Assembly: GCF_014204975.1 (NCBI RefSeq)
Contig: NZ_JACHMM010000001.1
Coordinates: 2,976,001 to 3,040,000 of the forward strand
Reading direction: 5' to 3'
Length of the DNA stretch: 64,000 bases
Source: Jiangella mangrovi
GTDB taxonomy: Bacteria; Actinomycetota; Actinomycetes; Jiangellales; Jiangellaceae
In this document: in pieces, positions 1 through 64,000 of the stretch
How positions within the stretch are numbered: the first letter of the stretch is position 1
How the letters are laid out: each line of letters begins with the position of its first letter
The notes under the pieces: model-generated
Database searches by the model: none
What the model saw: only the letters and a program-made list of their open reading frames with translations
Told to the model about the DNA's origin: nothing
Position numbers and translations under genes: made by a program

Positions 1-21
1 CCGCCTGACCCACGCGACCGG

Positions 22-112
22 CTTGGCACGCCGGAGCGTTCCACAAACCAGGGCAAGTCGGACGCGATTGGTCGCCTCCGGCGTGCCAAGGGGTCACCCC
101 AGGCGTGCCAAG
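22..112. repeat. intergenic inverted repeat with a third half-copy
   Basis: The arm CTTGGCACGCCGGAG (22-36) is exactly matched in inverted orientation by CTCCGGCGTGCCAAG (76-90). A shorter copy, GGCGTGCCAAG, follows at 102-112. The stretch lies just past the stop of the minus-strand ATPase gene at 118, so it may act as a transcription-ending hairpin. The 20-mer at 76-95 recurs at 37119-37138, so it belongs to a dispersed family. No gene is visible in 1-117. Confidence 0.7.
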
Positions 113-117
113 CCGAA

Positions 118-923
<806 letters not shown>

Positions 924-927
<4 letters not shown>

Positions 928-1997
928 CGGCCAACCCTCCGGCGGCGTAGCAGGACGGCGAACGCGGGAGCACCGAGGAAGGCGGTGACGACGCCCACCG
1001 GCAGCTCGCGCGGGTCGAACAGGGTGCGGGCCAGGGTGTCGGCCCAGATCATGAAGCTGGCGCCGGCCAGTGCCGACAACGGCAGCACCGCGCGGTGCCC
1101 GGAGCCGACGACGAACCGGACGGCGTGCGGGAGCATGAGCCCGACGAAGCCGATGGCGCCGCTGACGGCGACGGCAGCGCCCGTGAGCAGCGCGACCAGC
1201 GTGAGCAGCGTCCACCGGGTCCGGTTGACCTCGATGCCGAGCGACAGCGCCGTCGAGTCGCCGAACGCGAACGCGTCGAGCACCCGGCTCCGCGACACCA
1301 GCACCGCCCCGACCACGACGACGGCGACCCAGACGATCGCCGCGTCTGACCAGGACGCTCCGCCGAGCGAACCCAGCAGCCAGCTGAGGATCTCGCGGTA
1401 GGAGTCGCCGGTCGCGGACCAGAAGATGATGAACGACGTCGCGGCGGAGCACAGGTACGACACCGCGAGCCCGGCCAGCACGGTCCGCGTCGGCGCCAGC
1501 TCGCCGCGCCGGTTGGCCAGCGCGAACGTCACCACCAACGCCAGCAGCGCGCCCGCGAACGCGGCCACCGGCAGGCCCAGCCAGCCGACGCCGAGGATCA
1601 GCACGGCCACCGCGCCCACCGACGCGCCGGACGACAGCCCCAGCAGGTACGGGTCGGCCAGCGGGTTGCGGGTCAGGGTCTGCATGACGGCGCCGCAGAC
1701 CGCCAGCGCGGCGCCGACGGCGGCCGCCGTCAGCACCCGGGGCAGCCGCAGCTCCCACACGATGCCGTCGCGCAGCTGCGACAGCGACGACGAGGACAGC
1801 CCCAGGTGGTCGCCGATCGAGCGCCACACGTCCAGGGGATGCAGGTCGGCGGAGCCGATGGTGACGGCCAGCGTGATCGACGCCGCCAGGACCGCCGTCA
1901 TGACGGCGATCCAGCCGGTCGTGCGCGCCCCCGCCCGCCGCACCTGGGGCGCCGAAGCGCCGCCGGGCACGGTGGGCGGGGAAGCGGTCGTCGTCAC
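924..1997 (-). CDS. ABC importer permease, FecCD family
   Basis: This 357-residue integral membrane permease has the usual length and hydrophobic pattern of the ten-helix FecCD/BtuC family. The family stretch around MQTLTRNPLADPYLLG sits about one third in. The N-terminus (about 25 residues) is polar and precedes the first membrane helix. It overlaps the downstream ATPase by 4 bp and the upstream binding protein gene by 4 bp, so all three subunits are translationally coupled. It would form a homodimeric channel with two copies of the ATPase. Confidence 0.93.
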
Positions 1998-3022
1998 AGG
2001 CCCAGCTCCTCCAGCTGCCCGGCGAGGTCGACGACGGCCTGCGCGTTGCGCACGCCCGCCTCGGCGGCGGGGAACGGCAGCGTCAGGTACCGCTCCTCGG
2101 CGACGGCGGGCAGCGCGGCGGTCGCGGGGTTGTTCGTGAGCCGCTCGATCTTGCTGTCGGCGGTGTTCCAGGCCGCGTCGACCAGGATGATCACGTCCGG
2201 GTTCCGGTCGATGATCTGCTCCCAGCTGACGTTCGACCAGGTCGCGTCGACGTCGGCGAAGATGTTCTCGACGCCGAGCTCGCGCATCATCATGGCCGGG
2301 GCGCCGATGTCGCCGCCGACGAACGGCGCGTCCTCGCCCGAGGAGTACCAGAGCGCCGTCAGTCCGTCGCCGGGCGACTCGACCTGGTCGAGCAGCGCCT
2401 GCTGCTCGGCCACCAGCGAGTCGGCGGCCTCGGTGACGCCGAAGAACGAGGCGACCTCGTGGATCTCGGCGAACAGCTCGTCGAAGGTCATCGGGTCCGG
2501 CTGGTACGCCGGCTCCTGGCAGGCAGCCGGCGACACGTAGGTCGTGATGCCGAAGTCGGCCAGCGACGACCGCTCGCCGGCGGTGTCGACGCCGAAGTTG
2601 CTCTCCCAGCCGCCGTAGACGAAGTCCGGCTCGACGTCGAGGAGGGCCTCCTGACCGGGCACGTTGTCGGACAGGACGGGGACGCCGTCGAGGTCGGACG
2701 CGTAGGCGTCGGGCACCGGGCCGTCGGCGAACGCCGTGCCCACGAGCTTGTCGGCCAGTCCGAGGGCGAGCATCATCTCGGTCGCGGTCGACTTGATGGT
2801 GACGACGCGCTCCGGAGGGCTGTCGACGGTGACGTCGAAGCCGCAGTTGTCGACGCTGACCGGCGTGAACTCGCCGGAGCCGGGGGCGCCGGTCGACGCC
2901 GCCTCGGTCGCGTCGTCACCGGGGCCGGCGCCGTCGTCGGAGCCGCAACCGGCCAGGACGAACGCACCAGCGGCGACGCCCAGCAGGGCGGCGCGCAGGG
3001 ATCGGGTAGGGGAAAGCGCCAC
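1994..3022 (-). CDS. substrate-binding lipoprotein, possible F420-0/siderophore/B12 importer
   Basis: This 342-residue extracytoplasmic binding protein delivers ligand to the FecCD permease. A signal peptide of about 25 residues ends in the lipobox LAGC, followed by a short Asp/Gly/Thr-rich linker. The fold is the helical-backbone class III type with conserved VTIKSTATEMMLALG and DVEPDFVYGGWES stretches. I chose the GTG at 3022, preceded by GGAG at 7 nt spacing, over an upstream ATG because it gives a standard signal peptide. Sequence features such as YVSPAACQEP resemble the family named putative F420-0 binding protein, a predicted role only. An RNA hairpin may cover its ribosome site. Confidence 0.88.
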   Translation of the reverse strand: MALSPTRSLRAALLGVAAGAFVLAGCGSDDGAGPGDDATEAASTGAPGSGEFTPVSVDNCGFDVTVDSPPERVVTIKSTATEMMLALGLADKLVGTAFADGPVPDAYASDLDGVPVLSDNVPGQEALLDVEPDFVYGGWESNFGVDTAGERSSLADFGITTYVSPAACQEPAYQPDPMTFDELFAEIHEVASFFGVTEAADSLVAEQQALLDQVESPGDGLTALWYSSGEDAPFVGGDIGAPAMMMRELGVENIFADVDATWSNVSWEQIIDRNPDVIILVDAAWNTADSKIERLTNNPATAALPAVAEERYLTLPFPAAEAGVRNAQAVVDLAGQLEELGL

Positions 3023-3026
3023 AGGG

Positions 3027-3128
3027 GTCTCCACATGCGAAGGCAGGGTTCGTGGGAGACGGTCCAAGGCGACCGCCGAACCAGCTGCCCACTAACCGGG
3101 CAGACGCAGCAGAGCACAAGCGGTGCTC
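3027..3128 (-). promoter_or_regulatory. structured 5' leader with a hairpin masking the ribosome site
   Basis: Three hairpins lie in the 168-bp gap upstream of the binding protein gene. They are GAGCAC/GTGCTC (3112-3128), CTGCCC/GGGCAG (3085-3103) and a pairing of GTCTCCCAC with GTGGAGAC (3027-3060). The last stem contains the GGAG Shine-Dalgarno sequence of the GTG at 3022, so folding would block translation. I could not match the cobalamin riboswitch consensus. The ligand, if any, is unknown. Confidence 0.5.
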
Positions 3129-3190
3129 CGGGGCTCCTGCCATCCTAAGCAGTCGAACCCGCGGAAATCATCCCTCCGAGCCAACTTTTA

Positions 3191-4012
3191 TCAAAAATCC
3201 ACAACGAGAGCGCCGAGCAGATCGGCGACGAACGCCTCGCCGTCCAACTTCAGGGCGACGACGGTGCCGGGCGGCGATTCCGTGCGGGCGGTGGTGATCC
3301 AGTCGGGCCGCAGCAGCAGCGCCGCGGCCAGTGCGTCGTGGACGGGAGCGACCCGGCGGCCCCACCTGCCCTCGTACGCGTCGATGTACCGCTCGACGAG
3401 GGCCGCGGCGAACTCGGCCCGCGCGGTCCCCGCCGCCCGCAGCCGCCGCACGGCGTCGTCGCCGACGACCACGGTCGAGGTGACGTCCACCCCGACCAGG
3501 ACCAGCCGGGTCCGCGGCGCGGTCAGCACCCGCCGGGCCGCCTCGGGGTCGCGGCGGACGTTCGTGTCGTCCGCGGATCCGCCCATGACCACGACCGACC
3601 GGAACAGCGTCAGCAGGTCCGGCTCGAGGTCCAGCGCCCGCGCGACGTTGGTCAGCGGGCCGAGCGCCAGCAGGTCGTAGTGGCCGGGCCGGTCGCGGGC
3701 GAGACCGGCCAGGAACCGTGCGGCATCCTCGTCGACGACGGTGTGCGGCGGCGTCTTGTCCGCGACGAGGTCGCCCAGACCGTCCGAACCGTGGTGGCCC
3801 GCAGGGTCCACCGGCCCGTCCGCGCCGACCGCGACCGGCACGTCCGCCAGCCCTGCCAGTCCGAGCACGTGCCCGACGTTCGCGACGACCGCCGCGACGG
3901 GCGCGTTGCCGAACACCGTGGTGACGGCGGCCGGCTCACAGTCCCGCGGCCGCCCGGCCAGGTAGAGCAGGGCCAGCGCATCGTCGATGCCGCAGTCGGT
4001 GTCGATCACCAC
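3191..4012 (-). CDS. inosine-uridine type nucleoside hydrolase
   Basis: This protein of about 273 residues should cleave the N-glycosidic bond of ribonucleosides to free base and ribose for salvage. The N-terminal Ca-binding signature IDTDCGIDDALAL begins at residue 3, VVMGGSA lies mid-protein, and the late His-Asp pair PVHDALAA is present as expected. The start is set at GTG 4012 because an in-frame extension would run into the divergent aminotransferase gene. It is slightly shorter than the usual 310 residues. Only 19 bp separate the two divergent starts, so at least one transcript is likely leaderless or one start lies further in. The importer operon follows 168 bp downstream. Confidence 0.87.
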   Translation of the reverse strand: MVIDTDCGIDDALALLYLAGRPRDCEPAAVTTVFGNAPVAAVVANVGHVLGLAGLADVPVAVGADGPVDPAGHHGSDGLGDLVADKTPPHTVVDEDAARFLAGLARDRPGHYDLLALGPLTNVARALDLEPDLLTLFRSVVVMGGSADDTNVRRDPEAARRVLTAPRTRLVLVGVDVTSTVVVGDDAVRRLRAAGTARAEFAAALVERYIDAYEGRWGRRVAPVHDALAAALLLRPDWITTARTESPPGTVVALKLDGEAFVADLLGALVVDF

Positions 4013-4031
4013 CCGCGAGTACCGTGAACCC

Positions 4032-5207
4032 GTGCCACCACGCCGACCCGCGCTCGTCGAGCGGATGCGACCGTTCACGTCGACCATCTTCGCCGAGATC
4101 ACCGCACTCGCCACCCGCACCGGCGCCATCAACCTGGGGCAGGGCTTCCCGGACACCGACGGCCCCGACGTCCTGTTGGAGGCCGCCAGCAATGCCATTC
4201 ACGGCGGGCTGAACCAGTACCCGCCCGGACCCGGCCTGCCGGTGCTGCGCGAGGCGGTCGCTCAGCACCAGAAGCGGTTCTACGGCCTCGACGCCGACCC
4301 CGACACCGAGGTGCTCGTCACGGCCGGCGCCACCGAGGCCATCGCGGCCACGATCATGGCGCTGTGCGAGCCGGGCGACGAGGTCGTCACGTTCGACCCC
4401 GTCTACGACTCCTATGCCGCGTCCATCGCGCTGGCCGGCGCCGTCAAGCGCACTGTCACGCTTCGCTGGCCGGACTTCGGGCTCGACGAGGCCGAGCTGC
4501 GGGCCGCGTTCGGGCCGCGCACGCGCGTCGTGCTGCTGAACACACCGCAGAACCCGACCGGCAAGGTGTTCGACCGCGCCGAGCTCGAGCTCATCGGCCG
4601 GCTGGCGATCGAGCACGACGCCGTCGTCGTCACCGACGAGGTCTACGAGCACATGGTGTTCGACGACGGCGTCCACGTGCCGATCGCGACGCTGCCGGGC
4701 ATGGCGGAGCGCACGGTCACCATCTCGTCGGCCGGCAAGACGTTCTCCGTCACCGGCTGGAAGGTCGGCTGGCTGCACGGCCCGGCCGAGCTCGTCGCCG
4801 CCGCGCGCGCCGTCAAGCAGTTCCTCACCTTCGTCAGCGCCGGCCCGCTGCAGCCGGCCGTGGCGACCGGACTCGGCCTGGACGACGACTTCTACGCCGG
4901 GCTCCGCGACGGGCTGCAGGCCAAGCGCGATCTCCTGGTTGACGGCTTGCGCGCGGCCGGGTTCCCGGTGTCGGTGCCGGGCGGGACGTACTTCGTCATC
5001 GCCGACGCCGCGCCCCTCGGGTTCGCCGACGGCGTCGAGCTGTGCCAGCGGCTGCCCGAGCTGGTCGGGGTCGCGGCGGTCCCGGTGTCGGTCTTCTACT
5101 CCGACCCGTCGGCGGCGCCGTCGCTGGTCCGGTTCGCGTTCTGCAAGCGCGACGAGGTGCTGCACGACGCCGTCGAGCGGCTGGGCCGGCTCTCGTCGCT
5201 CGTATAG
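4032..5207 (+). CDS. class I/II PLP aminotransferase (DapC/methionine aminotransferase-like)
   Basis: This fold-type I aminotransferase of about 391 residues has LGQGFPDTDGP near the N-terminus, NTPQNPTGKVF, the TDEVYEHMVF segment and the PLP-binding lysine in SSAGKTFSVTGWK near residue 234. Arg in LVRFAFCK near the end should bind the substrate carboxylate. The closest family memory is N-succinyldiaminopimelate aminotransferase (DapC) and YbdL/kynurenine-type enzymes, and substrate cannot be read from sequence. Start GTG 4032 is chosen for length. ATG 4065 is the alternative and would give more room for the divergent hydrolase promoter. It converges on the TetR gene 16 bp downstream. Confidence 0.85.
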   Translation: MPPRRPALVERMRPFTSTIFAEITALATRTGAINLGQGFPDTDGPDVLLEAASNAIHGGLNQYPPGPGLPVLREAVAQHQKRFYGLDADPDTEVLVTAGATEAIAATIMALCEPGDEVVTFDPVYDSYAASIALAGAVKRTVTLRWPDFGLDEAELRAAFGPRTRVVLLNTPQNPTGKVFDRAELELIGRLAIEHDAVVVTDEVYEHMVFDDGVHVPIATLPGMAERTVTISSAGKTFSVTGWKVGWLHGPAELVAAARAVKQFLTFVSAGPLQPAVATGLGLDDDFYAGLRDGLQAKRDLLVDGLRAAGFPVSVPGGTYFVIADAAPLGFADGVELCQRLPELVGVAAVPVSVFYSDPSAAPSLVRFAFCKRDEVLHDAVERLGRLSSLV

Positions 5208-5223
5208 CGGCGTCATGGGCAGA

Positions 5224-5730
5224 TCAGTCGAGGGCGAACTCCAGCGCGGCCCGGACGGTGGCCGCCGGGGTGCCGTCGGCGACCTCGAGCAGGGCCGAGC
5301 GCCAGGTCGCGACCAGCAGGACCGAGGCGAGCTGGACGCCGTCGGGCAGCAGCGCGGCGAGGGTGGCCCGCACGCGGTCCGGGTGGTCGCTGGGCGCGGT
5401 CTCGCCGAGTAGTCGGCAGACGCCGAAGCGGGCCGTCGCGTCGAACGCGACCAGCAGCGCGACCCGGGCGGCCTCGCGGCCCGGCGCGCCGATGGTCTCG
5501 GCCGCGCCCTCCATGCGGTCGGTGATGCGCTTCTCGAGGTCGTCGCGGACGACGGTGTACAGCCCGAGCTTGGAGCCGAAGTGGTGGTAGAGCGAGCCCG
5601 TGGTGACGCCGGCCTTCGACGCCAGCTCGGTGACGGTGGCCGCCTCGTAGCCCGCCTGCTCGAAGTGGTGCATGGCGGCCTCGATCAGCCGGGCCTTCGC
5701 AGACCCAGGGACCGGGATCCACTCCTGCAT
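5224..5730 (-). CDS. TetR/AcrR family repressor
   Basis: This 168-residue regulator has a TetR DNA-binding domain in its first 55 residues (GYEAATVTELASKAGVTTGSLYHHFGSK). The C-terminal half is a helical ligand/dimer domain. ATG 5730 has a good ribosome site (GTGAGG) and is preferred to the ATG at 5763, which would place coding sequence over the operator-like repeat. It lies directly downstream of a small membrane-protein gene on the same strand, which is its likely target or partner. Confidence 0.88.
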   Translation of the reverse strand: MQEWIPVPGSAKARLIEAAMHHFEQAGYEAATVTELASKAGVTTGSLYHHFGSKLGLYTVVRDDLEKRITDRMEGAAETIGAPGREAARVALLVAFDATARFGVCRLLGETAPSDHPDRVRATLAALLPDGVQLASVLLVATWRSALLEVADGTPAATVRAALEFALD

Positions 5731-5739
5731 GGTCCTCAC

Positions 5740-5775
5740 CGTAACACCCTGCCGGTTCGTCATAACAGGGTTACG
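5740..5775. promoter_or_regulatory. candidate TetR operator
   Basis: CGTAACACCCTG (5740-5751) is mirrored by CAGGGTTACG (5766-5775), with one extra base in the left arm. The dyad lies immediately before the TetR start and touches the stop of the upstream membrane gene, which suits autoregulation. Assignment is by position and symmetry only. Confidence 0.4.
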
Positions 5776-6322
5776 GCGTGTGCTGCGGGGCCGCGCGGCG
5801 CACCCGGCCCCAGGGCTTGAAGACGGACAGCAGGTAGGCCACCAGCAGCAGCGACGTCGACACGATGGGCGGGTAGACCATGCCGCCGGGGTCCGGCAGC
5901 GTGCCCCCGCTCCCCAGCAGCCGGCCCTGCTCGGCCGCCTCCTGCACGCCCGGCCGCAGCGCCAGCAGCACCAGCGTCGACAGCAGCACGTTGAGGCACA
6001 GCTTGATCGCCACCCACCAGAACCGCACCAGCCCGTACTTGCTGCCCAGGCCCAGCAGGACCCCGCTGGCCAGGCACACCAGGCCGGCGGTGGCCATGGG
6101 CCAGACGGCGAACAGCTCCACCGCCTGGTAGGTCATCGCGCGGGTCTCGTCGGAGTCCGTGCGGATGGCCGTGAAGACGAGCACCGCCATGACGATGTCC
6201 ATGCCGAACCAGGTGCCGGCGGACAGGATGTGCGTGACCAGCACGGCCTTGCGCGGGCGGCCGGTCAGCCGCCAGGGCCTGCTGGTCGCCGACGGCGTCT
6301 CGGTGCGTGTCGTGATCGTCAT
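5771..6322 (-). CDS. four-helix membrane protein, function unknown
   Basis: This 183-residue protein has a short polar N-terminus and then four predicted membrane helices. They begin at about residues 28 (AVLVTHILSAGTWFGMDIVM), 72, 100 and 150. It resembles uncharacterised actinobacterial membrane proteins of the DUF2269 kind. The ATG at 6322 fits a mature N-terminus, since upstream in-frame sequence is not hydrophobic and is atypical. It shares its strand with the TetR gene that follows after about 40 bp, so the two probably form a regulated pair. No catalytic motif is seen. Confidence 0.75.
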   Translation of the reverse strand: MTITTRTETPSATSRPWRLTGRPRKAVLVTHILSAGTWFGMDIVMAVLVFTAIRTDSDETRAMTYQAVELFAVWPMATAGLVCLASGVLLGLGSKYGLVRFWWVAIKLCLNVLLSTLVLLALRPGVQEAAEQGRLLGSGGTLPDPGGMVYPPIVSTSLLLVAYLLSVFKPWGRVRRAAPQHTP

Positions 6323-6437
6323 GCCGTCCACCTTGTCGGCCGCAGCCGTCGCCGTCGTCGCCCATGCTGCGTATTCGCGGCTACGCCCGCCTGCGTACCG
6401 GGACGACGACGGTGTGTCGACGAGCACGCCGGACTAG

Positions 6438-8659
<2,222 letters not shown>

Positions 8660-8673
8660 GCCGGGTCTTGTGT

Positions 8674-8720
8674 CCTTACGGGTGTAAGGCTATCGTGCTC
8701 CTGAGACTTACAGGTGTAAG
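8674..8720. promoter_or_regulatory. paired TetR operators
   Basis: CCTTACGGGTGTAAGG (8674-8689) and CTTACAGGTGTAAG (8707-8720) are two copies of the palindrome CTTACNGGTGTAAG. Their centres are 32 bp apart, about three helical turns. They sit between the divergent TetR and oxidoreductase genes. The second ends 7 bp before the oxidoreductase start at 8728. Confidence 0.75.
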
Positions 8721-8727
8721 GGGGCAC

Positions 8728-9678
8728 ATGATGAAGGCAGCGGTGAACGACCGGTACGGCCCGCCCGACGTCGTCCGCGTGGCCGACGTCCCGCGGCCGG
8801 AGCCGAAGGCGGACCAGGTGCTGGTCCGGGTGCACACGGCGGCGGTCACCTCGGGCGACGCCCGGCTGCGGGCCGCGCGGTTCCCGGCCGGCTTCGCGCC
8901 GTTCGCGCGGCTGGCGTTCGGCGTGGTCCGGCCGCGGCGGAAGGTCCTGGGCAGCGCCTACTCCGGGGTGGTCGAGGCCGTCGGCTCCGCCGTCACCCGG
9001 TTGCGGCCCGGCGACCGCGTCTGCGGCATGGCCGGCGCGCGCATGGGCGCACACGCCGAGTACGTCGCCATGCCGGCCGAGAAGGTCGCCGTCATGCCGG
9101 ACGGCGTGAGCCACGACGACGCCGCCGGCGTGCTGTTCGGCGGCACGACGGCGCTGTTCTTCCTACGCGACAAGGGACACGTGGCGGCCGGGCAGTCGGT
9201 GCTGGTCAACGGCGCGTCCGGCGCCATCGGCACCAGCGCCGTCCAGCTGGCGCGGCACTTCGGGGCCACGGTCACCGGCGTCACCAGCGGCGCGAACGCC
9301 GAGCTGGTCACCCGGCTGGGCGCCGCCCACGTCGTCGACCACACCCGCCATGACGTCACCCGCACCGCCGAGCGCTACGACCTCGTGCTCGACACCGTCG
9401 GCAACCTCTCGATCAAGGTGGGGCGGCCGCTGCTCACCCCGTCGGGCCGGCTGCTGCTCGCCGTCGGGAGCTTCGGCGACACCCTCCGCGCGCGGGGCAA
9501 CGTCGTCGCCGGCGTCGCGCCCGAGCGCCGCGCCGACTACGAGTTCCTGCTCGGGCTGGTCGCGGCCGGCGAGCTCACCGTCGTCGTCGACCAGGTCTAC
9601 GACCTCGCCGACGCCGCCGAGGCGCACGCCCGCGTCGACACCGGTCACAAGGTCGGCAACGTCCTGTTACATCCCTGA
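8728..9678 (+). CDS. NAD(P)-dependent MDR oxidoreductase (quinone reductase-like)
   Basis: This zinc-independent medium-chain dehydrogenase/reductase of 316 residues has an N-terminal GroES-like domain (SGDARLRAARFP) and a C-terminal Rossmann domain with VNGASGAIGTSAVQLARHFG near residue 160. It lacks the Cys/His set of zinc alcohol dehydrogenases. Members reduce quinones, enones or related electrophiles. Two adjacent ATGs (8728, 8731) are possible, and a G-rich ribosome site precedes both. Regulation by the divergent TetR through the palindromes at 8674-8720 suggests induction by a toxic ligand. Confidence 0.9.
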   Translation: MMKAAVNDRYGPPDVVRVADVPRPEPKADQVLVRVHTAAVTSGDARLRAARFPAGFAPFARLAFGVVRPRRKVLGSAYSGVVEAVGSAVTRLRPGDRVCGMAGARMGAHAEYVAMPAEKVAVMPDGVSHDDAAGVLFGGTTALFFLRDKGHVAAGQSVLVNGASGAIGTSAVQLARHFGATVTGVTSGANAELVTRLGAAHVVDHTRHDVTRTAERYDLVLDTVGNLSIKVGRPLLTPSGRLLLAVGSFGDTLRARGNVVAGVAPERRADYEFLLGLVAAGELTVVVDQVYDLADAAEAHARVDTGHKVGNVLLHP

Positions 9679-9691
9679 CGAGGCGCTCCGA

Positions 9692-9697
9692 TATCCT
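9692..9697 (+). promoter_or_regulatory. leaderless-type -10 box of guaB3
   Basis: TATCCT ends 6 nt before the GTG start at 9704, the spacing expected when transcription begins on the start codon. No Shine-Dalgarno sequence precedes the GTG. Confidence 0.55.
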
Positions 9698-9703
9698 CTG
9701 CGG

Positions 9704-10813
9704 GTGGCGGAGATCGAGATCGGCCGTGGAAAGCGCGGCCGCCAAGCGTATGCCTTCGACGACGTGGCCATCGTGCCGTCGCGTCGCACCCGCGATCCCG
9801 AGGAGGTGTCGACGCACTGGCAGATCGACGCCTACCGGTTCGAGATCCCGCTGCTCGCGGCGCCCATGGACTCCGTGATGTCGCCGTCCATGGCCATCGA
9901 GCTGGGGCAGGCCGGCGGGCTCGGCGTGCTCGACCTCGAGGGGCTGTGGACCCGGTACGAGGACCCCGAGCCGCTGCTCGAGGAGATCGCCGGGCTCGAG
10001 GAGGGCAAGGCGCTCAACCGGCTGCAGGAGATCTACGCCGCCCCGGTGCGCGAGGACCTCATCGCCGACCGCCTGCGCGAGATCCGCGACGCCGGCGTCA
10101 CGGTGGCCGGCGCGCTGTCGCCGCCGCGCGTGAAGCGCTACCACCAGGCCGTCATCGACGCCGGTGTCGACATCATGGTCATCCGCGGCACGACGGTGTC
10201 CGCCGAGCACGTGTCCGGCCGGGCCGAGCCGCTGAACCTCAAGCAGTTCATCTACGAGCTCGACGTCCCGGTCGTCGTCGGCGGCTGCGCCACGTACCAG
10301 GCCGCGCTGCACCTCATGCGCACCGGCGCGGCAGGCGTCCTGGTCGGCTTCGGCGGCGGGTCGTCGCACACCACGCGCTCCGTGCTGGGGCTGACGGTTC
10401 CCATGGCCACGGCCGTGGCCGACGTCGCGGCCGCGCGGCGCGACTACCTCGACGAGTCCGGCGGCCGGTACGTGCACGTCATCGCCGACGGCTCCATCGG
10501 CCGGTCCGGCGACATCGCCAAGGCCATCGCCTGCGGGGCCGACGCCGTCATGGTCGGGTCGCCGCTGGCGCGGGCCACCGAGGCGCCGGGGCGCGGCTGG
10601 CACTGGGGCTCCGAGGCCCACCATGCCGACCTGCCGCGGGGCGAAAGGGTGCACGTCGGGAGCATCGGCCCGCTGGCCGAGATCCTGAACGGGCCGTCCT
10701 ACCTCGCCGACGGCTCCATGAACCTCGTCGGCGCCCTGCGCCGGGCCATGGCCACCACCGGCTACACCGAGGTCAAGGAGTTCCAGCGGGTCGAGGTCAC
10801 CGTCCTGCGCTGA
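9704..10813 (+). CDS. guaB3: GuaB3 family IMP dehydrogenase-related protein
   Basis: This 369-residue member of the IMPDH/GMP reductase superfamily lacks CBS domains. It keeps the nucleotide phosphate-binding segments (VIADGSIGRSGDIAKAIACGADAVM) and the AAPMDSVMSP strand. The catalytic loop reads GGGSSHTTRS where IMPDH has GSICTTR, so the active-site Cys position is not Cys. That is common in actinobacterial GuaB3 as I recall it. The reaction is therefore uncertain. It lies 25 bp after the oxidoreductase gene but has its own leaderless-type promoter. A GC-rich hairpin follows. Confidence 0.9.
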   Translation: MAEIEIGRGKRGRQAYAFDDVAIVPSRRTRDPEEVSTHWQIDAYRFEIPLLAAPMDSVMSPSMAIELGQAGGLGVLDLEGLWTRYEDPEPLLEEIAGLEEGKALNRLQEIYAAPVREDLIADRLREIRDAGVTVAGALSPPRVKRYHQAVIDAGVDIMVIRGTTVSAEHVSGRAEPLNLKQFIYELDVPVVVGGCATYQAALHLMRTGAAGVLVGFGGGSSHTTRSVLGLTVPMATAVADVAAARRDYLDESGGRYVHVIADGSIGRSGDIAKAIACGADAVMVGSPLARATEAPGRGWHWGSEAHHADLPRGERVHVGSIGPLAEILNGPSYLADGSMNLVGALRRAMATTGYTEVKEFQRVEVTVLR

Positions 10814-10823
10814 TCGGGGCCGC

Positions 10824-10844
10824 CGCCCGGCCGCCGGCCGGGCG
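10824..10844 (+). terminator. GC-rich hairpin after guaB3
   Basis: CGCCCGGCC and GGCCGGGCG form a 9-bp perfect stem with a 3-nt loop, 10 bp after the guaB3 stop. There is no U-tract, which is usual for high-GC actinobacterial terminators. Confidence 0.5.
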
Positions 10845-11000
10845 AGGGGCGGCAGAGTCCTCGTCGAACGTGTAGACGCTGACGCCAACTGCTTGTTCTC
10901 AGGCGATCAACGCGTCCGCAACGGACATCGAGCCGGTTCGTCCGCCGGCGGGCCGATATCCGGCGGCGCGCTGTCCTTCCACCGCCGTAGGCTGGCGTCG

Positions 11001-12569
11001 ATGAGCAGCACAGTCAGTGTCGACGCCGTCGTCGACCGCGCCCTCCTCGACCGCCTCACCGACCGGGTGGTCGCCCGCCCGCGCGCCGAGCGGCTGGCCA
11101 CCGTCGCGCCGTTCAGCGGCGCCACGCTGGCCGAGGTGCCGCTGTCCACCACCGACGACGTCGCCGCGGCGTTCGACGCGGCCCGCGACGCCCAGCACTG
11201 GTGGGCGGCCCGGCCGGTCGCCGAGCGGGCGCGCATCATCGGCCGCGTCCACGACCTCGTGCTCGACCGCCGCGCCGACATCGCCGACCTCGTCCAGGCC
11301 GAGGCGGGCAAGGCCCGGCGCGACGCGTTCGAAGAGGTCGCCGACGTCGCGCTGGCGGCGCGGTACGTGTCCGCCCGCGGCCCGCGGGTGCTGCGCGAGC
11401 GCCGTCGTCTGGGAGCGCTGCCGGGGCTGACCCGCGCCATCGAGGGCTACCGCCCCAAGGGCGTCGTCGGGGTCGTCTCGCCGTGGAACTACCCGCTGAC
11501 GCTGGCCATCTCCGACTGCCTGCCCGCGTTCGTCGCCGGCAACGCCGTCGTGCACAAGCCCGACTCGCAGGCCGTGCTGACGGCGCTGCTGGCCCGGTCC
11601 ATCGCCATCGAGGCGGGGCTGCCCGAGGCGCTCTGGCAGATCGTGTCCGGCGACGGCCCGGTCATCGGCGGCGCCGTCGTCGAGCACGCCGACTACGTCT
11701 CGTTCACCGGCTCCACCGCGACCGGCCGGCTCATCGCGGCGCGCCTGGGCGAGCGGCTGGTCGGCGCCTCGCTCGAGCTCGGCGGCAAGAACCCCATGCT
11801 CGTCCTCGACGACGCCGACCTCGACCGCGCCGCCGAGGCCGCCGTCCGGGCCTGCTTCTCCAACGCCGGCCAGCTCTGCATGTCCATGGAGCGGCTGTAC
11901 GTGGCCGCTCGGGTGCGCGAGCCGTTCCTCGAGCGGTTCCTCGGCCGGGTCGAGTCCATGCGGCTCGGCGCGGCCTTCGACTACTCCTGCGACATGGGCT
12001 CGCTGATGTCGCAGGCCCAGCTCGACAAGGTCCGCGCCCACGTCGACGACGCGGTGGGGAAGGGCGCGCGGGTGCTGACCGGCGGGAACGCCCGGCCCGA
12101 CCTCGGGCCCTGGTTCCACGAGCCGACGGTGCTCGACGGCGTCCGGCCCGGCATGCTCGCGGCCGACCTCGAGACGTTCGGCCCGCTCGTGTCGGTCTAC
12201 CCCGTCGGCTCCGACGACGAGGCGGTCGAGCTGGCCAACGACACCCCGTTCGGCCTCAACGCCAGCGTCTGGACGTCGGACCTGCGGCGGGGGGTCGCCG
12301 TCGCCCGGCGGCTGCGCTCCGGCGTGGTCAACGTCAACGAGGGCTACTCGGCGGCGTGGGGTAGCCACGACCTCCCGATCGGCGGCATGGGCGCGTCGGG
12401 GCTGGGGCGGCGACACGGCCGCGAGGGCATCCTGCGCTACACCGACCAGCAGGCCATCGCCGTCCAGCGGGCCCACAACATCGCCCCGCCGGCCGCCATG
12501 TCCTACGACACCTTCTCCGACGCGCTGACCAGGTCCCTGCGCGTCATGCGCCGCCTCGGCCGCCCCTGA
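11001..12569 (+). CDS. gabD2: NAD(P)-dependent succinate-semialdehyde dehydrogenase
   Basis: This 522-residue aldehyde dehydrogenase oxidises succinic semialdehyde to succinate in GABA/2-oxoglutarate breakdown. The cofactor strand VVSPWNYPLTLA lies near residue 155, the Glu motif LELGGKNPML near 258 and the catalytic Cys in GQLCMSMERL near 292. Length and the GYRPKGVVGVVSPWN segment match mycobacterial GabD2. TAGGCT at 10988-10993 is 7 nt before the ATG, suggesting a leaderless transcript. A large palindrome begins 5 bp after its stop. Confidence 0.92.
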   Translation: MSSTVSVDAVVDRALLDRLTDRVVARPRAERLATVAPFSGATLAEVPLSTTDDVAAAFDAARDAQHWWAARPVAERARIIGRVHDLVLDRRADIADLVQAEAGKARRDAFEEVADVALAARYVSARGPRVLRERRRLGALPGLTRAIEGYRPKGVVGVVSPWNYPLTLAISDCLPAFVAGNAVVHKPDSQAVLTALLARSIAIEAGLPEALWQIVSGDGPVIGGAVVEHADYVSFTGSTATGRLIAARLGERLVGASLELGGKNPMLVLDDADLDRAAEAAVRACFSNAGQLCMSMERLYVAARVREPFLERFLGRVESMRLGAAFDYSCDMGSLMSQAQLDKVRAHVDDAVGKGARVLTGGNARPDLGPWFHEPTVLDGVRPGMLAADLETFGPLVSVYPVGSDDEAVELANDTPFGLNASVWTSDLRRGVAVARRLRSGVVNVNEGYSAAWGSHDLPIGGMGASGLGRRHGREGILRYTDQQAIAVQRAHNIAPPAAMSYDTFSDALTRSLRVMRRLGRP

Positions 12570-12574
12570 CCACC

Positions 12575-12629
12575 CCATGATCATGTTCCCTGACGGCGTG
12601 TGAGCGACCGCCAGGGAACATGATCATGG
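12575..12629. repeat. long palindrome, left copy
   Basis: CCATGATCATGTTCCCTG (12575-12592) is perfectly mirrored at 12612-12629, with a 19-nt centre. It lies right after the gabD2 stop. An almost identical element (one mismatch over about 46 bp) is at 13664-13713. The two bracket the broken DUF559-type gene. Confidence 0.9.
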
Positions 12630-12643
12630 CGATGAGGGGCGAG

Positions 12644-12652
12644 TTGTCCACA
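12644..12652 (+). other. DnaA-box-like motif
   Basis: TTGTCCACA is identical to the actinobacterial DnaA box consensus. It lies 53 bp before the start of the DUF559-type pseudogene. Similar motifs (TCATCCACA, TCGTCCACA) lie before the intact relative at 30506. A single site is not an origin. Confidence 0.35.
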
Positions 12653-12704
12653 GATCTCCCGCACCCCCTCGCGCCCGAGCGCCGGGCGACGCAGGATCAC
12701 GTCC

Positions 12705-13667
12705 ATGGACGTGCCGCCGCAGTTCGACATCGCGGGCCTGCATGAGCTGCTCGAGCGGTAGGCGGGCCTCGTCGGCGCCGCCCAGCTCGGCGCGCTGGGC
12801 CTCGACACCCGGGTCGCGCGGCGGTGGGTCGCAACGGGGCGCTGGCAGCGGCCGCACCGAGGTGTCTTCGCCGCGTTCAGCGGGTCACTCGACCGCGCCG
12901 CGCGCATCTGGGCCGCCGTGCTCTGGGTGTCGGCCGAGGCGGTGGCGAGCCATGCGACCGCTGCCGAGCTCGACGGCCTCACAGGTCGCATCGACGATCG
13001 TATGCACGTCACCGCCCCGGTCAGCCGGCGGGCGCGCGGCCGGGCCGACGGGGTGGTGGTCCACTACGCGCATCGGCTACCGGAGTCCCGGCACCCGACG
13101 GCGAACCCGCCCCGCACGCGCATCGAGGACACCGTCCTCGACCTCGTCGACGTCGCCGCCCGCCCCCGCGACGTCGAGTCCTTCGTCACGATGGCGGTCC
13201 AGAAGCGGCTGACCACGTCGACACGGCTCGCGGCAGCGCTGATGCGGCGCAAGAAGATCCGCTGGCGGGCCATGGTCGAGTCCATGCTCGTCGACGTCGC
13301 CGACGGTGCGCAGTCGCCGCTCGAGCTCCAGCACCTTCGCGCCGTCGAACGGGCTCACCGCCTGCCGAAGGGCTGCCGCCAGAGTCGCCGGGCCGGGAAC
13401 CGTGTCATCTGGATCGACGTCGACTACGAGCGCTACCACACCAGGGTCGAGCTGGACGGGCGCGTCGGGCACGAGGGGGATGGGCGGTTCCGCGACCGGC
13501 GCCGCGACAACGCGGGGACCGTCGCCGGCGCCTGGACCCTGCGGTACGGGCACACCGAGGTGTTCGGCGAGCCATGCCGGGTCGCACAGGAGCAGGCCCG
13601 GGTCCTGTGCGACCGCGGCTGGACCGGCCGGCCGCGGCGCTGCGGCGCCACGTGCACGATCCGATGA
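12705..13667 (+). pseudogene. AbiEi-N/DUF559 endonuclease-like protein, in-frame TAG at codon 19
   Basis: The reading frame from ATG 12705 gives an N-terminal winged-helix segment of the AbiEi-antitoxin kind and a C-terminal Vsr-like DUF559 domain (VELDGRVGHEGDGRFRDRRR). Codon 19 is TAG (12759-12761), inside the family stretch LLERQAG. The intact relative at 30506 has LLESQAG there, so the lesion is a single CAG-to-TAG change. No other frameshift is seen to the stop at 13667. The next possible start, GTG 12918, would lose the helix-turn-helix. Function of this family is not established. It is bracketed by two palindromes. Confidence 0.8.
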
Positions 13668-13713
13668 TCATGTTCCCTGACGGCGTGTCAGCGACCGCCA
13701 GGGAACATGATCA
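13664..13713. repeat. long palindrome, right copy, holding both stop codons
   Basis: ATGATCATGTTCCCTG (13664-13679) pairs with CAGGGAACATGATCA (13699-13713). The TGA in its left arm ends the plus-strand DUF559 pseudogene. The TGA in its right arm, read on the minus strand, ends the ABC exporter gene. It probably also terminates both transcripts. It is a near-exact copy of 12575-12629. Confidence 0.9.
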
Positions 13714-15474
13714 CGACGAGGGTTGGCTCGAAGCGGGGGTGCCGTGCCAGGACTCCCAGAGGGCGGCGTAGGCGCCGCCTTCGGCGACCAGCTCGTCGTG
13801 CGAGCCGAGCTCGGCGATCTGGCCGCCCTCGACGACGGCGACGCGGTCGGCGTCGTGGGCGGTGTGCAGGCGGTGGGCGATCGCGATGACCGTCCGTCCC
13901 GACAGCACCGCCGACAGCGACCGCTCGAGGTGGCGGGCCGCGCGCGGGTCGAGCAGCGACGTCGCCTCGTCGAGGACCAGTGTGTGCGGGTCGGCGAGGA
14001 CGATGCGGGCCAGGGCGATCTGCTGCGCGAACGCCGGCCCGACCGGATGCCCGCCCGAGCCGACCACGGTGTCGAGGCCCTCGGGCAGCGCCTCGGCCAG
14101 CTCCAGCGCGTCGACGGCGGCCAGCACGCGGCGCAGGTCGTCGTCGGAGGCCGACGGCGCGGCCAGCAGCAGGTTGTCGCGCAGCGTGCCCACGAACACG
14201 TGGTGCTCCTGGGTGACCAGCACGACCTCGCGGCGCAGCTGGTCGACCTCGAGGTCGACCAGTGGAACGCCGCCGACGTCGACCCGGCCCAGCCGCGGCG
14301 GGTGGATGCCGGCCAGCAGCCGCCCGAGCGTCGACTTGCCCGCGCCCGACGGCCCGACCATCGCCAGCCGCTCGCCGTGCGCGAGGTCCAGCGACACCCC
14401 GTGCAGGACGTCCTGCCCCTCGACGTAGGCATAGCGCACGTCCGTCGCCGCGATGTCCTCGCCGTCCGGAACCGCGCCCGAGGGCTGCCGGTCCGGCGGC
14501 ACGTTGGCGATGCCGACGACCCGGGCGAACGACGTCAGCCCGACCTGCAGCTCGTCGAGCCACGACACGAGGCGGTCGACGGGGTCGACGATCTGGACCA
14601 TGTAGAGGACGACGGCGGTGACCTGGCCGACGGTGGCGTGCCCGGCCGACGCCAGCCAGGCGCCCCAGGCCAGCGTGGCCACGACCGGCAGCACGTAGGC
14701 CATCTCGGCCGTGGGGAACCAGACGCTGCGCAGGAGCAGCGTGCGCTTCTCGGCCGCGAACGCCTCGCGCAGGTCGTCGTCGGCGCGGGTGACGCGGACG
14801 TCGCCGAGCCCCAGCGCCTCGATGGTGCGCGCGCCGTCGACGGTCTCGGTGATGGTGCCGTTGATGGTCGCGTACGACGCCCGCTCCCACAGGTAGCCCG
14901 CCCGCGCCCGCTTGAGGTACCAGCGGGTGCCGGCGATGAGCAGCGGCGCGCCGACGATGGCGCCCAGTGCGACCAGCGGCCCCGCGAGCACGGCCGCCGT
15001 CAGCGTGAGCACCGTCGTGACCACCGCGACGAGGATCTCGGGCACCGCGAACCGCACGGTCCGCGACAGGGCGTCGATGTCGCCGGTGGTGCGTGCGACG
15101 AGGTCGCCGGTGCCGGCTCGCTCGACGGTGGACAACGGCAGGCCGAGCACCCGGGTGAGGAACGTCTCGCGCAGCTCCGCGAACACCCGCTCGCCGAGCA
15201 CCAGCGACCGCTGGATGGCCACGCGCGTCAGTAGCGCCTGGACGACGATGCAGCCGGCCAGGACGGCCGCCAGCACGTCGACCCGCGCGGTGGACCGGGA
15301 TCCCGTCACGACGTCGACCATCTGGCCCAGCAGGAACGGACCGGCCAGGCCCGCGCCGGCGGCCAGGACGTGGACGACCAGCGCGACGGTCAGCGTGCCG
15401 CGGTGCCGGCGGAACAGCCGGCCGCCCTCGCGGCGGACCTCGGCGGGGGTGGCGACTGGCAGCGCCGTGCTCAT
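13711..15474 (-). CDS. ABC exporter half, catalytic ATPase subunit
   Basis: This 587-residue type IV exporter has about six N-terminal membrane helices and a C-terminal ATPase domain. Walker [10 protein letters not shown] is near residue 375, Walker [13 protein letters not shown] near 503 and the H-loop IAHRLH near 534, all intact. The signature that should read LSGGQ reads PVGPAFAQQ near 476. The upstream partner shows the opposite pattern, so the two form a heterodimer with one working and one dead ATP site. ATG 15474 overlaps the partner's stop by 4 bp. The cargo cannot be inferred. Its stop lies inside a palindrome. Confidence 0.93.
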
Positions 15475-17192
15475 TCCGGGTCCTCCTCTCGGGTCACGGT
15501 GCGTCGGTAGGCGGGGGTGGTGCTCATGAGCTCGTCGTGGCTGCCGGTGGCGACCAGGCGGCCGTCGTCGAACCAGGCGACGGTGTCGGCCTTGGCCAGC
15601 ATGAGCGGACTGGCCGTGACGACGACGGTGGTGCGTCCGGCCCGCGCGTCGCGCAGCCGGCCGGCGATGGCCGCCTCGGTGTGCGCGTCGACGGCGCTGG
15701 TCGGCTCGACCAGCACCAGCACCTCGGGCTCGCGGACCAGCACCCGCGCCAGCGCGACCCGCTGCCGCTGCCCGCCGGACAGCGACCGGCCGCGCTCCTC
15801 GACCATGGAGTCGAGGCCGTCGCGCAGGGTCTCGAGCACGTCGCCCGCCGACGCCGTGCCCATGGCCGCCGTCAGCTCGGCGTCGTCGTGCCGGCCGTGG
15901 GGGTCGAGCCCGCTGCGCAGCGATCCGGTGAACAGCGTCGGCTCGGGGTCGCTGACGACGACCCTGCGGCGCACCTCGGCGACCGGCAGCCGGTCGAGCG
16001 GCACGTCGCCGAGCCGCACGCCGTTGCCCGGCACCAACCGGCCCAGCCGGTCGGCGACCGCCGCGGTGAACGCCGGCTCGTCGGAGACCAGCATGGTCAG
16101 CGACCCGGGCCGCACCCGCAGCCCCGTCGCCTCGTCGACCAGCACCTCTTCGGCCGACGACGGCGTCGGCTCACCTTCCGCGGTGGCCCCGTCGTCGCGG
16201 ACGTCGCGCTCGATGGCCAGCACGGCCAGGACGCGCTTGGCGGCGACCATGGCCCGCGTGGCGACGAACGCCATCTCTCCGGCCGTGCGGACCGGCATGA
16301 GCAGGAAGAACGCGTAGCCGTACAGCGCCACCAGCGCGCCGGGCTCGATGTCGCCGCTGAGCACCAGCCGCGCCCCGACCCAGGTCAGCAGCACCAGGAA
16401 CACGCCCGGCAGCAGCACGAGGACGGCGTCGAGCAGCGCCTGGGTGCCGGCCAGCCGGACGCCGGCCGCGCGGACGGTCTCGGAGCGCTCGGCGTAGCGG
16501 CTGACGAAGACCTTCTCGCCGCCGATGCCGCGCAGCACCCGCAGGCCGGCCACGGTGTCGGCCCCCAGCGCGGTGAGGTCGCCGAGGGCCTCGCGCTGCC
16601 GGCGCTGCCGTTCCTGCAGCGGCCGGATGAGCGGGCCCATGGCGATGACCAGCAGCGGGACGCCGATGAGCACCATGAGGCCCAGCGGCACCGATGTGTC
16701 GAGCACGATGACCGACACCACGACGTAGGACACGATGGCGCCGGCGAAGCGCGGCGTGACCTCCATGGCGTGCCCGATGTGCATGGAGTCGCTGGACACG
16801 GTGGCCACGACCTCGCCGGTGGACATGGACCTGGGGACGGCGGGACCGGTGCGCGCGGCGTGCCGCGAGACCAGCTGGATGACCCGGAACGCCGAGTAGA
16901 GCCAGTTGGCCACCGACGCCCGGTGCCGCATGACGCCGGCCAGCGCCTGGATGAGTCCGAGCCCGGCGACGAACGCCGCCCAGCGGGCCGTGCTGCGGGA
17001 GTCGTCGGCGATGATGCCGTCGATGCCGTGACCGATGGCCCAGGGCATGAGCGCCTGCGAGACCATCCACAGGACCCCGAAGAAGGCGCCCACGACGAGG
17101 GTGCGCCACTGTGCCCGCGCCAGCCAGGCCAGGAACCTGGTGCGGGAGCGGGTGTCGGGGACGCCGGGGTCGGCGTAGGGAAGAGCGCGCAC
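15471..17192 (-). CDS. ABC exporter half, degenerate ATPase subunit
   Basis: This 573-residue partner also has six membrane helices plus an ATPase domain. The signature [14 protein letters not shown] near residue 470 is intact. There is no Walker A (MLVSDEPAF near 369 in its place), the Walker B Asp is replaced (VLVLVEP near 496) and the H-loop His is Ser (VTASPLML near 527). It therefore supplies LSGGQ to the partner's working site and cannot itself bind ATP normally. GTG 17192 is chosen because TACTGT lies 8 nt upstream (leaderless). A TTG at 17198 is possible. Confidence 0.92.
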
Positions 17193-17318
17193 GACCAACC
17201 ACAGTACGAAGTGTCAAGGTCGCGTCGCACCTGGTTTTCCCGCGGGTGGGAGCGTTCCCAGGGCTGTGACATCGGAGCCTTCGGCGGCCTGGCGCCGGCA
17301 GCGTCGATGGCCACTCTC

Positions 17319-17330
17319 GACTACCCTGGG
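17319..17330 (+). promoter_or_regulatory. guaA leaderless-type promoter
   Basis: TACCCT (17322-17327) ends 6 nt before GTG 17334. The 12-mer GACTACCCTGGG is identical to that at the guaB promoter (6460-6471). Confidence 0.5.
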
Positions 17331-17333
17331 CGG

Positions 17334-18905
<1,572 letters not shown>

Positions 18906-18942
18906 CCGCGTCAGCAATCGTCCACGTGATCCCGGCCACGTG

Positions 18943-18977
18943 CCCTTGATCATCGCGCGGTGATTGATGATCATGGG
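18943..18977. repeat. palindrome after guaA
   Basis: CCCTTGATCATC (18943-18954) pairs with GATGATCATGGG (18966-18977) with one mismatch. It shares the TGATCAT core of the palindromes at 12575 and 13664 but not their TTCCCTG arm. It may end guaA transcripts. Confidence 0.6.
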
Positions 18978-19084
18978 AGAGGTTTGGGTGCGAGGCCCGA
19001 ATGTGCGTGTGCGTTGGGCAGCGCGTCACGCCCAGTTCGAACTGGTGTGGTCGGCGTGACACGGTCGGTCCCTAGCCTGACCAC

Positions 19085-20206
19085 ATGTCGGACACCGTCG
19101 GGCCCCTCGTCATCGCGCACCGTGGCGCGTGTGGCTATCGCCCCGAGCACACGCTGGCCAGCTACCAGCTCGCCGCCGACCTCGGCGCCGACTTCCTCGA
19201 GACCGACCTGCTGCTGACGCGCGACGGCGTCCTGGTCGCCCGGCACGACGCCGAGCTGTCCACGTCGACCGACGTCGCCGAGCGGCCGGAGTTCGCGCAC
19301 CGGCGCCGCCGCGGCCTCGTCGACGGCCGCGAGCTGACCGGCTGGTTCATCGACGACTTCTCGCTCGCCGAGCTCAGGACGCTGTTCGCGCGCGAGCGGA
19401 TCCCCGAGCTCCGTCCGGCCAACCAGGCCTACGACGGCCGGCTTCGGGTGCCGACGTTCGACGAGATCATCACGCTCGCCGTCGAGGGCGGACGGCGCCG
19501 CGGGCGGCCCGTCGGCCTGTACCCGGAGCTCAAGCACCCGACCTACTTCGCCGAGCGCGGGCTGTCGCCGGAGGACGCGCTCCTGGAGGTGCTGCGCGGC
19601 TTCCGCCTCGAGCGGGCCGGCATCCCGGTGTTCGTGCAGTCCTACGAGCCGTCCGTGCTGCGCCGGCTGGCCGCGCGCACGTCGGTGCCGCTGGTGCAGC
19701 TGGTCGACATCACCGGCCGGCCCTACGACTGGGAGCAGGCCGGGGACGGGCGCCGGTTCGTCGACATGCTTACCCCGACGGGGCTGCGCGAGGTGTCGGC
19801 GTACGCGGCGGTGCTGGGGGCGCACAAGTCGCTGGTGGTGCCGCGCGGCCCCGAGGGCCGGCTGGGCCACCCCGGCCGGCTGGTGTCCGACGCCCACGAC
19901 CTCGGGATGGCGGTGCACGCCTGGACGTTCCGGAACGAGAACTCGTTCCTGCCGGCCGATCGGCGACGGGGCTGGGAGGCGGCCGGTCACGGCGACGCGC
20001 TGGGGGAGTTCGCCGTGTACTACGGCGCCGGGGTGGACGGTGTCATCACCGACCACCCCGACACCGCCGTCACGGCCAGGGATCAGGCCTTCGGGTCACG
20101 CTCGCGGCGCAGCTTGCTCAGCGACGCCATGAGCCCGGCCAGCCCGATCGAGACCAGCAGCACCGGCATGGCGACCTCCAGGCCCGACAGGCCCAGGACG
20201 TCGTAG
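19085..20206 (+). CDS. glycerophosphodiester phosphodiesterase
   Basis: This 373-residue GDPD-family hydrolase releases glycerol-3-phosphate from deacylated phospholipids. The catalytic start VIAHRGACGYRPEHTLASY (residues 8-26), the metal-binding ETDLLLTRDG and YPELKHP are present, and VDGVITDHPD closes the barrel. No signal peptide is visible, so it may be cytoplasmic. TAGCCT 6 nt before the ATG suggests a leaderless mRNA. About 45 residues after the domain are low-complexity and lie antisense to the next gene (124-bp convergent overlap). This tail looks like stop-codon loss or drift. Confidence 0.9.
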   Translation: MSDTVGPLVIAHRGACGYRPEHTLASYQLAADLGADFLETDLLLTRDGVLVARHDAELSTSTDVAERPEFAHRRRRGLVDGRELTGWFIDDFSLAELRTLFARERIPELRPANQAYDGRLRVPTFDEIITLAVEGGRRRGRPVGLYPELKHPTYFAERGLSPEDALLEVLRGFRLERAGIPVFVQSYEPSVLRRLAARTSVPLVQLVDITGRPYDWEQAGDGRRFVDMLTPTGLREVSAYAAVLGAHKSLVVPRGPEGRLGHPGRLVSDAHDLGMAVHAWTFRNENSFLPADRRRGWEAAGHGDALGEFAVYYGAGVDGVITDHPDTAVTARDQAFGSRSRRSLLSDAMSPASPIETSSTGMATSRPDRPRTS

Positions 20207-20289
20207 TGCACGAACGGCCACATCGCGCTCACTCCTAGGAAGAGAAGTCCGAAGATCAGGGAGACCACGTCGGTGTCATGGCGCTTCAT
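20083..20289 (-). CDS. small two-helix membrane protein
   Basis: This 68-residue protein has two predicted membrane helices (about residues 8-28 and 38-58) and a basic tail, LSKLRRERDPKA. Its ATG overlaps the stop of the PspC/LiaF gene by 4 bp and has a GGAGGTG ribosome site. It therefore belongs to that envelope-stress operon. It overlaps the 3' end of the glycerophosphodiesterase gene in antisense. No known family is recognised. Confidence 0.75.
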   Translation of the reverse strand: MKRHDTDVVSLIFGLLFLGVSAMWPFVHYDVLGLSGLEVAMPVLLVSIGLAGLMASLSKLRRERDPKA

Positions 20290-21617
20290 CGGTTCACCTC
20301 CAGGCTGCCGAGGCCCATGTCGAGGTCGAGCACGATGCGCCCGCCTCCGGGACCGTCGGGGCCGTTGTCGGTCAGGTCGGTGAACTCCTGCCCGGCGCCG
20401 TCGCGGGACTCGCCGAGGATCGACATGTCGCCGGCGCCCAGGGACGCCCGCTCCACGGTGACGTCGGCGTTCGGGGGAACGAGGATCGTGAGCTCGCCGA
20501 CGCCCTGCTCGACGCTGAGCCGGACCGTCTGGTCGTCGGTGAGGGTCAGCCCGGACAGGTCGTAGACGTTGTCGCCGACGCCGTGGTCGCGGTGCTCGGT
20601 CGGCACCGCGGCCGCCGTCGTGTACGTGTAGGTGGCGTCGCCGACGTCCTGCAGGTCCCACTGCGACAGCCAGGTGGCCGGGACCAGCGCGAGCGACAAC
20701 AGGAAACCGAGGAAGATCAGGCCGCGCGACCGTCCGTACCAGGCGCCGACGAGCAGCCCGAGGGCGACGATGCCCAGCGGCACGGCGATGTAGATGGCCG
20801 GCGGGTAGTTCGCCCAGGCGGCGTCGTTGACGGCCAGCACGCCGACCGACACGATCGCCACGCAGAACGTGATCAGGCCGAGCACCGAGCGCTGCTTCTC
20901 AGGCCGCGCGGGCGGCGGCACCGGCGCCGGGGCCGGCGGCGCGGGCGGCGGACCCCAGTCGGGGCCCTCGGGCCAGCCACTGGTCGGTCCGGCCGGGCCG
21001 GGCGTCGTCGCGGTGCTGTCCTTGGTCGCGGTGCCGGTACCGGTGGCCGCGTCGGCGGTGCCGGTGGCGGTCGCGGTCGTGTCGCCGACGGCGTCGGCTC
21101 GCGACTGCGCGGCGACGGTCGGGTCGTAGACGTACGGGGAGTCGAACCAGGCCTCCTGCGGCGCGTCGGCGCGGGCGCGCTCGTCCTCGTCGTCGCGGCG
21201 GCGCAGCAGCAGGTAGACGCCCATGATCGCGAGCAGCAGCAGGACGCCGCCGTCCCAGGTGCCGGCGATGATGCCGATGCCGGAGACGAGGCCCACGGTC
21301 GCCAGCAGCAGCGCCAGCGGGACGGTGCCCGAGCGGCGGTCCTCGCCGCGGCCGAGCGCCTGGTCGAGGACCGAGCGCTCCTCGTCCTCGGCCGGGACCA
21401 TCAGCCAGGCGACGGCGTACAGCAGGACGCCGACGCCGCCGAAGATCGCGAGGACCACGGTGGCGACGCGGAGAACGACGGGGTCGATGCCGAGCCGCCG
21501 GCCCAGCCCGCCGAGCACGCCCGCGACGACACGGTCCGAGCGGCTGCGGCGCAGCGACCGGAACTCGTCGGTGACGCGCGGCGTGGTGCCGGCGGAGGCA
21601 GGAGGCAGATCACTCAT
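20286..21617 (-). CDS. PspC domain protein with LiaF-like C-terminus
   Basis: This 443-residue envelope-stress protein starts with a PspC domain (SDRVVAGVLGGLGRRLGIDP, residues about 26-85). It continues with membrane helices, a low-complexity Thr/Ala/Pro linker (about 170-250) and more helices. The C-terminal beta-rich domain (VGELTILVPPNADVTVERASL) resembles LiaF/DUF2154 toastrack sensors. In LiaFSR systems such a protein restrains the kinase until the membrane is perturbed. It is divergent from a PspC-kinase/LuxR-regulator pair, with a palindrome between. ATG 21617 is chosen because upstream in-frame sequence overlaps the kinase gene. Confidence 0.88.
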   Translation of the reverse strand: MSDLPPASAGTTPRVTDEFRSLRRSRSDRVVAGVLGGLGRRLGIDPVVLRVATVVLAIFGGVGVLLYAVAWLMVPAEDEERSVLDQALGRGEDRRSGTVPLALLLATVGLVSGIGIIAGTWDGGVLLLLAIMGVYLLLRRRDDEDERARADAPQEAWFDSPYVYDPTVAAQSRADAVGDTTATATGTADAATGTGTATKDSTATTPGPAGPTSGWPEGPDWGPPPAPPAPAPVPPPARPEKQRSVLGLITFCVAIVSVGVLAVNDAAWANYPPAIYIAVPLGIVALGLLVGAWYGRSRGLIFLGFLLSLALVPATWLSQWDLQDVGDATYTYTTAAAVPTEHRDHGVGDNVYDLSGLTLTDDQTVRLSVEQGVGELTILVPPNADVTVERASLGAGDMSILGESRDGAGQEFTDLTDNGPDGPGGGRIVLDLDMGLGSLEVNR

Positions 21618-21642
21618 GGCAACGATGATGCCGAGCAGGCGA

Positions 21643-21659
21643 CCCCGAATGCATCGGGG
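21643..21659. promoter_or_regulatory. candidate response-regulator operator
   Basis: CCCCGA-atgca-TCGGGG is a perfect 17-bp dyad between the divergent pspC/liaF and kinase genes. The LuxR-type regulator encoded alongside is the natural candidate to bind it. Confidence 0.45.
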
Positions 21660-21741
21660 ATGACCCGGAACGGCCCCCGAGTCGCGATCTCCGGGAGGTC
21701 CCTCATGGCGGCGCACGCTCGCGCGTGTGACCATCGATGTC

Positions 21742-23292
21742 ATGAGCACTGTGCCGACACCCCGTGCTGCCGGTCCGGCGGCGCGCGGTCCGGCGCGCCC
21801 CGACGACGCCGACGACCCCGTCGAGGACCGCACGGCCGACCCCGTCGAGGACCGCACGGCCGACCCCGTCGAGGACCGCACCGCTGACGCCGTCGTCGAT
21901 GACGATCCCGTGCCCGAGACCGAGGCGGCCGCGGCGACGGAGCGGGGCCCGCGGGCGCTGCCGCCCGGTGAGCCGCCGGCGGGCAAGACCGGCGCCCGCA
22001 CGCCCGACGCCGCCGCCGACCCGGGCGCGCCGCCGCGGTTCGCCCGGTCATCCGACGGTCGCATGGTCGCCGGTGTCGCCGTCGCGCTGGCCGCGCAGTT
22101 CAAGGTGCAGCCGCTGGCCGTGCGCATCGCGTTCAGCCTGCTCAGCGCCGTCTCCGGGTTCGGCGTCGTGCTCTACCTCGCCCTGTGGATCTTCACCCCG
22201 CTCGACCAGACGGTCGCGCGCGAGGCCGAGGAGGAGGCGGCGCCCGCGGGCATCGCGGCCGCCACCCGCACCGGCAAGCGCAAGCGGCGCACGTTCGTGC
22301 AGCGCACCGGCGACCTCGGTCAGCTGGCCGCGCTGGTCGTGCTCGGCGCGGGCGTGTGGCTGTTGGTGCAGCAGACCCCGCTCGGTGTCAGCCCGGCCGT
22401 GTTCTTCCCGCTGCTGCTCGCCGCCGCGGGCCTGACGCTGGTCTGGCGGGCCGCCGACGAGCAGGAGCGCAGTCGGCTGTCGGCCATCTCGCCGCGGCTG
22501 CCGTGGCTGGCGGCGCTGACCGGCAAGGGCGGCTGGATCGCGGCCATGCGCGTCGTCGCCGGGGCCGGGGTCGTCGTGGCCGGCGTCGTGGTCTTCCTGG
22601 TCGGCCAGGGGCAGTTCGACGCGACCATGGACGCGCTGGGCGGCGTGCTGGTCATCCTGGTGGGCGTCGGGCTCATCACCGGGCCGTGGCTGTGGAAGCT
22701 GTGGCGCAACCTCGAGACCGAGCGGCGCGCCCGCATCGTCTCGCAGGAGCGCGCCGACATGGCCTCCCACCTGCACGACTCCGTGCTGCAGACGCTGGCG
22801 CTCATCCAGAAGCAGGCCAACGACCCGCGCGCCGTCGTCCGGCTGGCCCGCAGCCAGGAGCGCGATCTGCGCGGGTGGCTCTACAGCGACCTCGTCGACG
22901 ACGGGTCCTCGCTCGCGGCCGCGCTGACGAAGATGGCCGCCGAGGTCGAGGACGCGTTCGGCACGCCGGTCGAGGTGGTCACCGTCGGCGACGCCGAGAT
23001 CGACGACGTCGCCCGGGCCGTCCTCAAGGCCGCCCGCGAGGCCACCGTCAACGCCGCCAAGCACTCGGGCGCGGACAAGATCGACATCTTCGTCGAGGCC
23101 GGCGACGACGGCGTCGAGGTCTTCGTCCGCGACCGCGGAGCGGGATTCGACCCGGACTCCGTCCCCGAGGACCGGCTGGGTGTGCGACGCTCGGTCATCG
23201 GGCGCATGGAACGGCACGGAGGCGAGGCCACCATCCGGTCCGCGCCCGGCGAAGGCACCGAAGTACGACTGTCGACCAGGAGAAGCTCGTGA
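21742..23292 (+). CDS. PspC-domain sensor histidine kinase (NarL/LiaS class)
   Basis: This kinase of about 516 residues has an N-terminal disordered tail carrying tandem DPVEDRTA repeats, then a PspC domain (about 100-160) and several membrane helices. The HisKA_3 segment has its phosphorylated His in ASHLHDSVLQTLALI near residue 344. The HATPase domain shows REATVNAAKHSGA and DRGAGFDPDS. It phosphorylates the LuxR regulator whose gene overlaps its stop by 4 bp (GTGA). ATG 21742 is chosen, with GTG 21727 in frame 5 codons earlier. The repeat tail is matched only by the C-terminus of the ATPase at 42110. Confidence 0.92.
   Translation: MSTVPTPRAAGPAARGPARPDDADDPVEDRTADPVEDRTADPVEDRTADAVVDDDPVPETEAAAATERGPRALPPGEPPAGKTGARTPDAAADPGAPPRFARSSDGRMVAGVAVALAAQFKVQPLAVRIAFSLLSAVSGFGVVLYLALWIFTPLDQTVAREAEEEAAPAGIAAATRTGKRKRRTFVQRTGDLGQLAALVVLGAGVWLLVQQTPLGVSPAVFFPLLLAAAGLTLVWRAADEQERSRLSAISPRLPWLAALTGKGGWIAAMRVVAGAGVVVAGVVVFLVGQGQFDATMDALGGVLVILVGVGLITGPWLWKLWRNLETERRARIVSQERADMASHLHDSVLQTLALIQKQANDPRAVVRLARSQERDLRGWLYSDLVDDGSSLAAALTKMAAEVEDAFGTPVEVVTVGDAEIDDVARAVLKAAREATVNAAKHSGADKIDIFVEAGDDGVEVFVRDRGAGFDPDSVPEDRLGVRRSVIGRMERHGGEATIRSAPGEGTEVRLSTRRSS
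21814..21909 (+). repeat. in-frame 24-bp coding repeat
   Basis: Three 24-bp units (21814-21837, 21838-21861, 21862-21885) and a decayed fourth (to 21909) each encode DPVEDRTA. The first two are identical. The same unit in the same frame occurs at 43676-43765 in an unrelated gene. Confidence 0.9.
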
Positions 23293-23972
23293 GCGAGACC
23301 AAGCCAGACGAGACCAGGCCCGCCGACGCCGGCCCGGTGACGGTCGTCCTCGTCGACGACCACGCCATGTTCCGCACCGGCGTCCGCGCCGAGCTCGCGC
23401 AGGCGCCGTCCGTCGACGTCGTCGGCGAGGCCGCCGACACCGCTGAGGCGGTGGCCGTCGTGCTGCGGGTGAAGCCCGAGGTCGTGCTGCTCGACGTGCA
23501 CCTGCCCGGCGGCGGTGGCGGCGAGGTGATCCGCCAGGTGCACCCCAAGGAGCCCGCCGTGCGGTTCCTGGCGCTGTCGGTGTCCGACGCCGCCGAGGAC
23601 GTCATCGGCACCATCCGCGCCGGCGCCCGCGGCTACGTCACCAAGTCCATCACCGGCGACGACCTCGTCTCCGCCATCGGCCGGGTGGCCGACGGCGACG
23701 CCGTCTTCTCGCCGCGGCTGGCCGGGTTCGTGCTCGACGCGTTCGCCGGGACTGAGGCGCCGTCGGTCGACGACGACCTCGACCGGCTGACGCAGCGCGA
23801 GCGCGAGGTGCTGCGGCTCATCGCGCGTGGTTACGCGTACAAGGAGATCGCTAAGGAGCTGTTCATCTCCGTCAAGACGGTCGAGACGCACGTGTCCGCC
23901 GTCCTGCGCAAGCTGCAGCTCTCGAACCGGTACGAGCTGACGCGGTGGGCGACGGACCGGCGACTCGTCTGA
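23289..23972 (+). CDS. LuxR-type response regulator (LiaR-like)
   Basis: This 227-residue regulator has a receiver domain (VLVDDHAMFR acidic pair, phospho-Asp in VVLLDVHLPG near residue 66, Lys in GYVTKSITG) and a C-terminal LuxR helix-turn-helix (LTQREREVLRLIARGYAYKEIAKEL starts near 160). GTG 23289 overlaps the kinase stop and has GGAG upstream. It probably controls the divergent pspC/liaF-like operon and its own operon. Confidence 0.94.
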   Translation: MSETKPDETRPADAGPVTVVLVDDHAMFRTGVRAELAQAPSVDVVGEAADTAEAVAVVLRVKPEVVLLDVHLPGGGGGEVIRQVHPKEPAVRFLALSVSDAAEDVIGTIRAGARGYVTKSITGDDLVSAIGRVADGDAVFSPRLAGFVLDAFAGTEAPSVDDDLDRLTQREREVLRLIARGYAYKEIAKELFISVKTVETHVSAVLRKLQLSNRYELTRWATDRRLV

Positions 23973-24018
23973 GGGTCGCTGCGGGTTTGTACGACAGGGC
24001 GTAGTAGGATGCCCGATC

Positions 24019-24375
24019 ATGGAGTTCGTCTACGACCTCGTGCTCGTGCTGCACTTCTTCGGTCTGGCCAGCCTGCTCGGCGGGATCATGGTCCAGCTCA
24101 GCGCGCGCGGCGGCCGCGTCGTCAACCTGGCCATGCTGCACGGCGCCCTGACGCAGCTCGTCACCGGCGTCGCGCTGGTCGGCATGGGCGAGGCGGTCGA
24201 CTCCCTCGGCAAGGACGTCAACCAGGCCAAGATCGGCGTGAAACTCGTAGTCGTGCTGATCGTGACTGCGCTCTGCTTCGCCTATCGCAAGCGCACGTCC
24301 ATCGCCGACGGCGTGTTCTTCGCCCTGTTCGGGTTGTCCGCCGCGAATGTCGTGATCGCCGTCTTCTGGACCTGA
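24019..24375 (+). CDS. small four-helix membrane protein
   Basis: This 118-residue protein is almost entirely hydrophobic, with about four helices starting at residues 4, 38, 73 and 96. Conserved-looking residues include His12 in the first helix and a basic loop YRKRTS. It resembles uncharacterised actinobacterial integral membrane proteins. TAGGAT lies 8 nt before ATG 24019, so the mRNA may be leaderless. It follows the response regulator gene by 46 bp but likely has its own promoter. Confidence 0.75.
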   Translation: MEFVYDLVLVLHFFGLASLLGGIMVQLSARGGRVVNLAMLHGALTQLVTGVALVGMGEAVDSLGKDVNQAKIGVKLVVVLIVTALCFAYRKRTSIADGVFFALFGLSAANVVIAVFWT

Positions 24376-24450
24376 CCTCCGGCTGATTCCTCCGGCGGCG
24401 GGTCGGTTAGGGTGGCGGGACAGCCGAGCCCGACCCGGGAGGTCCCGTCA

Positions 24451-24873
24451 GTGCCCTCGATCCGCCGTGTTCTCGCCGCCGTCGTGACTGGCATGTTGTC
24501 GTTCTCGCTGGTCAATGGGGCTGCTCCGGCCGCGTCCTCCGCCGAGCACGACGGAGGTTGCCAGGGCCTGGAGCTGTGTCTCTTCTACAACTCCGGCCAG
24601 CGCGGAGCGAGTCACGATTTCCGGTACAAGGTCCCTGATTTCGGGCCTTACGCGTTTCTCGGAAGCAGCGCGGGTGCCGGGCAGTCGGTGAAGAACCACG
24701 CCGCATCGGCCTGGAACCTCGACGGATACTTCACCGCGCGCATCTACTTCAATTCTGGTTATGCTGGGCCCGCTGATGACGTGACGCCGCTCACTCGACG
24801 CAATCTCGGCGACACGTACAACGACAACGCATCGTTCAACTGGTGCCACAAGCAGCCCCTGGTGTGCGGCTGA
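24451..24873 (+). CDS. secreted peptidase inhibitor family I36-like protein
   Basis: This 140-residue exported protein has a signal peptide to about residue 31 (ending in an Ala-rich segment). The mature domain has four cysteines (CQGLELCLFY and WCHKQPLVC) and the aromatic spacing of Streptomyces metalloprotease inhibitor/I36 family members. Members bind proteases or act as small beta-gamma-crystallin-like proteins. GTG 24451 follows GGGAGG and is favoured over the upstream ATG, which would spoil the signal peptide. The inhibitor role is by family resemblance only. Confidence 0.75.
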   Translation: MPSIRRVLAAVVTGMLSFSLVNGAAPAASSAEHDGGCQGLELCLFYNSGQRGASHDFRYKVPDFGPYAFLGSSAGAGQSVKNHAASAWNLDGYFTARIYFNSGYAGPADDVTPLTRRNLGDTYNDNASFNWCHKQPLVCG

Positions 24874-24899
24874 TCGGTGGCATCCGAAAGGCCACTGGC

Positions 24900-25799
24900 A
24901 TGACCGCCGCACGTCTCGTCCGTACCGCCGTCGTTCTCGTCCTTCCCGTCGTCCTGTTCGGCTGTGCCGGCGGTGGTGGCGACGTCGATGTCGCCGTCTC
25001 GTCCTCTGGTTCCGGCGCCGGTGCCGACGGGGTGCAGGTGCGGTCGGCGGGATCCGTGGCGCCGCGGACCGGCGGCCTGACCCTGCCGCTCGACGCCTAT
25101 GCGTTGAGCGCCGCCGAGGACCGGGCGCTCGGCCGGGCCGCCGAGGACCAGGTGCGCGAGTGCGCCGCCGCGGCCGGCCTCACCGAGGACCAGATCGATC
25201 CGCTCCCGTTCGGCACCGCGGCCGAGTCGTCCGCCGCCGTCGCCGCCCGCCACGACCGTCGCTACTCCGTCGCCGACCCCGAGGTCGCGGCCACGTACGG
25301 CTACCACCCGCCGGTCACCGCAGATGTCCGCCGCGAGTTCTACGAGGCGCACACCGACGCGGAGCTCGAGGTCCTGGTCGGGTGCCTGAGCGAGGCGGCG
25401 GCGGTCTCGTCGGCTGCGGGCTCGGCCTCGGTCTCGGGTGCGGAGCTGGTGTCGGAGGTCCAGGCGAGCGCCTGGCACGCCGCCATGGCCGACCCTCGCG
25501 TGGTCGACGCGTTCGCGGCGTGGTCCTCCTGCCTGGCTGCCGCCGGATTCGACTACGCCGCACCCATGGAGGCCAACGACGATCCGCGCTGGTGGACGTC
25601 GGAGGTGGCCGGGCCGCTGGAGATCGAGACGGCCGTGGCCGACGTCGCCTGCAAGCAGTCCACCGGGCTCATCCCGGTCTGGTCCGCCGTCGAGGCCGAG
25701 CACCAGGAGACGCTGATCGCGGCGCACCAGGCTGAGTTGGATGCGTACCGTGTGGTGCTCGATGAGCAGGTGGCTGAGGCGGCCCGCTTCGCGGGTTGA
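24900..25799 (+). CDS. putative lipoprotein, unknown function
   Basis: This 299-residue protein has a signal peptide ending in the lipobox LFGC near residue 21 and a Gly/Ser-rich linker, so it should be anchored outside the membrane. The mature part is Ala/Glu-rich, probably helical, with paired cysteines (VRECAAAAG, VGCLSEAA, WSSCLAAAG, ADVACKQS) spaced as in small actinobacterial lipoproteins. It starts 26 bp after the I36-like gene, probably co-transcribed. No catalytic motif is recognised. Confidence 0.8.
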   Translation: MTAARLVRTAVVLVLPVVLFGCAGGGGDVDVAVSSSGSGAGADGVQVRSAGSVAPRTGGLTLPLDAYALSAAEDRALGRAAEDQVRECAAAAGLTEDQIDPLPFGTAAESSAAVAARHDRRYSVADPEVAATYGYHPPVTADVRREFYEAHTDAELEVLVGCLSEAAAVSSAAGSASVSGAELVSEVQASAWHAAMADPRVVDAFAAWSSCLAAAGFDYAAPMEANDDPRWWTSEVAGPLEIETAVADVACKQSTGLIPVWSAVEAEHQETLIAAHQAELDAYRVVLDEQVAEAARFAG

Positions 25800-26040
25800 G
25801 GTTCGGCGGGGGCCCGTGTGGTTGTGCGGGATTCTCCCGTCCCCCTGCTGCCCATTCTCTTAGCCGCGAACGGTCGCCTCAAGTCCGCGCGCTCTGTGTT
25901 TGGGTGCCGTCGAGGTGGGGCGCGCGTACTTGACCCGCCCGCTCGCGGCCTAAGAACGGGCAGCTATCAGGGGGACGGGGGGAGTCTGGCGACGGGTGGG
26001 TGGTCGGCGGGCCCGCACCTTTCGGGGTGTTGCTGGGCCG

Positions 26041-26104
26041 CCACCACGATTACCCGAGCCTCGACACGCCTGCAATCGTGTTGGGGCTCGGGTAATCGTG
26101 GTGG
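26041..26104. repeat. 20-bp perfect inverted repeat in a 458-bp gene-free gap
   Basis: The arm at 26041-26060 is the exact reverse complement of GGCTCGGGTAATCGTGGTGG (26085-26104). The 24-nt loop contains a second small stem (ACACG/CGTGT). It sits in the gap 25800-26257 between a lipoprotein gene and pcrA, both on the plus strand. The rest of the gap shows no gene. TAGGCT at 26205-26210 may be the pcrA -10 box. Confidence 0.85.
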
Positions 26105-26257
26105 TGTAGGGGATCGTTGACCTCATCCCCCCATCAGAACCTCAGAACCATCGAACGGGCGTTCGTAAGCGTGTTCGGGCGGAGTCTGTCGGCGGACGGG
26201 CATAGGCTGGGTCCGCCAGCGCCAAGCGAGTGAGAAGGCGAGTGTGACCCGCCGGCA

Positions 26258-28567
26258 ATGAGTGCCCTTTTCGACGACCTCACCCTGACCGCGGCGGCCG
26301 CTCCGCAGAAGGCCAAGCGGCGTTCGCGCGACCCCGAGGCGCTGCTCGACGGCCTCAACGGGCCGCAGCGCGACGCCGTCACTCATCAGGGGGCGCCGCT
26401 GCTCATCGTCGCGGGCGCGGGGTCGGGGAAGACGAGGGTGCTGACGCGGCGCATCGCCTATCTGCTGGGCGAGCGCAACGCGCACCCGGGCTCCATTCTG
26501 GCCATCACGTTCACCAACAAGGCCGCCGGCGAGATGAAGGAGCGCGTCGCCGACCTCGTCGGGAAGCGGTCGGACATCATGTGGGTGTCCACGTTCCACG
26601 CGGCGTGCGTGCGCATCCTGCGCCGCGAGGCCAAGGTCTTCGGCTACACGTCGTCGTTCTCCATCTACGACCAGGCCGACTCCCACCGGCTCATGGCCAT
26701 GGTCTGCCGCGAGCTCGACCTCGACCCGCGCCGCTACCAGCCGCGGCAGTTCAGCTACACCGTCAGCAACTTCAAGAACGAGCTCATCGACTACGAGACC
26801 GCGCTCGCCCGGGCCGACACCCATCAGGAGAAGATGGTCGCCGAGGCGTACGAGCTGTACCAGCGCCGGCTCACCGAGGCCAACGCGTTCGACTTCGACG
26901 ACCTCATCATGACGACGGTGCACCTGCTGCAGGCGTTCCCGGACGTCGCCGAGACCTACCGCCGCCGGTTCCGGCACATCCTGGTCGACGAGTACCAGGA
27001 CACCAACCACGCCCAGTACGTGCTGGTGCGCGAGCTCGTCGGCACCGGCGTCATCTCCGGCGAGGACGAGCCCGCCGTGCCGCCGGCCGAGCTGTGTGTG
27101 GTGGGCGACGCCGACCAGTCCATCTATGCCTTCCGCGGCGCCACCATCCGCAACATCCTGCAGTTCGAAGAGGACTACCCCGACACCCGGGTCATCCTGC
27201 TCGAGCAGAACTACCGCTCCACGCAGACCATTCTGTCCGCGGCCAACGCCGTCATCGCCCGCAACTCCGGCCGCAAGCCGAAGCGGTTGTGGAGCGACAG
27301 CGGCGACGGCGCCAAGATCGTCGGGTACGTCGCCGACGACGAGCACGCCGAGGCGCAGTTCGTCGCCGACGAGATCGACCGCCTCTCCGACGAAGGGGCG
27401 GCCCGCACCGGCGACGTCGCGGTGTTCTACCGCACCAACGCCCAGTCCCGTGTGCTGGAAGAGATCTTCGTCCGGGTCGGCCTGCCGTACCGCGTCGTCG
27501 GCGGCACCCGGTTCTACGAGCGGCGCGAGATCCGCGACGCCCTGGCCTACCTGCGGTTCCTGGCCAATCCCGAAGACTCCGTGTCGCTGCGGCGCATCCT
27601 CAACGTCCCCAAGCGCGGCATCGGCGACCGCGCCGAGGCCATGGTCGAGGCGCTGGCCCAGCGCGAGCGCAGCACGTTCTTCCAGGCACTGCGCCACGCC
27701 GCCGACGCCCCCGGTATCGCGACCCGCTCGGTCAACTCCATCGAGGGGTTCGTCACGCTCACCGACGAGCTTCGGGCCCTCATCGACGACGGCGTCGGCC
27801 CGGCGGCCATCCTCGAGGCGACACTCGACCGCACCGGCTACGTCGCCGAGCTGTCCGAGTCCGAGGACCCGCAGGACGAGACCCGCCTCGACAACCTGCG
27901 CGAGCTGGTCGCCGTCGCCGGCGAGTACGAGGCGGGCGAAGACTCCGACGGCTCGCTGTCCGGGTTCCTCGAGCAGGTCAGCCTGGTCGCCGACGCCGAC
28001 GAGATCCCCGAAGGCGACGACCACGACGGCATGGTCACGCTCATGACCCTGCACACCGCCAAGGGCCTCGAGTTCCCGGTCGTGTTCCTCACCGGCCTCG
28101 AGGACGGCGTCTTCCCGCACCAGCGCTCGCTCGGCGGCAACTCGCAGGAGCTCGAGGAGGAGCGCCGGCTCGCCTACGTCGGCATCACCCGGGCGCGCGA
28201 GCGGCTCTACCTGTCGCGGGCGTTGCTGCGCAGCGCGTGGGGGTCGCCGGCGCACAACCCGGCCTCGCGGTTCCTCGCCGAGATCCCCGACGAGCTCATC
28301 GACTGGCGCCGCACCGAGGCCGACCAGGTCAAGTGGAACACCCCGCCGCCCCCGCGCCGGCAGCCGGTCAGCGGCCGGCCCGCGGGTGCGGGCAACCGCC
28401 CGGTCATCGCGCTGTCCGCCGGCGACCGCGTCACCCACGACGCGTTCGGCCTGGGCACCGTCGTCGCCACCGCGGGGCAGGGCGAGCACGCCAAGGCCAC
28501 CGTCGACTTCGGCGACAACGGCCTGAAGACGCTGCTGCTGCGCTACGCCCCGGTCGAGAAGCTCTGA
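26258..28567 (+). CDS. pcrA: ATP-dependent DNA helicase PcrA/UvrD
   Basis: This 769-residue superfamily 1A 3'-5' helicase acts in excision repair and removal of proteins from DNA. Walker A VAGAGSGKTRV is near residue 55, motif II VDEYQDTNHAQY near 246, GDADQSIYAFRGA near 288, motif V TLHTAKGLEFPVVFLTG near 602 and motif VI VGITRARERLYLSRA near 648. A C-terminal Tudor-like segment (GDRVTHDAFGLGTVV) matches the RNA-polymerase-binding tail of PcrA. Length is normal. Its 3' end overlaps the convergent HAAS gene by 25 bp. Confidence 0.96.
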   Translation: MSALFDDLTLTAAAAPQKAKRRSRDPEALLDGLNGPQRDAVTHQGAPLLIVAGAGSGKTRVLTRRIAYLLGERNAHPGSILAITFTNKAAGEMKERVADLVGKRSDIMWVSTFHAACVRILRREAKVFGYTSSFSIYDQADSHRLMAMVCRELDLDPRRYQPRQFSYTVSNFKNELIDYETALARADTHQEKMVAEAYELYQRRLTEANAFDFDDLIMTTVHLLQAFPDVAETYRRRFRHILVDEYQDTNHAQYVLVRELVGTGVISGEDEPAVPPAELCVVGDADQSIYAFRGATIRNILQFEEDYPDTRVILLEQNYRSTQTILSAANAVIARNSGRKPKRLWSDSGDGAKIVGYVADDEHAEAQFVADEIDRLSDEGAARTGDVAVFYRTNAQSRVLEEIFVRVGLPYRVVGGTRFYERREIRDALAYLRFLANPEDSVSLRRILNVPKRGIGDRAEAMVEALAQRERSTFFQALRHAADAPGIATRSVNSIEGFVTLTDELRALIDDGVGPAAILEATLDRTGYVAELSESEDPQDETRLDNLRELVAVAGEYEAGEDSDGSLSGFLEQVSLVADADEIPEGDDHDGMVTLMTLHTAKGLEFPVVFLTGLEDGVFPHQRSLGGNSQELEEERRLAYVGITRARERLYLSRALLRSAWGSPAHNPASRFLAEIPDELIDWRRTEADQVKWNTPPPPRRQPVSGRPAGAGNRPVIALSAGDRVTHDAFGLGTVVATAGQGEHAKATVDFGDNGLKTLLLRYAPVEKL

Positions 28568-29292
28568 GCCAGCTCCGCCGACCGCCGCCGGCCGTGACGC
28601 ACCAGCACGACGGCGGTGACCACGGCCGCGATCGCCAGCACACCCAGGATGATCCACGCGGCCAGCGGGGTCAGGATCGCGTCGTTGTTGCTCGTGCACA
28701 CCGGCGCGGACTCCGGGCCGTCTGACGGGCTGTCGCTGACGCACACCTCGCTGCCGCCGCCCGTCACCAGGAACGTGAACGAGAAGAGCACCAGGCCGAA
28801 CGACGGCAGCAGGAACGTCCCGGCAAGCTTCTCGCCCACGCCCCACAGCGGCGACAGCCACAGCAGCGTCCAGCCGCCGATCAGCGCGACCGGCAGCAGG
28901 AAGAAGCCGCCGAGCATCGCGAACAGCGTCAGCACCACCGGCGCCGCCCCCAGCAGCGCGACCACCAGCCCGGGCGTCCTGTCCCTGCTGGTCAGCGGCA
29001 GCTGACGCGGGCCGGACCCGGGCGCTGCCACCGCGGGACCGCCGCTGACGCCGTCGTCGCCGGTCGCCTCGGCCGCGATGGTGAGCGGGTCGCCGAGGGC
29101 GCGCAGCACCTCGTCGACGTCGGCGTCGGTGACCTCGCCCCGGTCGGCCAGGGCGGCCTGGATGTGCTCGCGCACCCCGGCGACGACGTCGGCCCGCTCG
29201 GTCTCGGGCAGCGCGCCGAGAGCGCCGTCGAGCTCGCCCAGGTAGCGGTCGATGCGCAGGTGCTGGGTCGCGGTGAGCATGGGCTCCTCCAT
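28543..29292 (-). CDS. HAAS-domain membrane protein, PadR partner
   Basis: This 249-residue protein begins with a HAAS-type helical signalling domain (YLGELDGALGALPETERADVVAGVREHI). Four predicted membrane helices follow (from about 120, 150, 175 and 222). Such proteins sit next to PadR regulators and are thought to transmit a membrane signal. The ATG at 29292 has GAGGG upstream. A GTG at 29301 overlapping the PadR stop is also possible. It is downstream of padR in one operon. Confidence 0.82.
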   Translation of the reverse strand: MEEPMLTATQHLRIDRYLGELDGALGALPETERADVVAGVREHIQAALADRGEVTDADVDEVLRALGDPLTIAAEATGDDGVSGGPAVAAPGSGPRQLPLTSRDRTPGLVVALLGAAPVVLTLFAMLGGFFLLPVALIGGWTLLWLSPLWGVGEKLAGTFLLPSFGLVLFSFTFLVTGGGSEVCVSDSPSDGPESAPVCTSNNDAILTPLAAWIILGVLAIAAVVTAVVLVRHGRRRSAELAQSFSTGA

Positions 29293-29297
29293 GGCGG

Positions 29298-29615
29298 TCA
29301 CCCTCGGCCGGTCGCGAGGACGCGGTCGACGGCGTCGCGGAACGGCTGCCAGGTCTTCTCGAACGTGTCCAGTGCGGCCCGCCCGTCCGGGGTGAGCCGG
29401 TAGTACCGCCGCGGCGGCCCGGACTCGGACTCCTGCCACGACGACGCGACCAGCCCGCCCTTGCGCAGCCGCGAGAGGAGCGGGTAGAGCGTGCCCTCGC
29501 CGGCCATGAGCACGCCGTCGGTCAGCTCGCGGGCGATGTCCAGCCCGTACCGCTCGCCGTCGCGGACCAGGGCGAGGATGCAGTACTCCAGCGCTCCGCG
29601 CCGGAGGTTGGTCAT
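29298..29615 (-). CDS. PadR family transcriptional regulator
   Basis: This 105-residue winged-helix protein has the PadR core: LRRGALEYCILALVRDGERYG, then LTDGVLMAGEGTLYPLLSRL and the wing GPPRRYYRLTPDGRAAL. It likely represses its operon with the HAAS gene. ATG 29615 follows GAGGG at 8 nt and gives the standard PadR N-terminus. Confidence 0.92.
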   Translation of the reverse strand: MTNLRRGALEYCILALVRDGERYGLDIARELTDGVLMAGEGTLYPLLSRLRKGGLVASSWQESESGPPRRYYRLTPDGRAALDTFEKTWQPFRDAVDRVLATGRG

Positions 29616-29631
29616 GATCTGACCCTCGCCA

Positions 29632-29654
29632 GGTACCATGCGAGACAAGATACC
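29632..29654 (-). promoter_or_regulatory. candidate PadR promoter/operator
   Basis: On the minus strand TATCTT (29652-29647) fits a -10 box about 32 nt before the PadR start. GGTACC and GATACC half-sites (5 of 6 symmetric) flank it. The assignment is tentative. Confidence 0.3.
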
Positions 29655-29698
29655 AGCCCGCGCGAGGCCCTCGGAAGGCTCCTCCGGGGGCGACGGTG

Positions 29699-30373
29699 TC
29701 AGCTCGCCTTACGGGCGACGTACAGGCAGGTGTAGAACGCGCGCCAGGCCAGGTCGGCGTCGGTCAGTCCGGCTCCCGCCAGCGCGTCGAGGTGGTCGGT
29801 CATGCTCGGGAACGGGAAGTAGTGCGGGTGCGACGGCTTGCCCGCGTTCGGCCCGGCGAAGATCGGCAGCACGTCGCGGTAGCGGCGGTCCCAGTCGCCC
29901 GGCGGCAGGATGTGGTCGAGCGTCACCAGCCAGCCGCCCGGCACCAGCAGGCCGGCCGCGTCGCGGTAGAACGCCTCGAGCCCCGGCCGGTCGAAGTGGT
30001 GCGCGACCCGCGAGTTCAGCACGACGTCGGCGTTGCGGGCGGGCTCCATGGTGCTGAGCTCGGCCGCGTCGCCTACGACGTACTCGACCCGGCCGGCGTA
30101 CGGGGCCAGCGTCTCGGCCGCGCGCTCCTTCATGTCCGGCGACGCGTCGATCCAGACTCCGCGCGCCTCCGGATACGCCTCGAGCAGTGCGGCGAGGAAC
30201 GTCCCCGGCCCGCTCCCGACATCGACGACGAGCTTCGGCTCACGTTCCTGCCCGACCAGCGTCGTCGCGATGGCCCACGGCAGGCGCAGCATCGCCGACA
30301 TCCCGTCGGCCTGCTGCCACTGAGCCGCGTATCCGGACTCCGACCACGAGGCGATCACCCTGTCGTTCGTCAT
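29699..30373 (-). CDS. class I SAM-dependent methyltransferase
   Basis: This 224-residue methyltransferase has motif I VVDVGSGPGTFLAALL near residue 50, an acidic residue ending strand 2 (VWIDASPDM), and the motif II/III region VEYVVGDAAELS and LVPGGWLVTLDHILPPGD. The acceptor is not predictable. It lies alone between padR and the DUF559-type gene, on the minus strand, with its own start ATG at 30373. Confidence 0.87.
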   Translation of the reverse strand: MTNDRVIASWSESGYAAQWQQADGMSAMLRLPWAIATTLVGQEREPKLVVDVGSGPGTFLAALLEAYPEARGVWIDASPDMKERAAETLAPYAGRVEYVVGDAAELSTMEPARNADVVLNSRVAHHFDRPGLEAFYRDAAGLLVPGGWLVTLDHILPPGDWDRRYRDVLPIFAGPNAGKPSHPHYFPFPSMTDHLDALAGAGLTDADLAWRAFYTCLYVARKAS

Positions 30374-30415
30374 ACCTCGAAGATAATGGATACACGTCGG
30401 CTCCGGGCAAGGTGG

Positions 30416-30453
30416 TCATCCACAGGCCGTGCGCGTTTCCGTGGTCGTCCACA
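30416..30453 (+). other. two DnaA-box-like motifs
   Basis: TCATCCACA (30416-30424) and TCGTCCACA (30445-30453) are 8/9 and 7-8/9 matches to TT(A/G)TCCACA. They lie 29 bp apart, upstream of the DUF559-type gene at 30506. A perfect box precedes the related pseudogene at 12705. Confidence 0.3.
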
Positions 30454-30505
30454 AATCCGGTTCCGGCGCTGGCGGCGGCCCCGATTGGTGGCTGGGCTGG
30501 TCACC

Positions 30506-31447
30506 ATGACAGCGGAACTGGTGCCGGCGACGTGCGACGGCGGGATGCTCACGCGGCTGCTCGAATCGCAGGCGGGTGTCCTCCACCGCAGCGAGGTGCC
30601 GCCCGAGCTCATCCGCCACGTGCGCCGTGAACTGCACGCTCGTCGATGGCAGCGAGTAGGGCGGGACGTCTTCGTCAGCCACAACGGCGCGCTCGGTTAC
30701 GGTCAGCGGCTGCAGGCGGCGGTGAAAGCATCGCCGCGCGGCTCGGCGCTCGCCGGGCCGACCGCCGCGGAGCTCGACGGACTGCAGGGGTTCTCGACGA
30801 GCGACATCTTCGTGACCCAGCCCTGCGGGACCCGTCATCCTCGACTGCCCGGTGTCGTCGTGCACTACTCCAGGTTCCTCGACGAGGCCGACGTGCATCC
30901 GCTGAGGACACCGCGACGGTGCCGACCGCCGCGGAGCATCGTCGACGCCGCGGCGTGGGCGTCCCGCGATGATCGAGCACGAGCGATCGTGCTCGCCGCG
31001 GTGCAGCAGCGCTTGGTGACGCCCGATCAGCTGCACGACGCCCTGTCCCGACGCGGCCCGTGCCTGCGCCATGCCCTGATCGCGGAGACCATTGACGACG
31101 CCGCCGGCGGCATCGCGTCGGTGCCGGAGCGTGAGTTCGCCCTCATCGTCCGGGCCTTCCACCTGCCCGAACCCGCGCGCCAGCGCATCCTTGAACGACC
31201 GGACGGGCGCTACTACCTCGACGCCGACTGGGCGGAGTTCGGCCTGGCGGTCGAGGTCGACGGCCGCGGGCACCTCGACGTCATCGCCTGGGACTCCGAC
31301 CTGGATCGGGCCAACGACATCGTGATCGACGGCCGGACCCTGCTCCGCTTCACGTCGTACGCCGTCAGGCACCGGCCCGACTCGGTGGGGGAGACGCTGA
31401 TGCGCGCCTTGATCGCCCGAGGCTGGGACGGGCATACCGCCGTCTGA
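30506..31447 (+). CDS. AbiEi-N/DUF559 (Vsr-like) domain protein
   Basis: This 313-residue protein has an N-terminal winged-helix segment of the AbiEi antitoxin kind (LLESQAGVLHRSEV to WQRVGRDVF). A middle region contains PRLPGVVVHYSRF. The C-terminal PD-(D/E)XK-like DUF559 domain reads AVEVDGRGHLD and IDGRTLLRFT. It is the intact relative of the pseudogene at 12705. The family is common and multi-copy in actinobacteria. Nuclease activity is inferred from fold, and the role is unknown. An alternating palindromic array starts 2 bp after its stop. Confidence 0.82.
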   Translation: MTAELVPATCDGGMLTRLLESQAGVLHRSEVPPELIRHVRRELHARRWQRVGRDVFVSHNGALGYGQRLQAAVKASPRGSALAGPTAAELDGLQGFSTSDIFVTQPCGTRHPRLPGVVVHYSRFLDEADVHPLRTPRRCRPPRSIVDAAAWASRDDRARAIVLAAVQQRLVTPDQLHDALSRRGPCLRHALIAETIDDAAGGIASVPEREFALIVRAFHLPEPARQRILERPDGRYYLDADWAEFGLAVEVDGRGHLDVIAWDSDLDRANDIVIDGRTLLRFTSYAVRHRPDSVGETLMRALIARGWDGHTAV

Positions 31448-31448
31448 C

Positions 31449-31594
31449 GATCAGGTGACCCAACGCCACCCCAGCCCGCCCGTTGTGTCACCTGATCGTT
31501 TACTGTCCGCATGCTGGAGATGATCAGGTGACACAACGTCCGGCGCTCGGGCCGCTTCGTCACCTGATCGTCTTCGGGAAGATGATCAGGTGAC
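31449..31594. repeat. five alternating GATCAGGTGAC half-sites forming hairpins
   Basis: GATCAGGTGAC occurs at 31449, 31522 and 31584 (forward) and at 31487-31497 and 31559-31569 (reverse). Neighbouring halves extend into long stems: CGTTGT plus the core (31481-31538), and GGGCCGCTTC plus the core (to about 31604). The array fills the 174 bp between the convergent DUF559-type and sdhB genes and probably terminates both. Confidence 0.85.
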
Positions 31595-31621
31595 GAAGCG
31601 GGCCCGCCGCAAAAGAACCTG

Positions 31622-32383
31622 TCAGACGCGGCGGAAGAGGAGGGCGCGCTTGACCTCCTGGATCGCCTTCGTCACCTCGATGCCGCGCGGGCAGGCGTCG
31701 GTGCAGTTGAAGGTCGTCCGGCAGCGCCACACGCCGTCGCGGTCGTTGAGGATCTCGAGCCGCTGCTCGGCGCCTTCGTCGCGGGAGTCGAAGATGAACC
31801 GGTGCGCGCCGACGATCGCCTGCGGGCCGAAATACTGGCCGTCGGACCAGTAGACCGGGCAGGACGACGTGCAGGCGGCGCACATGATGCACTTCGTGGT
31901 GTCGTCGTAGCGGGCGCGGTCCTCGGGGGACTGACGGCGCTCGCGGGACGGGTCGTTGCCGGTCGTGATGAGGAACGGCATGATCGACTTGTAGGCCTCG
32001 AAGAACGGGTCCATGTCGACCACGAGGTCCTTGAGCACCGCCAGGCCCTTGATCGGCTCGACGGTGACCGGCTTGTCCAGCGGCAGGTCCTTGAGCAGCG
32101 TCTTGCAGGCCAGCCGGTTGCGCCCGTTGATGCGCATGGCGTCGGAGCCGCAGATGCCGTGGGCGCACGAACGGCGGAACGTCAGCGACCCGTCGATCTC
32201 CCACTTGATCTTGTGCAGCGCGTCGAGCACCCGGTCGGTGCCGTGCATGGTGACCGTGTGCTCCTCCCAGCGCGGCTGGGTGTCGTTCTCCGGGTTGAAC
32301 CGGCGCAGCCGCAGCGTGACCTGGAAGGACGGGACGGCGCCGGCGGCCGGCGCGCCGGCGACATCGGCAACAGCAGCAGTCAT
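31622..32383 (-). CDS. sdhB: succinate dehydrogenase iron-sulfur subunit
   Basis: This 253-residue electron-transfer subunit of complex II has the [2Fe-2S] cluster Cys set in CAHGICGSDAMR and NRLACKTL. The [4Fe-4S]/[3Fe-4S] sets are in CIMCAACTSSCP and CRTTFNCTDACPRGI. It passes electrons from SdhA to the membrane quinone site. Its ATG overlaps the sdhA stop by one base (TGATG). It is the last gene of sdhCDAB. Confidence 0.96.
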   Translation of the reverse strand: MTAAVADVAGAPAAGAVPSFQVTLRLRRFNPENDTQPRWEEHTVTMHGTDRVLDALHKIKWEIDGSLTFRRSCAHGICGSDAMRINGRNRLACKTLLKDLPLDKPVTVEPIKGLAVLKDLVVDMDPFFEAYKSIMPFLITTGNDPSRERRQSPEDRARYDDTTKCIMCAACTSSCPVYWSDGQYFGPQAIVGAHRFIFDSRDEGAEQRLEILNDRDGVWRCRTTFNCTDACPRGIEVTKAIQEVKRALLFRRV

Positions 32384-34134
32384 CAGAACTTGCGCTCCAT
32401 CGGCTGGTAGCGGGTGACGACGACGGGCTTGAAATCGAGGCGCACACCGGCCTCGTCGTCGCCCGACGAGCGGTACGCCATGGTGTGGCGCATGTAGTTG
32501 ACGTCGTCGCGGTTCTGGTAGTCCTCGCGGAAGTGTCCGCCGCGCGACTCCTTGCGCTCCAGCGCGCCAACGACGATGACCTCGGCGAGGTCGAGCAGGA
32601 AACCGAGCTCGACGGCCTCGAGCAGGTCGGTGTTGAACCGCCGGCCCTTGTCCTGCACCGACACCGTCGCGTAGCGGGCCTTCAGCGCGTGGATGTCCGA
32701 GAGCGCCTGCTTCAGCGTCGCCTCGGACCGGAAGACCTGCGCGTTGGCGTCCATCGTCTCCTGCAGCTCGCGGCGCAGGACGGCGACCCGCTCGCCGTCG
32801 GCGCGGTCGCGGATCTCCTCCAACAGGGCGACGGTGGCAGCTTCCGGTTCCGCCGGCAGCTCCACCAGTGGAGCACGAGCGGCGAACTCCGCCGCCGCGA
32901 TGCCGGCCCGCCGGCCGAACACGTTGATGTCCAGCAGCGAGTTCGTGCCCAGCCGGTTCGCGCCGTGGACGCTGACGCAGGCCACCTCGCCCGCGGCGTA
33001 CAGCCCGGGCAGGACGTGGGTGTTGTCGGCGAGCACCTCGGCGTCGATCGTCGTCGGCATGCCGCCCATGGCGTAGTGCGCCGTCGGGAAGACCGGCACC
33101 GGCTCGGTGTAGGGCTCGACGCCCAGGTAGGTGCGGGCGAACTCGGTGATGTCGGGCAGCTTGGCGTCGATGTGCGCCGGCTCGAGGTGGGTGAGGTCGA
33201 GCAGCACGTAGTCCTTGTTCGGGCCGGAGCCGCGGCCCTCGCGGACCTCGTTGGCCATGGCCCGGGCGACGACGTCGCGCGGCGCGAGATCCTTCAGCGT
33301 CGGGGCGTAGCGCTCCATGAACCGCTCGCCCTCGCTGTTGCGCAGGATCGCGCCCTCGCCGCGGGCCGCCTCGGACAGCAGGATGCCCAGGCCGGCCAGG
33401 CCCGTCGGGTGGAACTGGAAGAACTCCATGTCCTCCAGCGGCAGCCCGCGCCGGAAGGCGATGGCCATGCCGTCGCCGGTCAGCGTGTGCGCGTTCGAGG
33501 TGGTCTTGTAGACCTTGCCGGCGCCGCCGGTCGCGAACACGACGGCCTTGGCGCGGAACACGTGGATCTCGCCGGTGGCCAGCTCGTAGGCGACCACACC
33601 GGCGGTCCTGCGAACGCCGTCGACCTCGGTGAACAGCAGGTCGAGCACGTAGAACTCGTTGAAGAACTCGACGTCGCGCTTGAGGCACTGCTGGTACAGC
33701 GTCTGCAGGATCATGTGGCCGGTGCGGTCGGCGGCGTAGCAGGACCGGCGGACGGCGGCCTCGCCGTGCTTGCGGGTGTGCCCGCCGAAGCGGCGCTGGT
33801 CGATCAGGCCGTCGGGGGTCCGGTTGAACGGCAGCCCCATCTTCTCCAGGTCGAGGACGGCGTCGATGGCCTCCTTCGCCATCACCTCGGCGGCGTCCTG
33901 GTCGACCAGGAAGTCACCGCCCTTGACGGTGTCGAAGGTGTGCCACTCCCAGTTGTCCTCCTCGACGTTGGCCAGCGCGGCGCACATGCCGCCCTGGGCC
34001 GCGCCGGTGTGCGACCGGGTCGGGTAGAGCTTGGTCAGCACCGCGGTGCGGACCCGCTCGCCGGACTCGAGCGCCGCGCGCATCCCGGCGCCGCCGGCGC
34101 CGACGATCACCACGTCGTACTGGTGGGTCTGCAT
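32383..34134 (-). CDS. sdhA: succinate dehydrogenase flavoprotein subunit
   Basis: This 583-residue catalytic subunit oxidises succinate to fumarate. The FAD-binding VIVGAGGAGMRAAL lies at residues 9-22. The covalent-flavin His is in RSHTGAAQGGMC near residue 42. Active-site stretches include QFHPTGLAG and the HxRG-region TYLGVEPYTEPVPVFPTAHYAMGG. The C-terminal domain ends SGDDEAGVRLDFKPVV. Length is normal for the actinobacterial enzyme. It is coupled to sdhB. Confidence 0.97.
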   Translation of the reverse strand: MQTHQYDVVIVGAGGAGMRAALESGERVRTAVLTKLYPTRSHTGAAQGGMCAALANVEEDNWEWHTFDTVKGGDFLVDQDAAEVMAKEAIDAVLDLEKMGLPFNRTPDGLIDQRRFGGHTRKHGEAAVRRSCYAADRTGHMILQTLYQQCLKRDVEFFNEFYVLDLLFTEVDGVRRTAGVVAYELATGEIHVFRAKAVVFATGGAGKVYKTTSNAHTLTGDGMAIAFRRGLPLEDMEFFQFHPTGLAGLGILLSEAARGEGAILRNSEGERFMERYAPTLKDLAPRDVVARAMANEVREGRGSGPNKDYVLLDLTHLEPAHIDAKLPDITEFARTYLGVEPYTEPVPVFPTAHYAMGGMPTTIDAEVLADNTHVLPGLYAAGEVACVSVHGANRLGTNSLLDINVFGRRAGIAAAEFAARAPLVELPAEPEAATVALLEEIRDRADGERVAVLRRELQETMDANAQVFRSEATLKQALSDIHALKARYATVSVQDKGRRFNTDLLEAVELGFLLDLAEVIVVGALERKESRGGHFREDYQNRDDVNYMRHTMAYRSSGDDEAGVRLDFKPVVVTRYQPMERKF

Positions 34135-34167
34135 GGGAGATCTCGCCTTGCCTCTCGAAACGAAGTA

Positions 34168-34611
34168 CTACGGCACCGGGCAGAACGACGGCAGCAGCTC
34201 GGCTGCCGCGTCCGGCGGGCACGGGTCGAACGTGAAGATCACCAGCGTCCCGAGCACGATGGTGATGGTCGTGGCCGTGTAGAGGCCGACCTTCAGCCAC
34301 AGCCGCAGCTGGTCGCGCTCGGCGTAGTCGTTGATGACGGTGCGCAGCCCGTTGGTGCCGTGGAGCATGGCCAGCCACAGCATCAGCAGGTCCCACACCT
34401 GCCAGAGCGGGTCGGCCCACTTGCCGGCGACGAAGGCGAAGTCGAGCGCGTTGATGCCGTCGCCGGTGACCAGGTTGACGAACAGGTGCCCGAAGATCAG
34501 GACCACCAGCAGCACGCCGGACGCACGCATGAACATCCACGCGTACAGCTCGGTGTTGGTGCGCCCACGCAGCCGGCGCGGGGTGCGCGGGGCGGGAATG
34601 GTGCTGGTCAT
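34168..34611 (-). CDS. sdhD: succinate dehydrogenase membrane anchor
   Basis: This 147-residue anchor has three membrane helices (about 28-48, 67-88, 105-128). His in AMLHGTNGLRTVINDY is a likely heme b or quinone-site ligand. With SdhC it binds quinone and fixes SdhAB to the inner face of the membrane. It starts 5 bp after sdhC. Confidence 0.9.
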   Translation of the reverse strand: MTSTIPAPRTPRRLRGRTNTELYAWMFMRASGVLLVVLIFGHLFVNLVTGDGINALDFAFVAGKWADPLWQVWDLLMLWLAMLHGTNGLRTVINDYAERDQLRLWLKVGLYTATTITIVLGTLVIFTFDPCPPDAAAELLPSFCPVP

Positions 34612-34615
34612 CGCG

Positions 34616-34993
34616 TCAGCCCCCGAACACGTGGGTGAGGTGGCGGATCATGAACGGCACCATCAGCAGCACCCAGAGGATCAGCACGCCGGCGAACATC
34701 TGCTTCTGGAAGCGCGGGCCCTTGGACCAGAAGTCGACGAGGACGATGCGCAGGCCGTTGAACGCGTGGAACACGATCGCGCCGACGAGCCCCACCTCCA
34801 TGATCCCGACGATCGGGTTCTTGTAGGTGGCGATGACCTCGTTGTACGCCTCCGGCGACACGCGGACGAGCGCGGTGTCGAGGATGTGCGCGAAGAGGAA
34901 GAAGAAGATGCCGATCCCGGTGACCCGATGGGCCACCCACGACCACATGCCTTCACGGCCGCGATAGAGCGTGCCAGCAGGCGCCTTGGGCAC
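34616..34993 (-). CDS. sdhC: succinate dehydrogenase cytochrome b556 subunit
   Basis: This 125-residue subunit has three membrane helices and begins with the family stretch GTLYRGREGMWSWVAHRVTGIGIF. Candidate heme ligands are the His residues in FAHILDT and VFHAFNGLRIVLVDF. GTG 34993 is the start. It is the first gene of the sdhCDAB operon. Its promoter should lie in 34994-35160, where a DtxR/IdeR-like box is seen. Confidence 0.93.
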   Translation of the reverse strand: MPKAPAGTLYRGREGMWSWVAHRVTGIGIFFFLFAHILDTALVRVSPEAYNEVIATYKNPIVGIMEVGLVGAIVFHAFNGLRIVLVDFWSKGPRFQKQMFAGVLILWVLLMVPFMIRHLTHVFGG

Positions 34994-35132
34994 GAACGTG
35001 CTGCCTTCCGATTGCGAGGGGACGCCGGGCGACGCGCTCGGCCGTCGGTCATGCTAATCCGGAAGGCGGCGGGAAATCCGTGGCCAATCTCACGTCTGGC
35101 CTGTTCAGAGCCCTGTTTCGGCGGTGACATCT

Positions 35133-35151
35133 CTCACTAAGGGTAACCTAA
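35133..35151 (-). promoter_or_regulatory. imperfect DtxR/IdeR-like box upstream of sdhC
   Basis: Read on the minus strand, TTAGGTTACCCTTAGTGAG matches about 12 of 19 positions of the iron box TTAGGTTAGGCTAACCTAA. It lies 140 bp before sdhC. Iron control of an iron-sulfur enzyme is plausible. The right half is poor. Confidence 0.35.
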
Positions 35152-35164
35152 GTCACCGAAGATC

Positions 35165-36295
35165 CTACGCCGCGGGCGCAGCCTGACGCCGTCGCACGAT
35201 CGCCGTCGCGTAGTGCTCGAGCAGCTGGTCGCAGATCGCCTCCCAGGACCGCCCGTACACCGACTCGCGGGCGGCGGCGGCCATGCGGACCCGGCGGACC
35301 GGGTCGGCGGCGATCCGGCCCACGGCGGCGCGCAGCTGCTCGCCGTCACCGGTGTCGATGAGGTACCCGGACCAGCCGTGGTCGACGAGGTCGATGGGGC
35401 CGCCGGAGTTCGGGGCCACGACGGGGACGCCCGAGGCCAGCGCCTCCTGGACGGCCTGGCAGAACGTTTCGGCCGGGCCCGTGTGCACGAAGACGTCGAG
35501 GCTGGCGTAGGCCTTGGACAGCTCTCGGCCGGTGCGGAAGCCGAGGAACGCGGCGTCGGGCAGGGCGGCGCGCAGCGACTGCTCGCTGGGCCCGCCGCCG
35601 ACGATGGCCAGCTTGACGCCCGGCAGGCCGGCCAGCGCCGTCAGCGACGCGACGTGCTTCTCCGGCGCGAGCCGGCCGATGTAGCCGACGATGACCTCTC
35701 CGTTGGGCGCCAGCTCGCGGCGCAGCTCGTCGTCGCGGTGGGCCGGGTGGAAGCGGACGAGGTCGACGCCGCGGCCCCAGCGGGCCAGCCGCGAGAAGCC
35801 GTGCGCGGCCAGCTGCCGCATGCTCGCGGTCGACGGCGCCAGCGTGACGTCGGCCTGGTCGTGGATGCGGCGCATCCAGGACCAGATCGCCTCGTCGCCG
35901 AGAGTGCGCCACAGCCGGTAGCCGCGGGCGAACCCGGCGAGGTCGGTCTGGTAGACGGCGACCGTCGGCAGGCCCAGCCGGGCCGCCGCGTTCATGCCCG
36001 CCTTGCCCAGCCACACCGGCGCCGCCAGGTGCACCACGTCGGGGTCGAAGTCACGCAGGATCCTGCTGATGCGCCGCCGGGTGGAGATGCCGACGATGCT
36101 GTCGTCGTTGCCCGGCAGAGCGAACGACGGGACCCGCACCACCTGCTGGCCGTCGTGCTCCGACACACCCTCGCCGGGGGCGATCACGAGCGCCGTGTGA
36201 CCGTGCCGCGTGAGATGCTCCACCACGCGGCAGACGGAGTTCGTCACGCCGTTGATCTGGGGGAGGAACGACTCTGCGACGATCGCTACCCTCAT
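35165..36295 (-). CDS. mgtA: GT4 GDP-mannose-dependent alpha-mannosyltransferase
   Basis: This 376-residue GT-B enzyme closely resembles mycobacterial MgtA (Rv0557 type), which adds mannose to glucuronosyl-diacylglycerol. It has VAIVAESFLPQINGVTNSV at the N-terminus, QTDLAGFARGY, the WGRGVD turn, GYIGRLAPEKHV at the donor site and the GT4 Glu motif in ETFCQAVQEALASGVPVVAP. The acceptor here is inferred from family. It is cytoplasmic or peripheral. It lies just upstream of sdhC on the same strand, about 170 bp away. Confidence 0.85.
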   Translation of the reverse strand: MRVAIVAESFLPQINGVTNSVCRVVEHLTRHGHTALVIAPGEGVSEHDGQQVVRVPSFALPGNDDSIVGISTRRRISRILRDFDPDVVHLAAPVWLGKAGMNAAARLGLPTVAVYQTDLAGFARGYRLWRTLGDEAIWSWMRRIHDQADVTLAPSTASMRQLAAHGFSRLARWGRGVDLVRFHPAHRDDELRRELAPNGEVIVGYIGRLAPEKHVASLTALAGLPGVKLAIVGGGPSEQSLRAALPDAAFLGFRTGRELSKAYASLDVFVHTGPAETFCQAVQEALASGVPVVAPNSGGPIDLVDHGWSGYLIDTGDGEQLRAAVGRIAADPVRRVRMAAAARESVYGRSWEAICDQLLEHYATAIVRRRQAAPAA

Positions 36296-36529
36296 GCCTG
36301 CAACGATGTGGGCGCCGTGTGGCGCAAGGGGGATGGCCGCATGAACGGGGGTTGACGCTCTGGCGTCCGGTCAGGCGTGACGCGGCCGTTCGCAGCACAA
36401 GGTTCTCACTATGAGAGACGCATGGTGACGCTGAGTGATGACAGCCAGCAAGATCGATACTACGGGTGCGCCCAAGGGCCTGACGGGGCTCGGGTGTCTC
36501 GGTACTGCCAGGCGACTGGGGAGTAGCGA

Positions 36530-37105
36530 GTGACGATCGACATCGGAACTCCTGCACGCGTGTTGCTCGTCGGGAAGCGGGTTCGCGTCCTCGACGAGCT
36601 GGGCCGGGCGTTGCGCGAAGCCGGCATGGTCGTCCGCGAGGAGACCGACGCCGACCGCGTCCGTTACGGCGTCGACGGCTCCAGCATCGACATCCTCGCC
36701 CTCGGCCGGGCCTTCACCGGGCCGAAGCGCGACCGGATGATCGCGACGCTGAAGGCCGCGAACCCGGCCCTGCGAGTGGTCGACGGCCTCGCCCCGATCC
36801 CGTCGATCATCCTGGCGCAGATCCGCGAGGTGGTGACGGCGCCCAACCGCGACACCCGCGTCGTCGGCGCGGCCGCCTACGAGTCCGGCGACAACAGCAT
36901 CGTGCTGGTCCTGCGCCGGCCCGCCCACCTCGACGTCACCCTTCACCGCCTCGACCCGCTGTACCGGGTGCACGAGACCGACGTCTACACCGGCCCGCTC
37001 GACCGCGGCCGGCAGCGGCTGCCACTCGGCCGCCGGGTCGGGCGCGGCGAGCGCTTCCTCGTCGTCGAGGCCGACGATGAGACGACGGTGCACCCGCTCG
37101 GCTGA
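36530..37105 (+). CDS. conserved actinobacterial protein, unknown function
   Basis: This 191-residue soluble protein begins with a Rossmann-like or receiver-like beta-alpha pattern ([21 protein letters not shown], then [18 protein letters not shown]) but has no phospho-acceptor Asp and no full GxGxxG. The C-terminal part is beta-rich ([16 protein letters not shown]). GTG 36530 has GGGGAG upstream. It stands alone, about 230 bp from the divergent mgtA-like gene. In that 36296-36529 gap I see no further gene or clear palindrome. Confidence 0.65.
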
Positions 37106-37118
37106 GCGACGGCGAACT

Positions 37119-37163
37119 CTCCGGCGTGCCAAGGGGTCGCCGTCGTCCGGACCGTGTGGACAA
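37119..37163. repeat. dispersed repeat copy with DnaA-box-like site
   Basis: CTCCGGCGTGCCAAGGGGTC (37119-37138) is identical to 76-95. Seventeen bases further on, TGTGGACAA (37155-37163) is the reverse complement of the box TTGTCCACA. The stretch lies between a hypothetical gene and the mutase gene. Confidence 0.6.
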
Positions 37164-37235
37164 AGTCACCCCCCACATCACCTGCTGGGTCACTACCGTG
37201 AAGAGATCCAGCAGACGGAGGTGAGGGGCGTGGCC

Positions 37236-38813
37236 ATGAGCACGACGGAGTCCGGGCTGCCCATCGAGCCCGTCTACGGGTCCGAGGCGCTCGACGGCTG
37301 GCCGGCGGAGGAGCGGCTGGGCGAGCCGGGCGGGTACCCGTTCACCCGCGGCGTCTACCCGACCATGTACACGGGCCGGCCGTGGACCATGCGGCAGTAC
37401 GCCGGGTTCGGCACCGCGGCGGAGTCGAACCGGCGCTACCACCAGCTGGTCGAGGCCGGCACCGGCGGGCTGTCGGTCGCGTTCGACCTGCCGACACAGA
37501 TGGGGTACGACTCCGACGCGCCGGTGGCGGCGGGCGAGGTCGGCAAGGTGGGCGTGGCCATCGACTCCATCGAGGACATGCGCGTGCTGTTCGACGGCAT
37601 CCCGCTGGGCGAGGTGTCGACGTCGATGACGATCAACGCGCCGGCGTCGCTGCTGTTGCTGCTCTACCAGCTGGTCGGCCAGGAGCAGGGTGTCGACGGC
37701 ACGCGGCTCACGGGGACGATCCAGAACGACGTCCTCAAGGAGTACATCGCCCGCGGCACCTACATCTACCCGCCCGCGGAGTCGCTGCGGCTGACCAGCG
37801 ACATCTTCGGCTACTGCCGGCGCGAGCTGCCGCGGTGGAACACCATCTCGATCTCCGGCTACCACATGGCCGAGGCCGGCGCGACGCCCGTGCAGGAGGT
37901 CGCGTTCACGCTGGCCAACGCCCGCGAGTACGTCCGCGCCGCCCTGAGCGCGGGGCTCGACGTCGACGAGTTCGCGCCGCGGCTGTCCTTCTTCTTCGTG
38001 TCGCGGACGACGCTGCTCGAGGAGGTCGCGAAGTTCCGGGCGGCGCGGCGCATCTGGGCCCGCGTCATGCGCGACGAGTTCGGCGCGACGAACCCGAAGT
38101 CGCAGATGCTGCGCTTCCACACGCAGACCGCCGGCGTGCAGCTGACGGCGCAGCAGCCCGAGGTCAACATGGTCCGGGTGGCCGTGCAGGCGCTGGCCGC
38201 GGTGCTGGGCGGCACGCAGTCGCTGCACACGAACTCCTACGACGAGGCCATCGCGCTGCCGACCGAGAAGGCGGCCCGGCTCGCGCTGCGCACCCAGCAG
38301 GTGCTCGCCTACGAGACCGACGTCACCCGCACCGTCGACCCGTTCGCCGGCTCGTACGCCGTCGAGTCGCTGACCGACGAGCTGGAAGCGGCCGCCGTCG
38401 AGCTGATGACCCGGGTCGAGGACATGGGCGGCGCCGTCGCGGCCATCGAGCGCGGCTTCCAGAAGGACCAGATCGAGCACTCCGCCTACGACGTCGCCAA
38501 GCAGATCGACGGCGGCGAGCGCACCGTCGTCGGCGTGAACCGGTACGTCACGAACGACGACGAGCCGTACGAGCCGCTGCGAGTCGACCCGGCCATCGAA
38601 GAGGCGCAGGCCGATCGACTGACGGCGTTGCGCTCGGCGCGCGACGGCGACACCGTCGGCCGGGCCCTCGACGAGCTGCGGGCGGCCGCCGCGGGGACGG
38701 ACAACGTGCTGGTCCCGATGCGCGCGGCCCTGGCCGGGCGGGCCACCGTCGGCGAGGTCTGCGACGCGTTGCGCGAGGTCTGGGGCACGTACGCGCCTCC
38801 GGCGGGCTTCTGA
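37236..38813 (+). CDS. acyl-CoA mutase large subunit, methylmalonyl-CoA mutase-like
   Basis: This 525-residue TIM-barrel half of a B12-dependent acyl-CoA mutase has [19 protein letters not shown] near residue 48, [19 protein letters not shown], the [13 protein letters not shown] substrate region and [17 protein letters not shown]. The separate cobalamin-binding domain is absent, so it needs a small subunit encoded elsewhere. Tyr in RQYAGF and Arg in [10 protein letters not shown] are kept as in methylmalonyl-CoA mutase, but isobutyryl- or other acyl-CoA substrates cannot be excluded. A strong GGAGGTGAGGGG precedes GTG 37230 and ATG 37236. Confidence 0.88.
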
Positions 38814-38884
38814 CCCGAGCCGGGGAACTCCCTGTCGGGGTGGATCGTACGATGTGCGGACCCATTGAGGCGATGGAGGGACGC

Positions 38885-39565
38885 ATGAGCCGCCGACTGC
38901 TCGCGCTCGTGGCCGCCACGGCCGCGCTCGCCGGCTGCTCGGCCGGGGGTGACGCGCCCGAGGGGCTGTCCGAGCCGGCGACGACGGCGTCCGCTTCCGC
39001 CCCGGCCGGGGCGACGGACGAGCCGACGCCCTCGGACGATCCCGACACCTCGCCGGCACCGCAGGACGAGCCGCGGCCCAGCCCCACGTTCACCCAGCCG
39101 TTCCTGCCGCCGGACGAGCAGAGCGTCATCGACCTCCCCGCCGAACTGGTCATCGAGCCGCCCGACGACGCCACCGACGACGAGCGCGCGGTGCTGGTCG
39201 CGGCGGGCCGGTTCATGGCCAGCTGGGACGCCATCCTGTTCGGCGCCGGCGACGAGCAGTCCGACATCTTCGCCACGTCCGTCGAACCGCAGCTCGGCCG
39301 GCTGCTCAACTACCTGGTCGAGTCGGTCTCGAAGCAGCGCGTCATCGTCGGCGAGCCGACGGTCATCGAACTGCGCAGCGTCTCCGTCACCGCAGAGACC
39401 GCCGAGGTCGACATCTGCACCGTCATGCGCCACTGGGTGCAGTACACCGGCGGTACGCCCGAGCCGCAGCCCGAGGTCGAGCGGCTGCTGCTCACCATGA
39501 CCCGCGACGGCGACGGCTGGCGGGCCTCCGACACCGCTCAGGCCGACCCCGAGCCCTGCGCGTGA
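38885..39565 (+). CDS. putative lipoprotein with disordered linker
   Basis: This 226-residue protein has a signal peptide with lipobox LAGC (residues 15-18). A Pro/Asp/Thr-rich linker runs to about residue 75. The folded C-terminal domain (about 95-226) has a shape like the small NTF2-like extracytoplasmic domains of actinobacterial lipoproteins (AAGRFMASWDAILFG to DGDGWRASDTAQ). ATG 38885 is preceded by GGAGGG. No enzyme motif is seen. It lies 71 bp after the mutase gene, so co-transcription is possible. Confidence 0.8.
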   Translation: MSRRLLALVAATAALAGCSAGGDAPEGLSEPATTASASAPAGATDEPTPSDDPDTSPAPQDEPRPSPTFTQPFLPPDEQSVIDLPAELVIEPPDDATDDERAVLVAAGRFMASWDAILFGAGDEQSDIFATSVEPQLGRLLNYLVESVSKQRVIVGEPTVIELRSVSVTAETAEVDICTVMRHWVQYTGGTPEPQPEVERLLLTMTRDGDGWRASDTAQADPEPCA

Positions 39566-39652
39566 GACGGACGGCTGACGCCGTCGCCACCCGGTGATAA
39601 GGTCACGTTTCCACCGTTGTGACCATGTATGTCCACCGGATGTGAGTGCGTC

Positions 39653-40711
39653 ATGAAGGCTGTCGTGAAGGGCCTGCTCGTCGCCGCGGCCGGCGCCGTC
39701 CTGGTGCTGGCCGTTCCCGATGCCGCGGCGGCGCGCGGCGGCTCCGGCGGCGACGAGACCGGCTCGGGCTACGAGGTCGGGGTCGAGGTGACGTTCACCG
39801 GCGACGGCGCACCCGGCGGCGGTGGCACGGTCACGGTGTCCATCCCGCCCGTCTGCTGGTGGGAGTCGGTGTCGCCGACCATGATGGACGGCTCGCCCGT
39901 CGACAGCGGCGATCCTGCGGCGGTGTGGGAGTGGTTCCAGGAGATCCGGCCCTTCCTCAGCGGTCACGCTACGGCCGGCCGGTACGAGTTCCCGTCGGAG
40001 GACGTCTTCCTCTGGGCCATCGCCCAGGAAGAGGCGGGGAACGACATGACCTGGTACGCCATCTCCACCGACTCGCCCGACGTCAAGGTCTGCTCGCCGA
40101 ACATCACCCAGGTCCCCGAGGAGCACGGCGGCGAGGTCGCCCAGCGGTACGCGCCGTTCGCGGCGGGTGACCCGCCGGCGCCGGCGGTCGACCCCGAGAC
40201 GCTCGCCGTCGAGGCCCGCGACCTCATGGAGATCGACGAGCCCGTCGTCGACCGCAACCCGAAGCTGACCGGCCTCGGCGACGCGACGTTCGTCAACCTG
40301 CACACCTGGTTCTGGGTCGTCGATCCCGAGACGGTCGGCGGCGACACCGGCACCCGGACCATCCGCGCCGACGTCGAGGGCTCGGACGTGTGGGCCGAGG
40401 TCACGGCCACCACCGACGGACTCTCCATCGCCTCGCCCAACGGCGCGCGGCAGTGCGACCCCGAGCGCGCGCAGGTCGCGTGGGCGTCCGGCGCCTCCGA
40501 CGCCGACGGCTGCACCGTCCAGTTCACCCGCGCCTCCGTCGCCTATCCCGAGGGGTACCCCGTCACCGCGACGACGGCGTGGACCGCGACCTGGGAGGGC
40601 CAGGAGGAGGACGGAACCGCGGTCGGGGGGGACCTCGATCCGCTGCAGCGGGAATGGCCGGTGAACGTCCCGGTGGCCGAGGTCCAGACCGTCGTCAAGG
40701 GCGGCAACTGA
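39653..40711 (+). CDS. secreted protein of unknown function
   Basis: This 352-residue exported protein has a signal peptide to about residue 27 (LLVAAAGAVLVLAVPDAAAA). The mature region is acidic and Trp/Gly/Pro-rich, with repeated beta-type segments (VEVTFTGDGAPGGGGTVTV, VWAEVTATTDGLSIASP, WTATWEGQEEDG). Two late cysteines (RQCDPERAQ and DGCTVQF) may pair. No membrane helix follows the signal, and no family is recognised. ATG 39653 is used because it gives the cleanest signal peptide, although the ribosome site is weak. Confidence 0.7.
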   Translation: MKAVVKGLLVAAAGAVLVLAVPDAAAARGGSGGDETGSGYEVGVEVTFTGDGAPGGGGTVTVSIPPVCWWESVSPTMMDGSPVDSGDPAAVWEWFQEIRPFLSGHATAGRYEFPSEDVFLWAIAQEEAGNDMTWYAISTDSPDVKVCSPNITQVPEEHGGEVAQRYAPFAAGDPPAPAVDPETLAVEARDLMEIDEPVVDRNPKLTGLGDATFVNLHTWFWVVDPETVGGDTGTRTIRADVEGSDVWAEVTATTDGLSIASPNGARQCDPERAQVAWASGASDADGCTVQFTRASVAYPEGYPVTATTAWTATWEGQEEDGTAVGGDLDPLQREWPVNVPVAEVQTVVKGGN

Positions 40712-40899
40712 GAGGCATTCCGGGAAGATTTCCTGTGCGGCGGTTCGACAGCGAGTTGGTCACAGGTATATCTCGGCTGCTCAGCGTGCGGTCGAATGGC
40801 GATATCGGCAGTTAGCCTACGCCTTGGATTCGTTCCGATTTCGGCCCCACCGGATACGAGTGGCACGGCCGATGAAGCATCTGGGGCCTGGAGGGGCAG

Positions 40900-42015
40900 A
40901 TGAACAAGAGGTTTCGGCTCGCCGCTGCGCTGAGCGCGGTCGCGCTCGCGGTGGCGGCCTGTGGTGAGGCTCCCGACGAGGAGGGTGGCGACGGCGCCAC
41001 CGGCACGTCGACCGCGGGGGGCGACGGCGCTGCCGACTTCACCGCCTGCATGGTCTCTGACCAGGGCGGTATCAACGACCGCTCGTTCAACGAGACGTCC
41101 TACAACGGTCTGGTGCTCGCCCAGGAGGAGGGCATCATCCCGGAGCCGAAGTTCGCCGAGTCGCAGACCGACGCGGACTACGGCCCCAACGTCGACGCCA
41201 TGGTCCAGGACGACTGCGGCATCATCGTGACGGTCGGCTTCCTGCTGGCCGACGCGACCCGCGAGGCGGCCGAGGCCAACCCGGACGAGCACTTCGCGAT
41301 CGTCGACTTCCAGTACGCCGACGAGACCGGCGCGCCGACGCCGATCGACAACGTCAAGCCGCTGGTGTTCAACACGCAGGAGGCGGCGTTCCTGGCCGGC
41401 TACGCGTCGGCCGCGCACTCCACGACCGGCATCGTCGGCACCTGGGGCGGCGCGAAGATCCCGACGGTCACCATCTTCATGGACGGCTTCTACGACGGCG
41501 TCCAGTACTACAACCAGCAGAAGGGCGCCCAGGTCCAGGTGCTCGGCTGGGACAAGGCGACCCAGGAGGGCCAGTTCGTCGGCGACTTCGCCAACACGGG
41601 CCTGGCCCGCCAGATCAGCGACAACCTGATCAGCCAGGGCGCCGACGTGCTGCACCCGGTCGCCGGCCCGCTGGCCGAGAGCGCGGCCATCGCGGCTCAG
41701 GCGGCCGGCAACGTGGCGGTCGTGTGGGCCGACTCCGACGGCTTCGAGTCCGCGCCCGACTACGGCGACGTCATCCTGACGTCGGTGCTCAAGGGCATGG
41801 ACCAGGCCGTTCTCGCGGCGACGCAGGAGGCCGCGGACGGCGCGTTCACGAACGAGCCGTACATCGGCACGCTCGAGAACGGCGGCGTCGGCATCGCGCC
41901 GTTCCACGACTTCGACTCCACGGTCACGCAGGAGACGAAGGACGAGCTGGCAGCCATCCAGGAGCAGATCATCTCCGGTGAGCTGACGGTCGAGTCTGAC
42001 GCGGCCTTCTCCTGA
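40900..42015 (+). CDS. BmpA/Med-family nucleoside-binding lipoprotein
   Basis: This 371-residue binding protein of a nucleoside ABC importer has a signal with lipobox VAAC near residue 21 and a Gly/Thr linker. The BmpA fold shows MVSDQGGINDRSFNETSYNG, VTVGFLLADATREAA and the late GVGIAPFHDFDS. A GGAGGGG ribosome site precedes ATG 40900. The 188-bp upstream gap holds its promoter but no other gene. It is followed by ATPase, two permeases and cytidine deaminase, which fits nucleoside uptake and salvage. A strong hairpin separates it from the ATPase. Confidence 0.93.
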   Translation: MNKRFRLAAALSAVALAVAACGEAPDEEGGDGATGTSTAGGDGAADFTACMVSDQGGINDRSFNETSYNGLVLAQEEGIIPEPKFAESQTDADYGPNVDAMVQDDCGIIVTVGFLLADATREAAEANPDEHFAIVDFQYADETGAPTPIDNVKPLVFNTQEAAFLAGYASAAHSTTGIVGTWGGAKIPTVTIFMDGFYDGVQYYNQQKGAQVQVLGWDKATQEGQFVGDFANTGLARQISDNLISQGADVLHPVAGPLAESAAIAAQAAGNVAVVWADSDGFESAPDYGDVILTSVLKGMDQAVLAATQEAADGAFTNEPYIGTLENGGVGIAPFHDFDSTVTQETKDELAAIQEQIISGELTVESDAAFS

Positions 42016-42028
42016 CAGTTGGTCACGA

Positions 42029-42067
42029 GTACCCCGGACGGCCCGGTTCACGGGCCGTTCGGGGTAC
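42029..42067 (+). terminator. attenuator-like hairpin between binding protein and ATPase genes
   Basis: GTACCCCGGACGGCCCG (42029-42045) pairs with 42051-42067 over 17 bp with one G-U type mismatch and a 5-nt loop. It lies in the middle of a co-directional operon. It probably stops part of the transcripts, so the binding protein is made in excess. Confidence 0.6.
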
Positions 42068-42109
42068 CGTCGTGCTCACTTCGCTCGTACGAGGGAGGCG
42101 GTCCCGAAG

Positions 42110-43786
42110 GTGAAGCTCGAACTGCGGGGCATCACCAAGCGCTTCGGCAGCCTGGTGGCCAACGATTCCATCGACCTGGTGGTCGAGCCGGGCGAGATCC
42201 ACTGCCTGCTCGGCGAGAACGGCGCCGGCAAGAGCACGCTCATGAACGTGCTCTATGGCCTGTACCAGCCCGACGACGGCCAGATCGTCGTCGACGACCA
42301 GAAGGTCGCCTTCTCGGGACCGGGCGACGCCATGGCCGCCGGCATCGGCATGGTCCACCAGCACTTCATGCTGGTCCCGGTGTTCACCGTGGCCGAGAAC
42401 GTCATGCTCGGCCAGGAGCACGTGGGCAGGGGCCGGCTGCTCGACATGGACGCCGCCCGCCGCGACGTCCGCGAGATCTCCGACCGCTACGGCTTCAACG
42501 TCGACCCCGACGCCTACGTCGAGGACCTTGCTGTCGGCGTCCAGCAACGGGTCGAGATCATCAAGGCGCTGGTCCGCAAGGCCGACGTGCTCATCCTCGA
42601 CGAGCCGACCGCGGTGCTGACGCCGCAGGAGACCGACGAGCTGATCGCCATCATGCGCCAGCTCAAGGCCGACGGCACGTCCATCGTCTTCATCACGCAC
42701 AAGCTGCGCGAGGTCAAGGCCATCGCCGACCGCATCACGGTCATCCGCCGCGGCGCCGTCGTCGGCGAGGCGTCGCCGTCCGCGTCCGAGACCGACCTGG
42801 CCTCGATGATGGTCGGCCGCGCCGTCAGCCTCACCGTCGACAAGGCGCCGGCCGAGCCCGGCGACGTCGAGTTCTCCGTCACCGACCTCAGCGTGGTCGA
42901 CGAGCGCGGCACCGCCGTCGTCGACCACGTCTCGTTCGATGTGCGCGCCGGCGAGATCCTCGCGGTCGGCGGCGTCCAGGGCAACGGGCAGACGGAGCTG
43001 GTCGAGGCCATCCTCGGCGCACAGGAGCACGTCACCGGGTCCGTCACGCTCGGCGGCAAAGAGCTGCTCGGCCGGAGCATCGACGAGGTGCTCGAGTCCG
43101 GCGTCGGGTTCGTGCCCGAGGACCGCACCGTCGACGGCATCGTCTCCAGCTTCACCGTCGCCGAGAACCTCGTCCTCGACCTCTACAAGCGCGCGCCGTT
43201 CGCCCGCGGGCTGTCGCTGCGCGGGCCGGAGCTCGCGCGCAACGCGACGCAGCGGGTCGAGGAGTTCGACATCCGCACCAGCAGCATCGAGACCCCGGCC
43301 GGCACGCTCTCCGGCGGCAACCAGCAGAAGGTGGTCGTCGCCCGCGAGCTGTCCCGCCCGCTGAAGCTGTTCATCGCCGCCCAGCCCACCCGCGGCCTCG
43401 ACGTCGGCTCCATCGAGTTCGTGCACAAGCGCATCGTCCGCGAGCGCGACAACGGCACGCCGGTCATCATCGTCTCCACGGAGCTCGACGAGATCAGCGC
43501 CCTGGCCGACCGCATCGCCGTCATGTACCGCGGCCACATCGTCGGCATCGTCCCGGGCGACACCGACCGCGACGTGCTGGGCCTCATGATGGCCGGCATC
43601 GCGCCGGGCGAGGCGCGCGCCGAGGCCGAGGCGCACCCGACGGAGGTGACGCTCGCGGGCGACGGCGCGGCGGCCGACCCCGTCGAGGACCGCACTGCTG
43701 ACCCCGTCGGGGACCGCACCGCTGACGCCGTCGGCGACCGCACCGCTGACCCCGTCGCCGATGACCCGAAGGACGGACAGTCGTGA
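42110..43786 (+). CDS. nucleoside ABC importer ATPase (duplicated domains)
   Basis: This 558-residue ATPase with two fused nucleotide-binding domains is of the RbsA/YufO type. Domain 1 has GENGAGKSTLMNVLYG near residue 37, LAVGVQQRVEIIKAL near 142 and ILDEPTAVLT near 163. Domain 2 has the usual degenerate P-loop GGVQGNGQTELVEAI near 288, LSGGNQQKVVVAREL near 402 and AAQPTRGLDVGS. The last 36 residues are a tail of DPVEDRTA-like repeats also found in the kinase at 21742. Its stop overlaps the first permease start by 4 bp. Confidence 0.94.
   Translation: MKLELRGITKRFGSLVANDSIDLVVEPGEIHCLLGENGAGKSTLMNVLYGLYQPDDGQIVVDDQKVAFSGPGDAMAAGIGMVHQHFMLVPVFTVAENVMLGQEHVGRGRLLDMDAARRDVREISDRYGFNVDPDAYVEDLAVGVQQRVEIIKALVRKADVLILDEPTAVLTPQETDELIAIMRQLKADGTSIVFITHKLREVKAIADRITVIRRGAVVGEASPSASETDLASMMVGRAVSLTVDKAPAEPGDVEFSVTDLSVVDERGTAVVDHVSFDVRAGEILAVGGVQGNGQTELVEAILGAQEHVTGSVTLGGKELLGRSIDEVLESGVGFVPEDRTVDGIVSSFTVAENLVLDLYKRAPFARGLSLRGPELARNATQRVEEFDIRTSSIETPAGTLSGGNQQKVVVARELSRPLKLFIAAQPTRGLDVGSIEFVHKRIVRERDNGTPVIIVSTELDEISALADRIAVMYRGHIVGIVPGDTDRDVLGLMMAGIAPGEARAEAEAHPTEVTLAGDGAAADPVEDRTADPVGDRTADAVGDRTADPVADDPKDGQS
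43676..43765 (+). repeat. in-frame 24-bp coding repeat, second locus
   Basis: Units at 43676-43699, 43700-43723 and 43724-43747, plus a partial fourth, encode DPVEDRTA, DPVGDRTA, DAVGDRTA and DPVADD. The unit and its frame match 21814-21909. Confidence 0.9.
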
Positions 43787-45030
43787 CCGACACCCAGCCG
43801 GCCGCGCCCGAGGAGCAGCAGGCGAAGCCGCCCGCCGAAGAGAGCTTCGGCCAGCGGTTCATGCGCGAGCTGACCAGCGGCAGCATCCTGGTGACGATCC
43901 TGTCGGTGGTGCTGGCGCTGTTCATCGGCGCCATCCTCATCGCCGCGTCGGACCCCGAGGTGCAGGAGCCGGCGAAGTACTTCTTCTCGCGGCCGGGCGA
44001 CACCCTGTCGGCTGCCTGGGACTCCGTGAGCAGCGCTTACAGCGCCCTGTTCACCGGATCGATCATCGACATCAACGAGTACACCGTCGGCCGGGCGCTG
44101 CGCCCGCTGGCCGAGACCGCGACCAACGCCGCACCGCTCATCGCCGCGGGCCTCGGCGTCGCGCTGGCGTTCCGGGCCGGCCTGTTCAACATCGGCGCCG
44201 AGGGCCAGATCATCCTCGGCGCGATCCTGGCCGGCTACGTCGGCTTCGGGATGCACCTGCCGACCGGCCTGCACCTGATCGTCGGCGTGCTGGCCGGCAT
44301 CGTCGGCGGCGCGATCTGGGGCGGCATCGTCGGTGTGCTGAAGGCGCGGACGGGCGCCCACGAGGTCATCGTCACGATCATGCTCAACTACGTGGCGCGG
44401 TTCTTCATCGCCTACCTGCTGACGACGGCGGCCTTCCAGCGGCCAGGCGCGTCGAACCCCGTCAGCCCCATCGTCGACGAGTCCGCGCAGCTGACGCGGT
44501 TCTTCGACGACTCCCGGCTGCACCTCGGGTTCGTGCTCGTCCTCCTGGCCGCGTTCGGCGTCTGGTGGCTGCTCGAGCGCAGCACCATGGGCTTCGAGTT
44601 CCGCGCCGTCGGCGCCAACCCGAACGCCGCGCGCACGGCCGGCATGTCGGTCAGCCGCACCTACATCTGGGTGATGCTGCTGGCCGGTGGCCTGGCCGGC
44701 CTGGCCGGCGTCATGCAGGTGCTCGGGACGGAGCGGTACCTGACGGCCGGCATCTCCGCCGGCATCGGGTTCGACGCCATCACCGTCGCGCTGCTCGGCC
44801 GCGCGAGTCCGTGGGGGACGGTGGCCGCCGGGCTGCTGTTCGGCGCACTGCGCGCCGGCGGTGTGCCCATGCAGGCCGGCACCGGCACGCCCATCGACAT
44901 CATCCTGGTCATCCAGTCGCTCATCGTCCTGTTCATCGCGGCGCCGCCGCTGGTTCGCGCCATCTTCCGGGTGCCCGTCCGGTCGGCCGGCCAACCCGTC
45001 GCCGGGCTGCAGAGGGGGTGGGGCGCGTGA
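43783..45030 (+). CDS. nucleoside ABC importer permease 1
   Basis: This 415-residue permease of the BPD_transp_2 family (YufP-like) has a polar N-terminal tail of about 35 residues. Around eight to ten membrane helices follow, and FRAGLFNIGAEGQIILGAI is the family signature near residue 132. GTG 43783 overlaps the ATPase stop, and its own stop overlaps permease 2 (GTGA). It pairs with permease 2 to form the channel. Confidence 0.93.
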   Translation: MTDTQPAAPEEQQAKPPAEESFGQRFMRELTSGSILVTILSVVLALFIGAILIAASDPEVQEPAKYFFSRPGDTLSAAWDSVSSAYSALFTGSIIDINEYTVGRALRPLAETATNAAPLIAAGLGVALAFRAGLFNIGAEGQIILGAILAGYVGFGMHLPTGLHLIVGVLAGIVGGAIWGGIVGVLKARTGAHEVIVTIMLNYVARFFIAYLLTTAAFQRPGASNPVSPIVDESAQLTRFFDDSRLHLGFVLVLLAAFGVWWLLERSTMGFEFRAVGANPNAARTAGMSVSRTYIWVMLLAGGLAGLAGVMQVLGTERYLTAGISAGIGFDAITVALLGRASPWGTVAAGLLFGALRAGGVPMQAGTGTPIDIILVIQSLIVLFIAAPPLVRAIFRVPVRSAGQPVAGLQRGWGA

Positions 45031-46319
45031 GCGCGCCGACCATTCAGGCGCCGCCGCCCGCGGCCGTCTCGCCCGAGGAGCTCGCCCTGCGGCCGAGCTG
45101 GAAGACGCCCATCGTGTTCGGCGTGCTGGCGCTGGTCGCGCTCATCACGTTCGGCATCCTCGGCGAGTCCGGGCAGACCAGCACGTTCGGCATCTCCACC
45201 GGCTCCGACGCCTGGCAGATCGACCCGCTGGCGCTCTCGTCGCAGCCGGTGGCGCTGGGGCTGTCGCTGGTGTGCGTGGTCATCGCCGCGTACTCGGCCT
45301 GGCTGGTGCGGGCCGGGCAGGCCGTGCCGATGTGGCTGACGGTGCTGTTCACCGTCGCGTTCGTGCTGGCGTTCCTCGTGTGGGCGGTGGCCGGCGAGCA
45401 GATCTCGTTCACGTCGCTGCTGCAGGGCGCGCTGGCGCTGTCGGTGCCGCTGGTGTTCGGTGCGCTGTCCGGCGTGCTGTGCGAGCGGGCCGGCGTCATC
45501 AACATCGCCATCGAGGGCCAGCTGCTGGCCGGCGCCTTCCTGTCCGCTGTGGTCGCGACGCTGACCGGCAGCCTCTACGTGGGGCTCATCGCGGCGATCG
45601 TGGCCGGCCTGCTGGTGGCGTTCGTGCTGGCCGTGTTCGCGATCAAGTACATCGTCAACCAGATCATCGTCGGCGTCGTGCTGAACGTGCTGGTCATCGG
45701 CGTCACGAACTTCCTGTACGGGCAGCTGCTGGCGCCCGAGGCGGCCACCTGGAACAGCCCCGGCACGCTGCCGCGCATCGAGATCCCGCTGCTCAGCGAG
45801 ATCCCCGTCATTGGGCCGGTGCTGTTCGAGCAGACCATCGTCGTCTACGCCATGTACGTGACGGTGATCCTGGTGCAGATCGCGCTCTTCCGCACCCGCT
45901 GGGGCCTGCGCGTCCGCGCCGTCGGCGAGCACCCGAAGGCGGCCGACACCCTGGGCATCCAGGTCAACAAGGTGCGCTTCCGCAACGTCCTGCTGGGCGG
46001 CGCGGTGGCGGGTCTCGGCGGCGCGTTCTTCACGCTCGGCAACGTCGGCGCGTTCTCGCGGGAGATGTCGGCCGGGCAGGGCTTCATCGCGCTGGCCGCC
46101 ATGATCTTCGGCCGGTGGAGCCCGCTGGGGGCGCTCGGGGCGGCGCTGCTGTTCGGGTTCGCGAACAACCTGCAGAGCCTGCTGGGCATCATCGGCACGC
46201 CGATCCCCAGCGAGTTCATGCTGATGCTGCCGTACATCCTGACGATCTTCGCGGTCGCCGGGCTGGTCGGCCGGGTCCGCGCACCGGCCGCCGACGGCGA
46301 GCCGTACGTGAAGTCGTGA
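45027..46319 (+). CDS. nucleoside ABC importer permease 2
   Basis: This 430-residue BPD_transp_2 permease (YufQ-like) has the signature CERAGVINIAIEGQLLAGA near residue 152 and the EAA-like loop GVRVRAVGEHPKAADTLGI in form LRVRAVGEHPKAADT near 300. The N-terminal 60 residues include one extra helix. GTG 45027 overlaps the permease 1 stop. The stop overlaps the cytidine deaminase start (GTGA), so transport and salvage are translationally coupled. Confidence 0.93.
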   Translation: MSAPTIQAPPPAAVSPEELALRPSWKTPIVFGVLALVALITFGILGESGQTSTFGISTGSDAWQIDPLALSSQPVALGLSLVCVVIAAYSAWLVRAGQAVPMWLTVLFTVAFVLAFLVWAVAGEQISFTSLLQGALALSVPLVFGALSGVLCERAGVINIAIEGQLLAGAFLSAVVATLTGSLYVGLIAAIVAGLLVAFVLAVFAIKYIVNQIIVGVVLNVLVIGVTNFLYGQLLAPEAATWNSPGTLPRIEIPLLSEIPVIGPVLFEQTIVVYAMYVTVILVQIALFRTRWGLRVRAVGEHPKAADTLGIQVNKVRFRNVLLGGAVAGLGGAFFTLGNVGAFSREMSAGQGFIALAAMIFGRWSPLGALGAALLFGFANNLQSLLGIIGTPIPSEFMLMLPYILTIFAVAGLVGRVRAPAADGEPYVKS

Positions 46320-46720
46320 CGTCCGTCGATTGGGCTGCGTTGCGCGCGGCCGCCGCCGAGGTGGCCGCGCACGCCTACGCGCCCTACTCCGGGTTCCCGG
46401 TCGGCGCGGCGGCGCTGGTCTCCGACGGGCGCGTCGTCGTCGGCTGCAACGTCGAGAACGCGGCCTACGGGGTCACCCTCTGCGCCGAGTGCGGGCTGGT
46501 GTCGTCGCTGGTCGCCGGCGGGGGTGGACGGCTGGTCGCCTTCACCTGCGTGGGCGGGGAGGACCGGCACCTGATCATGCCCTGCGGACGGTGCCGGCAA
46601 CTGCTGTGGGAGCACGGCGGGGCCGCGTTGCTGGTCGAGACGCCGCTCGGCGTGCAGACCATGGACCAGGTGCTGCCGCAGGCGTTCGGCCCCGAGGACC
46701 TGCCGGACCCGCACCCGTAG
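46316..46720 (+). CDS. cdd: cytidine deaminase
   Basis: This 134-residue tetrameric-type enzyme converts cytidine and deoxycytidine to uridine forms. Zinc and catalytic residues are in VTLCAECGLV (Cys-Ala-Glu near 53-55) and MPCGRCRQLLWEH near 85. Substrate residues lie in CNVENAAYG. GTG 46316 overlaps the permease stop by 4 bp. Its product feeds uridine/deoxyuridine phosphorolysis, and DeoA is encoded 1.7 kb downstream. Confidence 0.95.
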   Translation: MTSVDWAALRAAAAEVAAHAYAPYSGFPVGAAALVSDGRVVVGCNVENAAYGVTLCAECGLVSSLVAGGGGRLVAFTCVGGEDRHLIMPCGRCRQLLWEHGGAALLVETPLGVQTMDQVLPQAFGPEDLPDPHP

Positions 46721-46806
46721 GTCTTGCCGGCGGCCGCGGGCCTGCCTCGCCGCCCGCCCGTAAGGTGGGGTCCGCCCCCGTCCGCGACCGTCCCCGGGAG
46801 TCGCTC

Positions 46807-47775
46807 ATGGAGTTGCAGACCGCGCGCGAGATCAAGGCCGAACTGCGCCGGCGCACCACCGCGCTGGCCGCGCCGCCCCGTCCGCACACGCCCACCGGAG
46901 GGGTCGCCGTCGGCGTGTGCGTCGTCGGGCCGCGGACCTACGGGGTCGCCGTGCGGACGTTCGGCACGTCCGAGCTGGCTCAGGCGGTCGTCGAGGCCGG
47001 GCGTGAGCTCGCCGGCGACCAGTGCGACGTCCGCGACGTCGGCGTCGTCCGCGCGCACACCGTCACCCAGCAATGGGACCCGGCCGACCTGCAGCAACGG
47101 CACCGCCCACTGCGGCCCGGGCTGTCGGTGTCGCACCTCGACGTCACGGCGGGCACCATCGGCGGCTTCGTCGTTCCCGCGTCCGACGGCGACGGCGGCG
47201 GCGTCCTCGTGCTGTCCAACAACCACGTGCTGGCCGACTCCGACCGCGGCCGGCCAGGCGACGTCATCGTCCAGCCGGGGGTGGCCGACGGCGGCGCGCC
47301 GGCGGCCGACCGCATCGGTGTGCTCGACGGCGTCGTGGCGCTCGACGAGGTGGCGCCCAACCTCGTCGACGCGGCGACGGCGCGGCTCGACGACGGCGTC
47401 GAGATGTCGGCCGACTACCCCGGCGGCCCGCTGACCGGCTGGGTCGCCGTCACCGACGACGTCGCCGTCGAGAAGGCCGGCCGCACCACCGGGCTCACCC
47501 AGGGCCGGGTCAGCGCCATCGAGATCGACGGCATCAGCGTGCAGTACCCGTCCGGTGTCCTCGAGTTCGACGACCAGATCGAGGTCACCGGTGGCGGGCG
47601 CGACGGGTTCTCGTCCGGCGGCGACAGCGGGTCCGTCGTCTACCGCCCCGACACCATGCAGGCCGTCGGCCTGCTCTTCGCCGGCAGCGACACCGGCGGC
47701 CCCGACGGCCAGGGGCTGACCTACTGCAACCCCATCGGCACGGTGCTCGAGAAGCTGGGCGTGCGGTTCGCCTGA
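46807..47775 (+). CDS. trypsin-like serine protease fold protein, no signal peptide
   Basis: This 322-residue protein has a chymotrypsin-like double barrel. The triad can be placed as His in LSNNHVLADS near residue 139, Asp in NLVDAATARLDD near 190 and Ser in SSGGDSGSVVYRP near 277. There is no signal peptide or membrane helix, which is unusual for this fold and suggests a cytosolic role. ATG 46807 has GGGAG upstream. It sits between cdd and deoA, where neither a protease nor a partner is expected. Activity is untested. Confidence 0.75.
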   Translation: MELQTAREIKAELRRRTTALAAPPRPHTPTGGVAVGVCVVGPRTYGVAVRTFGTSELAQAVVEAGRELAGDQCDVRDVGVVRAHTVTQQWDPADLQQRHRPLRPGLSVSHLDVTAGTIGGFVVPASDGDGGGVLVLSNNHVLADSDRGRPGDVIVQPGVADGGAPAADRIGVLDGVVALDEVAPNLVDAATARLDDGVEMSADYPGGPLTGWVAVTDDVAVEKAGRTTGLTQGRVSAIEIDGISVQYPSGVLEFDDQIEVTGGGRDGFSSGGDSGSVVYRPDTMQAVGLLFAGSDTGGPDGQGLTYCNPIGTVLEKLGVRFA

Positions 47776-47776
47776 G

Positions 47777-48412
47777 TCAGATCGCGGTGATCGACGACGG
47801 CGCCCGCTCGGCCCGGGCGAGGGCCCGGAGCACGGCCGGCGTGCCATGCTTGCGCGCCGACAACGTCGTGAGCAGGGCGAACACCGGTGCCAGTGCGACG
47901 TCGGGCAGCTCCGGCGTCTCGATGCCGACGCTGACGGCGAGGTCGTCGTCGTGGACGGCGATCTCGAGCAGCCGCGTCGTCAGGTAGTCGTCGAGGCTCA
48001 GCGACCAGCGGCCGGTCAGGTGCACGACGCGGTCGGCCGGCTCGGCGGCGAGGGCCGTGCGTAGTGCCGCCAGCGTCGCCGTCGTCCGCTCCACCAAGGC
48101 ATCGGGACCATCGGCGGCGTTGGCGTCGCCGCCCGCGCGGATCTTCACGTTGGTCGCTGAGTCGACGCCGGTGTCGATCCAGGTGGACCGGGTGTAGTGG
48201 TCGAGCAGTGCGGCGGGCGGCACGTCCGGCACCGGCGTCGCCAGCACGTCCGGCAGCCCGAGGACCTGCCCGGCGAGGTGCCCGGCGAGCCCGGCGACCG
48301 TGAACTCCTCGAGGGCGCTCGGCTCGTCCCAATGGCGTGCAACCGCCGGGTCGCGGAGCAGCGCGATCGCCGTCGCCGCCGCGTCGAGATAGGTCTGCCG
48401 CACCGTCGTCAT
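47777..48412 (-). CDS. mycothiol-dependent maleylpyruvate isomerase/DinB-like protein
   Basis: This 211-residue four-helix metal-binding protein is of the MDMPI_N/DinB kind. Candidate metal-binding His residues are in VAGLAGHLAGQVLG and LEIAVHDDDLAV, the third in the first helix region (RHWDEP). Such proteins use mycothiol in isomerase or transferase reactions in actinobacteria. The substrate is unknown. The 5' part is opposite the deoA promoter. Its 3' end is one base from the protease gene. Confidence 0.8.
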   Translation of the reverse strand: MTTVRQTYLDAAATAIALLRDPAVARHWDEPSALEEFTVAGLAGHLAGQVLGLPDVLATPVPDVPPAALLDHYTRSTWIDTGVDSATNVKIRAGGDANAADGPDALVERTTATLAALRTALAAEPADRVVHLTGRWSLSLDDYLTTRLLEIAVHDDDLAVSVGIETPELPDVALAPVFALLTTLSARKHGTPAVLRALARAERAPSSITAI

Positions 48413-48455
48413 GCCCGTCAGCCTACGGGCGCGGCGGAAGTGCGATGATCCCACC

Positions 48456-49754
48456 ATGGCAGCACCCGAACCCTTCGACGCCGTCGACGTCATCCGGACC
48501 AAGCGCGATCACGGCGAGCTCTCCGACGGGCAGATCGACTGGGTCGTCGACGCGTACACGCGCGGCGTCGTCGCCGACGAGCAGATGTCGGCGTTGGCCA
48601 TGGCGATCCTGCTCAACGGCATGCAGCGGCGCGAGATCGCCCGGTGGACCGAGGCGATGATCCGCACCGGCCGGCGCATGGACTGGTCCGCCGTCGAGCG
48701 CCCCACCACCGACAAGCACTCCACCGGCGGCGTCGGCGACAAGATCACCCTTCCACTGGCGCCGACGGTGGCAGCCTGCGGTGCCGCGGTGCCCCAGCTG
48801 TCCGGGCGCGGGCTCGGCCACACCGGCGGCACGCTGGACAAGCTCGAGTCGATCCCGGGCTGGCGCGCGTCGCTGTCGGCGTCGGAGATGCTCGACGTGC
48901 TGCGTTCGACCGGCGCCGTCGTGTGCGCGGCCGGCGACGACCTCGCCCCGGCGGACAAGAAGCTGTACGCATTGCGCGACGTCACGAGCACCGTCGAGGC
49001 GATCCCGCTCATCGCGTCGTCGATCATGAGCAAGAAGATCGCCGAGGGCACCGGCGCGCTGGTCCTCGACGTCAAGGTGGGGTCCGGTGCGTTCATGAAG
49101 GACGTCCCGTCGGCGCGCGAGCTGGCGTCGACCATGGTCGCGCTCGGCTCGGACGCCGGGGTGCGGACCGTCGCGCTGCTGACGAACATGGAGACGCCGC
49201 TCGGGCTGACGGCGGGCAACGCGCTCGAGGTGCGCGAGTCGGTCGGGGTCCTCGACGGCGGCGGCCCCGAGGACGTCGTCGAGCTCACCGTCACGCTGGC
49301 GCGCGAGATGCTGGCCGCGGCCGGGCTCTCCGGCGGAAAGGACCCGGCCGACGCGCTGAAGGACGGCTCGGCCATGGACGTGTGGCGGCGGATGATCGCG
49401 GCACAGGGCGGCGACCCTTCGGCGCCGTTGCCGACGGCGAGTGAGACGCACACCGTCCTGGCGCCGGCGTCCGGCGTGCTGGCCCGCCTCGACGCGTACC
49501 AGGTGGGCGTCGCGGCCTGGAGGCTCGGCGCCGGCCGGGCCCGCAAGGACGAGTCGGTGCAGGCCGGCGCCGGGGTCGAGCTGCACGCCAAGCCGGGCGC
49601 GCTCGTGCGGGCCGGCGAGCCGCTGCTCACCCTGCACACCGACGAGCCGGCCCGGTTCGACCGCGCGCTCGAGGCGCTCGACGGCGGGTACCTCATCGCG
49701 CCCGAGGGCAGCCGGCCGGACCTCCCCGCACTGGTCATCGACCGCATCGGCTGA
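48456..49754 (+). CDS. deoA: thymidine phosphorylase
   Basis: This 432-residue enzyme reversibly phosphorolyses thymidine and deoxyuridine to base and deoxyribose-1-phosphate. The signature TDKHSTGGVGDKITLPLAP lies near residue 81. Phosphate/pyrimidine stretches include LSGRGLGHTGGTLDKLES and DVKVGSGAFMKD. The C-terminal beta/alpha domain includes AGVELHAKPGALV. ATG 48456 has a weak GATGAT -10-like element 6 nt upstream. It follows cdd in function, though separated by the protease and MDMPI genes. Confidence 0.95.
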   Translation: MAAPEPFDAVDVIRTKRDHGELSDGQIDWVVDAYTRGVVADEQMSALAMAILLNGMQRREIARWTEAMIRTGRRMDWSAVERPTTDKHSTGGVGDKITLPLAPTVAACGAAVPQLSGRGLGHTGGTLDKLESIPGWRASLSASEMLDVLRSTGAVVCAAGDDLAPADKKLYALRDVTSTVEAIPLIASSIMSKKIAEGTGALVLDVKVGSGAFMKDVPSARELASTMVALGSDAGVRTVALLTNMETPLGLTAGNALEVRESVGVLDGGGPEDVVELTVTLAREMLAAAGLSGGKDPADALKDGSAMDVWRRMIAAQGGDPSAPLPTASETHTVLAPASGVLARLDAYQVGVAAWRLGAGRARKDESVQAGAGVELHAKPGALVRAGEPLLTLHTDEPARFDRALEALDGGYLIAPEGSRPDLPALVIDRIG

Positions 49755-49764
49755 AGGAAGAGTG

Positions 49765-50118
49765 ATGGTGAGACTGATCGACGCGCCGGCACGGATCCCC
49801 GTGCCCGGCGGCAAGGTCATCGACGAGTACGTCGGCCGGGTCGCGACGCAGAACGGCGCCGTCTCGGTGGCCCGCATGCAGGCGCCGGCCGGGTGGGACG
49901 AGCCGGCCCAGACCCCGGAGTTCGACGAGATCACGGTCGTGCTGAGCGGCAGCGTGGTGGTCGAGCACGACGGCGGCAGCACGACGGTCGCGGCGGGGCA
50001 GGCGCTGTTCACGACGGCGGGCGAGCGGGTCCGGTACACCGCGGGACCCGACGGCGCCGACTACGTCGCCGTCTGCCTGCCGGCGTTCGCCCCGGATCTC
50101 GCCCACCGCGAGGACTGA
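49765..50118 (+). CDS. cupin domain protein
   Basis: This 117-residue single cupin is similar to small EutQ-like or sugar/ethanolamine cupins. The core FDEITVVLSGSVVVEHDGG and QALFTTAGERVRY provide one cupin barrel. The canonical metal-binding His set is not complete, with Glu/Asp and a single His visible. It starts 10 bp after deoA with GGAAG upstream (GTG 49762 also possible). Co-transcription with deoA suggests a role in sugar or nucleoside catabolism, but none is proven. Confidence 0.78.
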   Translation: MVRLIDAPARIPVPGGKVIDEYVGRVATQNGAVSVARMQAPAGWDEPAQTPEFDEITVVLSGSVVVEHDGGSTTVAAGQALFTTAGERVRYTAGPDGADYVAVCLPAFAPDLAHRED

Positions 50119-50129
50119 TCGGCACACCA

Positions 50130-50163
50130 ACTGGTACAGCGTCCACCAGCTGTACCAGTACAG
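50130..50163. promoter_or_regulatory. MocR operator overlapping its own -10 box
   Basis: ACTGGTACAG (50130-50139) is mirrored by CTGTACCAGT (50150-50159). A tighter palindrome, CTGTACCAGTACAG, covers 50150-50163. TACAGT (50159-50164) is 6 nt from the MocR ATG, so binding would block a leaderless promoter. The motif recurs at 52459-52476. Confidence 0.75.
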
Positions 50164-50170
50164 TTGCGGG

Positions 50171-51502
50171 ATGCCAGCCGAGGACCTGATCGCCGGCCGC
50201 ACGTCGCGTGACATCGCGGACAGCGTCGAGGCGGCCGTCGAGGCCGGGCGGCTCGTCGAGGCCGAGCCGCTGCCGTCGGTGCGCGGGCTCGCGTCCCGGC
50301 TCGGCGTCAGCCCGACGACGGTGTCCGCCGCCTACCGCGACCTGCGGTTGCGCGGCGTCGTCACCAGCGAGGCGGGCCGGGTCACGCGGGTCGGGGTGCG
50401 GCCGGTCAGCCGGGCGCAGCAGTTCGGCCCGGTGGCGCCGGGACTGCGCGACCTCAGCGACGGCAACCCCGATCCGCGGATGCTGCCGGACGTGGCCGCG
50501 GCGCTCGGCGGGCTCGAGGTCCCGCGGTTCCTGTACGGTGCGCCGGCCGTCCTGCCCGAGCTGGCGGAGATCGCACTGGACCAGTTCGGCGACCTTCCCG
50601 CGTCGTTGCGCTCGCAGGCCGGCCCGGTCGCCGTCGTCGGCGGGGCCATGGACGGGGTCGAGCGGGTGCTCGCCAGCCGGGCCCGGCCGAACGACCGCAT
50701 CGCCGTCGAGGACCCCGGCTACCCGGGCGTGCTCGAGCTGGTGCGGTCGATGGGCATGGTCCCCGTCGGGGTCGCCGTCGACGACTCCGGGCCGGTGCCG
50801 TCGTCGCTCGCGGCCGCACTCGAGACGCGGGTGGCGGCGGTCGTCGTCACGCCGCGTGCGCAGAACCCCACCGGTGCCGCCGTCGACGCCGCGCGGGCCC
50901 GCGAACTCCGCGCCGTGCTCGACGCCCACCCGGACGTGCTGGTCGTCGAGGACGACCACGCGTCGCTGATCGCCGGCGCCCCGTACGTCTCGGTCAGCGC
51001 CGGGCGGCGGTCGTGGGCGGTCGTGCGGACGACCAGCAAGGTGCTCGGGCCGGACCTGCGCACCGGTTTCCTGCTCGCCGACCCGCGGACCGCCCGCCGG
51101 GTCGCGGAGCGGCAGCTGGTCGGGGCCGGCTGGGTGAGCCACGTGCTGCAGCACCTGGTGGTACGCCTCCTGTCCGACGACGATGTCCGCACCGGCATGC
51201 GGCTGGCCGGCGACCTCTACCGGGCGCGGCGGCAGTCGTTGCTGGGCCGGCTGGCCGAGCGGGGGATCGCGGCGCGCGGCCGCTCCGGCCTGAACGTCTG
51301 GGTGCCGGTGCCGCACGAGGTGCCGGTGGTGCAGGCCCTGCAAGATCGTGGTTGGGCGGTCCGGGCCGGCGAGCCGCACCGCACCCACAGCGAGCCGTTC
51401 GTCCGCATCACGACGGCGACCCTGGGGTCCGACGAGGCCGAGCGGTTCGCTGGGGATCTCGCCGCCGTGCTCGGGCGGCCCGGCCGCACCCGCCTCGCCT
51501 GA
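50171..51502 (+). CDS. MocR-type GntR/aminotransferase-fold regulator
   Basis: This 443-residue PLP-sensing regulator has an N-terminal GntR winged helix (PLPSVRGLASRLGVSPTTVSAAYRDLR, residues about 35-65) and a fold-type I aminotransferase domain. That domain has the PLP lysine in RTTSKVLGPDLR near residue 295, TPRAQNPTGAAV and the substrate Arg in FVRITTATL. The palindromes at its start and between paiB-like and amidohydrolase genes suggest it controls all three. MocR proteins often govern vitamin B6 or amino-compound metabolism. The effector here is unknown. Confidence 0.92.
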   Translation: MPAEDLIAGRTSRDIADSVEAAVEAGRLVEAEPLPSVRGLASRLGVSPTTVSAAYRDLRLRGVVTSEAGRVTRVGVRPVSRAQQFGPVAPGLRDLSDGNPDPRMLPDVAAALGGLEVPRFLYGAPAVLPELAEIALDQFGDLPASLRSQAGPVAVVGGAMDGVERVLASRARPNDRIAVEDPGYPGVLELVRSMGMVPVGVAVDDSGPVPSSLAAALETRVAAVVVTPRAQNPTGAAVDAARARELRAVLDAHPDVLVVEDDHASLIAGAPYVSVSAGRRSWAVVRTTSKVLGPDLRTGFLLADPRTARRVAERQLVGAGWVSHVLQHLVVRLLSDDDVRTGMRLAGDLYRARRQSLLGRLAERGIAARGRSGLNVWVPVPHEVPVVQALQDRGWAVRAGEPHRTHSEPFVRITTATLGSDEAERFAGDLAAVLGRPGRTRLA

Positions 51503-51530
51503 CCGCCACACCCGCACGACGACCCCGGCC

Positions 51531-51773
51531 CGTCTTCGATGGTGTGCCCCGTCTTTGATGGTGTGGCCCGTCCTTGATGGCGAGGCCCGTCCTCGATGGC
51601 GAGGGTCGTCTTCAATAGCGTCAGCCGTCTTCACTAGCGAGAGTCGTCTTCTGCGCGCGATCCGGGCCGCAGAGGACGGTTCCCGCTAGTGAAGACGGCC
51701 TGCGCTAGTGAAGACGGCCTGCGCGATCGAGGACGGCCTGCGCTATTGAAGACGAGCCGCGCCAGTGAGGACG
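51531..51773. repeat. mirrored array of 19-bp repeats
   Basis: Seven CGTC(T/C)T-type units start at 51531, 51550, 51569, 51588, 51607, 51626 and 51645, exactly 19 bp apart. Six inverted units end at 51678, 51697, 51716, 51735, 51754 and 51773, again 19 bp apart. All pairs share the centre 51661.5. The unit is close to CGTCTTCAATAGCG. The array fills the 283-bp gap between the convergent MocR and PaiB-like genes. RNA from either strand would fold into one long hairpin. Confidence 0.95.
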
Positions 51774-51785
51774 GCTGGGCGGCGG

Positions 51786-52448
51786 TCAGGCGAGGCGGAG
51801 GACGTCGGCCATGAGGGCGGCCAGTTCGCGGTCGCGGCCGGACGGGCTGGCGGCGAACGAGTCGTGCACCCGGCGCTGGGTCTCGGGCGTCTTGTTCTGG
51901 CTGAGCTTGAACGTGCTGCGGACGTCCTCGACGGTGATCTCGAACGGCGTGATGCCGGCGAGCAGCTTCTCGATGTAGTCCAGCGACGACGTCGGGTCCC
52001 AGCCGGTGCCGGCGTTGGACTCCGTGGCGTCGATGCTGGCCCGCATGATCGCCAGCGCCTCGTCCCGGTCGTCGACCACGCGAACGGGGCCGCTCAGGTG
52101 CACGGCGGCGTAGTTCCAGGTCGGCGCCTGGGGCTGCGACGGATCGTAGAGCGTCGGCGATACGTAGCCGTCCGGCCCGAGGAACACCGCCAGCGCGTAC
52201 CCGGCCGCCCGCAGCGCCGCGCCCTGCGGGTTCGTCCGCGCCAGGTGCCCGATGACCGTCGCGCCGAGCAGCGGCTCGTCGTCGACCGGCGGGCCGTCCG
52301 CGCCCGGTCGACGCAGCATCAGCACGTGTGTCGCCACCGGAGCAGCCGAAGCGCCCACGCCGCAGATGACCAGCCCGAACGGGTTCTCGCGGACCAGGCG
52401 TCCCTCGCGCTCGGGCAGGTCGGCGCGGTAGTGCCGAGGCGTGTGCAT
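51786..52448 (-). CDS. PaiB-like FMN-binding protein
   Basis: This 220-residue split-barrel flavin-binding protein belongs to the PaiB / FMN-binding negative transcriptional regulator family. It has the N-terminal MHTPRHYR type start, FGLVICGVG, GHLARTNPQ and ALAVFLGPDGYVSPTLY, with WNYAAVHLSGPVRV. Despite the name, DNA binding is not evident. Its promoter holds a copy of the MocR palindrome. It converges on mocR, with the 19-bp array between the stops. Confidence 0.87.
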   Translation of the reverse strand: MHTPRHYRADLPEREGRLVRENPFGLVICGVGASAAPVATHVLMLRRPGADGPPVDDEPLLGATVIGHLARTNPQGAALRAAGYALAVFLGPDGYVSPTLYDPSQPQAPTWNYAAVHLSGPVRVVDDRDEALAIMRASIDATESNAGTGWDPTSSLDYIEKLLAGITPFEITVEDVRSTFKLSQNKTPETQRRVHDSFAASPSGRDRELAALMADVLRLA

Positions 52449-52458
52449 CGCGGCTCCC

Positions 52459-52476
52459 AACTGTACTGGTACGGTT
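52459..52476. promoter_or_regulatory. MocR operator in paiB-like/amidohydrolase promoter
   Basis: AACTGTACTGGTACGGTT is a near-perfect 18-bp dyad (one mismatch pair). It matches CTGTACCAGTACAG at the mocR promoter. It lies 11 bp before the PaiB-like start and upstream of the divergent amidohydrolase. Confidence 0.72.
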
Positions 52477-52547
52477 GCTGCGACCGTAACGTAACAGTCG
52501 TCGAACTGCCAGACTCGGCCCGGCCGGAACGACCTGCTGGAGGTGCG

Positions 52548-54215
52548 GTGGAGCTCGACCTGCTGGTGACCGGAGCCCGGATCGCGACCATGGATCCCGC
52601 TCGTCCCGCCGCCACCCGGCTCGGCGTCTGGCGCGGGCGCGTGGCCGGCCTCGACGAGGAGGTCGACGGGCTGCGGGCCCGGCGGACGATCGACTTCGGC
52701 GGCGCCACCGTCCTGCCCGGGTTCGTCGACGCGCACAGTCACCTGGCCTGGACCGGCATGGCGGCCGTCCTGGTCGACCTGTCGGCGTGCCGCACCCGCG
52801 ACGCCGTCCTCGACGCGATCCGCCGCGCCGCCGACGCCACCACCGGCACCACCGCCGGCGACGGCCGAGGCGAGGCCTGGGTCGACCTCGCCGGCTACGA
52901 CCAGCGACCGCTCGGCGGCCACCTCACCCGCGACGACCTCGAGCGAGCCGCGCCCGGCCGCCGGGTCTACGTCCGGCACATCTCCGGTCACGCCTGCCTG
53001 GTGTCCGACGCCGTGCTGGCCACCGTCACCGACGACGAGTTCGCGGCGCACGCCCCCGGGGTCGTCCGCGACGCCACCGGCCGGCCGACCGGCCTGCTCG
53101 AAGAGGGCGCCATGGCCATCGCCCGCGCCCGCCGGCTGCCGTACGGGCTGGACGAGATCGTCGCCGCCATCGAGACCGCGGGCCGCGAGTGCCTGGCGCA
53201 GGGCATCACCACGGTCGCCGAGGCCGGCATCGTCACCGACCTCGCCGGGTCGTCGCCGGTCGAGCTGGCCGCCTACCAGGTCGCCCGCGAGCAGGGCCGG
53301 CTGCCGGTCCGGGTCCAGGCGATGGTCCCGGCGGCCATGCTGCGCCCCTCCGGCGCGGCGCCCGGCGACGGCATCGCACGCGCCATCGACCTCGGCCTGC
53401 GCACCGGGCTCGGCGACGACCGGCTGTCCGTCGGCGCGCTGAAGCTCTGGCTCGACGGTGGCATGATGGCCCGCACCGCCGCACTGACGGCGCCGTACCT
53501 CACGACCGACGGGGCCACCGGCGGCAGCGTCGGCCACGGAGGCACCGGCCAGCTCGCCTTCGACCACGACGAGCTCGCGAGCCTCATCCTCGACGCCCAC
53601 CGGGCCGGCTGGCAGCTCGCCATCCACGCCATCGGCGACGCAGCGGTCGACCAGGCCATCGCCGTCGTCACCGCCGCCCAGCGAGCCCACCCGCGCCCCG
53701 ACGCCCGGCACCGGGTCGAGCACGGCGGGCTGGTCCGCCCCGACCAGCTGCCCCGACTCGCAGAAGCCGGCCTGACCGTGGTCGTCCAGCCGACCTTCCT
53801 GCACGCCTTCGGCGACGACTACACCGCGATCATGGGCCCCGAGCGCAGCGGCTGGATGTACCGCGGCCGCGCGTTCCTCGACCACGGTATCGCGGTCGCC
53901 GGCAGCTCCGACCGCCCGGTCGCCGACGGCGCGCCGCTGCGGGCGATCCAGTTCATGGTCGAGCGGGCCAGCTCGTCCGGCGCCCCCGTCGGCCCGGACG
54001 AGGCCGTCACCGTCGACGAGGCGCTGGCCGCCTACACCACCGGCAGCGCCTACGCCTGCCGCATCGACGACGTCGCCGGCCGGCTCGCCGCCGGAACGCT
54101 GGCCGACCTCGTGGTCCTGGGCGCCGACCCGCGCGAGGTGGCGCCGTCGGCCATCGCGGACATCCCGATCGTCGCGACGGTGCTCGGCGGCGAGGTCGTC
54201 CACGGGGCCATCTAG
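52548..54215 (+). CDS. amidohydrolase family 3 (YtcJ-like) hydrolase
   Basis: This 555-residue metal-dependent hydrolase has an N-terminal beta-sandwich part, then the metal motif PGFVDAHSHLAW near residue 62. The KLWLDGGMM Lys-region and later His ligands (AIHAIGDAAVDQ, RVEHGGL) follow, with the catalytic Asp in AGSSDRPV near 455. Family members cleave amides or N-acyl amino compounds, and the substrate is unknown. GGAGG precedes GTG 52548. Divergence from the PaiB-like gene with a MocR operator between suggests induced catabolism of an amino compound. Confidence 0.9.
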   Translation: MELDLLVTGARIATMDPARPAATRLGVWRGRVAGLDEEVDGLRARRTIDFGGATVLPGFVDAHSHLAWTGMAAVLVDLSACRTRDAVLDAIRRAADATTGTTAGDGRGEAWVDLAGYDQRPLGGHLTRDDLERAAPGRRVYVRHISGHACLVSDAVLATVTDDEFAAHAPGVVRDATGRPTGLLEEGAMAIARARRLPYGLDEIVAAIETAGRECLAQGITTVAEAGIVTDLAGSSPVELAAYQVAREQGRLPVRVQAMVPAAMLRPSGAAPGDGIARAIDLGLRTGLGDDRLSVGALKLWLDGGMMARTAALTAPYLTTDGATGGSVGHGGTGQLAFDHDELASLILDAHRAGWQLAIHAIGDAAVDQAIAVVTAAQRAHPRPDARHRVEHGGLVRPDQLPRLAEAGLTVVVQPTFLHAFGDDYTAIMGPERSGWMYRGRAFLDHGIAVAGSSDRPVADGAPLRAIQFMVERASSSGAPVGPDEAVTVDEALAAYTTGSAYACRIDDVAGRLAAGTLADLVVLGADPREVAPSAIADIPIVATVLGGEVVHGAI

Positions 54216-54596
54216 CTCGAAGCCGACCGCAAGGTCTCACGCGGCGGCGAGTCCCACGACGGAAAGGTGACTCAGCTCCGCTCGGAGTACCCCTTACGGG
54301 ACCGCCCCTACGCCTGGCGACGTAGGCGGCGGCTCGGCACTTGGGCCGATGTGTCGCCGTCGCCCGGCTGGAACCGTGGAGTCATGGTGTTCAGGACCCT
54401 CACGGCGGGCGCGTTCCTCGTCGGGGCGCCGCCCGGGGCGACGGAACCCGACGCGGAACCGCAGCTGACGCCGTCGTCGCCGGAAGAGATGGAAGAGAAC
54501 GAGCGTGAGCGTTCCCGCTCCTAGGGACGCACAGACGAGAGCGCCGGGCTCGCGGGGGACGAGCCCGGCGCTCTCGCCGGTCAGAGGATGCGCGGC
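54216..54596. other. gene-poor gap between amidohydrolase and DoxX genes
   Basis: No convincing gene is seen. A short plus-strand frame (54384-54524) has a poorly placed ribosome site and an acidic low-complexity tail. The only clear element is the hairpin at 54537-54575. Confidence 0.6.
54537..54575. terminator. bidirectional hairpin terminator
   Basis: GAGAGCGCCGGGCTCG (54537-54552) is perfectly mirrored at 54560-54575 with a 7-nt loop. It lies between the ends of the convergent amidohydrolase and DoxX genes. No U-tract follows. Confidence 0.75.
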
Positions 54597-55091
54597 CTAG
54601 AGTCGCGACTCCGTGCGCGCGCCCAGCGCCTTCGCGCCGAGTACCAGGACGATCGCGGCGAACACGATGTCCTTGAAGACGTACTGCGCCTCGAGCGTCG
54701 GGGTGCCGCCGGGGAACATGTCGCCGAAGAACAGCACGAGCGGCGACATCATCCCGGCCAGCGCGCCGGCCAGCACCACCAGGCCGGTCCGCAGGAACTT
54801 GCCGGTGACCAGCGTGAGCCCGATGAACGTCTCGATGACGGCGGTCATCACGACGGCGGTCTGGCCGCTCACCAGGCCGAGCGTGAGGGTGTCGATGGTC
54901 CGCATGACCAGCGGCTCCGCCGGGCTCGCACCCGGGAAGAACTTCAGGACGCCGAACGCGAGGAACACGGTGCCGAGGCTGATCTGCAGCAGCTGGACGC
55001 CATGTGCCGCGAGCCAGCGGGCGGCGACGGCGACCGGGTCGCGCCGGGTGGGGGCGGGGGTCATCGGCCGGACGGGCGCTGTGGTGGACAT
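54597..55091 (-). CDS. DoxX family membrane protein
   Basis: This 164-residue membrane protein has four predicted helices (about 35-52, 70-95, 100-120, 135-155). The DoxX-type core is LLQISLGTVFLAFGVLKFFPG. DoxX proteins are linked to redox stress or thiol metabolism in mycobacteria, and the reaction is unknown. The start ATG 55091 precedes an 85-bp leader reaching a GC-rich hairpin at 55145. It stands as a single-gene unit. Confidence 0.83.
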   Translation of the reverse strand: MSTTAPVRPMTPAPTRRDPVAVAARWLAAHGVQLLQISLGTVFLAFGVLKFFPGASPAEPLVMRTIDTLTLGLVSGQTAVVMTAVIETFIGLTLVTGKFLRTGLVVLAGALAGMMSPLVLFFGDMFPGGTPTLEAQYVFKDIVFAAIVLVLGAKALGARTESRL

Positions 55092-55144
55092 GATCTACCA
55101 TCCTTCGTTGAGAGGGGTCCGCGGCTTGGACTGTCCTTCTCGGC

Positions 55145-55174
55145 GGACCGCCGGAGTTGCCGCTCCGGCGGTCC
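55145..55174. terminator. 12-bp hairpin upstream of DoxX gene
   Basis: GGACCGCCGGAG (55145-55156) pairs perfectly with 55163-55174 around a 6-nt loop. It lies in a gene-free 453-bp stretch (55092-55544) together with the larger hairpin at 55319-55361. It may stop read-through towards doxX. Confidence 0.5.
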
Positions 55175-55318
55175 TTCACCGACTCCCGTCTGGGAGTGGT
55201 CCTCACGCTACGAAGGCGTCTCGTGCTCGCACGTCGGCCGGCGGGCGTATCTCGCGCCTACGGCAGGCGACGTACGGGAGTGCAGGCGGCACTCAGGGGA
55301 GTAGGGGGCACGCGAAGA

Positions 55319-55361
55319 GGCCGGGGGATCCGGGCGCTGCCTTCGCCCGGATCCCCCGGCC
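55319..55361. terminator. 18-bp perfect hairpin
   Basis: GGCCGGGGGATCCGGGCG (55319-55336) is perfectly mirrored at 55344-55361 with a 7-nt loop. On the plus strand CTTTCCCC follows. No gene on either side obviously ends here, so its purpose is unclear. Confidence 0.6.
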
Positions 55362-55514
55362 CTTTCCCCGTGGATCCCCGTCGTGCGAGTCGTGCGGCGT
55401 TGCGGCCTACTCCCCAGTGCGGCCGAACGCCCTATCTCCGCATCGACCGAACGGCCGACTGGACAATTCCGGAGGATGTCCGAATTGCATCCGTGTGATT
55501 GATTCTGGCCTCGC

Positions 55515-55535
55515 CCGAATTGCGGAACAATTCGG
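55515..55535 (-). terminator. hairpin after the 53-residue gene
   Basis: CCGAATTG and CAATTCGG form an 8-bp perfect stem with a 5-nt loop, 10 bp beyond the stop of the small minus-strand gene at 55545. It is AT-richer than its surroundings. Confidence 0.45.
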
Positions 55536-55544
55536 ACGAATCGC

Positions 55545-55706
55545 TCAGTCTCCCGCCGTGCCCGGGAGGGTCGATGGCAGCCGGCCGGCGGCGCCGTCGG
55601 GTCCGAGGGGGACGATGCGCCGGCCCTCACGCCGGATGGGGCGAGCCTCCCAGGCGTGGTCGGCGGCGTTCCAGGTCAGCACGTACTCCGTGTCGCGGCG
55701 CAGCAT
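55545..55706 (-). CDS. 53-residue hypothetical protein
   Basis: This small protein has the start MLRRDTEYVLTWNAADHAWE and a basic middle (RPIRREGRR). It has no signal or helix long enough for the membrane. The ATG at 55706 has an unusually strong AGGAGGG at 8 nt, the main reason to accept it. It is divergent from the XRE-TPR regulator (300 bp) and followed by a hairpin. No family is recognised. It may be a partner of the regulator. Confidence 0.55.
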   Translation of the reverse strand: MLRRDTEYVLTWNAADHAWEARPIRREGRRIVPLGPDGAAGRLPSTLPGTAGD

Positions 55707-56004
55707 GGTCGAGCCCTCCTGAATCCCCTGGCGGGTCCCCCGGGAAGTCTCGGCGGGTTGCCGGGTCGGGGTGGATTCCGGCAACCCGCCTCAAGTCACG
55801 GCATCCATGATCGGTGTCGAATCGGGAGAAAGGCACCGGCCATGACTCGTGTTTCGATCCTTTCGCCGGAATTGGGTGATCAGTAGGGCGTCGAGGTGGG
55901 ATCATCGGGGGAGGCGAGAGGGGATGGTTCGGGATTCTCCGGATCACCTGACAGCAATCCGCCGAGAATGCCATTATGTTCCTCCCCACGTATGTGGAGA
56001 CATC

Positions 56005-57432
56005 GTGCGCGAACCGAACGAGCACCTGCGACTGGCCCGAGAGAGCTCTCCGTCGGCCGACGTGCCCGGAACCGCGATGTCCCGCCAGGAGCTGGCGGAC
56101 CGCGTCAACGCCGTCCTCTTCGAGCGGACCGGCCGGCTGCACGAGCTCGACGACAACTACATCGGCAAGCTCGAGCGCGGCATCATCCGCTGGCCGCAGG
56201 CGTCGTACCGCCAGGCCCTGCGCGACGTCCTCGGCGCGAGTACGGATGGCCAGCTCGGCTTCGTCAACACCCGGCGGCTCGCGACGGCGCCCGTCGTGCG
56301 GCTGGCATCGGCACTCCAGCCCGGACTCGTCGACGCCCACCCGCCGCATCCGCAGCTCCTGTCCGGCCACGCCGACGTGCACGGCCACGCCGACCCAGTG
56401 GGTGAGTCGGACGTGAGGCGGCAGGAGTTCCTCCGCGCTGCCTTCGTCGGAGTCGGCGGCCTGCTGGCGTCGCCGTCCACCCTGCTCGACCTGCTGGCGC
56501 CACTGCGGCCCAGCGATGCGCCGAAACGGGTCGGCCGCGGCGAGATCGAGCAGGTGCGCGGCGCCGCCGACCTGCTGGTGAGCTGGGGGCACAGCCACGG
56601 CGGCGCCGGGGTGCGCGAGGCAGCGAACGCACAGCTGCGCTGGTTCGCCCAGCTGCTCAACGCCCAGTCGACGGCCGAGGTGCGGGTCGAGTTGCACGAG
56701 GCGGTCGGCCTGCTCGGCCACGCGACGGCGCACATGGCGTTCGACGCGTGCGCGTACGACGACGCCCAGCAGATCTTCAAGTTCGCGCTGGCCTGCTCCG
56801 AAGAGGTCGGCAGCTGGCACCTGCGGGCCAAGGTGCTCTCGTCCATGGCCCGGCAGGAGATCTGGCGCGGCGAGGCCGATGCCGGTCTGACGTACGCGGA
56901 GCTGGCGCTGGTCCGCTCCGACCGACTGACGGCGACGGAGCAGGCCATGCTGCACACGGCTCGCGCCCGCGCGCTGGCCAAGCTCGGCCGCCAGCAGGAC
57001 ACCCTGCGCGCCGTCGGCCAGGCCGACGAGGCGTTCGCGTTCGCCGATCCGGCCGGCGACCCGCCGTGGATGGCCTACTACGACGCCGCCCAGCACGCGG
57101 GCGACACCGGCCACGCGCTGTTCGACCTGACCGTGCACGGGCACCGCACCGAGGCGGCGTCCCGGCTGCAGACCGCCATCGACGGCCACACCGCCGACTA
57201 CGTGCGCTCGCGCGCCATGTCGCAGACCAAGCTCGCGTCGCTGACCATGGCGGTCGGCGACCCCGACGAGGCCGTCCACATCGGCATGACGGCCGTCGCC
57301 GACGCCGGGCGCCTGCGCTCGCGCCGCGCCGCGATGGACCTCGCCGAACTGCGGTCCTACGCCGGCCGGCACGCCGGCGTCCCCCAGGTGGCCGAGCTGC
57401 GGCATCGGCTCGCCACCGCACTGGCGTCGTGA
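56005..57432 (+). CDS. XRE-type regulator with TPR-like C-terminus
   Basis: This 475-residue regulator is of the kind frequent in Streptomyces and relatives. The N-terminal 90 residues carry a short helix-turn-helix (SRQELADRVNAVLFERTG, then LDDNYIGKLERGIIRWP). The remainder is helical TPR-like repeats (LRAKVLSSMARQEIWRGE, MLHTARARALAKLGR). GTG 56005 follows GGAG. Its stop overlaps the kinase-like gene start by 4 bp. The gap 55785-56004 holds the divergent promoter. The signal sensed is unknown. Confidence 0.85.
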   Translation: MREPNEHLRLARESSPSADVPGTAMSRQELADRVNAVLFERTGRLHELDDNYIGKLERGIIRWPQASYRQALRDVLGASTDGQLGFVNTRRLATAPVVRLASALQPGLVDAHPPHPQLLSGHADVHGHADPVGESDVRRQEFLRAAFVGVGGLLASPSTLLDLLAPLRPSDAPKRVGRGEIEQVRGAADLLVSWGHSHGGAGVREAANAQLRWFAQLLNAQSTAEVRVELHEAVGLLGHATAHMAFDACAYDDAQQIFKFALACSEEVGSWHLRAKVLSSMARQEIWRGEADAGLTYAELALVRSDRLTATEQAMLHTARARALAKLGRQQDTLRAVGQADEAFAFADPAGDPPWMAYYDAAQHAGDTGHALFDLTVHGHRTEAASRLQTAIDGHTADYVRSRAMSQTKLASLTMAVGDPDEAVHIGMTAVADAGRLRSRRAAMDLAELRSYAGRHAGVPQVAELRHRLATALAS

Positions 57433-58313
57433 CGGACGACGACACCCACCGCGTTCTGCACCACGCCTGCCGCCGCGCCGGGCTCGACGCCGCCTCCGCC
57501 GAGCTGGTCCGGCGCGCCGAGAACGCCGTCTTCGCGCTGCCCGGCCAGGTGGTCGCCCGGGTCGGGCGGTCCGGCCAGGCCGCGGCGGCCGGCAAGGAGA
57601 TCCGGGTCGCCCGCTGGCTGGAGCGGTCCGGCCTGCCCGCCGTCCGCGTGCTGCCCGGCGTCGAGCAGCCGGTCGACGTCGACGGCGTCCCGGTCACGTT
57701 CTGGCGGGCGCTGCCGCCGCACCGCGACGCCGCCGACTCGCAGGTGGCGGGCGTGCTGCGGCGGCTGCACGCGCTGGATCCGCCGGACGGCTTCGCGCTG
57801 CCGGAGCTGGCGCCGTTCGTGCGGGTCCGGGAGCGCATCGAGGGGGCGCCGACGGTGTCCGCCGCGGACCGCGCGTGGTTGCTCGGGTACCTCACGGAGC
57901 TGGAGGTGCGGCTGGCCGAGCTGCCGGCCGGCCTGGAGGCGACCGTCGTCCACGGCGACGCCTGGGCGGGGAACCTGGCGGTCGACGACGGCGGCACCGT
58001 CTGGATGCTCGACCTGGAGCGATTCTCCGTCGGCCCGCCGGAGTGGGACCTGGTGTCGACGGCGGTGCGCATGACCTCGTTCGGGACGCTCGACGCCGGC
58101 GAGTACGCACGGTTCTGCGCCGCGTACGGCCACGACGTCACCGGCTGGCCGGGCTACGCGACGCTGCGCGACATCCGCGAACTGCGCGCCTGCTCGTACA
58201 TGCTGCAGCACGCCGGCGGCAGCGACGCCGCCCGCGCCGAGGCCGAGCGCCGGGTCGCCTGCCTGCGCGGGCGGTCCGGCGACCGGCCGTGGGGCTGGCG
58301 GCGCATCGTCTGA
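57429..58313 (+). CDS. aminoglycoside phosphotransferase family protein
   Basis: This 294-residue APH/choline-kinase-fold protein has the catalytic loop VHGDAWAGNLAVDD near residue 175 and the metal Asp in WMLDLERFSVGPPEWDL near 193. The N-lobe has VVARVGRSGQAAAAGKEI with the ATP lysine. Such proteins phosphorylate small alcohols or amines, and antibiotic resistance should not be assumed. GTG 57429 overlaps the regulator stop, so the two act together. This XRE-TPR/APH pairing recurs in actinobacteria. Confidence 0.86.
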   Translation: MTDDDTHRVLHHACRRAGLDAASAELVRRAENAVFALPGQVVARVGRSGQAAAAGKEIRVARWLERSGLPAVRVLPGVEQPVDVDGVPVTFWRALPPHRDAADSQVAGVLRRLHALDPPDGFALPELAPFVRVRERIEGAPTVSAADRAWLLGYLTELEVRLAELPAGLEATVVHGDAWAGNLAVDDGGTVWMLDLERFSVGPPEWDLVSTAVRMTSFGTLDAGEYARFCAAYGHDVTGWPGYATLRDIRELRACSYMLQHAGGSDAARAEAERRVACLRGRSGDRPWGWRRIV

Positions 58314-58375
58314 GCGGTCAGGAGGGTTTGACGGCGCGTCTGGTGCGGACGGCCTGGCGTGGTCGGACTGCCCGG

Positions 58376-58969
58376 TCAGGTGTTCGCGTCGTCAGCCGGT
58401 AGATGACATAGGTGCTGGAGTACCCGCTGGGCAAAGCCCGGGCATCCGGCGTCCCGTAGTGCCTGAGACAGGGTCTTCGAACGCCGCCGCTGGTCCCAGT
58501 AGCGTTCCTGCTTCTTGGTGACCGCTCGAACGCGATGCGGAGCGGAGTCGTCGACGAGCATCAGGAAACTGTCGGGACCGTGCACCTCGTACGGAAGGCT
58601 GTCGAGGTCGATACCCGGCGAGGTGAAGTCGCCGTCCGCGGTGATGAGGTACGTCGCGCCGGCCGCGATCGCTGCTGCGTGGACGTGCTGATCGTGCGGA
58701 TCGCTGCCGGAGAACGAGCCGTCGATCACATAATCGTGGATCCGGCCACCCTCCAAGGTGGTGGCGATGATGTCGTGGAGGCGGGCAATCACTCCACCGT
58801 CGACAGTGGGGTGATCCTTGCGGAACCTGTAGAGGGTCTCGGCCAGGATGTCCTCCGTCCAGCACAGCTCGTAGAGCCCGCCGCCCGATTCCAGCTGAAT
58901 CATGATCAGCCAGTCACGTAGCGTCTTGGAATACAAGACGTTGGCGTCCACGAGTGCGCGAGTCGTCAC
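58376..58969 (-). CDS. PIN-domain RNase toxin (VapC-like)
   Basis: This 197-residue PIN_3-type protein has an acidic site formed by VDANVLYSKTLRDW (Asp8), the Glu in ILAETLYRF, and PHDQHVHAAAIAAGATYLITADGDF (Asp residues near 93 and 110). It should cleave RNA. GTG 58969 starts 27 bp after the stop of a helix-turn-helix gene, the typical antitoxin-toxin order. The C-terminus (about 60 residues, RAVTKKQERYWDQRRRSK) is longer than in minimal VapC. Confidence 0.85.
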   Translation of the reverse strand: MTTRALVDANVLYSKTLRDWLIMIQLESGGGLYELCWTEDILAETLYRFRKDHPTVDGGVIARLHDIIATTLEGGRIHDYVIDGSFSGSDPHDQHVHAAAIAAGATYLITADGDFTSPGIDLDSLPYEVHGPDSFLMLVDDSAPHRVRAVTKKQERYWDQRRRSKTLSQALRDAGCPGFAQRVLQHLCHLPADDANT

Positions 58970-58996
58970 CCACCGCAGGGTAGCCGCGGGTGACGA

Positions 58997-59413
58997 CTAC
59001 TGCTCGATGCCGAGATCGTCTTCGAGCTGGCGAAGCTCCGCGAACGCGGCGCGCTGGCGCTCGAGGCGTGCGCGGCGGAGGTCTTGGACGTCGGACAGCT
59101 TGAGCCGGTGATGGGTTCCCACCTTGTGAGCTGCGATCTCGTCATCGCGGATCATTCGCATGAGCGTCGGGCGCGACACGCCGAGGAGGTCTGCGGCCTC
59201 CGTCGTGCTGAGCTCACTCGGCAAGGTCCGTAATGTCACGACGTCGCCCCTGGCTACCGCCTCCAGCACCTGACGCAGGAGAGCGGTCAGTTCGGCCGGC
59301 ACCTCTCGCGGCTTCGTCTTCCCGCTGGCCGCGGTGAAACGAGGTTCCGGAGTCTGCGCGACGAAATCGCGAGCCAGCTGCTCCTGGTGCTTCGTCACCG
59401 TGAGGGTGGACAT
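58997..59413 (-). CDS. helix-turn-helix antitoxin partner of PIN toxin
   Basis: This 138-residue DNA-binding protein has an excisionase-type helix-turn-helix (LSTTEAADLLGVSRPTLMRMI, residues about 70-90) and a charged C-terminal helix (RRARLERQRAAFAELRQLEDD) that may wrap the toxin. GGGAGG precedes ATG 59413. Two similar palindromes 22 bp apart lie just upstream and fit autoregulation. It is first in the operon, the PIN gene second. Confidence 0.85.
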   Translation of the reverse strand: MSTLTVTKHQEQLARDFVAQTPEPRFTAASGKTKPREVPAELTALLRQVLEAVARGDVVTLRTLPSELSTTEAADLLGVSRPTLMRMIRDDEIAAHKVGTHHRLKLSDVQDLRRARLERQRAAFAELRQLEDDLGIEQ

Positions 59414-59432
59414 GGCGACCTCCCGTGGTCTA

Positions 59433-59466
59433 CACCTATGAGTGTCCACGTCTTCACTTATATGTG
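59433..59466 (-). promoter_or_regulatory. paired operators of the toxin-antitoxin operon
   Basis: CACCTATGAGTG (59433-59444) and CACTTATATGTG (59455-59466) share CAC(C/T)TAT..GTG. They start 22 bp apart, two helical turns. The second contains TATAAG on the minus strand, a likely -10 box. Confidence 0.5.
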
Positions 59467-59515
59467 CAAGGAGATTACCGTTCCGCATTCAGCGGCCCGG
59501 CCATGGCGGCGAGCG

Positions 59516-60361
59516 TCACGACCACGGCGAGACCGGGCGCGGCACCGGCTTGCCGTCGACGGTGACGTCGACCTTCTCGTCGAAGAACGTGATGCGGTCC
59601 TTCACCTCGACCCCGTCGGACAGCGGCTCCTCGTAGCTCCACGCGACGTTGCGGTGTAGCTCGCCGCCCACCCTCGCCGACCAGTACCGCGCGTGCCCCT
59701 TGTACGCGCACCAGGACTCGCTGTCGCTGGGCTCGAGCAGCTCCAGCCGTACGTCGTCGCGGGGGAGGTACGACCGCGTCGGCAAGTGCGTCTCGAACAG
59801 CAGCCGCGCCCTCGTCGAGTCGGCGAGCACGACGCCGTCGACGGAGACGACGATGTGCCGGCTGGAGGACCGGACGTCGATGCGCTTGAACGGGTCGCGG
59901 GGGTGGGCGAAGATCTCGTCGTCCTCCTCGAGCCACTGGTCGAAGGCGGACCAGTCGAGGATGACGTAGCCGTCGAGGTCGGGGTCGGCGGGACGGAAGC
60001 CGGCGCCGTCGAGCACCATCGAACCCCGGGCACGACGCCGCCGCAGCGACACCGCTTCACCCGCGGTGGTGCGCACGGAGAACGGCGAGCGCGGGTCGAG
60101 CACGTCGCCGATCTCCGCATTGACGGCGACGGCGTGCGCTTCGGCCTGCGGGGCGGGCCCGGCCGGCAGCAGCTCGGCGTCGAGGTCGGCGACGGGGACC
60201 GCGTAGCCGGGCACGATCCGCCGCGGCTCCCACACCACCATGGCGGCGACGGTGTCGGCCCACGTCTCGCCGCCGACCAGCGCGCGGACCCGCTTCCGCG
60301 TCGGCTCGAACCGCAGCTCCGGCAGTGCGCCCATGACGAGAGCGCTCATCCTGATGCCCAT
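59516..60361 (-). CDS. double DUF427 domain protein
   Basis: This 281-residue soluble protein carries two DUF427 beta-rich domains. The C-terminal one is clear ([26 protein letters not shown] to [21 protein letters not shown], residues about 175-270). The N-terminal one is diverged ([20 protein letters not shown], about 15-100). Function is unknown. ATG 60361 is used, with an internal ATG four codons later possible. It is divergent from the next gene with 51 bp between. Confidence 0.83.
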
Positions 60362-60412
60362 GGATCACTATCCGCGCGCGAGAATGGCGACGTCAACGAC
60401 GGAGGGGTGATC

Positions 60413-61666
60413 GTGGCGCGCGCGAAACTGACCGAGCAGATGGGGACGGCGTCCGTGCTGGGCGCGCTGGCGGGCGCGGCTCTGGGGGCCGGACGGGGGA
60501 AGCGTGCGGCCGGGCTGGCGGCGGTGGCGGGCGCCGCGGTCCTCGCCGCCTCGGAGTACGTGGCGCGGCGCCGGCAGCGGCCGGACGAGATCCCGGCGCT
60601 GCCGCACCGCATCCTGGCCACCGGTGCCCTGGCCGCGCCGCTGGGCTGGGCGGCGGGCCGGCTGACCGGGCAACCGGCCTGGCGGGTCGCCGTCGCGGCC
60701 GGTGGCGTGGCGGGCGGGCTCGGCGTGCGGCCGCAGAAGGTGGCGCTGGGCCCGGCGGTCGGGCTGGCGGTGCGCCCGATCGTCGCGCGCCGCACCCCCG
60801 CGCAGGCCGCAGCGGTCGCCGTCGTCGCCTATCGGGTGGCCGCGGCCGCGCTGTTCCGCGACGCGCAGGTGTCGCTGCTGGCCGAGCGGGCCGCGCCCGA
60901 GGACCTGCCGTTCGTGGTGCCGCTGGCCGCGCAGGGCCGCTACGTCGGCACCGACTTCGTGCGGACCCTGGCCGAGCAGCTCGACGGCGACTACGTGCGC
61001 GACGCCGCCGACGTCGGCATCGTGGCGTCGCTCGACGAACTGGTCGGGGGCGACTTCTACCCGGCCGCGGTCGACCCGCTGGTGCGCGAGTTCTACGAGC
61101 ACACGACCCGGTTCGCGCTCGACATCACGCCCGAGTGGCGGTCCTGGGTCCGGCCGGGCTACCTGCTGTACCGGACGGCGCTCGCGCGGCCGCTCGGCCA
61201 GGCCAACGTGCCGATGAACCTGCGGCAGGCGCAGCGCGGGGTCGTCAGCCGCATCGACACCGTCGACCAGCCCGACGGCCCGAGGGTGCGCGGCTGGATC
61301 CGCTCCTACGCCGACGACGACGAGCCGATCTACGTGGGCATCTACACGACGTACCGGCGCAACGGCCGGGGGTGGGTGAGCGTCGGCTTCCCGCTGCCCG
61401 GCGGCAGTTTCACCGCGACGCTCGAGCCACGGCTGCGTGCGGGCGGCGGGCTGACGCTCAGCAGCACCGGGGCCGCCATCGACGCCGGGCACTACCTCAG
61501 CGTCGTCGACCCGGACACCGGCGACCTGACGACGCTCGCGGTGCCCGGGTTCGGCGAGGAGCTGCAGGTCTGGTCCGACGGCGGCGAGCTGCGTGCCGAC
61601 CACGCGTTCTCGCTGTTCGGCCTGCCGTTCCTGGTGCTGCGCTACCACATCCGCCGCAAGCCATGA
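60413..61666 (+). CDS. actinobacterial membrane-associated protein, unknown function
   Basis: This 417-residue protein has an Ala/Gly-rich N-terminal half with several weak membrane segments (about 10-45, 60-110, 120-150). A conserved-looking soluble half follows ([56 protein letters not shown]), ending with a beta-rich tail. I recall similar uncharacterised actinobacterial proteins but no function. GGAGGGG precedes GTG 60413. The RidA-like gene begins 19 bp after its stop, likely in one operon. Confidence 0.75.
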
Positions 61667-61685
61667 CCGACGGAGAGGACACCCG

Positions 61686-62072
61686 ATGGAGCTCGTCCCG
61701 CACGACCCCGCCGACGGCGTCTACCCGTCGACCGACGACTACGTCCACGCCCTGGAGGTCCGCGGCGCCGACCGGCTGCTGTTCGTCTCGGGCACCATGG
61801 GCCTGGACCACTTCGGCACGCCCGGCGCCGACCTGGGCGAGCAGCTGGAGCTGATCTGGGCGAACCTCCGCACCATCCTCGCGTCGGCCGGCATGACCGT
61901 CGACAACATCGTGCGGCTCACCAGCTATCTGCGCGATCCCGCCTACGCCGAGGCCAACGCGGCGGCCCGAGTCGCCGCGCTCGGCGACCGCCGGGTCCCG
62001 ACCACGGCCATCGTCGCGACCACGCTCGACCCCGCCTGGCTGGTCGAGATCGAGGTGGTCGCGGCGGGCTGA
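61686..62072 (+). CDS. RidA/YjgF-family protein lacking the key Arg
   Basis: This 128-residue RidA fold has RLLFVSGTMGLDHFG near residue 30, TVDNIVRLTSYLRDPAY near 72 and a C-terminal WLVEIEVVAAG. True RidA enamine/imine deaminases carry an Arg before the last strands (P-A-R). Here the stretch is RRVPTTAIVATTLD, so that Arg is missing, as in other Rid subgroups whose chemistry is unclear. It is probably co-transcribed with the upstream membrane-associated gene. Confidence 0.85.
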   Translation: MELVPHDPADGVYPSTDDYVHALEVRGADRLLFVSGTMGLDHFGTPGADLGEQLELIWANLRTILASAGMTVDNIVRLTSYLRDPAYAEANAAARVAALGDRRVPTTAIVATTLDPAWLVEIEVVAAG

Positions 62073-62095
62073 GCGGGATCGCCGCGGACGGAGCG

Positions 62096-63178
62096 TCAGC
62101 GGGTGAAGCGGAGCTTGGCCACCACGCCGGCGTGGTCGGAGGGCCAGAGCCCGGTCGGCACGGTGCGGTCGGCCTCCTCGTCGCCGATGATCTCCGTCCG
62201 GACGGCGCGGACGCCGGCGCCGGCCAGGACGTAGTCGATGCGGCTGCGCAGCCGGTTCTCGTCGAGCAGCGTCGCGGTCTGGCCGGCGGTGAAGCCGGTC
62301 GCCGGGTCGCCGCCGGTCGCGAGCCAGGCGTCACCGAAGCCGGCGCCGGTGAGGATGCCGTACGCCCCCGCGGTGTCGGCCGGCCGCGAGTTGAGGTCGC
62401 CGACCAGCACCGTCCGCAGCGGCGACGCGTCGAGCAGACCGGCCAGCTCCGTCGCCTGCGCGTTGCGGATGGCGGCCGGCCCAGACGCCTCGAGGTGCGT
62501 GTTGGCGAACCGGAACCGCACCCCCAGCAGCCGGACGTCCACCGTCGACCACCCGCGCGGCGACTCGAACGTCAGCCCCGGGATCGCCGTCGGGATCTCC
62601 AGCACCGCGCCGTACGTGCCGGACTGCGGGTTCGTCACCTGCAGAAGCGCCCGCGGCAGGTCGGCGCGGACGATGACGACGTCGCGGTCGCGGAACCGGG
62701 CCTGCTCCGTCGCCGAGATCGGCAGCGTCCCGTCGAAGTTCCAGTTGGTCGCGACGGCGCGGTACGGGTGGCCGCGCTCGGCCAGCTCGTCCAGCAGCAG
62801 GTCGAGGAAGTCGTAGCTGACCTGCAGCTGTCCGCCCAGCGGGCCCTTCTCCCAGAGCGCGACCTCCTGCAGCCCGACCACCTCGGGGCCGTGCTCGGCG
62901 ATCTGGTCGGCGATGGCGCCGGCCCGCTCGGGGAAGTTCGTGGCCTCGACGCCGGCGTAGACCTCGCCGGCGAGGCGCACCAGCTCCTGCGGGGTGGTCG
63001 CGGTGAACAGCGGGTCGAGCGTGGCGCCGAGATAGACGTTGTAGGTGGCGACGTCGGCGGCGAAGATCGGCGGGAGGCCGGCACGGTCACCGGCAGCGGT
63101 GGCGGACGGTGTCAGCGTGAGGACGGTGGCGGCCGCGAGCGCCGAGAACAGCGCCGCGCGACGGAGTCTGCGGAACAT
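62096..63178 (-). CDS. secreted endonuclease/exonuclease/phosphatase family protein
   Basis: This 360-residue protein has a signal peptide to about residue 28 (ending SATAAG). It has the EEP metal-dependent fold: VATYNVYLG, Glu in VVGLQEVALWE near 103, NTHLEASG, Asp/Asn in VGDLNSRPAD near 253 and the catalytic His in PSDHAGVVAKL near the end. It could hydrolyse nucleic acids, phospholipids or phosphosugars outside the cell. ATG 63178 has GGAAGGA upstream. The regulator gene upstream overlaps it by 67 bp. Confidence 0.9.
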   Translation of the reverse strand: MFRRLRRAALFSALAAATVLTLTPSATAAGDRAGLPPIFAADVATYNVYLGATLDPLFTATTPQELVRLAGEVYAGVEATNFPERAGAIADQIAEHGPEVVGLQEVALWEKGPLGGQLQVSYDFLDLLLDELAERGHPYRAVATNWNFDGTLPISATEQARFRDRDVVIVRADLPRALLQVTNPQSGTYGAVLEIPTAIPGLTFESPRGWSTVDVRLLGVRFRFANTHLEASGPAAIRNAQATELAGLLDASPLRTVLVGDLNSRPADTAGAYGILTGAGFGDAWLATGGDPATGFTAGQTATLLDENRLRSRIDYVLAGAGVRAVRTEIIGDEEADRTVPTGLWPSDHAGVVAKLRFTR

Positions 63179-64000
63179 CGTGATCCTTCCGGGAGACGAA
63201 GATCGTCGTCACCCGAGAGAGGCACCGCGCCCGGCCGAGGTTGCCCGCCGGGCCCGACGGCGTCAGCGCGCGAGCCGGCCTCGTCCTCGTCGCACTCCGT
63301 GGCCGCGACGATCGACGCCGCGAGAGGCGTGCGGCGGTAGAGGACACTGCGCCCCGTCCGCCACGACGTGAGCAGGCCGCTGCGCCGCAGCACGGACAGG
63401 TGCTCGCTCACGGTGCCGGCGCTCTGCCCGAGCTCGCGGGCCAGCTGCGTCGTCGTCATCGGCGTGGTCAGGGCGGTCAGGATGGCGGCCCGGCCGCGGC
63501 CGACCAGCGCCGCCAGCGACGTGTTGGCGGCGGTGTCGCCGAGGCTCTCCCAGACCCGGCCGACGCCTCGCGCGGCGTAGATGAGCTGGAAGTACTCGGG
63601 GGTGTCATGGGCGACGATGAGGTTCGGCCACACGAACACCGACGGCAGCAGGCTCAGCTCGGCCTGCGCGTAGACGGCGTCGGCGTGCTGCGGCTTGTCG
63701 ATGTAGATGCCGCCGTTGCCGAGCGCGACCTCGGGATGCAGGTCGCCGAGCAGGTCGTAGATGCCGCCGGACAGCATGCGCGACGCCCGGTAGGCGATGT
63801 CGTCGTCGATGACCGAGCGCATCCGCGTCCAGTACGGCGCGAGCGCGGCCTCCCAGTACCGCCCGACGGTGTCGGCGACGATCCGGCCGCAGTCGGGCGA
63901 GGCGACCAGCTCGCGCAGGACGGGCGGCAGCCGGTCGCCGCCGTGCACCTGCTCGCAGTCGGCCCGGAACCGCTCGGCCGGGTGTTCGGCGAGCGCCTGC
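63112..64000 (-). CDS. ArsR-type winged-helix regulator with DUF5937-like domain, 5' end outside window
   Basis: The coding frame continues beyond 64000. The visible 296 residues include a sensor-like domain (GRIVADTVGRYWEAALAPYW to VFVWPNLIVAHDTPEYFQLIY) and a C-terminal ArsR helix-turn-helix (TTTQLARELGQSAGTVSEHLSVLRRSGLL). After RRTPLAASIVAA an extra 50 residues of low-complexity sequence continue to a stop at 63112, overlapping the start of the secreted phosphatase gene. The tail may be a drifted extension. Confidence 0.8.
   Translation of the reverse strand, partial: QALAEHPAERFRADCEQVHGGDRLPPVLRELVASPDCGRIVADTVGRYWEAALAPYWTRMRSVIDDDIAYRASRMLSGGIYDLLGDLHPEVALGNGGIYIDKPQHADAVYAQAELSLLPSVFVWPNLIVAHDTPEYFQLIYAARGVGRVWESLGDTAANTSLAALVGRGRAAILTALTTPMTTTQLARELGQSAGTVSEHLSVLRRSGLLTSWRTGRSVLYRRTPLAASIVAATECDEDEAGSRADAVGPGGQPRPGAVPLSGDDDLRLPEGSRCSADSVARRCSRRSRPPPSSR

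Follow-up and report, generated by a model that had tools for sequence, protein, structure and literature searches.

Array anatomy and flanking genes

The window, a 64,000-nt stretch of a 7.16 Mb single-contig Jiangella genome, carries a mirror-symmetrical array of 19-nt units that separates two genes, one MocR-like and the other an FMN_bind_2 gene. The array occupies the convergent gap at 51503–51785, with seven forward and six reverse units arranged around a central hairpin (Table 1). The flanking stop codons face each other at 51502 and 51786. The initial annotation, made from the sequence of the window, had described these unit numbers, a common centre at 51661.5, and a convergent intergenic gap, all of which were confirmed. 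The CGTC of the left-arm units begins at positions 51531, 51550, 51569, 51588, 51607, 51626, and 51645. The arms are inverted and 76% complementary (51549–51655 versus 51668–51774), and the central hairpin is the best-conserved part within the array family.

Table 1. Coordinates of the array and of neighboring features in the window.
Feature	Position	Strand	Basis or remark
MocR-like gene, GntR and aminotransferase class I/II domains	50171–51502	+	Pfam; stop 24 nt ahead of array
18-nt perfect inverted repeat, left copy	51490–51507		Across MocR-like gene stop codon
Left arm, seven forward 19-nt units	51527–51655	+	Self-match, unit reading
Central hairpin, innermost forward and reverse units with short loop	51645–51678		Family alignment
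Right arm, six reverse 19-nt units	51668–51774	−	Innermost unit common to central hairpin
18-nt perfect inverted repeat, right copy	51781–51798		Across FMN_bind_2 gene stop codon
FMN_bind_2 gene	51786–52448	−	Pfam; its end 11 nt past array

The annotated period of 19 also held, with self-match values at lag 19 of 0.75 in the left arm and 0.71 in the right arm versus maxima of 0.43 and 0.45, respectively, in 5000 base shuffles per arm. The units had been called exact and are instead only alike; mirror partners for units 1 to 6 agree at 13, 16, 15, 15, 13, and 10 of 19 bases. The closest unit pairs in the window are neighbors within one arm (18, 18, and 17 of 19), with other neighbors down to 9. 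The 18-nt repeat at both stop codons may have arisen as an inverted copy when the template was switched at the foot of the palindrome; template switching has been proposed as a source of hairpins (PMC8794818). Alternatively, it may stem from the loss of a short terminal piece of the FMN_bind_2 gene, which runs on some codons further in relatives.

The RNA of either strand is predicted to form a single long and very stable hairpin, as had been suggested for both transcripts along with folding as the check. Folding energies are −198.1 kcal/mol (z −12.9) for one strand and −175.3 kcal/mol (z −10.3) for the other, each better than all 200 dinucleotide shuffles. When single 19-nt units of five types were folded, four reached −0.3 to −1.1 kcal/mol and one variant −6.6 kcal/mol. 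Judged as an intrinsic terminator, the array has the GC-rich hairpin and no T-run following it. A simple terminator scan gave no match in the array, its sole match lying within the FMN_bind_2 gene (51872–51891). With arms of about 110 nt, no T-run, and similar arrays at other loci, the array is not an ordinary terminator, in agreement with the initial annotation. An Rfam scan of six loci (60,006 bases, with the window array as L069) yielded nothing at the gathering score; the only match was MIR4374, at 29 bits versus a gathering score of 105.

The array family in Jiangella

The genome search proposed in the initial annotation, for which an absence of arrays elsewhere would have pointed to chance, recovered many. 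A two-mismatch pattern search found 87 places in the window's own genome versus 12 for a reversed control, and blastn with the window array gave 69 matches at E up to 10, counting both strands. Thirty own loci picked from these matches were fetched, and in 25 the core is flanked on one or both sides by one or more additional units, most of these loci having two or more per side. Units beyond the core number 6+5 in the window, 8+2 in L061, and 4+4 in L088. The other five (L066, L077, L086, L089, and L090) are partial or single-unit matches, with one covariance-model match in L077. Every uninterrupted own array (21 of 21) has both arms, as does every array examined in the relative G011 (12 of 12), in a search that favored two-armed arrays. 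Five own arrays (L061, L069, L070, L079, and L088) have no repeated flank adjoining them, and these overlap a stop codon or start no more than 24 nt from one; in L079, it is a detached piece that does so.

Array placement was counted for 19 own arrays, leaving out those with a transposase neighbor (L064, L065, L071, L073, L083, and L085). Eleven lie between convergent genes, six between tandem genes, and two between divergent genes, and at least one gene 3′ end faces 17 of the 19, which is the placement of a dispersed, behind-gene palindromic repeat. The convergent background is 56 of 279 adjacent gene pairs (20%), with array-bearing pairs included (binomial p 3e-4). The anticipated position between convergent genes is therefore frequent and not universal. 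Across all 30 own loci, including transposase-flanked and partial ones, the counts are 17 convergent, 11 tandem, and 2 divergent. Genes were called with a home-made coding-score script, and the Pfam scan covered 37 of the 38 genes flanking the 19 counted arrays, the exception being the left gene of L075. The strand of the left-hand genes of L067, L068, L072, L074, and L087 was taken from the coding score because these genes have no Pfam domain. Arrays of the family also lie behind genes unrelated to the MocR-like/FMN_bind_2 pair.

A covariance model was built on 19 of the 25 own arrays. In each genome it scored the best 150 first-look candidates out of thousands, and the counts may therefore be low. 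At E ≤ 0.01, rows were obtained in at least 9 of 12 Jiangella genomes, own included. Counting both strands, these numbered at least 58 in the own genome, 89 in G009, 46 in G008, 32 in G011, and 22 in G001, followed by at least 5 in G003, 4 in G002, 1 in G006, and 1 in G007. The rows of G003, G006, and G007, seen at this limit only, may be due to chance. At E ≤ 0.001, the model matched at least 7 of 22 genomes of the family, comprising 6 of the 12 Jiangella genomes and one genome of another genus (G015, two rows, best E 6e-6). Short blastn matches to the array were found beyond the genus in G023, G055, and G068. The arrays form a family clearly seen so far in Jiangella only and are probably largely genus-specific. 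The literature covered on such repeats and on Jiangella, which for the genus is narrow and mostly excludes subscription journals, describes no such arrays. The available sections of a Jiangella genome paper mention CRISPR repeats (none) and likewise contain no such arrays (PMC5292007).

Of the 25 own arrays, 17 have an E motif no more than 180 nt away; the motif is part of a larger modular repeat that is itself dispersed. This composite consists of palindromic modules in fixed order between two inverted E palindromes, and individual modules are present in some copies and absent from others. The E core occurs at 74 places in the own genome with at most one mismatch, versus 0 for the control, and 33 fetched E loci away from arrays are convergent (16) or tandem (17), with no divergent case. 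Composites at L205, L206, L212, L217, L221, L227, and L228 contain hairpin modules of the GATGATCATC, TTACTACCGC, and GGAGGGAGTTCTCC types, each optional. The window itself has an E palindrome and part of a composite at 25800–26150, without a 19-nt array. A composite in the recX gap of the own genome is lacking, as read by eye, in nine readable congeners, with G011 and G002 unreadable there; the recX gap of G009 holds an array-like stretch. No target-site duplication, a criterion for miniature inverted-repeat transposable elements (MITEs), could be named at the recX composite. The transposase domain of RAYTs (Y1_Tnp, PF01797) had no match in the 12 Jiangella genomes at E ≤ 0.001, with 5 of 14 control genomes positive.

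Insertion sequences interrupt several arrays. Near-identical IS110-type elements (406-aa transposase) lie in L065 (about 3471–4989) and L071 (about 5080–6600), where they interrupt diverged arrays and abut the same CTAG of an array unit. The copies are 99% identical over 1611 bp, compared with 83–88% for their flanks, which points to two separate insertion events. In L073 and L083, DDE_Tnp_1 elements likewise abut the CTAG of an array unit. The IS110-type insertions resemble those of insertion sequences that target repetitive extragenic palindromes (REPs) (PMC1525189).

Orthologous gaps and change within the arms

The closest named relatives of the window FMN_bind_2 protein are from Jiangella species, with J. 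ureilytica first (82%), and 11 of the 12 Jiangella genomes carry the gene. Comparison by eye covered the 620 nt that follow it. An array is present there in 2 of 11 species, the own genome and G011 (taken to be J. ureilytica), with near-identical centres. Because 9 of the 11 species have none by this reading, the array at this position appears dispensable. The gap of G010 (L118) is instead filled with tandem 31-nt units of another kind that have an inner GGACGTCC, and that of G008 holds a near-perfect hairpin with 22-nt arms. The gap is about 30 nt or shorter in G001, G002, and G006, and the remaining species have other sequence. On the MocR side of the G011 gap (L113/L296), the MocR-like gene end and a piece of array are apparently duplicated in tandem.

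The rows of G011, at least 32, represent 16 arrays in 13 regions, all of which were fetched. By flanking sequence, six of the 13 regions correspond to own array loci (G011/own: L284/L084, L291/L070 [purE], L292/L079, L294/L088, L295/L087, and L296/L069), the window gap included. At the six shared own places, four arrays are convergent, one is tandem (L070), and one is divergent (L084). The G011 arrays at these places have a different unit sequence and keep the 19-nt step. With core units counted, unit numbers in the window gap (FMN side, then opposite side) are 15 and 3 in G011 and 6 and 7 in the own genome. The purE gap of G011 has a long right arm in 19-nt steps. Behind purE, G006, G007, and G009 have other long palindromes that exceed all 60 shuffles, and G002 has one that barely does.

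Arm lengths are unequal within arrays and differ between species, in 19-nt steps. G011 also has a higher-order period of 38 nt (self-match 0.79 at lag 38 versus 0.66 at lag 19). Since same-arm neighbors are the closest units in the window and this 38-nt period is present in G011, the arms most likely grow by duplication.

The initial annotation had also proposed that paired mirror units co-vary, with the units at 51588 and 51626 best matched by their mirror partners. This holds for 51588 (15 of 19); 51626 is a tie between its partner and two other units (16 of 19), and the best match of 51607 is two places off its partner (17 versus 15). Mirror order in the array did weakly better than other unit orders, with p 0.039 over 720 orders when the core unit was included and 0.23 without it. 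Across 19 own arrays, whole-arm mirror matching was 569 versus 564 for random re-pairing (p 0.35), the RNAalifold covariation term was −0.04, and the observed arm pairing was reached by 130 of 500 shuffles. Pairwise co-variation is therefore not supported as a general rule. Unit 2 alone gave p 0.014 across these arrays, chiefly through one position (18 of 19 versus 10.5 expected; p 0.0008, the lowest among 28 positions tested). The likeness of arms within an array slightly exceeded random pairing in the own genome (0.671 versus 0.644, p 0.009) and not in G011 (0.636 versus 0.654, p 0.96). Own L065, L071, L073, and L083 and G011 L286 were left out of the arm-likeness and consensus comparison, and one of the three arrays of L292 was used.

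The compensatory changes in relatives that had been proposed as a check were found in part. In unit 2 of the six arrays orthologous between the own genome and G011, 84 pairs comprised 10 changed on both sides, 5 on the left, 10 on the right, and 59 on neither. Two-sided change is above expectation (Fisher p 1e-4), and the standard pair is kept in 7 of the 10. When all 32 pairs in the orthologous arrays are considered, pairing is kept in 8 of 17 two-sided changes, and in the spacers in 0 of 5. In the core, the association of two-sided change is not significant (p 0.11). Left arms set against right arms of other loci gave a mean of 5.3 instead of 7 (p 0.16). Because arms from swapped loci do nearly as well, the joint change between species is mostly family-wide drift. 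At many loci the unit consensus differs between the two species, and it does so alike in the two arms; at unit position 14, for example, G occurs in 75% and 77% of units in the two arms of the own arrays and C in 75% and 85% in G011. The family thus drifts in concert, and a locus-specific hairpin code is not supported.

Interpretation and comparison with known systems

The own arrays have hairpin potential and lie preferentially at gene 3′ ends. From this we infer, with middling confidence, that the window array is a member of a dispersed, mirror-symmetrical Jiangella family acting as two-sided 3′-end hairpins. Also in favor are the spread over part of the genus, the six array places kept in G011, the lack of divergent positions among E palindromes away from arrays, the two-sided unit-2 changes, and the other long palindromes behind purE in three further species. 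Transcription through the array from either flanking gene would let the RNA snap into a long hairpin, which could mark or protect the mRNA 3′ end and limit transcription into the opposing gene. Since both arms are built of the same kind of unit and any unit can pair with any unit of the mirror arm, arms can lengthen or shorten without loss of the hairpin. Several observations speak against this reading: the lack of a T-run, the occurrence, by eye, of an array in the FMN gap of only 2 of 11 species, the weak mirror co-variation across own loci, the loss of pairing in most two-sided changes of the orthologous arrays (8 of 17 kept, none of 5 in spacers) with a core association short of significance, and the divergent position of 2 of 19 own arrays, one of which (L084) is among the six conserved places.

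It is somewhat unlikely, though a serious alternative, that the arrays and composites are neutral or selfish DNA that spread without function and is found behind genes because insertions elsewhere were lost. The proximity of the E motif to 17 of 25 own arrays, its 74 core places against none for the control, the recX composite restricted by eye to the own genome among the readable congeners, and the interruption of arrays by IS110-type and DDE_Tnp_1 elements are consistent with such a spread. The six array places common to G011 despite sequence turnover argue against it, as does the presence of two arms in every uninterrupted array examined in either genome, bearing in mind that the search favored such arrays. 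The 12 genomes also gave no match to a Y1 transposase, and no other mobilizing enzyme was identified.

Two readings invoke a protein. A single trans-acting Jiangella factor that binds DNA or RNA might read the 19-nt unit. At gene ends, the arrays would then serve it as sites for loading or stopping on two sides, and a change in the factor would replace the unit type genome-wide; we regard this as tentative and rather unlikely. Quite unlikely, too, is that the unit is the site of a nucleoid- or partition-type protein of Jiangella, which the mirror layout would load from both sides. The strict 19-nt step fits such a site, and the shift of the unit consensus in both arms at many loci is what a changed preference of one protein would produce, but concerted drift may also come from repeat turnover. 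Moreover, a 19-nt step does not correspond to an integral number of turns of B-DNA, the arrays prefer gene 3′ ends, and the binding protein is hypothetical.

Very improbable is a regulatory hairpin specific to the MocR-like/FMN_bind_2 pair, with mirror units co-varying under selection. The wide presence of the FMN_bind_2 gene in the genus and the array shared there with G011 would suit it, but it is largely refuted by the nine species without an array in the by-eye comparison, the same family behind unrelated genes, and a unit-wise co-variation that is not significant without the core unit. That a short inverted sequence expanded locally by chance, as near-identical neighboring units within an arm might have hinted, has practically no probability left; it is refuted by the recurrence of one core and step at 25 loci in a single genome and by further genomes.

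The family shows a repeat design in which symmetry is held by the array rather than the unit, so that arms change in 19-nt steps and the hairpin still closes. The six places shared by two species offer a natural experiment on the origin, spread, and concerted drift of palindromic 3′-end repeats for which no REP-type transposase was found.

Among known systems, REPs and their mosaic groups (BIMEs) are palindromes scattered through intergenic DNA; they usually follow genes, lie between genes in convergent or unidirectional order, and often form inverted groups (PMC3733652), and REPs are targets of insertion sequences (PMC1525189). Jiangella arrays are similarly dispersed, situated behind genes, and hit by insertion sequences. 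They differ in that the unit is 19 nt long and barely folds in four of five types, the symmetry belonging to the whole array. Membership among RAYT-mobilized REPs or BIMEs was rejected for want of a Y1_Tnp match in the 12 Jiangella genomes, and the definition of a REP unit as a 20- to 40-nt stem-loop with a GTAG or CGTC tag does not describe a 19-nt unit with these folding energies. CGTC-REPs, including Neisseria dRS3, start with CGTC, have no known dedicated transposase, and form inverted dimers behind genes; their unit combines an 8- to 9-bp stem with a 4- to 5-nt loop and usually a CCA tail, and pairs in the same direction are negligible (PMC3733652). Jiangella units also begin with CGTC, are mirrored, and lie behind genes, but same-direction tandem units are the rule. 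Assignment to the CGTC-tagged REPs was likewise rejected, as the folds of single units lack this combination of stem, loop, and CCA-like tail.

Modular intergenic repeats, pneumococcal BOX among them, have a fixed module order and a variable copy number of one module. In Jiangella, unlike BOX, the variable module is mirrored, and modules between the two E palindromes come and go. Bidirectional intrinsic terminators are hairpins between convergent stop codons that work in both directions; unlike these, the Jiangella array has no T-run, arms of about 110 nt, a 19-nt internal period, and a dispersed family. MITEs are short non-coding inverted-repeat elements present in many copies, whereas the Jiangella arrays have no demonstrated target duplication or parent transposon and occupy six places common to two species. 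By unit structure and transposase, the arrays are not REPs; in placement, they are REP-like.
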